Source: Planctomycetota bacterium
Lineage (GTDB): Bacteria > Planctomycetota > Planctomycetia > Isosphaerales > Isosphaeraceae
Assembly (NCBI GenBank): GCA_021808995.1
Contig: JAKBAP010000002.1
Coordinates: forward strand, 1 to 41,464
Direction: 5' to 3'
DNA length: 41,464 nucleotides
A model generated the notes under the pieces. The model made no database searches. It had not been told where the DNA came from and saw only the letters and a program-made list of their open reading frames with translations. Numbering within the stretch: position 1 is the stretch's first letter; each line of letters starts with the position of its first letter. Shown piece by piece: positions 1 through 41,464 of the stretch. A program made the translations under genes and the position numbers.

Positions 1-201
1 GCGGTGATGAGGGATCGGGACGGGGACACCACGCCCGTGACGTCGGCGCGGAGGTCGTCGTCAGGAACGGCCCCGAAAGACTGGATTCCTTGTATCCATT
101 ACCGCGTAAGGCCCGCTCGAGGATTTCCGAGGGATCGGGCGATCTGGGAAGGGATCCTCGACGTTCGGTGGGCTCGGCTGACGGGGACTTGGGAAAACGG
201 G

Positions 202-2181
202 CTATGGTCTGGTCACTGATGTGTTTGAATCCTTGGCCTTGGGCATGAATCGGGTGGCGACTCCGTTGGCCAAGCCGCGGAGGATCTGGAGCTTGGCGCC
301 AGGCGTGGTTTGTTTGGTGGTCCAGGCAAGGATATCGGCTGGGTCGCCGTGCTCGGCTTGCTGTTTCGCGATGGATTCGAGCATTTTCGCCTTCTCGTCG
401 GCGTACATCCCCTCGGGTTCTGGGACGAGCTCGACCGCGCGCAGGGCACCGGCGATGTCGCCGGCTTCGAGGCGGGCGGAAACGATCTGCTCGATGGTAT
501 TTTCCTGGAGGAATTTGCCGTTGGGGAGTCGAGCCCAGTCGGCGATCATTTTCAGGGCGGGATCGAGGTCGCCGAGCTTGGCCTGGGCTTGGACCACGGT
601 CTGATGCGCGAGGATGACGGGGTCGAAGCTGAGCGTCATCGCGCCCGATTCGCCGTGGGATTGGTTGACGTACATCCACAGGCTGTCGCTCGTGGCTTGG
701 CTCGTGGCGTCGAGGGCCGCGCGGATGGAGGCTCGGGCGTCGTCGAGTCGGTTGTTCTTGGCCTGGGTGATCGCGAGATTGGTGAGGATCTGGACCTTGG
801 ATCCGCTGGTCGTGACCGCGCTCACGATCCGCCTCGCCCCTTCGACGTCGCCGGCTCGGGCCAGGATATCGCCCAGGCTGGCGAGGGGAAAATAGGCCTC
901 GGCGTCTTCCTCGGGCAAGGGGGCGATCATCTCGACGGCGGTTTGGGCCGTGTCCTTCGCCGCGAGGTCTTGCTTGGCCCTGAGCTGCTGTTCCGCGACG
1001 GCGATCATGACATACACCCGCGACTGGGTCGCGCGAAACGTTTGCACGTCATTGACGGGATGGGGTTCCCCAATCGTCGCGTAGGCCCCCTCGAAATCCC
1101 CTAGCCGAGCTTGGGCCTCGGCGATTCGCCGGAAGACGGCGATTTTCTTGGAAGGGCGATCGAATTTGGCCTTGAGAGCCAGCTCCTTGAGTCGCCCGAT
1201 CGCGTCCTTCAGGTCTGGCTTGTGGCTGGAAGCCACGGCGTCGGCGAAAACCCAGAGCCCATAATTCTGAAAGTCTCCAGTGAGTTTTCGCGTGATGATC
1301 GCGAGCGACTCGCTCGTCTGGCCGGCCTTCACCATCGCTCGCAATACGAGCTCAACCGCCTGGTCGCGTAAAAACTCATTTTTGTTCTCGAGTGCGTCCT
1401 TCAAGGCTTGGTTCCAGGCGTCCTTGGCGATCTGGGCGGGACAGGCTTGGGCGATGTCCAAGAGTAAGCGGACCTTGTTGAGGCCCTTTGTGATCGCTTT
1501 CGCCGATTCGATCGCTTCGCGAAAGGTCGTCTCCGACGCGGCGGAATCGCCGGCCTTGGCCTGAATCTCGGCGACCTTCTTTTGAATTTCCGCCTTCTTG
1601 GCCAAGGGGTCGTTGTCGAATTCCATGCCTGGAGGGGGCTCGAATGGGAACGGGGATTCGGGCGCGATCGACCGTGCGGCCTGGAGCGCCTGCCGGAGGG
1701 TCAACCTCGCCTCGTCGCGATCGCCGGCCTCGACCTGGGCCGCCGCGATCTGGACGAACAGCGTTGCCCGATCAAGCCCCGCCTCAAGTGATGACACCGC
1801 GTTGGTCACGTCCAATGCCGATTGCAGGGTGGCCCGGGCCGACTTTTGATCTCCAATCACGGCCTGCGCACGACCGAGAGCTCGAACGACGTCGGCTTGC
1901 AATTCCTTTTCAAAACGCATCCCGAAAAGGTTCGGAGATGGGGGACGAATCACACGCTCCGACCTCGCCGCGTCGTCCGCCATGGTCTGGATTTGCTTGA
2001 CTGCCTGCCCGAGCACCGTCTTGACCTGATCCTTCGTCGGGGAGGCGCTTGGCTTAGCCTTCGTTTCCAGGGGCGGGGGTGGTTTCACGGTCGCCGATGC
2101 CTGGCCCAAGGCGGCTGGCGAGGCCAAGGCCAGGAGCGCCGCCGCCATGACAAACCTCAGCGAGGTCGAGTCGGGTTTCAT
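202..2181 (-). CDS. Secreted TPR-like repeat protein
   Basis: Long minus ORF. The likely start is internal (MKPDSTSLRFVMAAALLALASPAALGQ), which gives a good signal peptide. Repeated helical motifs such as AGDRDEARLTLRQAL, AGDVEGARRIVSAV and LGDLDPALKMIADW are TPR-like. Confidence 0.8.
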   Translation of the reverse strand: MKPDSTSLRFVMAAALLALASPAALGQASATVKPPPPLETKAKPSASPTKDQVKTVLGQAVKQIQTMADDAARSERVIRPPSPNLFGMRFEKELQADVVRALGRAQAVIGDQKSARATLQSALDVTNAVSSLEAGLDRATLFVQIAAAQVEAGDRDEARLTLRQALQAARSIAPESPFPFEPPPGMEFDNDPLAKKAEIQKKVAEIQAKAGDSAASETTFREAIESAKAITKGLNKVRLLLDIAQACPAQIAKDAWNQALKDALENKNEFLRDQAVELVLRAMVKAGQTSESLAIITRKLTGDFQNYGLWVFADAVASSHKPDLKDAIGRLKELALKAKFDRPSKKIAVFRRIAEAQARLGDFEGAYATIGEPHPVNDVQTFRATQSRVYVMIAVAEQQLRAKQDLAAKDTAQTAVEMIAPLPEEDAEAYFPLASLGDILARAGDVEGARRIVSAVTTSGSKVQILTNLAITQAKNNRLDDARASIRAALDATSQATSDSLWMYVNQSHGESGAMTLSFDPVILAHQTVVQAQAKLGDLDPALKMIADWARLPNGKFLQENTIEQIVSARLEAGDIAGALRAVELVPEPEGMYADEKAKMLESIAKQQAEHGDPADILAWTTKQTTPGAKLQILRGLANGVATRFMPKAKDSNTSVTRP

Positions 2182-2310
2182 TGGTGGTATCCTCGTCTTG
2201 ATCGAATGGGAGGGGAATCCGAGGCATTGACGGTTCATTCTTGTCTCGAAACTCACGAAACGCAATCACCTTACGACCGGCGCGGCCCGCGCGGGTCCCG
2301 ATTCACCAAG

Positions 2311-2339
2311 TTGGCTCATGGCCCATGCTGGGATATAGT
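2311..2339 (+). promoter_or_regulatory. Putative sigma70-type promoter upstream of def
   Basis: TTGGCT (2311-2316), 17-bp spacer, TATAGT (2334-2339). A GAGGAG Shine-Dalgarno-like stretch (2365-2370) precedes the TTG start at 2381. Confidence 0.4.
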
Positions 2340-2380
2340 GTGAGGGTGCGTGATTTCCACTGACGAGGAGAGTCCCAGCC

Positions 2381-2992
2381 TTGCTTCGGATCGTGAGCTA
2401 CCCCCATCCCGCGCTTCGCTATGAATCGCGCCCGATCCTGGAGATCGACGACGCCTTTCGGGCGGCCGTGCGCGAGATGTTTACCCTGATGTACGCGGCC
2501 AAGGGCATCGGGCTGGCCGCCAATCAGGTGGCGCTTCCGTTTCAGTTTTTCGTCCTCAACCTCACGGCCGACCCCGAACAACCCGACGAGGAAGAGGTCT
2601 ATATCAACCCCGAGATCGTCAAGCGACACGGCTCGGTCGAGGACGAGGAAGGTTGCCTCAGCCTACCGGGGCTCTATTCAAAGGTGCGACGAGCCAAGAA
2701 GATCCGGGTGCGAGCCTATGACATCCAGGGAAACCTGGTCGAGCGCGATGTCGATGACCTGCTCTCGCGCGCGATCCAGCACGAGACCGACCACTTGCGC
2801 GGCAAGCTGTTTATCGATACGCTCGATCCCCTGGTCTTGCATGGGTTTTCGGAACGGATCAGGGGCTACGAGCTTGAGTATCGCCAAGGGCAGACGCAGG
2901 GCCTGATTCCGGCGAACGATGAGCTGCTCAGGCGGCTCGGGTGCCTGGCCCGGCCATCGCCCGAGGGGATTTTCACCGAACCCGGGGCGTGA
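2381..2992 (+). CDS. def: Peptide deformylase
   Basis: All three deformylase motifs are present: GIGLAANQV, EGCLSLPG and QHETDHLRGKLF. TTG start. Confidence 0.96.
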   Translation: MLRIVSYPHPALRYESRPILEIDDAFRAAVREMFTLMYAAKGIGLAANQVALPFQFFVLNLTADPEQPDEEEVYINPEIVKRHGSVEDEEGCLSLPGLYSKVRRAKKIRVRAYDIQGNLVERDVDDLLSRAIQHETDHLRGKLFIDTLDPLVLHGFSERIRGYELEYRQGQTQGLIPANDELLRRLGCLARPSPEGIFTEPGA

Positions 2993-3042
2993 CCCGCTCG
3001 AACCCAATTGGGATCGAGACCGCCAGCCCCAGAGAGAGACCC

Positions 3043-3996
3043 ATGGGCGAGCCGACTCGGATTGTGATGTTGGGAACCGGTGATTTCGCGCTCCCCACCT
3101 TTGAGCTCCTGGCGGAGCGGGGGCACGAGATGGCGGCGCTTGTCACTCAACCCGATCGACCCCAGGGGCGCAGGCAAGAGATCACCCCGGCGGCGATCGC
3201 CGTGGCGGCCCGCGCTCGGGGTGTCCGTGTGTTCCAGCCTGAAAACGTCAATGATCCGGCGAGCTTGGCGGTTTTGCGGTCGTTCGCGCCCGATTTACTG
3301 ATCACTGCGGCCTATGGCCAGATTCTCTCGGCCGAGGCGCTGGCAATCGGGCGGATGGGGGGGGTGAATCTGCATGGATCGATCCTACCGGCCTATCGCG
3401 GGGCAGCGCCCGTGGCCCGGGCGATTCAAAACGGCGAGGTCGTCACGGGCGTGACCGTGATCCAGATGACCCCCCGCATCGACGCTGGCGGCATCGTCGC
3501 GATCGGCCGCCTGAACATCGACCCCGACGAGACCGCCGGCGAGCTCGAGGCTCGGCTGGCGAGACTAGGGGCTCCGTTACTGGCGGATTGCATCCCCCGA
3601 ATCCTCGCCGGCACCGCGACGATCATCCCCCAGGACATCGCCCAGGTCACCCGCGCGCCCAAGCTTAAAAAGGAAGAAAGCGCCATCAAATGGACGAGGC
3701 CCGCTCTCGACGTTCATAACATGGTGAGGGCGATGCAGCCGTGGCCGGTGGCGTCGACCATGCTCCTTCGGGAGGGGGTTGGTCCCTCGCGCTTGATCGT
3801 GCACAAGACGGCGGTGACAGAGGGATCGGGCGAGCCGGGCGCTGTCGTCGAGGCCGAAAATGGGCGGCTCACCGTCGCGTGTGGCGACGGGGCGGTCGCC
3901 CTCTTGCTCGTCCAGACGCCGGGGGGACGCCCGCTCACGGCCGCCGAGTTCTTGAATGGCCGCAAAATCGCCCGCGGCGATACTCTCAAGAGCTAA
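3043..3996 (+). CDS. fmt: Methionyl-tRNA formyltransferase
   Basis: MGEPTRIVMLGTGDFALPTFELL, LITAAYGQILSAEAL, GVNLHGSILPAYRGAAPVARAIQNGE. Directly downstream of def. Confidence 0.95.
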   Translation: MGEPTRIVMLGTGDFALPTFELLAERGHEMAALVTQPDRPQGRRQEITPAAIAVAARARGVRVFQPENVNDPASLAVLRSFAPDLLITAAYGQILSAEALAIGRMGGVNLHGSILPAYRGAAPVARAIQNGEVVTGVTVIQMTPRIDAGGIVAIGRLNIDPDETAGELEARLARLGAPLLADCIPRILAGTATIIPQDIAQVTRAPKLKKEESAIKWTRPALDVHNMVRAMQPWPVASTMLLREGVGPSRLIVHKTAVTEGSGEPGAVVEAENGRLTVACGDGAVALLLVQTPGGRPLTAAEFLNGRKIARGDTLKS

Positions 3997-4133
3997 ACCC
4001 CAGATCCCACCCGCCAATCCCGTCACAACCGGAAAGTCCGCCACGCGCTTCCGCGTCCCCGATCGATCCGCCGTGCCTGTTCCCGCCGACATTCGTAAGT
4101 AGAGGCAGGAAGCACTCGCTCGAGGATCGAGCC

Positions 4134-6134
4134 ATGGATCGAACAATCCGTATTCATTTCGTCTACGCCGCCCTCGCGACCCTGGTCCTCGTTCCCACGC
4201 CCAGGCTCGCCCAGGCCGGTGACAATTCCGCTCGACTCCAGGGCCTCAGGCTCTATGACAAGGGGCGATACGCCGAGGCGATCCCATATTTCAGCCAGGT
4301 GCTCTCGCCCCATTCACGTGACATCGAGATTTTCAACAAACGCGGAGTCTGCTTTCTCAAGCTCAACCAGCCCGAGCTCGCGCTCAAGGATTTCGACCAG
4401 ATCATTCAGCACGAAAAACGCTACCCGGCTGCCTTTGGCAAGCCGGCGGTCTGGAATCCGTCGTCGACCTGGGCCCCGTATCCTTCGCTCTTGCCGTCGT
4501 GGGGGTGGGTTTACTATCCGCAGGGGTGGGGAAATCGGGGGATCGCGCTTTTGATGCTGGGGCGTGATCAGGAGGCCCTGACGAGCTTCCAGGTTGCCCT
4601 CGATCGCTGGTCGGCCTCTGGCTGGTGGTTCGATTCAGAATATCGCGGTATGGCGAGCGCCTACGAGGGGGTCGGGGAAGCGCTCAAACGAATGGGCCGG
4701 CCTGGGGAGGCGTTTACCGCCCTGAACCAAGCCGTCTCGCTGAATCCGCGCGATCCCGTGGCGTTTGTCGGTCGCGGCGACCTGCACGCCACGCTTGGAA
4801 GGTATGCCGAAGCCGCCCTTGATTATAGCAGGGCGCTGGCGCTCGACGGCCGAAACCCGCGGGCGCATCGCGGGCTGGGAATTGCCCGGGCCTATCTCGG
4901 CCGCGACTCCGAGGCACTGGGCGACTTGAACCACGCGATCGAGCTCGATCAGCGCGACGCGTTCGCCTATAGCAACCGGGGGGCCTTGCTGGCCCAGCGA
5001 GGGGCGAACGAGGCGGCCCTGGCCGATTACGACGCCCTGATCAAGCTCGCCCCTGGAAACGCAGGCGCTTATAAAGACAAAGGGGGCGTCCTGACCCGGA
5101 TGGGGCGGCATCGCGAGGCGATCGTGGCCCTGAACCAGGCGATCACGCTGGATTCCTCAAAGGCCGCCTCCTATCAGAATCGCGGGGCGGCCTATCGGTC
5201 GCTGGGCCAGTACGAGCACGCGATCCGGGATTTGGATCGGGCCATCGCGCTCGACCCCAAAAGCGCGGGGGCCTATTCGAATCGAGGGCTGGCGCGATTT
5301 GGGACGGGCGAATACGACCTGGCGGTACAGGATCTGGACAAGGCGATCGAGCTCGCGCCCCAGGCGGCGATCCCGTATTTCAACCGGGCCGACGTGTTGG
5401 CGAGACTGGGTGATCGGGGGCGGGCGCTTAAGGATTACGAGCGTGCGGTTGAGCTTGAGCCGCGGCTCGCGGCCGCGCACGCCGCCCTTGCCCGGCTGCA
5501 TGACGCCGACGGCGATTCCGGGCAGGCGGCCCATGAGCTGGATCGCGCGATCGAGCTTGATCCTCGCGCGGTCGGGCTCTTGCGCCAGCGGGGCGACCTT
5601 CGGCGCGAATCGGGCGAATGGACTGGTGCCCTCGCCGACTATGACCGGGCGATCGCGCTCGACCCGCATGATCCGACGACCTATCTTTCGCGGGGCTGGG
5701 CCCGGTTGGCGGCGGGCGTCGATGGCGCTGATCGGGACGCACGGGTGTTCCTGAAAATCCAGGGATACCACGACGCGAAGTCCCCGATGATGGCGCTTCT
5801 GGCCGTTTTGGGGGCGAAGGCCCAGGGTCGCAAGGACGAGGCCGCCCGATCGCTCGACGAGGCGATCGTGAATGTCCCGGTCGGATCATGGCCTTCGCCG
5901 GTTTTCCAGTATCTCCGTGGGACTCTGAATGCGAAGGCGCTCGTCTCCGACGCCGGCCCCGCTCGGGCGGCCGAGGCTCATGCCTATCTCGGCCTGGAAC
6001 GGCTCTGGGCCGGCGAACAGGCCAACGCGATCGAACACCTCCGCGAGGCGGCCGCCAGGTCACCCCACGGAATCGCCGGCGACCTCGCCCGGGCAACCCT
6101 CAAGCGAATCCAGGCCGGGCCTACTTCTTCTTGA
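4134..6134 (+). CDS. TPR repeat protein, secreted
   Basis: Signal peptide MDRTIRIHFVYAALATLVLVPTPRLAQA, then many consecutive TPRs (for example AYSNRGLARFGTGEYDLAVQDLDKAIELAP). The ORF-track start at 3741 overlaps fmt and is unlikely. Confidence 0.9.
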   Translation: MDRTIRIHFVYAALATLVLVPTPRLAQAGDNSARLQGLRLYDKGRYAEAIPYFSQVLSPHSRDIEIFNKRGVCFLKLNQPELALKDFDQIIQHEKRYPAAFGKPAVWNPSSTWAPYPSLLPSWGWVYYPQGWGNRGIALLMLGRDQEALTSFQVALDRWSASGWWFDSEYRGMASAYEGVGEALKRMGRPGEAFTALNQAVSLNPRDPVAFVGRGDLHATLGRYAEAALDYSRALALDGRNPRAHRGLGIARAYLGRDSEALGDLNHAIELDQRDAFAYSNRGALLAQRGANEAALADYDALIKLAPGNAGAYKDKGGVLTRMGRHREAIVALNQAITLDSSKAASYQNRGAAYRSLGQYEHAIRDLDRAIALDPKSAGAYSNRGLARFGTGEYDLAVQDLDKAIELAPQAAIPYFNRADVLARLGDRGRALKDYERAVELEPRLAAAHAALARLHDADGDSGQAAHELDRAIELDPRAVGLLRQRGDLRRESGEWTGALADYDRAIALDPHDPTTYLSRGWARLAAGVDGADRDARVFLKIQGYHDAKSPMMALLAVLGAKAQGRKDEAARSLDEAIVNVPVGSWPSPVFQYLRGTLNAKALVSDAGPARAAEAHAYLGLERLWAGEQANAIEHLREAAARSPHGIAGDLARATLKRIQAGPTSS

Positions 6135-7953
6135 CCGGAGTCGGCGGGCCGACCCGGGCGACGATCGCGCGCCAGGCGTTCTTGGACGCCATTTGCACGC
6201 CCATGTCGGGGTCCGCGCGCATCCGCTGCATGGCGTGAAGCGTGTCCTGCCCGCCGATCACCGCCAGGATGTCGCAGATCCGCCGACGCATCTGCGGGTC
6301 TCCGACGGCGAGCCGCGTGAGTACCCCCTTTTCCGCCGGCGGACCCATGGCCTTGAGCGCCTGCTCGACCTCATGCCCGTCTTCCTCCCAGTGGGTCATC
6401 ATGGGCTCGACGGCCCTTGGATCGCCGATCTTGCCGAGAGCCTTGATCGCCTCCTTGCGTACGAAAAAGCGGGTGTCGTTCATGCACTGAATCAGCGCAT
6501 TGACACTGTCCGGGCTTTTCCAGATCGCCAGCGCCTTGACCGCCTCGCTGGCCAGGAAGCCGTCGTCGTCGACCAGGAGCGGGATCAAGGCTTGCACGAC
6601 CTCGGGCAGGTGTTGATTCGGCGCGATCCGGGCCAGTCGCTCGACGGCCTGTTTGCGGTGGTGGGGGTCGCCGGCGGTGATTTCGCTCAACGATTTCGCG
6701 ACGGGATCATCGCCGGGAAAGGCCGCGTCACCAGCGAGTTGGCCGGGGCCGGAGTTCACGGATTGAGGCGGCGGCGGCTGACTCGGAAAGCGATCAGCCT
6801 GACGCCCCCGGCGAGATGCCTGGAGCTCAGCTCCCGGGGTGGGGGTCGATGCGATGAATTCCTCGCTGACCTGGACGTCGATCTCCTCGCCACTTACCCT
6901 TGCCCTACCAAAATCGATCACGGAGGCCAGCGAATCCGCCGTGGTCGCACCCAGGACCCTGACCCTGACGACCCCGTCCGCGCTATTCATCGAGATCGCC
7001 CCGCAATTGGGCACCAGGTGTTTCAGTTTCGCCTTGATGGCCTGGAGGACGTCGGTCTCGCTCGGGCCCAGGCCTTGACTCGGGTTGGGGGGAAGGCCGT
7101 GCAGAATCAGGGTGACATAGCGTAACGTGGCGGCTGGGGCGGATGAGAGCCGGCCCAGGTTTGGCGTGATCGTGGGCCCGGGGGCGGGAGCGCCCGGGAC
7201 GAGTCTGGTGGCGACTGGCGGCGCGGGGGGGGGCGCGCCAGGCGCGGGTCCGCTGATGGCCCTGGCGAACGTCATCACGAACGACATGGCAATGATGACA
7301 AGGTATGCCGAAAAGCTCAGGGCCCAGGGGCCCCGTACCTGCTGCCAGCGCGTGATCAGGTAAAAGAGCCCATAGAATGGGACGAAAAGGAACATCAGCA
7401 AGCAATAAACGCTCTCGCGGGCCACGGCGATCAGCAGCCCAAACCCGCCGGCCAGGAGGGCGACAACGGACACGACAGCCACCAGTCCGGCGAGTCCGAT
7501 CCCGATCATGCCGACCCCAGGCATTCGGAGCAGCCCCGCCCAGGCCATCAAGAGGATGATGGCCATCGAGACGAAGCTAAAGCCCAAATAAGCCTTGAGG
7601 AAAGGATCCCATGCCTCGGAATCGGATTCGTAACGTTTCCTTGATGGCTTTTTCTTGGCGTGGTCAATTGGGGCGACGCGTGGCGGTGGGGGCAGGTCTT
7701 CCTCGAAATAGACCGGCTCGGCGGGAGCGGTCTTGAAGGATCGGACCGGCTGGTCCTCCACGACCTCGAAGTACGGCAGCGGCTCGTCCCAAGACGCGGA
7801 CGAGGCCTTCGCTTTTGGCGCGGGATCGTCGGGCGTGGGCGTGGGGATGCGAAAGGTCTGGGCACACTTGCCGCAGCGGGACTTGCGCCCGGCAAGTTTC
7901 TGGTCGACTTCGTACTCTTTCCGGCAGTGGGGGCAGTTGAATACGAGCCTCAT
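6121..7953 (-). CDS. MJ0042-type zinc-ribbon, multi-TM, HEAT-repeat protein
   Basis: N-terminus MRLVFNCPHCRKEYEVDQKLAGRKSRCGKCAQTFRIP (CPHC...CGKC zinc ribbon), several hydrophobic helices, C-terminal HEAT repeats (DPVAKSLSEITAGDPHHRKQAVERLARI..., AIKALGKIGDPRAVEPMMTH). Confidence 0.85.
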   Translation of the reverse strand: MRLVFNCPHCRKEYEVDQKLAGRKSRCGKCAQTFRIPTPTPDDPAPKAKASSASWDEPLPYFEVVEDQPVRSFKTAPAEPVYFEEDLPPPPRVAPIDHAKKKPSRKRYESDSEAWDPFLKAYLGFSFVSMAIILLMAWAGLLRMPGVGMIGIGLAGLVAVVSVVALLAGGFGLLIAVARESVYCLLMFLFVPFYGLFYLITRWQQVRGPWALSFSAYLVIIAMSFVMTFARAISGPAPGAPPPAPPVATRLVPGAPAPGPTITPNLGRLSSAPAATLRYVTLILHGLPPNPSQGLGPSETDVLQAIKAKLKHLVPNCGAISMNSADGVVRVRVLGATTADSLASVIDFGRARVSGEEIDVQVSEEFIASTPTPGAELQASRRGRQADRFPSQPPPPQSVNSGPGQLAGDAAFPGDDPVAKSLSEITAGDPHHRKQAVERLARIAPNQHLPEVVQALIPLLVDDDGFLASEAVKALAIWKSPDSVNALIQCMNDTRFFVRKEAIKALGKIGDPRAVEPMMTHWEEDGHEVEQALKAMGPPAEKGVLTRLAVGDPQMRRRICDILAVIGGQDTLHAMQRMRADPDMGVQMASKNAWRAIVARVGPPTPVKKK

Positions 7954-8096
7954 GATCGTCTCGCCTGGGCTGTGCGGGAATCGAGAGGAGCTAGGATCGG
8001 GACTCTTTGGGACCTTCTCGTCGTCGAGTGCAAGCGTTCTTATCTTGCCAATCAATCCGAGCAAGCACAATCCAATTCTACCGTGGTCGGTCGAAT

Positions 8097-9653
8097 TCAG
8101 GTTCCGGCGGTCTGGGCTCCGAGGCGGGTTTCGTCGACGAACCGCTCGTCGGCCACTCCGAGATCACGCGGAGAGCCGGACATCGGGGCGTGGATATAGA
8201 GCCGCTTGGCGTCGACGACGTCCCGAGCCGCCGGCGCGGGCGTCATCGCGTAGACGACTTCGCGCGCGTGGTCCGCGATCTGAAGCCGGGGGTCGTAGAC
8301 ACTGTTGAATTTGAACAACATCTTGAGGGTGTTGGTTTGCCCCCGGGCCAGATTATGAGCCAGGATCCCCGCCAGGCCGGCGACCGCGCGAAAGCCGAGA
8401 TGCTTCCGATTGAGCACCTGCTGGGTCCTCACCAGCTCGGCGTAAAACTCGGCGAGCGGGAGCTGGGTGGGCAAGACGGCGTGCTGGATGTCAAAGAGTC
8501 GATAGTCGAGGCTGGTGACCCGACGTGACTCGGTAAGCCAGCTCTCGGTGCCGGGATAGGGGGTATTGACACTGATATTCACGATTTCGGGGATCTCGAG
8601 ACACCACTGGCGGATCACCTCGAACCGGCGCGCGTCCCATGATGGGTCCGCGATGATGTTGATGGCGGTCATGAGGCCCAGCGAACGGGCGAAATCGAGG
8701 GCCTCGAAATTCTTGGAGAGCGAGACTCGTTTTCGGTGTTTCTTGAGCCCCTCCTCGTCGATGGCCTCGAGCCCCAGGAAGATATACTGGAGACCGAGCG
8801 TTTTCCAGAAGCGAAAGACGTCTTTATTGCGCAACAGGACATCGCCGCGGGTTTCGAGATAGTATTGTTTTTTGATGCCGGCGCGCTGGATCGCCTCGCC
8901 GATGGCCATGCCGTGCTCGGCCTTGATGAAGGCGACGTCGTCGACGATGAAGACGCCGGGCTCGCGAATCGTGGCCAGCTCGGCCGCGGCCGCGGCGGGG
9001 CTCTTGACGCGGTAGCTGCGTCCGTAAAAGGTCCAGGCCGAGCAAAACGAGCAATCCCAGGGGCATCCACGGGAAAACTCGATGGACGCGCAAGGGTCCA
9101 GGACGCCGATGAAATACTTTCGCCTGCGCCGGGTGAGGTCGCGGGCCGGGAGCAGGTCGTCAAGTTCGCGGACAAACGCGGGGCGAGGGCCGTCACCCTC
9201 GAAGGTGACAGCGCCGGGAACCACGGCGAGAGCCTGGGTCGAGCCCTCGGCAATGGCGGCCAGCAAGCTCACGATCGAGGCCTCGGCCTCTCCCTTGAGC
9301 ACGCAGTCGATCGCTCCCGCGCCGTGATCGAGCAGATCCCTGGCGACGAACGACGCGCTATGGCCGCCCACGACCACGAAAATGCCAGGCGCGAGCCGCT
9401 TCGCCGCTTTCGCGAGCTCGACGACCTCCGGGACATTGGCGAGATAATTGCACGAGATCGCCAGCACGTCCGGCCGCCACCGACCGACCGCGCTCGTGAA
9501 GGTCCCTGGTGATTCCACCTGAAGGTCGATGAGTCGCGTCTCGTGCCCTGCTCGCCGGGTCGCGGCGGCGACAAGCTCCAGGCCCAGGGGCTCGAGCTTC
9601 AGGAAAACTTTCGTATACATAAGGGGGCCAGGATGAACGGCCAGGATTTTCAT
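8097..9653 (-). CDS. hpnR: B12-binding radical SAM protein, hopanoid C-3 methylase HpnR-like
   Basis: N-terminal B12-binding-type domain (MKILAVHPGPLMYTKVFLKLEPLGLELVAAATRRAGH...), radical SAM CxxxCxxC (FSRGCPWDCSFCSAWTFYGRSYR), RKYFIGVLDPCASIEFSRG and LNRKHLG. Overall arrangement resembles HpnR as I remember the family; not searched. Confidence 0.7.
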   Translation of the reverse strand: MKILAVHPGPLMYTKVFLKLEPLGLELVAAATRRAGHETRLIDLQVESPGTFTSAVGRWRPDVLAISCNYLANVPEVVELAKAAKRLAPGIFVVVGGHSASFVARDLLDHGAGAIDCVLKGEAEASIVSLLAAIAEGSTQALAVVPGAVTFEGDGPRPAFVRELDDLLPARDLTRRRRKYFIGVLDPCASIEFSRGCPWDCSFCSAWTFYGRSYRVKSPAAAAAELATIREPGVFIVDDVAFIKAEHGMAIGEAIQRAGIKKQYYLETRGDVLLRNKDVFRFWKTLGLQYIFLGLEAIDEEGLKKHRKRVSLSKNFEALDFARSLGLMTAINIIADPSWDARRFEVIRQWCLEIPEIVNISVNTPYPGTESWLTESRRVTSLDYRLFDIQHAVLPTQLPLAEFYAELVRTQQVLNRKHLGFRAVAGLAGILAHNLARGQTNTLKMLFKFNSVYDPRLQIADHAREVVYAMTPAPAARDVVDAKRLYIHAPMSGSPRDLGVADERFVDETRLGAQTAGT

Positions 9654-9946
9654 GGGATGCGACGGTCTCCGACGGTGAAAAGCCCCCAGATCCTCGGCGT
9701 GGCACGCCGGTTGTGAATGAGGTTTAACCTTTCGCTCCCCTCGTTACCAGGGCTAACCGGTTCGATCCCCGGCTCACCGTCCCTACCGTTTGCCCAGGCT
9801 TCCCATGGTGCCCCCGGGACGCGGGTCAACCGCCGGGATCGTTGGTGCTTGGGTCGCGAGTTTCGATTTCCGAACATGGCGGCGTTTTGGTATCATGTTG
9901 TCAATCAGGTTTGGCGAATGCCCCTTGGGCTAGGGAGTCTTGTTGG

Positions 9947-11377
9947 ATGGCGAACGAGTCGGCCGCGGCCGCGCGGAAAAAGCTCTATCTGGAGACGGTC
10001 GGCTGTCAGATGAACATGCTCGACAGCGAGATCGTGGCGGCCAAGCTCCGCGACGAGGGTTATGACCTGACCCAGGACGTGAACGCGGCCGACGCGGTGT
10101 TTTACAACACCTGCTCGGTTCGGCAGCACGCCGAGGACAAGACCTATAGCGCCTTAGGGCGGATCAAGCGGCTCAAGGAGCGCAATCCCGGCGTGGCGAT
10201 TGGGGTTCTGGGATGCATGGCCCAGAAGGATCAAGCGACCATTCTCAAGCGAGCGCCTCACGTTGACCTGGTCGTGGGTCCGGGTCAGATCGACCGGATA
10301 CCGGAACTGCTGGCGGCGGCGAAATCGGGGAACCCCCCGGCGATCGCGGTCAGTAAGTCGCGGCGGGATGGCACGCTCGAGGTGATCGCGTCGTCGTTCA
10401 CGGTCTACGACCCGGATCGCGAGCCCTCGCTCCGGCCGACGCCGTTTCAGGCGTTTATCCGCGTGATGATGGGCTGCGACAAGTTTTGCACCTATTGCGT
10501 CGTCCCTTCGGTACGCGGGCCCGAACAAAGCCGCGAGCCGGAGGCGATCGTGGCCGAGGCGAGGATGCTGGTTGACCAGGGAGTGCGCGAAATCACCCTG
10601 CTGGGTCAGACGGTCAATAGCTATCAAAAGCGCTCGGCCGACGGTCGGATCACGCGGCTTTCCGACATCCTGGAGCGGGTCCAGGCTGTTCCGGGGATCG
10701 AGCGCGTCAAGTTCGTCACCAACTTTCCCAACGACATGAGCCAGGACCTGCTCCAGGCGGTGCGTGATTTCCCCAAGATTTCCCGCTCGATCCATGTTCC
10801 CGCCCAGAGCGGCTGCGACCAGATCCTCAAGCGCATGAAGCGCATGTATACGGCCTCGTTCTATGAGGAGATGCTGGCTCGCGCGCGGGAGACGATCCCT
10901 GGGGTCGCGATCTCGAGCGATTTTATCGTGGGATTCTGTGGCGAGGACGAGGCGGCGTTTGAGCGCACCATGGGTCTGGTGGAGCGGGGTCGGTTCAAGA
11001 ATAGCTTTATTTTCAAGTACAGCACCCGGTTAGGGACCAAGGCCGACGCGATTTACGCCGACGACGTTCCCGACGATGTCAAGAAGAGGCGCAACAACGA
11101 GCTCCTCGCCTTGCAGACGCGGATCAGCCTTGAGGACAACCAGCGGTTCGTGGGGCGCGAGGTCGAGGTGTTGGTCGAGGGGCCGAGCCGATCGACGGCG
11201 AGGCGCGAGGGTTGGGAGGGTGTTTCGCAGCTCGTGGGTCGGACGTCGTGTGATCGGATCACGGCGTTCGCGGGTGAGTTGGAGTTGGTGGGGCGGTTCG
11301 TCCGCGTGCGGGTCGAAGGGGCCAGCGCGGTCACCCTGTTCGGTCGAGTCGAGACGCCGCTCGCGTCCGCGTGGTGA
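9947..11377 (+). CDS. miaB: tRNA (N6-isopentenyladenosine(37)-C2)-methylthiotransferase
   Basis: KLYLETVGCQMNMLDSEIV, NTCSVRQHAEDK, radical SAM MGCDKFCTYCVVPSVRGPEQSR, HVPAQSGCDQILKRMKRMYT, SSDFIVGFCGEDEAAFERT, C-terminal TRAM-like region. Confidence 0.95.
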   Translation: MANESAAAARKKLYLETVGCQMNMLDSEIVAAKLRDEGYDLTQDVNAADAVFYNTCSVRQHAEDKTYSALGRIKRLKERNPGVAIGVLGCMAQKDQATILKRAPHVDLVVGPGQIDRIPELLAAAKSGNPPAIAVSKSRRDGTLEVIASSFTVYDPDREPSLRPTPFQAFIRVMMGCDKFCTYCVVPSVRGPEQSREPEAIVAEARMLVDQGVREITLLGQTVNSYQKRSADGRITRLSDILERVQAVPGIERVKFVTNFPNDMSQDLLQAVRDFPKISRSIHVPAQSGCDQILKRMKRMYTASFYEEMLARARETIPGVAISSDFIVGFCGEDEAAFERTMGLVERGRFKNSFIFKYSTRLGTKADAIYADDVPDDVKKRRNNELLALQTRISLEDNQRFVGREVEVLVEGPSRSTARREGWEGVSQLVGRTSCDRITAFAGELELVGRFVRVRVEGASAVTLFGRVETPLASAW

Positions 11378-11385
11378 GGACCTCG

Positions 11386-12147
11386 ATGTCCGTCGCTTTG
11401 GAATCCGTCATATCGCGCTGGCTCGAATGGGGGGGCTTCGACGCGAGCCTCGCCCCCGAGCCGGGGGTGTTGTCGGCCTGGTCGGCGGAGGTCGTCCGCC
11501 CCTGCCGCGATGGAGCCGATCCCCAGACCATCGCCCACTGGGAAGAGCGCCATGGATATCGGCTCCCGGCCGGGCTGCGGTCGCTCTTGCTCCTGTCAAA
11601 CGGGCTCTACCGCGTTGGGCCGCTGGTCCATCCGATCTCCGCGATCGGGCCCATGATCCCGTTCGCCGCGTTCCCGGGGATGATGATCCAGCCAGAGAGC
11701 TGGTTCGAGCTCGGCAATCCCAATCTCCAGACGGTCTGCATCGACCTGGCCTATCGCCTGCCGGGGGGGGGATGCCCGGTCTTTACCTCGGGTGACGATG
11801 GTTCGCTCGATCCTCCCCGGGTCATCGCCCAGAGCTTCGAGGAGTGGTTTCTCGAGCTCATTCGTCAGGGAGGCCGGGAGTATTGGTTCGACCCTGGCTT
11901 TCCCGATCTCGGTGCGCCCTGGCGGCTGCACCGGCAGCATGTCGCCCGGCCTGGGCTCGAAAGTCGACTGGCGGCCTACGCGGCGACGGTCGAGGGCATG
12001 GCCCAGGCCGGCTCGAGCGAGCTCGAGATCGCGACCGCGCTGGGGCTCGCGCGAGGTGACGTCGAGCTGATCGTGCGCCATATTCAGCACTCGCCGGCCG
12101 AGGCGCAAGCCCCCTCGGCGAAGGGTTCCCCGATCAAGACCAGGTAA
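11386..12147 (+). CDS. SMI1/KNR4 family-like protein
   Basis: HWEERHGYRLPAGLRSLLLLSNGLYRVGPLVHPISAIGPM matches the SMI1/KNR4 pattern. An alternative GTG start at 11371 would overlap the miaB stop. Confidence 0.7.
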   Translation: MSVALESVISRWLEWGGFDASLAPEPGVLSAWSAEVVRPCRDGADPQTIAHWEERHGYRLPAGLRSLLLLSNGLYRVGPLVHPISAIGPMIPFAAFPGMMIQPESWFELGNPNLQTVCIDLAYRLPGGGCPVFTSGDDGSLDPPRVIAQSFEEWFLELIRQGGREYWFDPGFPDLGAPWRLHRQHVARPGLESRLAAYAATVEGMAQAGSSELEIATALGLARGDVELIVRHIQHSPAEAQAPSAKGSPIKTR

Positions 12148-12178
12148 GCTTCCGAGCGCTTATTACGTGAGGCCAGTG

Positions 12179-15100
12179 ATGAAGGTCGACTGGTTTCTCT
12201 CACGCCATGACGTGCCGGAATTGCTCGAGCCCTGGCTTGCCGGCCTGGGCGTGCGAGACGCGGCCCGGGGAGCGCGGGCGCTTCGCGACCTGGTGAAAAC
12301 CGCTCCAAGGGCGCTGGCGTCGATCGCCCGGCTGGCGGTCCAGTTGGACGGCGTCTTGCCCCATTGCCCCGATCCCACGATGGCGCTTGTGAATTTCGAG
12401 CGGTTCCTAGCCGCCTCGCCCCTTGAGGCGACGCTCCACGAACTGGCGGACAACCCCCGCACGACCGAGATTTTGCTCCAGGTCGTGGGTACGAGCCAAC
12501 ACTACAGCGAGATCCTGATCCGCGACCCGGGATTGCTCGAATGGCTGCGGGGAGGCGCGGAACGGCGTGACCGGGCCACGCTCGTCGACGAGCTCTGGGC
12601 GATGCTCGCGGCGGCCGAAAACGAAGTCGAGGCGGCCGATGCGCTCGGCCGGTTCCGGCTGCGGGAGAGCCTGCGGATCGGCTACAACGACCTGATCCGA
12701 GCGTTTCCCCTCGAGATGACGACCCATGACCTTTCGGACCTGGCCGATGCCTGCGTCGAGGCCGCGACTCGGCTCGCGGCGACCCGGCTCGAGACCCGGA
12801 ATGGCACCCCGAGGTCGACCTCGGGAGCCCCCGCCCGGTTTGTCGTCCTGGGGCTTGGCAAGCTCGGCGGCCGCGAGCTCAATTACAGCTCCGACATCGA
12901 CCTGATCTTTCTCTATGATCACGAGGGGGACACCACGGGGCCTCGCGTCGTCTCCAACGCCGAATACTTCGCCCGGCTCGGGAGCGAGATTCTCAAGCTG
13001 CTCTCGAGGCACTCGGCCCTGGGCATGGTCTATCGCGTCGACATGCGACTGCGCCCGGATGGCGAACAGGGAGCGCTCGCGCGGTCGCTCGACGCCACGG
13101 TCGGATATTACGACACTCGCGGACGAACCTGGGAGCGACAGGCCCTGATCAAGTGCCGGCCGATCGCCGGCGATCTCGAGCTCGGCCAGGTGTTCCTCCG
13201 CGCGATCACCCCCTTTGTTTATCGCCGCTATCTGGGCGCCGCCGAGATCGCCGAGATCAAGGCCCTCAAACGTAAAATCGAGCAACGGACCGTCTCCGAG
13301 GGAACGGCCGAGGTCGAGGTCAAGACCGGCACCGGAGGGATTCGCGACGTCGAATTCGTCGTCCAGTTTCTCCAGCTCCTCCATGGCGGTGAATACCCCG
13401 AGGTCCGTGACGCCAACACGCTCCAGGCAATGGCCAGGCTCGAGCAGGTCGGCTGCCTGACGGCCGAGGAACGCCATATCATGGACGACACCTATCGATT
13501 CCTTCGCAAGGTCGAGCACAGACTCCAGATCGTCGTCGACCGCCAGACCCACCAGATGCCCCGCGATCTCGAGCACGTGCGAACCCTGGCCTTGCGCATG
13601 GGCTATGGCCTCGCCAGCCCCTGGGAAGAACGAAACGGACCCGCCCAGCGATTCCTGATCGATTATCGAGCCAAGACCGAGCTCAATCGACGGATTCTCA
13701 ATCACCTCTTGCACGACGCGTTTAGCGACGACACCGATCCCGCCGTCGATCTAGTCGTCGACCTCGTGCTTGACCCCGATCCTAGCCCCGAATCGATTCG
13801 GGAGGCGCTGTCGCCTTATCCATTTCGGGACGCGACGGCCGCGTATCACAACCTGCTGGCGCTCGCCAGGGAAGACGTGGCGTTCCTGTCGCAGGCCCGG
13901 TGCCGCCACTTCCTGGCGGCGATCGCGCCCAGGCTACTGACCTCCGTCGGAAAATCGGCCGACCCCGATCTCACCCTCACCAACCTCGAGAAAGTCTCGG
14001 CTTCGCTCGGGGCCAAGGCCGTGCTCTGGGAGCTCTTTAACTTCAACCCCCCCTCCCTCAGGCTCTATGTCGAGATCTGCGCCAACAGCCAGTTTCTCTC
14101 GGAAATCTTGATCAACAACCCGGGCATGATCGACGATCTGATCGATTCGCTGGTCGTCGACCGGCCCTTGTCGGGCTCGGCGATCAGGGCCGAGCTCGCC
14201 GAGCTCTGCAAGGGGGCGGTCGACCTGTCGCCGATCCTTTGGAGCTACCGAAACAAGGAATGGATCCGGATCGGGGCCCGCGACATCCTGGGCCGCGAGC
14301 CGATTCGGGAGGTCACGCGTGAGCTCGCCGACGTGGCCCAGGCCATCGTCGTGGAGACGGCCCGTGACGTCTGGCGAAAGCTCGAGGAGCGTTACGGCTG
14401 CCCTCGGTCAGCCGCCGGGAAAAAGGATCGATGGGCGATCCTCGCGCTGGGGAAATTCGGCGGCCGCGAGCTCAATTATCACAGTGATCTGGACCTGGTA
14501 TTCCTGCATGAGTCGGACGGCCTAACCTCCGGCGGCGAGGGCTCGATCTCGAGCAAGCAATTCGTCACCGGAGTCGCCCAGCGGATCCTCAAATCGCTCT
14601 CCACGGGGGCGGGGGCGGGGTCGCTTTATCAGGTCGACGCGCGGCTCAGGCCGCATGGGGCCTCCGGGCCGCTGGTCCTGACGCTCGACGCGTTCATCGA
14701 TTATCTGCGCCAATCGATCCAAACCTGGGAGCGGCTCGCGCTGACGAGGGCGCGGGTGATCCATGCCACTGGCGGATTTGGCGAGCGGATCATGAAGGCC
14801 ATTCGTGACTCGCTCGCCGTCGCGAGCGACCTTCCCTGCCTGGCCGACGAGGTCCGCTCGATGCGCAGGCGGCTCGAGGCCTCAAGCAAGCTGCGTCACG
14901 ATCTCAAGCGCGGCGTCGGGGGGTTGGCGGACCTGGAATTCATCGTGCAGTATCTCCAGCTCGCGAACGCCGGGCGGACTCCGGACGTGCTCCGATGCAA
15001 TTTCTGGGATGCCCTGCAAACCCTGCGCGCCTATGGGATCGTGGAGGTGGCCGCGTACCACGAACTGCGAAATGCCTATGATTTTCTCCGCACCGTCGAG

Positions 15101-15298
15101 GGAAGGCTGCGATTGATCCAGAACCGCGGCGTGGCGGGGCTTCCCGACGACCCGATCGAGCTCGAACGATTGGCCGTTCGCTTGAATTACGAGGCCAAGC
15201 CTCCAGCAGGGGCGGTTCAGGGCCTTCTCGACGACGCCGCCCGAACGACGGAGCGGGTTCGCGAGCTTTTCGAGGATCTCGTGAAAACCAAGGCTTAG
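12179..15298 (+). CDS. glnE: Bifunctional glutamine synthetase adenylyltransferase/deadenylylase
   Basis: Two nucleotidyltransferase domains with LGLGKLGGRELNYSSDIDLIFLYDHEGDT and LALGKFGGRELNYHSDLDLVFLHE; GTGGIRDVEFVVQFLQL and GVGGLADLEFIVQYLQL. Confidence 0.95.
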   Translation: MKVDWFLSRHDVPELLEPWLAGLGVRDAARGARALRDLVKTAPRALASIARLAVQLDGVLPHCPDPTMALVNFERFLAASPLEATLHELADNPRTTEILLQVVGTSQHYSEILIRDPGLLEWLRGGAERRDRATLVDELWAMLAAAENEVEAADALGRFRLRESLRIGYNDLIRAFPLEMTTHDLSDLADACVEAATRLAATRLETRNGTPRSTSGAPARFVVLGLGKLGGRELNYSSDIDLIFLYDHEGDTTGPRVVSNAEYFARLGSEILKLLSRHSALGMVYRVDMRLRPDGEQGALARSLDATVGYYDTRGRTWERQALIKCRPIAGDLELGQVFLRAITPFVYRRYLGAAEIAEIKALKRKIEQRTVSEGTAEVEVKTGTGGIRDVEFVVQFLQLLHGGEYPEVRDANTLQAMARLEQVGCLTAEERHIMDDTYRFLRKVEHRLQIVVDRQTHQMPRDLEHVRTLALRMGYGLASPWEERNGPAQRFLIDYRAKTELNRRILNHLLHDAFSDDTDPAVDLVVDLVLDPDPSPESIREALSPYPFRDATAAYHNLLALAREDVAFLSQARCRHFLAAIAPRLLTSVGKSADPDLTLTNLEKVSASLGAKAVLWELFNFNPPSLRLYVEICANSQFLSEILINNPGMIDDLIDSLVVDRPLSGSAIRAELAELCKGAVDLSPILWSYRNKEWIRIGARDILGREPIREVTRELADVAQAIVVETARDVWRKLEERYGCPRSAAGKKDRWAILALGKFGGRELNYHSDLDLVFLHESDGLTSGGEGSISSKQFVTGVAQRILKSLSTGAGAGSLYQVDARLRPHGASGPLVLTLDAFIDYLRQSIQTWERLALTRARVIHATGGFGERIMKAIRDSLAVASDLPCLADEVRSMRRRLEASSKLRHDLKRGVGGLADLEFIVQYLQLANAGRTPDVLRCNFWDALQTLRAYGIVEVAAYHELRNAYDFLRTVEGRLRLIQNRGVAGLPDDPIELERLAVRLNYEAKPPAGAVQGLLDDAARTTERVRELFEDLVKTKA

Positions 15299-15340
15299 CG
15301 CCTTGGCATTTCCTGATTTTTGACACCCAGGAAACGAAAC

Positions 15341-15382
15341 GGCCCACCGGAGCGCGGCGATCGCGCGCTCCGGTGGGCCTTT
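15341..15382. terminator. Strong bidirectional hairpin terminator between convergent glnE and RND genes
   Basis: Perfect 16-bp stem GGCCCACCGGAGCGCG (15341-15356) / CGCGCTCCGGTGGGCC (15364-15379), 7-nt loop, A-rich upstream flank and TTT downstream. Confidence 0.85.
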
Positions 15383-15394
15383 CGCATCGGGAAA

Positions 15395-18300
15395 TCAGGC
15401 GTGGCCGTGACCGTGGGGGTCGTCGCCCGCGCCATGATCGTCGCCATGGCCGCCGAGCTTTTGCCCAGGCTTGTCACGCACGATCAGCGAGTAAATAACG
15501 GGCAAGACAAACAGTGTCGCCGGCTCGCCGGCGGCGAGACCGCCCAGGATGGCACGGGCCAACGGGGCATTGGATTCGCTCCCTCGCTCGAGCGCCATCG
15601 CGCCTGGAATCAGGGCGAAGAACGCGGCGAGAGCGGTCATCGTGATTGGCCTCACTCGCAGGCTGGCCGCCTTGCGAATGGCCTGGATCGGTGTCAGCCC
15701 TTCGTGCCGCCGGAGCTCCTGGGCATAGTCGGTCATGAGCACCGAATTCGCCACCTTGATCCCGACGATGAACACGAATCCGAGCAAGGACTGCACGTTG
15801 ACGGCCGATTTGGTGAGGTACAGAGCCGGCAAGATGCCCACCAGGCAGATCGGCACGATCGACATGACCGAGATCGGCACGATGAACGATTTGTCGAGGC
15901 CGACCATCAGGAAGTAGATGAGCAGCGACGCCAGCACGAGCCCGACCGACAGGCTATTGAACGTATCGGTCATACGCAGGTATTCGCCGGAGAGCACGAT
16001 CTTGGCTCCCTCGAGCCTGGTCTTGTCGCTCCGGTCGGGATCGTAGGGATACCACTGGGCCGACTTGAGCTTGTCGGGAATCCCGAAGGTGTCGATGACC
16101 TTCCAGACGTCGTCGGAGACGTGGCCGAGATCCCGCTCGGACACGCCCATGGTGAGCTCGATGGTCGGCTGGATGTTGTAGTGGGTGACCTCGGTGGGCA
16201 CTTCGCTCTTCTCGACGGTCACGACGTTTCGAAGCGGGATCGGCTTGTGGGGCACATCGGGGCGCGAGGGAGTGATCACGATATCGAGCATGGTGTCGAT
16301 TGACTTGATGTCTTGCTCGAAATACTGCACGCCGCCGAAGTACTGGTTCTTGCTGACCGGGTCGATCCAGAAATTGGTCTTGTTGAACTGAATACTGGAG
16401 TTAAACGCCGCGACCACGTTTCTCATGACGTCTTCCTGGGTCAGGCCCAGCTCGGAGGCCTTGGCCCGTTCGACGTTGATGACGTATTGCGGATAGTCGA
16501 TTCGCTGGATGACGCGGGCGTCGACGACGCCGTTGATCTTCTTGACCTCGTTCTTGATCCGGGTCGCGATCTTGTGAGCGACCTCGAGCTTTTTCCCGGT
16601 GACCCGGATACTGATCGGGGTCGATTTGCCCTCGTTCATGGCCGCTCGGACCATGCCGCCGGCGTCGAACGCGAATTCCAGGTCGTTAAAGGCCGGATCG
16701 GCGGCGAACGCGTTTCGCAGGATCGAGACGTACTCCTGGGCCGACTTGGTCCGGTGCTCGGTGAGCTGGATCTTGACCACCGAATCCATCGGGCCGGCAT
16801 TGGGGGTGTAAGCCGCCGACCAGTCGGAGGTCACGCCCAATTCGCAGAGTACGAGTTCCAGGTCATGAGGAAGGATTTTCTCATGCAAGAAATCCTCGAC
16901 CGCGTGGATTCGTTTTTCGGTTTCCTCGATACGCAGACCGCTTGGGGCCCGGACGTACATTTCGAACGAGCCGGCGTCGACCTCGGGGAAGAAATCGCGC
17001 CTCATGTGCGGCCAGAGGCCAACCACGGTGGCGACCAGAAGGCCGTAACCGATTCCCATCGTGATGTAGGGATGCGCGAGAGCCCCGTCGAGCCCCTTGC
17101 AATAAAGAGCGATGCCCTCGTCGATCAGTTGCTGCCAGCGGGCGAACGCGCGAGCGATGAACCACTGTTTCTTGGGCTTCGGGTGACCATTGCCGTTGAT
17201 CTGGAAGGTCTCGGCACCATTGGAGTGGAGGTCGCCGTGGCTCGCGTCACCGTGTCCATGCCCGTGTCCCTCGCCACCATGGCCTTCGGGGGGGTGGGAG
17301 TGGAGCCAGAACGCGCTACAAGCGGGGACCAATGTTCGCGACAAAATGTACGCCGCGATCATCGAGAACGCGACCGCCATCGCCATCGGCTTGAAGAGAA
17401 ACTGCCCCAGGCCAGGCGTGAATACCAAGGGGGCAAGCACCAGGAAGGTACAGATCGTCGACACGAGCTCGGGCATCGCGACCTCGCTCGCCCCCAGGAA
17501 CGCCGCGTCTCGCGCGGTCGCCCCCATGCTCAGGTGCCGGTGCGTGTTCTCGAGGCAGATGATCGCGCTATCGATCATCGGGCCGATCGCCAGCGTCATC
17601 CCGGCGAGCGTCATGACGTTGATCGTCTGGCCCGCGAAATACAGGGCGGTCGACGACGCCATGATCGCCAGGGGGAGGGTCATGATCGCGATCCCGGTCA
17701 TCCGGAGCTCGCCCAGGAACATGAGGATCACGAGCGAGCAGAGAATCGCCCCCAGGATCCCCTCCTGAAGCAGGGCCTCGATCGATTTCTGGACGTAGAC
17801 CGATTGATCCATCACGAGCTTGAGTCGGATGCCGCTACGGGTTGTCCGCTCTTCCATGTTCTTGAGCTCGGCGGACAGGTTTTTCACCACCGCCAGGGTG
17901 CTGGCGCCAAGCTGGCGATAGACCGGGATATAGACCACGCGCTTGCCGTTGACCCGCACGACGTTGGTCTGAATGTAGTTGGCGTCCTTGGGCGTGGCCA
18001 CGTCGCGAAGGAAGACCGCCCGGCCCTCCTCATAACGAAGCGGGATCTCGCCCATGTCGGAGACCTTGAGATACATCGAGTTTGAGTCGAGCACGTAGTC
18101 GATATTGCCGAACTTGGCGTCGCCGGAGGGAAGGAAGACGTTGGACCCGTCGAAGGCCTTCATCACGTCCATCGGCGACATGCCGCGGGCCTGGAGCTTC
18201 TCGCGGTCGAGATAGATCATGACGGCGCGGATCTTGCCGCCGTAGACCACCGGCGCGACCGCCCCCTGGATCGCCATGATCATGTTCCGGACCTCGTACC

Positions 18301-18784
18301 GGCCCACGTCATAGAGAACCGACTCGTTGTTGTCAGGGTTGTCGCTATCGAGGGCCACGACACACACCGGCGTCGACGAGGTCGGGTCGTAGGGCAACAC
18401 GACCGGCGGAAGCGTCCCCGGCGGTAAATTTGGTAAGACCGAGAGCGCGAGCGAATTCACCTGTGTCAAGGCACCGTTGGGGTCGACGTCCTCGCGGAAG
18501 TAATTCCGCACGATGCTGGCGCCAATGATCGAGCGCGATTCCTGCCGCAACATGCCATTCGCCTGCCCGGTCCATCGCTCCATGCGATTGGTGATGTCGT
18601 TGGCGATGCTATTGGCCGACATGCCGCCGTAAAACGTCAATGCTTGCACCGCCGGTGCCTTGAACACCGGCAGAATGTCCATCGGAATCACGGAGAGACT
18701 GAGCGTCCCCAGCACGACCAGCGTGAGCGACATCACGGTCACGGCGTGGGGGTTTCCGAGCGAGGCTCGTATCAAGCCATTCAT
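15395..18784 (-). CDS. RND-family efflux permease, His-rich
   Basis: AcrB/CusA-like topology: MNGLIRASLGNPHAVTVMSLTLVVLGTLSLSVIPMDILPVF..., TM4 region LAIGPMIDSAIICLENTHRHLSMG, C-terminal LLGFVFIVGIKVANSVLMTDYAQELRRHEGLTPIQAI. His-rich loop and His-rich C-terminus. Confidence 0.92.
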   Translation of the reverse strand: MNGLIRASLGNPHAVTVMSLTLVVLGTLSLSVIPMDILPVFKAPAVQALTFYGGMSANSIANDITNRMERWTGQANGMLRQESRSIIGASIVRNYFREDVDPNGALTQVNSLALSVLPNLPPGTLPPVVLPYDPTSSTPVCVVALDSDNPDNNESVLYDVGRYEVRNMIMAIQGAVAPVVYGGKIRAVMIYLDREKLQARGMSPMDVMKAFDGSNVFLPSGDAKFGNIDYVLDSNSMYLKVSDMGEIPLRYEEGRAVFLRDVATPKDANYIQTNVVRVNGKRVVYIPVYRQLGASTLAVVKNLSAELKNMEERTTRSGIRLKLVMDQSVYVQKSIEALLQEGILGAILCSLVILMFLGELRMTGIAIMTLPLAIMASSTALYFAGQTINVMTLAGMTLAIGPMIDSAIICLENTHRHLSMGATARDAAFLGASEVAMPELVSTICTFLVLAPLVFTPGLGQFLFKPMAMAVAFSMIAAYILSRTLVPACSAFWLHSHPPEGHGGEGHGHGHGDASHGDLHSNGAETFQINGNGHPKPKKQWFIARAFARWQQLIDEGIALYCKGLDGALAHPYITMGIGYGLLVATVVGLWPHMRRDFFPEVDAGSFEMYVRAPSGLRIEETEKRIHAVEDFLHEKILPHDLELVLCELGVTSDWSAAYTPNAGPMDSVVKIQLTEHRTKSAQEYVSILRNAFAADPAFNDLEFAFDAGGMVRAAMNEGKSTPISIRVTGKKLEVAHKIATRIKNEVKKINGVVDARVIQRIDYPQYVINVERAKASELGLTQEDVMRNVVAAFNSSIQFNKTNFWIDPVSKNQYFGGVQYFEQDIKSIDTMLDIVITPSRPDVPHKPIPLRNVVTVEKSEVPTEVTHYNIQPTIELTMGVSERDLGHVSDDVWKVIDTFGIPDKLKSAQWYPYDPDRSDKTRLEGAKIVLSGEYLRMTDTFNSLSVGLVLASLLIYFLMVGLDKSFIVPISVMSIVPICLVGILPALYLTKSAVNVQSLLGFVFIVGIKVANSVLMTDYAQELRRHEGLTPIQAIRKAASLRVRPITMTALAAFFALIPGAMALERGSESNAPLARAILGGLAAGEPATLFVLPVIYSLIVRDKPGQKLGGHGDDHGAGDDPHGHGHA

Positions 18785-18900
18785 GGGAACAAGGTCTCCG
18801 AAACGGAGTTCAAGCGAGGAATGCGCGCGTTTGGTGGGGCGTTCACAATAAGCCAATTCGACCGTGGACGATCATGGGGCGGGATCGAGCTTGGTCAACC

Positions 18901-19224
18901 TTAGCAGCGCAGCGGGCGAACGACAAACGAACCACGCCCCGAGAGACGCGAATCCGGGCAAGATCGGCGAAACAATCGAGATAAGGCAATCAATAGCATG
19001 CTCCCCAGCGTGGGGAGGGGATCGCGACCAGGGAGCGGCAGGACTTCGGGCGCGAGCGATTCGCGCTCTTCCGTGGCTCGACCCAGCCGGGATTTGTGAC
19101 TTGAAGCGGCGGAATGCGACGAGCGGCCCAGGCCTGGTCGCTTGGACCAGCCACGCACCGGGGACGTGGCAAGCGCGATGCCCACCAACGTACACAAGAG
19201 CAATCGCAGAAACCGCGACGCCAT
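18901..19224 (-). CDS. Hypothetical small protein with N-terminal signal/TM segment
   Basis: MASRFLRLLLCTLVGIALATSPVRGW reads as a signal peptide or TM helix, with a second hydrophobic segment LGSMLLIALSRLF. Lies upstream of the RND gene on the same strand. No recognised family. Confidence 0.3.
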   Translation of the reverse strand: MASRFLRLLLCTLVGIALATSPVRGWSKRPGLGRSSHSAASSHKSRLGRATEERESLAPEVLPLPGRDPLPTLGSMLLIALSRLFRRSCPDSRLSGRGSFVVRPLRC

Positions 19225-19430
19225 GCCTAGCCCCATAATGGACCCCAATTCAAGACCGCCCGCTCGATTCATGTTACCTGACTGGGACATTCTGTCAACC
19301 GCTTTAATCCGGCGACTCACTACTAAACATCAAGTCGATCCGTCCACCAACCGATGGAACATCGAAGAGCCTACCGATAAATGGAGTTCGGACTGTTGTG
19401 CGGAAACCCCGGGAGGAGAGGGTGGAGACA

Positions 19431-21347
19431 ATGAGACAGATTCGCGCGGTCGGGGCGGTCGTGGTCGCCGCGGCGATCCTTTGGAGCCCATCGCCGGCAC
19501 GGGCGCAGGGTCCAACCAGATCAGGTTCGCCTTCCACTCCTCCCGCTTCAACCCCCATGGCGACGCCCGGACCGGCGAATAACCCGGTCCGCCCGCCTGG
19601 CATGGCACAACCAGGCATGGCACAACCAGGAGGCAATGCGGGATCGCCTGTCCCGTCCTTGCCCTCCATCGCTCAACCCGGCAATGGAGGATCGGGCCGC
19701 GAGCTTACCGGGCTTGCCCCGCTTCCCCCATCGCCCAACACGATCCTCTCCGTCGAGGTTCAACCGATCGACCTGACGACCGCGCTGCGGTTGGCGGGCG
19801 TCCAGAACCCAGAGATCAATGTGGCCAGGCGGAGGATCTTGATCGCGGTGGCGGAGCGCCAACTCGCGGCGGCTTACTTTCTGCCGTCGATCAATCCGGG
19901 TGCCAACTATGACACGCACACGGGCGTCTTGCAGCAGTCCAACGGCAATATGCTGTCGGTGAATCGGTCCGCCGTGTATGTCGGGGCCGGGAGCAACGCC
20001 GTCGCGGCCGGGACGGTCAACGTGCCGGGTGTTTTCTTGCAAGAGAACGTGGGCCTGGGCATTTACAACTATCTCGCGAGCCGCCAGGTGGTTCGCGAGC
20101 GTGAGTTTGACACCTTGTCCGTCCGCAACCAGGTCTTGCTCCAGGTGACCCAGGCCTATAGCGAGCTGTTACGGGCGGAGGGGACTCGGGCGGTTCAGGA
20201 TCAGGCTCGGGAAGAGGCGAGGGTAATTGTCAAGTTGACCACCGATTTCGCGAAATCGGGGCAGGGTCGAGAGGCCGACGCCAATCGTGCGGCCACCAAC
20301 CTCGCCATGCGTGAATCGGACGTCCAGAAAGCGGAGGCGGACGTCCTGGTCGCATCCGCGACGCTCTGCCAGTTGCTCAATCTGGACCCCTCGATTCGGC
20401 TGCATCCCACCGATGCGTTCATCGTGCCGCATCCGCTGGTGCCCGACCCGATTTCGGTCAAGGAGCTGATCGCGATCGGGATGCTCAACCGACCCGAGCT
20501 GGCGGCCCAACGAGCGGCCATTCAGGCGGCTCTCATGAACCTGGGCGGGGCCAAGATTCTGCCGTTTTCGCCCAATCTGATGGTTGGATTCAGCGCGGGC
20601 GGATTTGGCGGTGGTAGCAACCTGGTGCGACCGCTCTTCGGCGGGTTCGGGGGTCGAACCGATACGGACGTCATCGGGTACTGGACCATCCAGAACCTGG
20701 GGCTCGGTAACGTCGCCCTCATCCGCCAGGCCTCGGCAAGGTTGCAGGTCTCGCAGTTTCAGCAGGTCGAGATCTTGAACATGGTTCGCGCCCAGGTCGC
20801 CGAGGCCTATGCCAAGGCCCACGCCCGCTATGCCCAGATCAGCACCTATGAAAGCGCGGTCCGAGCCGGCTTCCTCTCGTTTCACGAGGATCTCGACCGC
20901 ATCAAGCTCATGGGCGGAAACCAGAGAAACAACGTGCTCCCGATCGAGCTCTTGAACAGTTTTGATTTGCTCGCGACCTCGAGAAAGTCGTATCTGGACA
21001 CGATCATTGACTTTAATCGAGCTCAGTTCGAGATGTACGTCGCCCTGGGCCAACCGCCGGCCGACGTTCTGGCTCAGCCCGCCCCGACCGAGGGGGTGTA
21101 TCCCAGGAATCTTCCCGCGAGGCCCGCGTCGACGCCCGCCGGGGCGGCACCCAACGCGGCGAGGCCAAGCGCATCGAGCGCGCCTCGTGCCTCGTCCATT
21201 ACCGTGAGTTCGGCCTCGGGCGTTCAGGGCGTGAAGCCCGCGAGCATGCCCACCGTGAAACCCGATCGTTCGCGTGACGTCCAGGGGGCTGGGATCATTC
21301 CGCCTCCCACCGATGTCGCCGGTCTTCTTAAACCCGTGGCGCGATGA
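19431..21347 (+). CDS. TolC family outer-membrane efflux protein
   Basis: Signal peptide MRQIRAVGAVVVAAAILWSPSPARA, TolC-type helices (IDLTTALRLAGVQNPEINVARRRILIAVAERQLAAAYFLPSINPGANYDTHTG; SGQGREADANRAATNLAMRESDVQKAEADVLVASATLCQLLNLDPS). Confidence 0.9.
   Translation: MRQIRAVGAVVVAAAILWSPSPARAQGPTRSGSPSTPPASTPMATPGPANNPVRPPGMAQPGMAQPGGNAGSPVPSLPSIAQPGNGGSGRELTGLAPLPPSPNTILSVEVQPIDLTTALRLAGVQNPEINVARRRILIAVAERQLAAAYFLPSINPGANYDTHTGVLQQSNGNMLSVNRSAVYVGAGSNAVAAGTVNVPGVFLQENVGLGIYNYLASRQVVREREFDTLSVRNQVLLQVTQAYSELLRAEGTRAVQDQAREEARVIVKLTTDFAKSGQGREADANRAATNLAMRESDVQKAEADVLVASATLCQLLNLDPSIRLHPTDAFIVPHPLVPDPISVKELIAIGMLNRPELAAQRAAIQAALMNLGGAKILPFSPNLMVGFSAGGFGGGSNLVRPLFGGFGGRTDTDVIGYWTIQNLGLGNVALIRQASARLQVSQFQQVEILNMVRAQVAEAYAKAHARYAQISTYESAVRAGFLSFHEDLDRIKLMGGNQRNNVLPIELLNSFDLLATSRKSYLDTIIDFNRAQFEMYVALGQPPADVLAQPAPTEGVYPRNLPARPASTPAGAAPNAARPSASSAPRASSITVSSASGVQGVKPASMPTVKPDRSRDVQGAGIIPPPTDVAGLLKPVAR
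19599..19628 (+). repeat. 15-bp direct tandem repeat within the first TolC gene
   Basis: GGCATGGCACAACCA repeated twice perfectly (19599-19613 and 19614-19628), encoding PGMAQPGMAQPG in a low-complexity linker. Confidence 0.9.
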
Positions 21348-21390
21348 GGATCATGCCGTCTCCTCTCTCCCCTCAAGAAAGGATTCGCAC

Positions 21391-23265
21391 GTGAATTCCG
21401 GGTCTTTCAAGCGCCATCCCATTGTACGTCTCGCGGTCGTCGCGACCGCGCCCGTGGCGGCGGCCCTGTTGGTCGTCGGCTGCGCGACGGACGAGGCCGC
21501 GCGGATGAGCGAGTCGGTCTATCAGTGGAAGGCCCTAGCGAATGGGGCTATTCCACCCACGGGGGTCAAGGTGGTCGCTCCGCCATCGGCGGTCGCGGCG
21601 ACCGCTCCGCCAGCGCCGGCGGCGATCGACTCCCTGGGCGTCCCCAAGCCCCCCGAACTGTTCGCGGAGGAGTCGCCGACTGGCTCCGCCGTGCCCAGTC
21701 TCGCTCCCTCGCCCAAGGACGCGCCCCCGCCGCCGATCTCGATCGCCCTTGATCCCAAGGGGGGTTCCCAGATCGCCGGCAAGCCGCTCCCCTCCATTAC
21801 GCTCCCGCCGCCGGGCGCTCCCGCCTCGCCGCCGACCGCCCTTGCCGCGGGAGGTCCACGACGCGACGACGCGCTCTCGCCGGTCTCGCTCGATCCCAAG
21901 ACCGTCGTCCCGGTCCCGACGTCCATTCCGACCCCGCCAGCCGAGTATCCCATCGACCTGGCGACGGCCCTGCGATTGGCCGACTCGTCCAACCCCACGA
22001 TCAACGTCGCTCGGAGCTTGATCCTGGAGGCCCTGGCCCAGCAGCTCACGGCTCGGACCTTGCTCGTGCCCTCGCTCAATGGTGGCCTGAGCTATCACGA
22101 CCACACCGGGCCCAGCCAACGGTCGGCGGGCACCATGATCAATCTGACGCAGCAATCGCTCTATATCGGAGCGGGGGCTAGCACGGTCACGGCCGGAACC
22201 CTGGCGATTCCCGGCGTGAGTATCTTTTCCCAGTTGACCGACGCATGGTACGAGCCGCTGGCCGCCAGACAACGGGTCATTGGCTCGCGATTCAACGTCA
22301 TGGCGACCTCGAACGATATCTTGCTCGACGTCGCTCTTCTGCACCTTCAGTTGCTGGGCGCGAACGCCGAGTTCGAGGCTCAGCGGATCTCGGAGACCCA
22401 GGCCTACGAGATCGTGCGGGTCACCGACGAATACTCGACCACTGGCGAGGGCCGGCAGGCCGACGCCGAGCGAGCCAAGGCCGAATGGAACCTGCGCAGG
22501 GCCGACGTCCAAAAAGCGGAAGAGGCCGTCGGCGTCTCGGCCGCTCGCCTGGCCATGAGGCTCAATCTCGATCCCTCTGTTCGGTTGCTCCCCATCGGCG
22601 GCCCCTTGACCCCGCTGATCCTGATCGACCTTGATTCGACCCAGCAAGAGCTGATCAAGGTCGCTCTCGACCGTCGTCCCGACCTGGCCACCCGAACCGC
22701 CCAAATCGGCGAGGCCGAGGTCCGAAAGCGGCAAGAAATCGGCCGCCCGCTCCTTCCCTCGCTGTGGCTGGGATTCAGCGGCGGCGGTTTCGGCGGCGGA
22801 AGCAATCTCACCCCGCCGACCCTCGGCCGGTTCGCGGGGCGTACCGACTTTGACGTCCAGCTCTACTGGACGCTCATGAACTTTGGGGCGGGAAACCTCG
22901 CCTTGATCAAGCAACGCGACGCCCAGCTCGGAGAGGCCGTCGCCGTACGTCAACGCACCATCAACCGCGCCCGGGCCGAGGTCAGCCAGGCCCTGGCCGA
23001 CTCACGTGCCGCCTATCACAAGATCAGCATCGCGCGGGCCGAGCTGGTCTCGTCGGACAAGGGTTTCCGCGAGGACTTCTTGCGAAGTCGCGACAATCTT
23101 GGCAAGCCGATCGAGGTCATCAACAGCTTGAACCTGCTCGCCGACGCTCGGGTGCATTTGATCCGGGCGCTGGTGGAGTTTGATCAATCGCAGTTCCGGT
23201 TGTGGGTCGCCCTGGGTGCTCCGCCCCCCTTGGTCGACATGCAGCGCTCCGGTGTCGGGGGCTGA
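21391..23265 (+). CDS. TolC family outer-membrane efflux lipoprotein
   Basis: GTG start preceded by AAGAAAGGA; lipobox LLVVGCATD; IDLATALRLADSSNPTINVARSLILEALAQQLTARTLLVPSLNGGLSYHDHTG parallels the preceding gene. Confidence 0.9.
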   Translation: MNSGSFKRHPIVRLAVVATAPVAAALLVVGCATDEAARMSESVYQWKALANGAIPPTGVKVVAPPSAVAATAPPAPAAIDSLGVPKPPELFAEESPTGSAVPSLAPSPKDAPPPPISIALDPKGGSQIAGKPLPSITLPPPGAPASPPTALAAGGPRRDDALSPVSLDPKTVVPVPTSIPTPPAEYPIDLATALRLADSSNPTINVARSLILEALAQQLTARTLLVPSLNGGLSYHDHTGPSQRSAGTMINLTQQSLYIGAGASTVTAGTLAIPGVSIFSQLTDAWYEPLAARQRVIGSRFNVMATSNDILLDVALLHLQLLGANAEFEAQRISETQAYEIVRVTDEYSTTGEGRQADAERAKAEWNLRRADVQKAEEAVGVSAARLAMRLNLDPSVRLLPIGGPLTPLILIDLDSTQQELIKVALDRRPDLATRTAQIGEAEVRKRQEIGRPLLPSLWLGFSGGGFGGGSNLTPPTLGRFAGRTDFDVQLYWTLMNFGAGNLALIKQRDAQLGEAVAVRQRTINRARAEVSQALADSRAAYHKISIARAELVSSDKGFREDFLRSRDNLGKPIEVINSLNLLADARVHLIRALVEFDQSQFRLWVALGAPPPLVDMQRSGVGG

Positions 23266-23288
23266 TCGAGGCCGCAATCGCGAAATCC

Positions 23289-23327
23289 AAAGGGGCGCTC
23301 GGGATGACCGACGCGCCCCTTTTTTTT
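23289..23327 (+). terminator. Intrinsic terminator downstream of the TolC pair
   Basis: AAAGGGGCGC TCGG GATGA CCGA C GCGCCCCTTT followed by an 8-T run (23320-23327). Confidence 0.9.
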
Positions 23328-23386
23328 GAATCCACGTCCCCGGATTCTTCCGTGGGTTCCGTGGACTCGCGGTCATCCTGGAGGGC

Positions 23387-23813
23387 ATGCGTGCCAACGA
23401 AACGGCATGTCCCGCGGAGCCGACCGACGACTTGAACGCCGCCTCCCGTTGAAGGATACGGAACGCTGATCGCCGAATCGGTCGCCGGTGATATTCCGAA
23501 CGGGCTGTTCGATCAAAAGGAGCGCGACGCGAACCGACAGGCGATGGACAAATCGATCACAAGGAACGCGATACCAGCCGCCCTTGAAGATCCCCATCAC
23601 GAGTGGTGGTCGAACGTGAAGGCAAGCGAGGAGTTCCTCGAGCCGGTGTTTCGCTGGTATGAAAAGGCGCTTGAATTCAAGTCCGCGGGACTCGGCAAAG
23701 CCAGATTCCACCTGCTCGTCCAGTTCATCCCCGACGGCCAGATCCCGGACGAAGTGCCGATGGTCCTGGACATGATCCACGCCCAGAGCCAGAAGGCGAA
23801 GCCCGGGCCTTGA
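23387..23813 (+). pseudogene. Small hypothetical protein, possibly split by a +1 frameshift
   Basis: ORF track gives 23544-23813 (89 aa). The same frame stays open back to 23436 without an ATG/GTG/TTG. A short ATG ORF (23387-23452, MRANETACPAEPTDDLNAASR*) overlaps it in another frame, so a +1 shift would join the two. Confidence 0.4.
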
Positions 23814-23829
23814 GCCAGGGCCATGTCCG

Positions 23830-24531
23830 TCATGGCGCCAGGCGCTCGATGGTCCAGCCGCTTGCCTGTCGGCGGTAGCGGAGGCGGTCGTGGAGGCGGC
23901 TTGAGCGCCCTTGCCAGAACTCGATCAGGTCGGGCTCGACCCGATAGCCGCCCCAGTTCGCCGGCCTTGGTATTTCACCGTCGCCAAACCTGGCCTCGAC
24001 CTCGGTCAGCCCGAGCTCGAGGGTCTCGCGATCGGGTACGAGCGAGCTTTGCGGCGATGCCCAGGCCGAAAGGCGTGAACCACGCGGCCTGCTCTGAAAA
24101 TACGCGTCGGAGTCGGAATCCGGGAGCCGCTCGACAACTCCCTCGATTCGCACCTGTCGCTCGAGCTCGGCCCAGTAAAAGACCAACGACGCGCGTGGGT
24201 TGTCCGCCAGCTCGTTCCCCTTCCGACTGTCATAATTCGTGAAAAACGCGAACCCTCGCTGATCGGTTTTCCGAAGCAGCACCACCCGCGCGGACGGAAC
24301 ACCCGAAGGGGTCGCCGTGGCCAGCACCATCGCGCCTGGCTCGATCAGGCCACTCGCCTCGGCCTCGCGAAACCAGCGCTCGAACTGGCTGATCGGGTCG
24401 GGGTCGAGATCGACTTCGCGTAAGACGGATTTGCCATAGTCTCGACGCTCGTCGTGGTAGGTCGCGGTCATCTCGACAGTCTCGCGCATCGTCGTCTCAT
24501 TGATCCTGGCCAATGGGATCGAGCCTGACAT
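23830..24531 (-). CDS. pdxH: Pyridoxamine 5'-phosphate oxidase
   Basis: Contains DPISQFERWFREAEASGLIEPGAMVLATATPSGVPSARVVLLRKTDQRGFAFFTNYDSRKGNELADNPRASLVFYW and C-terminal FWQGRSSRLHDRLRYRR. Start uncertain (24531 or 24471). Confidence 0.95.
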   Translation of the reverse strand: MSGSIPLARINETTMRETVEMTATYHDERRDYGKSVLREVDLDPDPISQFERWFREAEASGLIEPGAMVLATATPSGVPSARVVLLRKTDQRGFAFFTNYDSRKGNELADNPRASLVFYWAELERQVRIEGVVERLPDSDSDAYFQSRPRGSRLSAWASPQSSLVPDRETLELGLTEVEARFGDGEIPRPANWGGYRVEPDLIEFWQGRSSRLHDRLRYRRQASGWTIERLAP

Positions 24532-24701
24532 GAAAGCGCGATCGACCGCAAGGGAGGTTTCCGAAATCGGGCGGTCGAATCCCCCGCCGATTCGCGGTAT
24601 GAAGTTTTTGACTAACCGCCATACCGCCTGTAGCATAGGAAATCGATGGGTTACGACACGAGGCCAAGGCGGGCCGGGCCTGGGTTGTGGGAGTAAGCCG
24701 C

Positions 24702-25682
24702 ATGCACATCCCTGACGGCGTGCTTGATCCTCGGGTGGCCGTGGCCACGAGCCTCGTGGGGGGCGCTGGCTTCTTGTACGCGATCAAGAGGCTCAACCAC
24801 GCGAGAACCGAGCGAACGACGGTCCTGATGGGGACGACGGCGGCGTTCTTGTTCGCCGCCCAGATGGTGAATTTCCCAGTTGGCCCTGGGGTTTCGGGGC
24901 ATTTGCTGGGGGGAGTGCTGGCGTCCGCGCTCCTGGGACCGTGGGCTGGGATGGTGGTCATCGCGACGGTCTTGATGGTTCAGTGCGTCCTGTTTGGGGA
25001 CGGTGGCTTGACAGCGCTTGGGGCGAATTTCATCAACATGGGGCTGATTGGGGCGGGGGGTGGATACGCGATCCAGGCCAGCCTGCGGCGGGCGATCTCG
25101 GGGCCTCGTGGGACGCTGCTGGCGGTGATCGCGGCGGCCTGGTTTTCGGTGATTCTGGCGTCCGGGGCCTTCGCGGTGGAGCTCGCCCTTGGCGGGCGAG
25201 TTCAAGATTTTCCCTCGATTCTGACCTGGATGGCTCTTGTTCATGCCGGGATCGGAGTTGGCGAGGCCCTGATCACCGGCGGGGTGGTTCGTTATGTCCT
25301 TTTGCGCAGGCCCGACTTGCTGGAGATCGCGGACGGCGACGCCGAAGCCGACCGGACACGTGGTCGGCGGGCGACCGAAGCGGTCCTGGCCGGGTTGGTG
25401 GTCGCGCTTGCCGTGGCGGTCTTCCTGGCCCCGTTCGCCTCTGAGTTTCCCGACGGCCTCGAATTCGTCGGGAGTCGGCTCGGTTTCTTGAGCGATTCGC
25501 CGGGGCTCATGCCCGCGCCGATCCCTGATTATGAGCTCAAGTGGCCTGGCTTTGAACACGCCAGGATCGCGACGGCCTTGGCTGGCCTGGTCGGAACGCT
25601 GGTGGTCTTTGTCGTCGGCTGGGGGATGGCCCAGGCGCTTCCCGCTCCTGGTAAGCGTGGGGTCGCCGCGGATGTCGTCTGA
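24702..25682 (+). CDS. cbiM: ECF-type cobalt/nickel transporter component CbiM fused to a PDGLE-type C-terminal domain
   Basis: MHIPDGVLDPRVAVATSLVGGAGFLYA, GVSGHLLGGVLASALLGPWAGMVV, FGDGGLTALGANFINMGLIG; C-terminal FASEFPDGLEFVG. Confidence 0.92.
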   Translation: MHIPDGVLDPRVAVATSLVGGAGFLYAIKRLNHARTERTTVLMGTTAAFLFAAQMVNFPVGPGVSGHLLGGVLASALLGPWAGMVVIATVLMVQCVLFGDGGLTALGANFINMGLIGAGGGYAIQASLRRAISGPRGTLLAVIAAAWFSVILASGAFAVELALGGRVQDFPSILTWMALVHAGIGVGEALITGGVVRYVLLRRPDLLEIADGDAEADRTRGRRATEAVLAGLVVALAVAVFLAPFASEFPDGLEFVGSRLGFLSDSPGLMPAPIPDYELKWPGFEHARIATALAGLVGTLVVFVVGWGMAQALPAPGKRGVAADVV

Positions 25683-26322
25683 ACCCGGCATCGCCCCCCT
25701 GACCTCCTCGTGGCCGAGCAGGTTGATTGATCCACGAGCCGCCATCGCGCTGGCCACGCTTTATGTCGTCGCGGTGGTCGCCGTTCCGCTCGCATGGTGG
25801 CGGACGTTGGGGGGGCTTGCCCTCGGTTTGGCGTTCGTGATCGGAGTTTTGGGAATCACGCCCCGGGCCATCCTTGGTCGCTGGATGGGCCTGCTCCTGG
25901 TCGTCGCCTTCATCTCCGGCACCGCCGCGTTCGCGAGCGCGGAGCGCGCTCGGCTGGGACTCATCCCGACGGCCCTCGCCATGGCGGCCAAAAGCGCGCT
26001 CGCGGCCGCCACGATGCTCACGCTCACGAGCGCTTACCCTTTCATCAGGTTGCTCGCCGGCTTGCGTGGGCTCCACGCCCCCGGGCTTTTCGTCGATAGC
26101 CTCTATTTCATGGAGCGATTTCGCTATCTCCTGGTCGACGAGCTCGACCGCATGATGATCGCCAGGCGAGCCCGGACGTTTCGCCGATCGAGCCTTGCCT
26201 GGGGGTTGTTGACGGGATTGCTGGGGGGGCTCTTCCTGCGTACGCTTGAGCGTTCCCTGCGAGTTCACGACGCGATGCTCAGCCGTGGATGGACGGGGGA
26301 GCTCAAGGTACTCGACGAATGA
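25672..26322 (+). CDS. cbiQ: ECF transporter transmembrane component CbiQ/EcfT
   Basis: Hydrophobic helices plus the cytoplasmic coupling region MERFRYLLVDELDRMMIARRARTFRRSS. Overlaps the cbiM 3' end by 11 bp. Confidence 0.85.
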   Translation: MSSEPGIAPLTSSWPSRLIDPRAAIALATLYVVAVVAVPLAWWRTLGGLALGLAFVIGVLGITPRAILGRWMGLLLVVAFISGTAAFASAERARLGLIPTALAMAAKSALAAATMLTLTSAYPFIRLLAGLRGLHAPGLFVDSLYFMERFRYLLVDELDRMMIARRARTFRRSSLAWGLLTGLLGGLFLRTLERSLRVHDAMLSRGWTGELKVLDE

Positions 26323-26347
26323 GCCACGTTTGTTTCGGTGCCGTCCG

Positions 26348-27232
26348 ATGAAGATCGACGCTCGAGCGCCTAAGGCGAGTCTCGCCCCGTCGGTTCGGGT
26401 GAGCCGGCTTGAGTACACCTACCCCGATGGTCGGCACGCCCTTCGCGGAATCGATCTGGCGATCGCGGCCGAAGAGTCGGTGGCTCTGGTCGGCCCGAAT
26501 GGGGCGGGCAAGAGCACCTTGCTTTTGCACCTGAATGGGATCTTGCCGGGAAAGGCCAGACGGGGTGTCTTCACGCATTCCCATGGCCTGGAGGCCGGTT
26601 CGAGACCGATCGCTCGTTCGGGGCCGGCCGTCTGGATCGATGGATTGCCCGTGGACGATCGAAACCTCCGCGAGGCGAGGCGCAAGGTCGGGCTTTTGTT
26701 TCAGGATCCCGACGATCAGCTCTTTTGCAATACCGTCTTGGAGGACGTCGCGTTTGGCCCGCGGAATCTGGGGATGACCGCGGATCAATCGAGGCGGCGG
26801 GCTTTGGATTGCCTCGCGCGGGTTGGGCTTACGGAGGCGGCGGATCGGCCGCCCCATCATCTGAGTTTCGGCGAGCGCAGGCGGGTCGGCCTTGCCGGCG
26901 TGTTGGCTTGCGATCCGGTGGTGCTTGCCCTGGACGAGCCGACGGCCAATCTCGATCCCCGCGCCCGAAGACGGTTCATCGAGCTCCTGGGTGGGATATC
27001 CGGGATCAAGCTGATCGCGACCCACGACCTGGAGATGGTGCTCGAGCTTTGCCCGCGGACGGTGCTCCTGGACGGCGGCAAGGTGGTCGCCGATGGCCCG
27101 ACCCGCTCGATCCTGGATGACGCCGTGCTTCTCGAGAAGCATGGTCTTGAGCGTCCACTCTCCCTCGAACTGAGGGCGCGTTTCGCCGAGGAACGGCGGG
27201 CCTGGGGCGAGGCACCGGGAGATACCCCCTGA
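26348..27232 (+). CDS. cbiO: ECF/cobalt-nickel ABC transporter ATP-binding protein
   Basis: Walker A GPNGAGKSTLLLHLNG, Q-loop VGLLFQDPDDQLFCNTVLEDVAFGPRNLG, signature LSFGERRRVGLAG, Walker B VVLALDEPTANLD. Confidence 0.95.
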   Translation: MKIDARAPKASLAPSVRVSRLEYTYPDGRHALRGIDLAIAAEESVALVGPNGAGKSTLLLHLNGILPGKARRGVFTHSHGLEAGSRPIARSGPAVWIDGLPVDDRNLREARRKVGLLFQDPDDQLFCNTVLEDVAFGPRNLGMTADQSRRRALDCLARVGLTEAADRPPHHLSFGERRRVGLAGVLACDPVVLALDEPTANLDPRARRRFIELLGGISGIKLIATHDLEMVLELCPRTVLLDGGKVVADGPTRSILDDAVLLEKHGLERPLSLELRARFAEERRAWGEAPGDTP

Positions 27233-27255
27233 TCTCACCGTGATTCTCGGGGGGT
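27224..27255. terminator. Stem-loop spanning both convergent stop codons
   Basis: ACCCCCTGA (27224-27232) pairs with TCGGGGGGT (27247-27255): 9 bp with one G-T wobble and a 14-nt loop. No U-tract. Confidence 0.4.
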
Positions 27256-30200
27256 GAATCGTTCGATCAGACGCTGATAACTCGGGATCCGACGCAAGGA
27301 CGCGAGGTCGGGGTCGGCCCTGACGCCGGCGGCCGAACAGCCCCCTTCCAAGGAACGCCGTAACAGATCGACGGCGCGGGTCGGAATTCGCTCGTCGTTC
27401 GTCCTTGTTGATAGAAGGGCCAGGGCGCAGGCGGCGTTGTAGCATCGATTTGGTGTCGGGCTCTGGAGTAGCCGCTCGACATCGTCGACTGTCCCGGGGT
27501 CACCCTGGCGACCTCGCACCAGGGCTCGGAGCTCGATGGCGTCGATCAGATTGGGGTCGGCGGCGAGCGCCTGGTCAAGATAGTCGAGCGCGGCGTGGGG
27601 GTTGGACGCGCGTTCCAGCAGGGCCAATCCATGGAGAGCGCGGGCGTTTCGGGGGTCGAGTTCGAGAGCCCGTGAGAGGTCATCGCGAGCGCCTGGTGGG
27701 TCGGTGTGGAGACGGGCGAGCCCTCGAGCGACCCTGGCCAGTGGGTCACGGGGATTGCTGGTGATGAGCTCGCTGAACTGGCTCTCGGCCTCGGCCCGGC
27801 CACCGATTCGCGCGACGGCCTCGCCGATCGCGGTGAGGACCACGACGTCGCGGCGGCCGAGCGCGATCGCGTGCTCGAGGTCATCGCGTGCCCGGGCGGG
27901 CTGATCGAGCTCGAGATTGACCAGGCCCCGATTGACGAGTGCCTCGGCGAAATCCGGCTCGAGAGCGCAGGCGAGGTCGTAGGCTTCCTTGGCGTCCAGG
28001 AGTCGCCCCGAACGGGCCAGCGCGAGCCCGCGGTTAAAGTGGGTCCAGGCGAATCGCGGGCCGCGAGCGGAGCAAGCGGCGAAGTCGCCGGCGGCCTCGA
28101 GGAATCGTCCCTGGGCGAAGTGACAGTGGCCCATCACGAACCAGGTCCAAAACGATGTCACGTCAAGGGAGAGCGCCCGGCGAAGCGAATCCTCGGCCGC
28201 GCTGGGGTCGCCGGCCGCGAGCTGGGATTCACCGAGGAGCGTGAGCTCGTGGGCGCTTGACGCCCTCGTCTGGTTCGCTCGCCGACGGTTGAGCTCGGCC
28301 TTGGCGGCGTCGCCAAGGGCCGCGTGGTAACGCGCTCGCTCGGCATGGAGTGCCCCTGGGGCCGCGGAGACCAGTCGCTCGGCCTTGTCCAGGCGATCGA
28401 TCGCCCGCGCGATCGCCTTGCGGCGGTCCTGCTCCGTGCCAAGCGCTGTCGCTAGCCTAACGCGAGCCCGTGATTCGATCAGGATCAGCTCGATCGCCTG
28501 GCCCAAAACCCGCTCGCGTTCCTCGGGCTCGAGCCGGGAGAGCCAGCTTGACGGGCGAGGGACCCCGTCGGCCGCGATCCCCAGCTCCGCGAGCGCCTGG
28601 TTCGCCGTGATCAGGCCCTGCTTGACCCGTCCGTGGTCGAGGCCAGACGCGGACAGCAGAAACTGGCTCTCGGTATAGTCGCGATCAAACGTCCGGGTCC
28701 GGACCCTCGCGGCCAGGTCGCGGCTCGTCTGGTAGGCAAGGTACGTCCCCGCCGCGAGCGCCCCCAGCAGCAGGACCGACAGGATCGCGACCGAGCTCGC
28801 GCTCGAAAGCGAAGGATGCCGGCGGATCCACTTGCGAGCGCGCTCGCGGACGCTAGGCTCGGGGCAGTGTTTCATGGGCCGGTCCTCGAGAAACCGTCGC
28901 AGATCCTCGGCGAGGTCGCGAGCGCGGGCGTAGCGCGAGTTCGGGTCGAAGCTCAGGCACTTGTGCGCCAGCGCGTCGAGGCTCCAGGGAATCCGGGGGC
29001 ATCGAGCTCGCAGCGAGGGGGGGCTTTGGCGGTCGGCGTGCATGCGTTTGAGCGTTTCGAGGAAGGTCTTGCCTGGCGGTGGGTCGGGGAAGGGATGCTT
29101 GCCGCTGAGCATCTCGAAAAAGATCAGGCCCAAGGCATAGATGTCGGATCGCTCGTCGACCTGGCGTGGGGAGGTCTTTCCCTTGGGATTGAAGGCGTCG
29201 AGGTGCTCTGGCGACATGTAAGGAAGGGTGCCCCCGATCAGGGCCCTGCGCGCTTCCCCCTCCGATGCCGGCCGCTGCTCCACGGACAGGTTGAAATCGA
29301 GCAGCATGGGCGTCCCGTCGGACGCCATCAGAATGTTGGCGGGCTTGATGTCGCGGTGAAGCAGGCCACGGCTGTGCGCGTGCTCGAGCCCCTCCGCGAG
29401 GCGGGCCATGATCCAGACGGCCGCCTGGATCGCGCTCGCGCTTGAAAGAAACTGGCGGCAAGGCTGGTCTTGGTCGACCTCGTCGGCTTGCGTGACGTCG
29501 GCCCCGACACCCCTGGGATGCACGAGCCGCGAAAACAACGATCGAACTCGCGAGGCGGCGAGCGGGGTCGACATCCGGCCCACCGAACCCCCCACTTCCC
29601 CCTCAAGCGGGGCGAGAAGGCTACGGCCCGAGGAACGCGACCCACGCGGAGCCGTCCTGACCGAGCTTGGTTCGGCGGGCGAGGCACGGCTCACGTCGTC
29701 GATCGCCATCATCAGGCTCTTGCCATCATGATGCGTGGGATTCAAACCCCCCGATCGATCCAGCACCTGTGCCAGGTTCGCCCCGCCAAAGTACGGCATG
29801 CAGAGAATCCGAAGCCCTGTCGCCTGATCCTCCAGCACCGAATGCACGGGTACGATGTTCGTGTGCTGGAGCCGGGCCAGGTTCCTGGGCTCGTCTCCCT
29901 GCGCCCTCGAGACCTTGATCGCGACCAGTCGCCGGCCCAGGTTGAGCTCCTCGGCCAGATAAACCCGGGCGAACGCCCCTCGACCAAGCTCCAGCAGGAT
30001 CTTGAACCCGAGGATCTCATCCCCTGGACCAGGCAGGCCGGTGCCTTCACCCGTGCCCTCGCCCCTCTCGGAGTCGGCTTGGCTTTGCCCGAACACCGAT
30101 CGGGCCACCGTCGGTTGATCACGCCGACCGCTCCCTTCAAGCTCGAACCGCGCGGCGAAACACTCGCTCGGATCCCTGCTCGGGGCTTGGGATCCGCATG

Positions 30201-30354
30201 GGACCAGATGCTCGTCCGATCCGCTCGGGGCCTCCCAGAAGCGACCGATCGAGCCATCCTCGCGCGACGTCATCGATTCGTCGTCGATCCGCCAATTGTC
30301 CAGCGGATCGTCTCGTTCGATGCTCGAGGGATACACCTCGCTTGTCTTTCCCAT
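27235..30354 (-). CDS. Serine/threonine protein kinase with C-terminal TPR repeats
   Basis: FKILLELGRGAFARVYLAEELNLGRRLVAIKVS, HSRGLLHRDIKPANILMASDGTPMLLDFNLS, GGTLPYMSPEHLDAF, YALGLIFFEMLSGKHPFPDPPPGK; TM helix SSVAILSVLLLGALAAGTYLAY; C-terminal TPRs. Confidence 0.93.
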   Translation of the reverse strand: MGKTSEVYPSSIERDDPLDNWRIDDESMTSREDGSIGRFWEAPSGSDEHLVPCGSQAPSRDPSECFAARFELEGSGRRDQPTVARSVFGQSQADSERGEGTGEGTGLPGPGDEILGFKILLELGRGAFARVYLAEELNLGRRLVAIKVSRAQGDEPRNLARLQHTNIVPVHSVLEDQATGLRILCMPYFGGANLAQVLDRSGGLNPTHHDGKSLMMAIDDVSRASPAEPSSVRTAPRGSRSSGRSLLAPLEGEVGGSVGRMSTPLAASRVRSLFSRLVHPRGVGADVTQADEVDQDQPCRQFLSSASAIQAAVWIMARLAEGLEHAHSRGLLHRDIKPANILMASDGTPMLLDFNLSVEQRPASEGEARRALIGGTLPYMSPEHLDAFNPKGKTSPRQVDERSDIYALGLIFFEMLSGKHPFPDPPPGKTFLETLKRMHADRQSPPSLRARCPRIPWSLDALAHKCLSFDPNSRYARARDLAEDLRRFLEDRPMKHCPEPSVRERARKWIRRHPSLSSASSVAILSVLLLGALAAGTYLAYQTSRDLAARVRTRTFDRDYTESQFLLSASGLDHGRVKQGLITANQALAELGIAADGVPRPSSWLSRLEPEERERVLGQAIELILIESRARVRLATALGTEQDRRKAIARAIDRLDKAERLVSAAPGALHAERARYHAALGDAAKAELNRRRANQTRASSAHELTLLGESQLAAGDPSAAEDSLRRALSLDVTSFWTWFVMGHCHFAQGRFLEAAGDFAACSARGPRFAWTHFNRGLALARSGRLLDAKEAYDLACALEPDFAEALVNRGLVNLELDQPARARDDLEHAIALGRRDVVVLTAIGEAVARIGGRAEAESQFSELITSNPRDPLARVARGLARLHTDPPGARDDLSRALELDPRNARALHGLALLERASNPHAALDYLDQALAADPNLIDAIELRALVRGRQGDPGTVDDVERLLQSPTPNRCYNAACALALLSTRTNDERIPTRAVDLLRRSLEGGCSAAGVRADPDLASLRRIPSYQRLIERFTPRESR

Positions 30355-30561
30355 GGTCGCCACCCGTCCCCTGAATCATTTCAGACCAAAAGCCGCCACA
30401 TTCCAGCCTCTGTTATTAACTATGTCTCATACCGACCCGTGTCCAGGATGGGACGCGCGAACACCCGGACGGGGGCCGGCGGCGAGGAAAATTTCGTGAT
30501 TCGCGAAGTAGACTGCTTTCGTGACCTAGCCTAGCTCTTAGGATGAGGGAGGATGTGGAAC

Positions 30562-32136
30562 ATGCCGATCGACGTGAGCGTGAAAACTCCGTCCGCGCCG
30601 ACCAACGGGAAAATCCCGGTCGATGCCCATGCGGCGCGGCTAGCCCGAGAGTTGGCGAGTGAATTCGAGGCACCGGCGGCGATCCTCGACCTGGGTCAGC
30701 GTTCATGGGCGCGTGTGGAAGGGCGCGACGTGTCCCAGTTCCCTGGCCCTTACCAGACCGCCTCCGAAGCCGCGGGAAACGTGGCGGTCGTCCATGGCGA
30801 CGTGAGCGTCTGGCGTCGCCAGGATGATCCCTCGATAGTCTGGTTGCTCATGCCCCTTGAGGCCCCGGACCGGCGGCGGGTGCTCGGCTGCGTGGGATTC
30901 GCCGACTGGAAATATCGCGGGATCTTGCCCGAGAGCGAGGGTGATTGCCCATGGGGCCCCCCCTGCCCCGACCAGGCGCTCGCGGCCTGGGGGCGGCAAG
31001 CACAGGCTCGGCTCCGCCCTCCCGAGGCTCTCCCTCCGTCGGGGGGTGTCGAGGGTGACGAGGAATGCGAACATACCGTGATTGGCAGGCTGATCCGCCG
31101 GCTGAGAATCTCGGACGCTCCCCGCGATTTTCAGTCGCTGGCCGCGAACGTCCTACGCACCTCGCTCAAGGTCGCGGCCGTCGTCTGGGTTCCCAAGGAC
31201 CCCAAGGATCGGGTCGTGATGAGCGGCCATGTCGAGGGCGTCCCACCCCAGGCCTATCGCGCGTTTCCGTCCCCCTCGGGCCGCGACTCCACGGTCGTCT
31301 CGCGCGATGGCGAGGTCCTCATCCGCATCGGCGCGCCACTCGCCGTCCGCCGATACGCCTCGGTCGCCGCCGGCTCGCTCGGGTGGCTCCTGGCCGTCAA
31401 CCCCTTGGGTGATCGATTGATCACGTCAAGCGACGTCGAACGGATGCAATACGTCGCATCCCTGATCGCGACCCAGCTCTCGAACAATCGAACCTATGGA
31501 GACCTGAAGGAATTGCTCTTCGGGATCATCCGTGCCCTGACCGCCGCCATCGACGCCAAGGACCCCTATACCTCGGGGCATTCCGAGCGGGTAGCCCGGA
31601 TCGCCGTGCGAATCGCCGAGGAAATGGGCATCTCCGCCCCCAAGCGCAGCGACCTCTATCTGGCGGGCTTGCTGCACGACGTCGGAAAAATCGGGATCGA
31701 CGATCAGGTCCTCAAGAAAACCGACCGGCTTACCCCGGCCGAGTACGAACAGATCCAATCCCACGTCGAAATTGGCGTGACGATCCTCAAGGATCTCAAG
31801 AAGCTCAGCCACATCATCCCCGGCGTCCGCCACCATCATGAGAGCCTCGACGGCACCGGATATCCCGACCATCTTCTGGGTGAGGAAATCCCGATCGAGG
31901 CTCGAATCCTGGCCGTCGCCGACGCCTTCGACGCCATGTCCAGCAATCGCCCCTATCGCAAGCGGCTCTCGCTGGCGCAGATCGACCGGATCTTCACCGA
32001 AGGCAAGGGCGTCCAGTGGGATCCGGTCGTGATCGAGGCCCTCTTCGCCTGTCGAGGCGACCTTGAGGCGATCCGCCAAAAAGGGCTCGGCGAAAGCCTG
32101 ATTGGGGCCGTCAACGTGACCTTGGGCCAGCATTAA
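30562..32136 (+). CDS. GAF-like / HD-GYP domain protein
   Basis: DPYTSGHSERVARIAVRIAEEMG, LAGLLHDVGKIGIDDQVL, VRHHHESLDGTGYPDHLLGEEIPIEARILAVADAFDAMSSNRPYR. Upstream region resembles a GAF domain. Confidence 0.92.
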   Translation: MPIDVSVKTPSAPTNGKIPVDAHAARLARELASEFEAPAAILDLGQRSWARVEGRDVSQFPGPYQTASEAAGNVAVVHGDVSVWRRQDDPSIVWLLMPLEAPDRRRVLGCVGFADWKYRGILPESEGDCPWGPPCPDQALAAWGRQAQARLRPPEALPPSGGVEGDEECEHTVIGRLIRRLRISDAPRDFQSLAANVLRTSLKVAAVVWVPKDPKDRVVMSGHVEGVPPQAYRAFPSPSGRDSTVVSRDGEVLIRIGAPLAVRRYASVAAGSLGWLLAVNPLGDRLITSSDVERMQYVASLIATQLSNNRTYGDLKELLFGIIRALTAAIDAKDPYTSGHSERVARIAVRIAEEMGISAPKRSDLYLAGLLHDVGKIGIDDQVLKKTDRLTPAEYEQIQSHVEIGVTILKDLKKLSHIIPGVRHHHESLDGTGYPDHLLGEEIPIEARILAVADAFDAMSSNRPYRKRLSLAQIDRIFTEGKGVQWDPVVIEALFACRGDLEAIRQKGLGESLIGAVNVTLGQH

Positions 32137-32157
32137 ACCCATGGGGTCCGCCACCGG

Positions 32158-32595
32158 TCACTTCATCGCGCTGTAATCGGTGGGTTCCATGAAGACCGAG
32201 TCGACCTTCTTGACCAGGACGCCGTTCTTATGGCTTTCGGCGTAGACCTTTTTCCACTCGGGATCGTCGCTAAACGCCTTCCAGGTCGCCGTGGCGGCCT
32301 CGCGACTGGGAAAGGCGACCAGATAGATGAGCTTCGATCCCTTGCCGTCCTTGTCGTCGGTCGGGGTCCAGAAGCCGACCAGCTCCGCGCCATGCTTGGT
32401 TAAAAGAGCACAGGTATGCTCGCGAAATCGCGTGTGCAGATCGTCGAGCTTGCCTTCGTTAAGGTAATAGGTCCTGAGCTCGAAAACGCGTGGCGCGGAT
32501 CGAGCGGACCCGGCGGCGGGGGCGGCCTTTTCGGTCGCGGAGAGCGAAAAGGCGGCGATGATCAGGACAAGGCCGGTGAGGGCGCGACGAATCAT
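32158..32595 (-). CDS. NIPSNAP family protein, secreted
   Basis: Signal peptide MIRRALTGLVLIIAAFSLSATEKAAPAAG; RVFELRTYYLNEGKLDDLHTRFREHTCALLTKHGAELVGFWTP. Confidence 0.88.
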   Translation of the reverse strand: MIRRALTGLVLIIAAFSLSATEKAAPAAGSARSAPRVFELRTYYLNEGKLDDLHTRFREHTCALLTKHGAELVGFWTPTDDKDGKGSKLIYLVAFPSREAATATWKAFSDDPEWKKVYAESHKNGVLVKKVDSVFMEPTDYSAMK

Positions 32596-32626
32596 GACTG
32601 AGGCTCCAGGAGGGTTTCGAGATCGC

Positions 32627-32667
32627 CGCTTGGGCGGGTGACTCTCTTGTAGCACCCCGCCCAGGCG
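32627..32667. terminator. GC-rich hairpin between the A2M-like gene and the NIPSNAP gene
   Basis: CGCTTGGGCGGGTG (32627-32640) and CACCCCGCCCAGGCG (32653-32667) pair over about 14 bp with one wobble and one bulge. No clear U-tract on the minus strand. Confidence 0.4.
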
Positions 32668-32683
32668 GTCGCAAGCCGCCGGC

Positions 32684-35600
32684 TCATCGGAAGCCGCCGG
32701 CGGGAGCGCCCTTGGCCGCGTCGGCGGGGAGCTGCTTGAATCGGTCCTCGAGCCGCTGGATCCGCGAGGAGTTATTCATCTGATTCATCGATCGGAGATT
32801 GCCCTCAAGCGATTGGTCGGCGTCGAGTCGCCTTGCCTGGCCGGCCGCGCCTCCGGTCGTCGCCGACGTGGGGGGGATGGGCTGAGCGCCCAGAAAGGCC
32901 GTTCCGCGATAGAGGGCGTAACGCGACGTCCCCTCGCGGGCGACGGCCGTCGCCAATCCCACCACCCCCTCCGCCAGGAAGACGCCGCGAAGGTCGGTCT
33001 CGCCCGAGATAAACTCGCCATTGCCGTTCCCCTTGATCCTCACCTGGACATGGGGCAGAAACGCGCGGGTCGCGGAGTCGCGCACGGTCACCCTGACGCT
33101 CCCCGCCTGGGGGTCCTCCAGAGTCTCGAGTTCGAGAGGCGAAACCAGCACCACGCCCGAGGCATAAAGACTCTCGCCTTTCATGATCACCAGATACGCC
33201 CCCTCGCGCTCGAGCGGCAACTCGATCGCCCGCGTGCCGAGCTCGCACGAGGGCTCGCCCAAGGGGATCTCTTTCTGAACCAAGGGGGCGATCCCCGCCA
33301 GGTCGATCGCGGCGATTCCCGAAAGGTCGCGCCGGCTGAGATAAAGCCGCATCAGGTCGACTGGGTAGACCTTGAGCTCGAGCTTTGCCAGGTTGCGATA
33401 CGAGACCACGACGCGATTGGGCGGACCCTTGGGCGCGACGGCGGGCGAGGCACCGACGGGCGTGCCCGAACGCCTGGCGAGGGTGATTTCCGGAATTGAC
33501 AGCTCCTTGCGAGACAACGAAACGACCGCGCTGGCCGCGTCGCGATAGCGGTCGGCCACCTGGCGATAGTATCCCAGGGCCCGGGCCGGCTCGTGGCGGG
33601 CGTCGTGGATCTGGCCGAGGATATAGATGGCTTGCCATTTGTTGGGGCTGGGCTCGTCGAGGCCGGCTGGGCTTTTGTAGACGGCCTTCGAAATGGATTC
33701 GGCCGCGGCGATCGCCTGATCGTGGCGGCCGAGCTTGAACGCCGCCAGGGCGCGGGCGTATTGGAAGCCGTCGATGAATCTGCTCTTGGGGCGGTTCCGC
33801 GCGAACCGTTCGGCGAGCGCGAGCACGGCCTGGTCGTCGCCTTCGTCGGAAACGACGCCCAGGAGCGACAGTTCAGCCTCGTCGGCCAGGGGATTGGTCG
33901 GCGCCATCGCCAGGAACAACCGGATCATCCGAGCGCCCTGAAGCAAGAGCTCGGGCCGGGTGACGCCGGCCAAGGCGAGCTTTTGACGGACCGACGGATC
34001 GGTCGCCGCGCGGCTGGCCGTCTCGATCACGACCTGCGAGAGCCCCAGGAAATCGCTCTCGAGCGCGGGCGATTCGGGATAGGCACGCCACAATTCGATC
34101 AAATGCCCGATCGCCTCCAGTGGCCGCCCTCGCTGACGCAAGAGCTCGCCCACCCGCGCGTCCTCGAGAAAGCTCGCCTCGATCATCCCCCTCCACATGA
34201 TCATCGCGCGTTCGTATTCGTTGATCTCCTGATATCCAGACGCGATCGCGCGGAGCTGGTCGTAATTGAGCACCAGATCCGGGGCTTTTTCCTTGACGAG
34301 CTCGAAATCGCGGACGATCTCGCGTGGTTTCTTGAGCTCAAGGTTGGCGAGCAAGAGCATCCTGGCGGCTTCGCTCAGGAACTCGTCCCTGGGGGTGAAT
34401 TGCTCGGTATAGGGTTCGAGGGCGGCCGTCGCCAGCGCGAACCGCCGGGCCTGAAACTGGGCCTTCCCCCGCGCGAAGAGCTCGTCGGGGGTGGGCTTGT
34501 AGGGGTCGGTTCCGGGCTCGCCGCGGGGGTGAATCGTGAGCCTCCCCGGCTCGCCCAGATGGCCCACGCCCGGATCCTCGGCGGTTCGCGCCCGTGGCGG
34601 GGGGACGCGATATTCGCCCGGGATCACCCCCGTGAGTTCGTAAGTGATCAGGCCAGGGTCGCGTTGGGGTCCAAAGGCAAGGGTCAACACCCCGTCGTCG
34701 AGACCGACGTAATCGGCCGACGACACGACCGAGCCCTCGACGAGCGAAGCCCCCGCGGGGAGGTAATCCTGAACGATCACCCCGTCGTTCATGTTCATAG
34801 GTTGGTTATTGAACGATGGGCGATTGGCCGTGAGCAGCACGCGAGTGGACCCGCCGAGCGCGACCTGGGTCGCGATGTTCTCGAATGGCTTGGGGTCGAG
34901 GATGGTCGCGAAGCCGGTCGCGAGCCGATGACCGTCGAGCTCGGATGGGGCCGGCGAATAGACCCTGCGCTCGACCACGACCTCCTGGCCCGCGCGATTG
35001 CGTTCGGGCTCGATCGAGCGAGTGAACCCCGACAACGTCGCGGCATATTCGTACCGACCGCGACCCTCGATCGCGAGCCCGATCGTGTTGGGCCGATCGA
35101 GCCTGAGGACGGCGGGCGGGGGCGTGAATTCGCGGCTCGCGCCGGCGCCGGCGACGTCGAGCGCGGCGACCTTGACCTCATTGACGGTGATAGTCAAGTG
35201 ATAGTTGGTCAATGCCTCGCGGGCCTTGCCGTGGTATGCGGCGAGGGCGGCGACGGTCGGCCCGACGGCGGCGCGGGGCCGATAGCCGAGCCCTTGCCGG
35301 TTGGATTCGAGCCAGGCGATCGCGGGGGCGAGCTCGGGGGCCGTCGGCCTGGCCTTGGTCAGGGCCAGGGCGGAAATCGCCGTCGTCTCGATCGAAAGCG
35401 AGGGGGCCTGGATGGCGGCGTCGCTCCAGTGGATCCGATCCGGCCGGCCGGGGGCGACGGGCTCGCGCTTCGCCCGAGAGACGAGGATCGCGAGCGCCTC
35501 GTCCGCGAGCGCGGGCCGGTCGAGGCTGGCGAAGACAAGCGCCAGCCGGGCCAGGCTCGCGCTTGAGAGGCTCGCGCGCGCTCGGTTCAAGCGATTGGCC

Positions 35601-38600
35601 TCTTCAAAAGCCGCCTGCTTGCGCGTCGACAGCGCGTGGAGCACGAGGGCGCGTGATTCGTGGTCGCTCGTGCCAAGCCGGGCATAATCTTGCTTGAGAT
35701 AGGCGAGCCCACGCTCAAGGGAGCGGGGATCGCTCACCAGGCCAAGCGGCTGGGCCGACGCGAGCGCCCACACGGCAATCGCGGTCGAGCGGCGATCGCT
35801 GGTCCCGGGTCCAGGCGGGCTCGCCTTGCCTCGATAAGGCGACGGCGAACGGATGGCCCACGACCAACCGCCGTCGTCGTTCTGGGCGGCCACGAGACCC
35901 GAGGCGAGCGAGCGCGCGCGGTCGACCAACCGATTCCCCTCGGGCGCGAGTCCGGCCTTGATCTGGCGCAGGTATTCAATGGCTTGCGCCGAGGCTAAGA
36001 GATCCGAGGCCCGATCGAGATTCGTCGGGCATGGGAACGCGGGAGCGGACATGGGCTCGCGCCCAAGCCGGCCCGATCCCAGCGCGATCTCGGCGATCAG
36101 GTTCGATTTCATCGGCGAGATCACGATCCGCATCGACGGCTGGCTGTATTCTCGACCTGGGGGTAATTCGAGCAAGAGGGTCTCGTCTCCCTGGCTTGAG
36201 CCGGCGGCGGAGGCGACCGCGTGAACCCCCCATGGCCGGACTTGGGCCAGAGTCGTGACCGCGTCATGTTGTTCCCCGAGCTGGGCCGTGAGCAAGAGCG
36301 TCAGCGACCCAGACGAGGGGACCTCGTACGGGTCAAAGAGAACCTCGGCGAGCCCACTTGGTCCCAGATCGACCACCATGGGAAACACCGACTCCCGTTC
36401 CCCCGACCGAATGGTCAGCCTCAGTTCGGCCTTGCCACGGGCGTCTCCGTGATAGAGCCGCGCCAGGAACCGAGGTCGATCCCCCTGGTTCACGATCATG
36501 GGCGCTCGCAGGTCGAGGAAAAACGACTTGCCGACCACGATCGACGTTTCATCCTGCCCGGCCAAGGTGTCCGATCCGGTCACGCCCCGAGCCAGGACGC
36601 GGTATCTGGCCATCGAGAGCGGCGCCTTGAAGACGACCTTGGCCTTGCCGTCCTTGCCCGTCACGACCCGCGGGTTCCAGTAAGCCGTCTCGGTCCGCAT
36701 GGGGCGTGGAGGGGCCTCGCCCCCGCGGGCACCGGGCTCTAAACCTTCGCCCCGATCTCGACCGCCCTTCATTTCAGCCCCCTGGGTGCCGACGATGACA
36801 GGCGCTCTCCCCATCCCACCCATCCCCCCCATGAGGCGGTTCGCGCCACCAGGCCTCGCCGGTGCTTGCGCCAGCTCCACTTGTTTGCCGAGAATCGCGC
36901 CAAACCGCCCATCAAGGCGTTTCCGGTCGTCGGCGTCGGCTTTATCCGCGGCGGCTTTCTCTTGTTCCTCGACGACGGAACGAGCGACAGCGGTCGTTGG
37001 AGGTTCGTATCGAAATGTGTTTGTCGATCTGATGGCAAAGCAGCCCGAGCGGTTCTGATCGTAAAAAAAGGTGTCAATCGCCGGCCGCGGCTCGACACCG
37101 AGCCGCCAGATAGCCTGGTCGACCATGCCCAGGGACAATTCGGCCGAGACCGGTCGACCGATCTGGTCGGTGGTGGTGATGGCGATTTCGATCGATTCGC
37201 CGGGACCGACCGTCGATCGGGTGGGGGTGACCGTGAGCTTGAGATCGCGTTCGATCGCGAGGTCGAGCGAGGCCTGATCGAGTTTATCGCGCCACATCCG
37301 GGTCGCGGTGAGGCTCAAGTTGGGTGCCTGGCTGGGGATGACGTCCCATTCGAGCCGGTTGTCCCCCGCGTGGAGCTCGACCAGTTTGTAGGAGAGAATG
37401 CGATCGGCGTCCCAGGTGATGAGCGCGGTGCCGGCTCGGGCGCGACTGTTGAGATTGACCTTGGCCTTCTCGCCGACTTTCCAGGTCTGGCGATCGGCGA
37501 GGAGCAGGAGTTCGTCCTCGGACTCGGATCCCGAGATCACGACCTGCTCGTTCGCGTGGATGACGTTGCCAAATTGATCGACACCCTGAGCGTGGAGCAA
37601 GTAAGAACCCCCTTCCCGGTCGTCGAGACGAATCGAGGCCGTGGTTTTTCCGGTCGTGGGGTTGGTTTTCACGCGGGGTCCCTGGATCACGCGACCGCGT
37701 TCCGCTTGCTTTTCGAGCCTGAGCTCGAGCTCAACCCCGATGGGCTTTCCCTGGGCGTCGGTGGTCTCGAGAGTGGCAAGCGCTGTCTCGCCACTGACGT
37801 AGACTTGCCGGGGCAACGAGACTTGGATTCCGAACCCCAGAACGGCGACGCGGAGCTGGGCCTGGGCGTCGACGCCGTCCTCGGGAAGTCTGGCGGCGAT
37901 CGTGAGCGCCTGATCCTCGAGAAAGTCGGTGGTTGGGAGCTCGAAGGCGAACAGGCCGGCCTGATCGGTCGACCCTCGCAGGATGCGTCCGTCGGGAAGG
38001 GTGACGACGACCGGTCGAGAGGCGGGAGCGCCATGCTGGTAGCGGGCCGCGACCGCTCCCTTGATGGTTTCGCCGCGATAATAGACCGTGCGATCGAGCT
38101 TGAACTCCAGGTCAAAGGGAAGCAACTCGTACGCCTGGACGGTGAATTTCCCGTGAAAGTCGCTCTTACCGGGCTGGACCAGATGGATCTGGTACTCGCC
38201 CAGGGGAGCGCTTGGGTCGAGACTGAGCTGCTCCTGGAAGGTGCCGAATTCCGAGAGTGAGACGTCACGGGCGGCGACGACTCGGCCCTGGCTGTCGGCG
38301 ACCTTGAAATCATAGGCGGCCCCGGCGTGGACGGCGTATTGGCCCTGGTCGACCTCGCGGACGACGCCGCGAATTCGCACGGTCTGGCCGGGACGATAGA
38401 CGGGGCGGTCGGTGTCGAGATAGGCGCGCGGCGTGAGCCCGATGGCGACCGTTCCAGGGATCGCCAGGGCGGTCCCCGCGGCATGCCGGCCATCGAGCAC
38501 GAGACAGCTTAACGGCGTATTCGGGTCCTTGGCATGGTCCCAATCCTTGATCAGGACGCCGTCGGCCCCGGTGGTCCCATCCACGATCACCTGGCCGTTT

Positions 38601-40657
38601 TGGGCCACCAGAACCCTTGTTCCCGGTCGACCCCGGCCGGTTTTCATGTCTTGTGCATAGACCAGCACCTGATCACGTGAGGCTTTGATCACCGCGTCCA
38701 GGTCGCTGGCGATCACGAGGGTGGTGGCCTGGAGGGATTTTTCGTCGGACACGCGAACGACGTGGACGCCTGGCGATTCGAGGGGTTTGAGTTCATATTC
38801 ACCGTCGACGGGCTTGTATCGCGCGTATCCTGGCACGGGGACGGTCCATGTCGCGTCGGGGGCGACCAGGCCGATGTCGAGGGCTTCCACGCCGGAGAGG
38901 GTGGTTTTCTTGCGGAAATAGGCCTCGGCGTCGAGCCTGTAGGTCGAGAAGGTCAGGGATTCGAGATTGCGGGTCGCGATCTTGAGCTTGGGAGATTCGC
39001 CGCCGCGGAAGACGCGAGGGGTAACGACGGCGAGATGCTTGGCCTCCATCATCTGGATTTCATCCCGCGCCTGGGTTCGCCAGGGCTCGAGCGTGATCTT
39101 CTTGAGTCGTTCGATCGCTCCGACCGGGTCGCCCTGGGCCTGGTTCACGAGCAAGGCGGCCTCGAACTGGGCGTTGGCCGCTTTTTCGGATTCCGGGAAC
39201 CGCTGAATGAGCTCGTCCCAGGCGGCGACGGCCTGGGCGACCTGTTTTTCGTCGCTCAGGCTCTCGCCGATCTGGAAGAGCGCCTCGGGTGCTCGCGAAT
39301 CGAGCGGGTTGTCCGCGACGAACTGGCGCCAGGCGGCCCTGGCCTTGGCCTGTTGGCCCGATTGCTCGAGGTCGTCGGCGATTTGCAGCCGGGCGTCCAG
39401 AATGGCTCGCTGGGCGTCGGTCCCCTGGGGGCCGTTGGGGAACTCCACGAGGTAGCGCTTCCAGGCCGCGATGGCGAGCTCGTAACGACCCAGCTCCTTG
39501 AGGACCCCGCCGATCTCGAACGACGCCGTCATCGAGAGCGCCGCGAATTCGCGACGGGCGGCGTCGGTCTCGAGCCTGAAATCCTGTTTTTTGAGAAATC
39601 GCTCGAGGGCGGCGAGGGTTTCTTCCGTCTCTTCGCCGGCCTTGTGCGTGGCCGCGATTTGATAGGCGGCGGTGACGGCCCGAGGATGGCCGGGATAGGC
39701 CGCCAGGAATTGCTTGAGGGCCTGGATCCCCCGGCTTCGGCTCGAGTCATCGGGAGGATCGGGGACCCCATGCGAGAGCGCGATTTCATGGAGTGCGTCG
39801 GCACGAATGGCGTCGGCGGCTGGCCTCGCGAGGGCTTTCGTGGTCGCCAGCTCGGCCGCCAGGTCGGAAAGGGTCGCTCGAGCGGCGACCGCCTGGCCGC
39901 CGCGACGGAGCGATTGACCCAGGGCGAGCCGCGCGGCGAATCGGCGCGGGTCGCCGGGGTGGTCCGCGAGGTAGCGATTGAGATCGGCGATGGAACGCGT
40001 TTCATTGCCGGCGGCCGCGCTCGCCCGGGCCATCACCAGGAGCAGCCTTGCTCGCTCGGCCGGGGAGACCGCGAGGGCGTGGGCCTGCTCGAGCAGAGCA
40101 TGGGCTGCCTCGGGGTCGGGCTTCTGGAGAGGGTCCTTGGGCTCGAGCAGGCGAATGGCGATGTCGTGATAGACACTGGCCAGAGCGTCCTTGCGGGCTC
40201 CGGAGAGCAACTCGCCGGTGATTTCTTGCAAGAGCGCGAGGGAGCCTTGAGGGTTGCCTTCCTTGGTTTCCAGGTCGGAAAGCGCGCCGGCGAGCTTGGC
40301 GTGAAAGCGCCCGTGGGGGTTTTGCCCGAGCGCGCGTTTCAGGACGGCCCGAGCCTCGTCCCGCCGACCCGCGAGCCTTCGGGCATTGGCCTCGAGCAAC
40401 GCGAGAAAGCTCCGCGTGTCAGGGTCTTTTTCGTCCTCGATCCGCCTGGCCAGGGTCTGGGCCGCGACGTCGAAACGCCCCTCCTCGATCGCGTCGATCG
40501 CCTCGGCGGGGGGCAAGGGCGCGGGGGGCTCGAGTGCTTTCTTGCCGGCCGCGACCATGGGCTCATCCGCCGAGAGCATCGCGACCGCCTGATAACCGAC
40601 CGCCATCGTCGCGACGACCACCCCGATCCCAAACCTCAAACGGTTGCTGGTAATCAC
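32684..40657 (-). CDS. Very large alpha-2-macroglobulin (MG2)-like protein with TPR-like regions
   Basis: MG2 hallmark LDTDRPVYRPGQTVRIRGVVREV; A2M-type AYWNPRVVTGKDGKAKVVFKAPLSMARYRVLARGVTG; TED-like alpha-toroid region with GLVAAQNDDGGWSW; N-terminal and C-proximal TPR-like repeats. GTG start at 40657 with GGGGAGGA upstream and signal-like N-terminus (ITSNRLRFGIGVVVATMAVGYQAVAML). Confidence 0.88.
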   Translation of the reverse strand: MITSNRLRFGIGVVVATMAVGYQAVAMLSADEPMVAAGKKALEPPAPLPPAEAIDAIEEGRFDVAAQTLARRIEDEKDPDTRSFLALLEANARRLAGRRDEARAVLKRALGQNPHGRFHAKLAGALSDLETKEGNPQGSLALLQEITGELLSGARKDALASVYHDIAIRLLEPKDPLQKPDPEAAHALLEQAHALAVSPAERARLLLVMARASAAAGNETRSIADLNRYLADHPGDPRRFAARLALGQSLRRGGQAVAARATLSDLAAELATTKALARPAADAIRADALHEIALSHGVPDPPDDSSRSRGIQALKQFLAAYPGHPRAVTAAYQIAATHKAGEETEETLAALERFLKKQDFRLETDAARREFAALSMTASFEIGGVLKELGRYELAIAAWKRYLVEFPNGPQGTDAQRAILDARLQIADDLEQSGQQAKARAAWRQFVADNPLDSRAPEALFQIGESLSDEKQVAQAVAAWDELIQRFPESEKAANAQFEAALLVNQAQGDPVGAIERLKKITLEPWRTQARDEIQMMEAKHLAVVTPRVFRGGESPKLKIATRNLESLTFSTYRLDAEAYFRKKTTLSGVEALDIGLVAPDATWTVPVPGYARYKPVDGEYELKPLESPGVHVVRVSDEKSLQATTLVIASDLDAVIKASRDQVLVYAQDMKTGRGRPGTRVLVAQNGQVIVDGTTGADGVLIKDWDHAKDPNTPLSCLVLDGRHAAGTALAIPGTVAIGLTPRAYLDTDRPVYRPGQTVRIRGVVREVDQGQYAVHAGAAYDFKVADSQGRVVAARDVSLSEFGTFQEQLSLDPSAPLGEYQIHLVQPGKSDFHGKFTVQAYELLPFDLEFKLDRTVYYRGETIKGAVAARYQHGAPASRPVVVTLPDGRILRGSTDQAGLFAFELPTTDFLEDQALTIAARLPEDGVDAQAQLRVAVLGFGIQVSLPRQVYVSGETALATLETTDAQGKPIGVELELRLEKQAERGRVIQGPRVKTNPTTGKTTASIRLDDREGGSYLLHAQGVDQFGNVIHANEQVVISGSESEDELLLLADRQTWKVGEKAKVNLNSRARAGTALITWDADRILSYKLVELHAGDNRLEWDVIPSQAPNLSLTATRMWRDKLDQASLDLAIERDLKLTVTPTRSTVGPGESIEIAITTTDQIGRPVSAELSLGMVDQAIWRLGVEPRPAIDTFFYDQNRSGCFAIRSTNTFRYEPPTTAVARSVVEEQEKAAADKADADDRKRLDGRFGAILGKQVELAQAPARPGGANRLMGGMGGMGRAPVIVGTQGAEMKGGRDRGEGLEPGARGGEAPPRPMRTETAYWNPRVVTGKDGKAKVVFKAPLSMARYRVLARGVTGSDTLAGQDETSIVVGKSFFLDLRAPMIVNQGDRPRFLARLYHGDARGKAELRLTIRSGERESVFPMVVDLGPSGLAEVLFDPYEVPSSGSLTLLLTAQLGEQHDAVTTLAQVRPWGVHAVASAAGSSQGDETLLLELPPGREYSQPSMRIVISPMKSNLIAEIALGSGRLGREPMSAPAFPCPTNLDRASDLLASAQAIEYLRQIKAGLAPEGNRLVDRARSLASGLVAAQNDDGGWSWAIRSPSPYRGKASPPGPGTSDRRSTAIAVWALASAQPLGLVSDPRSLERGLAYLKQDYARLGTSDHESRALVLHALSTRKQAAFEEANRLNRARASLSSASLARLALVFASLDRPALADEALAILVSRAKREPVAPGRPDRIHWSDAAIQAPSLSIETTAISALALTKARPTAPELAPAIAWLESNRQGLGYRPRAAVGPTVAALAAYHGKAREALTNYHLTITVNEVKVAALDVAGAGASREFTPPPAVLRLDRPNTIGLAIEGRGRYEYAATLSGFTRSIEPERNRAGQEVVVERRVYSPAPSELDGHRLATGFATILDPKPFENIATQVALGGSTRVLLTANRPSFNNQPMNMNDGVIVQDYLPAGASLVEGSVVSSADYVGLDDGVLTLAFGPQRDPGLITYELTGVIPGEYRVPPPRARTAEDPGVGHLGEPGRLTIHPRGEPGTDPYKPTPDELFARGKAQFQARRFALATAALEPYTEQFTPRDEFLSEAARMLLLANLELKKPREIVRDFELVKEKAPDLVLNYDQLRAIASGYQEINEYERAMIMWRGMIEASFLEDARVGELLRQRGRPLEAIGHLIELWRAYPESPALESDFLGLSQVVIETASRAATDPSVRQKLALAGVTRPELLLQGARMIRLFLAMAPTNPLADEAELSLLGVVSDEGDDQAVLALAERFARNRPKSRFIDGFQYARALAAFKLGRHDQAIAAAESISKAVYKSPAGLDEPSPNKWQAIYILGQIHDARHEPARALGYYRQVADRYRDAASAVVSLSRKELSIPEITLARRSGTPVGASPAVAPKGPPNRVVVSYRNLAKLELKVYPVDLMRLYLSRRDLSGIAAIDLAGIAPLVQKEIPLGEPSCELGTRAIELPLEREGAYLVIMKGESLYASGVVLVSPLELETLEDPQAGSVRVTVRDSATRAFLPHVQVRIKGNGNGEFISGETDLRGVFLAEGVVGLATAVAREGTSRYALYRGTAFLGAQPIPPTSATTGGAAGQARRLDADQSLEGNLRSMNQMNNSSRIQRLEDRFKQLPADAAKGAPAGGFR

Positions 40658-41275
40658 GATGTTTCCTCCCCGTGATGGATGCTCGCGCTCAGCCGTGACC
40701 GATCGCACGCGGCCACGCGATGGCTGTTCGCTGATTATGACGATCGAAGCGGTCGCCCTGATTGGGAAAATCTCGCGGATTGGACAAACATTTTCATCGA
40801 AACTCCGTCCCGATGCCGATTCGATTCCGTAATAAGTCCCGATCAAAGGTCGCGGACGGCCCATGATCTGGGTGGAATCCCTGGCCCAGGCGCTGGAAAA
40901 TGACGCTTCGCTCGATTGAGTCGGTTCGCGAAATGCGTTCTAATCTGAGATTGGTGACGGCTGGGCACGACGGCCGTCCAATCAGTCAACGATCGATCAC
41001 TGGGTTTCTTAGACGACTTCGAGCGATTTTCGGTTCCGGATGAGCCCGCTCCGCGAGATCCCTATTTGAGCGAGGCCAGGCTCTGATCCTGAAGAGCCTT
41101 ACTCTACAGCATGTTACGTCGAATTGTCGGAGTTTTTTGGAAAACCCTGTCGCGTTCTGTCGGCGGATCACGACTTGCTTCGTGTTAAGGGCAGCCCGAA
41201 CTGCTTGGTGACACCTCCTGATTCGTATCGCGTCGAATTCTTGGTTTCAAGGGAAAGCTGGTTTGGAGGGTGTGG

Positions 41276-41464
41276 GTGCGTTTCAAGTCGCCCAGGAGTG
41301 GCTTGTGGGGAGGGGCCGAGCGATCGGGGTCGCCGCGGTCGCGCTCGTCCCGGTCCAGGAACGTTGGGCCACGATTTGAGACGCTTGAGACTCGGGTTCT
41401 GCTTTCTGGCGACCTCTATCAGCCCTTCGGGAACATGGAGCGAGCGGTCGCCCTTGAGCATGGA
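41276..41464 (+). CDS. 5' end of an LEPRxLLS-type planctomycete secreted protein, truncated by the window edge
   Basis: GTG start with GGAGG upstream. Open to the window end: VRFKSPRSGLWGGAERSGSPRSRSSRSRNVGPRFETLETRVLLSGDLYQPFGNMERAVALEHG. ETLETRVLLSGD matches the LEPRxLLS-type N-terminal motif. Missing from the supplied ORF track. Confidence 0.7.
   Translation, partial: MRFKSPRSGLWGGAERSGSPRSRSSRSRNVGPRFETLETRVLLSGDLYQPFGNMERAVALEHG

Follow-up and report, generated by a model that had tools for sequence, protein, structure and literature searches.

Alpha-2-macroglobulins (A2Ms), known from blood as protease traps, capture proteases following bait cleavage. The bacterial type I proteins (E. 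coli YfhM/ECAM and Salmonella Sa-A2M; PDB 5a42, 4u48, 4zjh) are built from NIE-MG1, MG domains, a bait region, CUB-TED and a terminal MG domain, in that order, and two segments of the E. coli protein, NIE-MG1 and MG0-NIE-MG1, have been crystallised (4zjh and 4zjg). MagD of Pseudomonas aeruginosa, a type II A2M, has an A2M core and a bait region and no CXEQ motif; it is encoded in the six-gene mag operon, forms complexes with MagA/B/F, and traps protease non-covalently (PMC5764988). A further system, CAGE, is a hollow homotetramer of ~2,216-aa subunits from Tetrahymena and Dictyostelium, whose homologues are mostly bacterial, are commonest in Planctomycetota and Verrucomicrobiota, and for the most part carry signal peptides (preprint, PMC12485934). 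CAGE1 (2,216 aa) starts with helical domains 1-2 and beta domains 3-8, for two of which the closest fold was that of A2M, followed by helical domain 11 set within a split beta domain, beta domain 12, helical domains 13-14, and a 202-aa beta domain 15; no Pfam domains were reported for it, and domains 1 and 13 were without a PDB match (PMC12485934).

The window, that is, the whole stretch of 41,464 nucleotides that was analysed (Planctomycetota bacterium, Isosphaeraceae; assembly GCA_021808995.1, contig JAKBAP010000002.1), encodes a protein with the overall order TPR / NIE-MG1 / MG2 to MG7 with bait loop / CUB-TED / MG10 / TPR / NIE-MG1. It shares the type I domains and their order, and its opening unit recurs behind the last A2M domain. 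Features are given from the start of the gene to its end, with positions of the window:

32684..40657, minus strand: whole gene, ~2,657 codons from the likely GTG start; frame open to ATG 40864
40665..40671, minus strand: Shine-Dalgarno-like GGGGAGG, 7 bases before GTG 40657; sequence read directly
40565..40657, minus strand: Sec-type signal peptide MITSNRLRFGIGVVVATMAVGYQAVAMLSA, no lipobox Cys; read from the sequence
39053..40522, minus strand: first TPR block, aa 115-604, of YbgF/CpoB/BamD-like TPR_6 type
38462..39037, minus strand: N-terminal NIE-MG1 module, aa 610-801, invariant Arg-Asn at aa 632-633
37223..38428, minus strand: MG2 to MG5, aa 813-1214; Pfam MG2 8.8e-22
36533..37195, minus strand: MG6 split by the bait region, aa 1224-1444; boundaries by eye from predicted strands
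36716..36919, minus strand: bait-like loop, aa 1316-1383; predicted disordered, hypervariable
36236..36523, minus strand: MG7, aa 1448-1543
35165..36235, minus strand: CUB-TED region, about aa 1544-1900; helical TED degenerate
36011..36040, minus strand: thioester position of relatives (GCVEQ); here PCPTNLDRAS, motif lost
34529..34978, minus strand: MG10/receptor-binding-like beta domain, aa 1963-2112; end point of ordinary A2Ms
33515..34489, minus strand: second TPR block, aa 2126-2450; length nearly invariable over 27 divergent members
32891..33448, minus strand: C-terminal NIE-MG1 module, aa 2473-2658, Arg-Asn at aa 2490-2491, TDLRG at 2623-2627

The gene lies in a single uninterrupted open reading frame of 2,726 codons on the minus strand (32684-40864). 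Because GGGGAGG precedes GTG 40657 and a typical Sec signal peptide opens there, translation probably starts at this codon and not at ATG 40864. Orthologues also start with hydrophobic signal stretches, and the mature protein is probably exported; no lipid anchor was seen in the signal peptide as read from the sequence. The preliminary description had placed an A2M-like protein at 32684-39010, which was correct as to the kind of protein but not as to its upper limit, since the gene reaches ~40657 and the first TPR block lies beyond that range.

For the core of the protein, all Pfam matches were above cut-off (MG2 8.8e-22; A2M_BRD 1.3e-9, aa 1121-1253; A2M 1.6e-8, aa 1393-1465), and a model of aa 598-1600 (mean pLDDT 83.5, pTM 0.70) matched the E. 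coli A2M with an E of 4e-39 over 1,082 columns, and the Salmonella A2M with 1.5e-38. The family profile matched Salmonella A2M (4u48, 6.6e-25), human A2M (3.8e-23), and also complement, with an alignment to 4u48 that extends through the TED to the last domain, the last stretch being weak by itself; TED_complement and bMG10 matches were found in the relative L097. The segment at aa 1316-1383 had a pLDDT under 50 and was predicted to be disordered, and the counterparts of aa 1291-1389 were 80-278 aa long with the lowest conservation within the core; in alignment and model the segment is bait-like, behaving as a bait region should. The CXEQ thioester was absent from the window protein, which reads PCPTNLDRAS where relatives have GCVEQT, and the tyrosine of the family consensus RSAY, near the end of MG10, was by eye a glutamate. 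In the corresponding domain of E. coli A2M, an EXMY motif helps to hold the TED (PMC4498604). With Pfam domains of the MG ring, a variable bait region, and a predicted helical TED followed by a terminal MG domain, the protein is, on sequence and modelled fold, a member of the A2M superfamily.

Alignment of the protein to itself paired aa 2473-2632 (33448-32969) with aa 615-774 (39022-38543) at 27% identity over 163 columns (blastp against the whole protein, E 5.7e-8; phmmer, 1.9e-11), with a score of 110 that was reached by 0 of 2,000 shuffles (shuffle maximum 68). Profile-profile comparison of the N and C modules from 25 orthologues gave 97.9% probability (E 5e-13), and comparison of one TPR block plus module with the other produced a colinear alignment across the TPR-module junction at E 8e-22, a value whose weight lies in the modules and the junction, as TPR repeats align readily to one another. 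By this colinearity, the TPR block preceding each module is part of the repeated unit. The Arg-Asn pair of the N copy was invariant among 27 divergent members, and that of the C copy was invariant in 25 close copies and mostly retained in divergent ones.

An AlphaFold2 model of aa 1890-2726 (mean pLDDT 82, pTM 0.50) had 4zjh (E 7e-8) and 4zjg (E 1e-7) as its best two PDB matches. A profile of 31 C-terminal modules, made from sequence and independent of the model, also had 4zjh as best PDB match (E 1.4e-4), and a profile of the N-terminal modules matched Salmonella A2M (E 0.0012). Since model, C-module profile and N-module profile all fall on bacterial A2M, both ends are, by profile and predicted fold, the NIE-MG1 pair of a bacterial A2M and not a single MG domain. 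The duplicated terminal module, the TPR-like repeats ahead of both copies, and the order TPR / MG-like / MG2-A2M-TED / TPR / MG-like, all put forward in the preliminary description, thus held up, the order being unusual as described, the self-alignment significant, and the C-terminal part of the same family as its N-terminal counterpart.

The same layout proved to be widespread in the phylum. Of 294 Planctomycetota genomes sampled, 115 had a match to the C-module profile. Most of the matching ORFs were 2,300 to 2,900 aa long, and in many cases the profile gave a further match, to the N copy within the same ORF. The segment order TPR1, N module, MG2, BRD, A2M, TED, RBD, TPR2, C module was found in 18 of 20 divergent loci, with a few single segments below threshold; of the other two, one had a wrong frame chosen and one was represented by its first half only. 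The frame is likewise unbroken in Singulisphaera acidiphila DSM 18658 (L034), whose chromosome is complete, and in single-contig genomes (e.g. G014). Across these genomes, the layout is that of a conserved family of the phylum and not an oddity of one genome. Two or more copies of the architecture, sometimes on different contigs, were seen in genomes G202, G192, G087, G063 and G117.

A tree was built from 31 N modules, 31 C modules and 12 modules of other A2Ms. In it, the N copies grouped together in a clade (98/95), and so did the C copies (97/89), the N+C pair being separated from most other A2Ms (88/88), and the long-branched L106 joining the N side. Because N copies and C copies form separate clades, the tree indicates a single duplication that predates the radiation of the family; a recent, lineage-specific duplication was rejected on the same grounds. 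What emerges is an ancient, phylum-wide bacterial A2M family built by copying its own N-terminal unit onto its C-terminus. A mobile or viral origin was also rejected, as neither plasmids nor viral contigs gave a match to the family, and the viral fold matches were to generic TPR and Ig-like proteins.

The thioester was retained in 10 of 31 members, was absent from all 20 members of the clade that holds the window protein, and was lost independently in L088. On the tree of the two modules, with the thioester assumed to be ancestral, two or more losses are required, one of them at the root of the 20-member clade. The motif (GCVEQ or similar) is intact in the deep members L084, L085, L086, L087, L089 and L097-L101, so some of the family may still trap covalently.

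Conservation among 25 close orthologues was highest in the N module (0.69), the C module (0.67) and TPR2 (0.66), followed by the MG2 and BRD fold (0.65), ANA (0.61), and TED and TPR1 (0.55 each), and the length of TPR2 stayed within 337-351 aa across 27 divergent members. By these measures the duplicated unit is under strong selection.

Compared with type I A2Ms, the window protein carries a TPR block in front and a second TPR + NIE-MG1 unit behind, has no lipobox anchor, and belongs to a clade in which the thioester is missing; no PBP1c neighbour was recognised among the ORFs scanned. Compared with MagD, with which it shares the A2M core, the bait region and the lack of a CXEQ motif, its family has no conserved operon (12 loci), and the thioester was lost inside a family whose deep members retain it. 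Since the thioester, the lipobox and the PBP1c neighbour of type I are all wanting, and an operon like that of MagD is wanting too, the protein is neither type I nor type II in the MagD sense, and is best called a new architectural variant within the A2M superfamily. The TPR-A2Ms of the same class of Planctomycetota (~1,930 aa, L102-L104) share the TPR block, NIE-MG1 and the full A2M core, but keep the thioester (CxEQ) and end after MG10, with no second TPR + NIE-MG1 unit. These shorter proteins are well suited as a reference against which to judge the contribution of the second unit. Across the 12 loci no gene partner was conserved beyond close relatives, and a dedicated operon partner is therefore unlikely.

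Taken together, we read the protein as a secreted A2M whose N-terminal unit of TPR block and NIE-MG1 was duplicated once onto the C-terminus, and which serves as a periplasmic, non-covalent protease trap with its arms assembling a closed oligomer; as a whole, we hold this reading to be evenly poised between right and wrong. The parts of it taken directly from the results above are the A2M core with its disordered bait loop, the homology of the end units, the export signal as read from sequence, the loss of the thioester in the clade, and the single origin. In the periplasm (paryphoplasm), a protease would cut the bait loop and would then be held by conformational change alone, without a covalent bond, by analogy with the thioester-less MagD of Pseudomonas. 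The two end units would act as assembly arms, pairing between or within protomers, and the paired arms would close the protomers into a multi-subunit chamber, the second arm being the part that is missing from ordinary TPR-A2Ms. Self-assembly is favoured over an operon-encoded complex because no gene partner is conserved across the family. Both structure models are of single chains, and, given the pTM of the C-terminal model, any placement of the arms is tentative. If the arms do assemble the protein, the second unit would be an uncomplicated way for a monomeric protease trap to become a closed chamber. Since binding to other proteins is common among TPR blocks, the arms could instead serve to recruit a partner, and the lost thioester together with the lost lock tyrosine could mean that trapping was lost altogether.

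A different role would follow if the window protein were a bacterial form of CAGE, a structural shell or chaperone-like container for which bait cutting is irrelevant, with CAGE itself being an A2M in derived form. This reading and the protease-trap reading share the idea of assembly and part ways over whether protease trapping is the role; we regard the CAGE reading as tentative, with the balance leaning somewhat against it. The window protein and CAGE (Tetrahymena I7MLD7, Dictyostelium AbpF) are alike in their succession of helical and beta domains, A2M-like beta domains, similar size and signal peptides, and Planctomycetota, in which the window family is common, is a main bacterial home of CAGE homologues. 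By the printed domain list, with which alone the comparison was made, the domain order is the same: the split beta domain around a helical domain in CAGE would correspond to CUB around TED, its 133-aa beta domain to MG10, and, after a second helical region, its 202-aa beta domain to NIE-MG1, the terminal beta module of the window protein being of 200 aa. However, every family member scanned matches Pfam A2M and TPR families whereas CAGE1 is reported to match none, eight beta domains were counted by eye before CUB-TED in the window protein against six before the TED-like part in CAGE1, and no CAGE chain was among the PDB matches listed, by sequence or by fold. Other literature yielded no useful CAGE sequences or domain descriptions. 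The agreement in domain order is suggestive, order alone not being homology.

A broader proposal, that the family bridges A2M and CAGE, would make the CAGE proteins of bacteria and protists A2Ms with an added second TPR-NIE-MG1 unit at the C-terminal end, whose duplicated arms turn a monomer into a closed megadalton shell; we find it credible, if slightly less probable than its denial. Were this bridge true, the thioester-bearing deep members would suggest that the shell first served to trap proteins covalently. A true link would also explain where CAGE came from in evolution and suggest a biochemical role that can be tested, the thioester-bearing relatives being the obvious proteins for assay.

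It is unlikely, though still a reading of some substance, that the end units are docking platforms, whose TPR blocks bind envelope proteins (e.g. peptidoglycan synthases or Tol-Pal parts) and bring the trap to the cell wall. YbgF/CpoB and BamD are the nearest matches of the first TPR block (TIGR02795 4.8e-23, TIGR03302 1.3e-14, both below the curated cut-offs), but this TPR_6 similarity is generic, and while type I A2M genes adjoin PBP1c in a number of bacteria (PMC5764988), a scan of the ORFs recognised no PBP, Tol or Pal gene beside the present gene, and its neighbours, as noted, are not conserved beyond close relatives. We consider it very improbable that the C-terminal unit merely remains from a tandem gene duplication and has no role: its match to the start of its own protein is what a fused, truncated second gene copy would give, but together with TPR2 it is among the best conserved parts, is nearly constant in length, and occurs phylum-wide. 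An assembly or fusion artefact of the contig, conceivable for a window from a fragmented assembly (586 contigs), has a negligible chance of being the explanation and was refuted by the same unbroken frame in the complete and single-contig genomes named above.

Around the gene, a NIPSNAP-family protein (32158-32655, minus strand) and an HD-GYP-type protein (30553-32136, plus strand) adjoin it, with similar neighbours only in a few close relatives. Long plus-strand frames lie opposite the gene (36743-38260, also delimited as 36866-38260; 33500-35566; and 38681-40675) and recur in relatives; high G+C codon use is their most likely cause, and they are probably not genes. Elsewhere in the window, at 15395-23265, the minus strand carries an AcrB-type RND efflux pump gene, and adjoining it on the plus strand are two genes for outer-membrane efflux (OEP) proteins.
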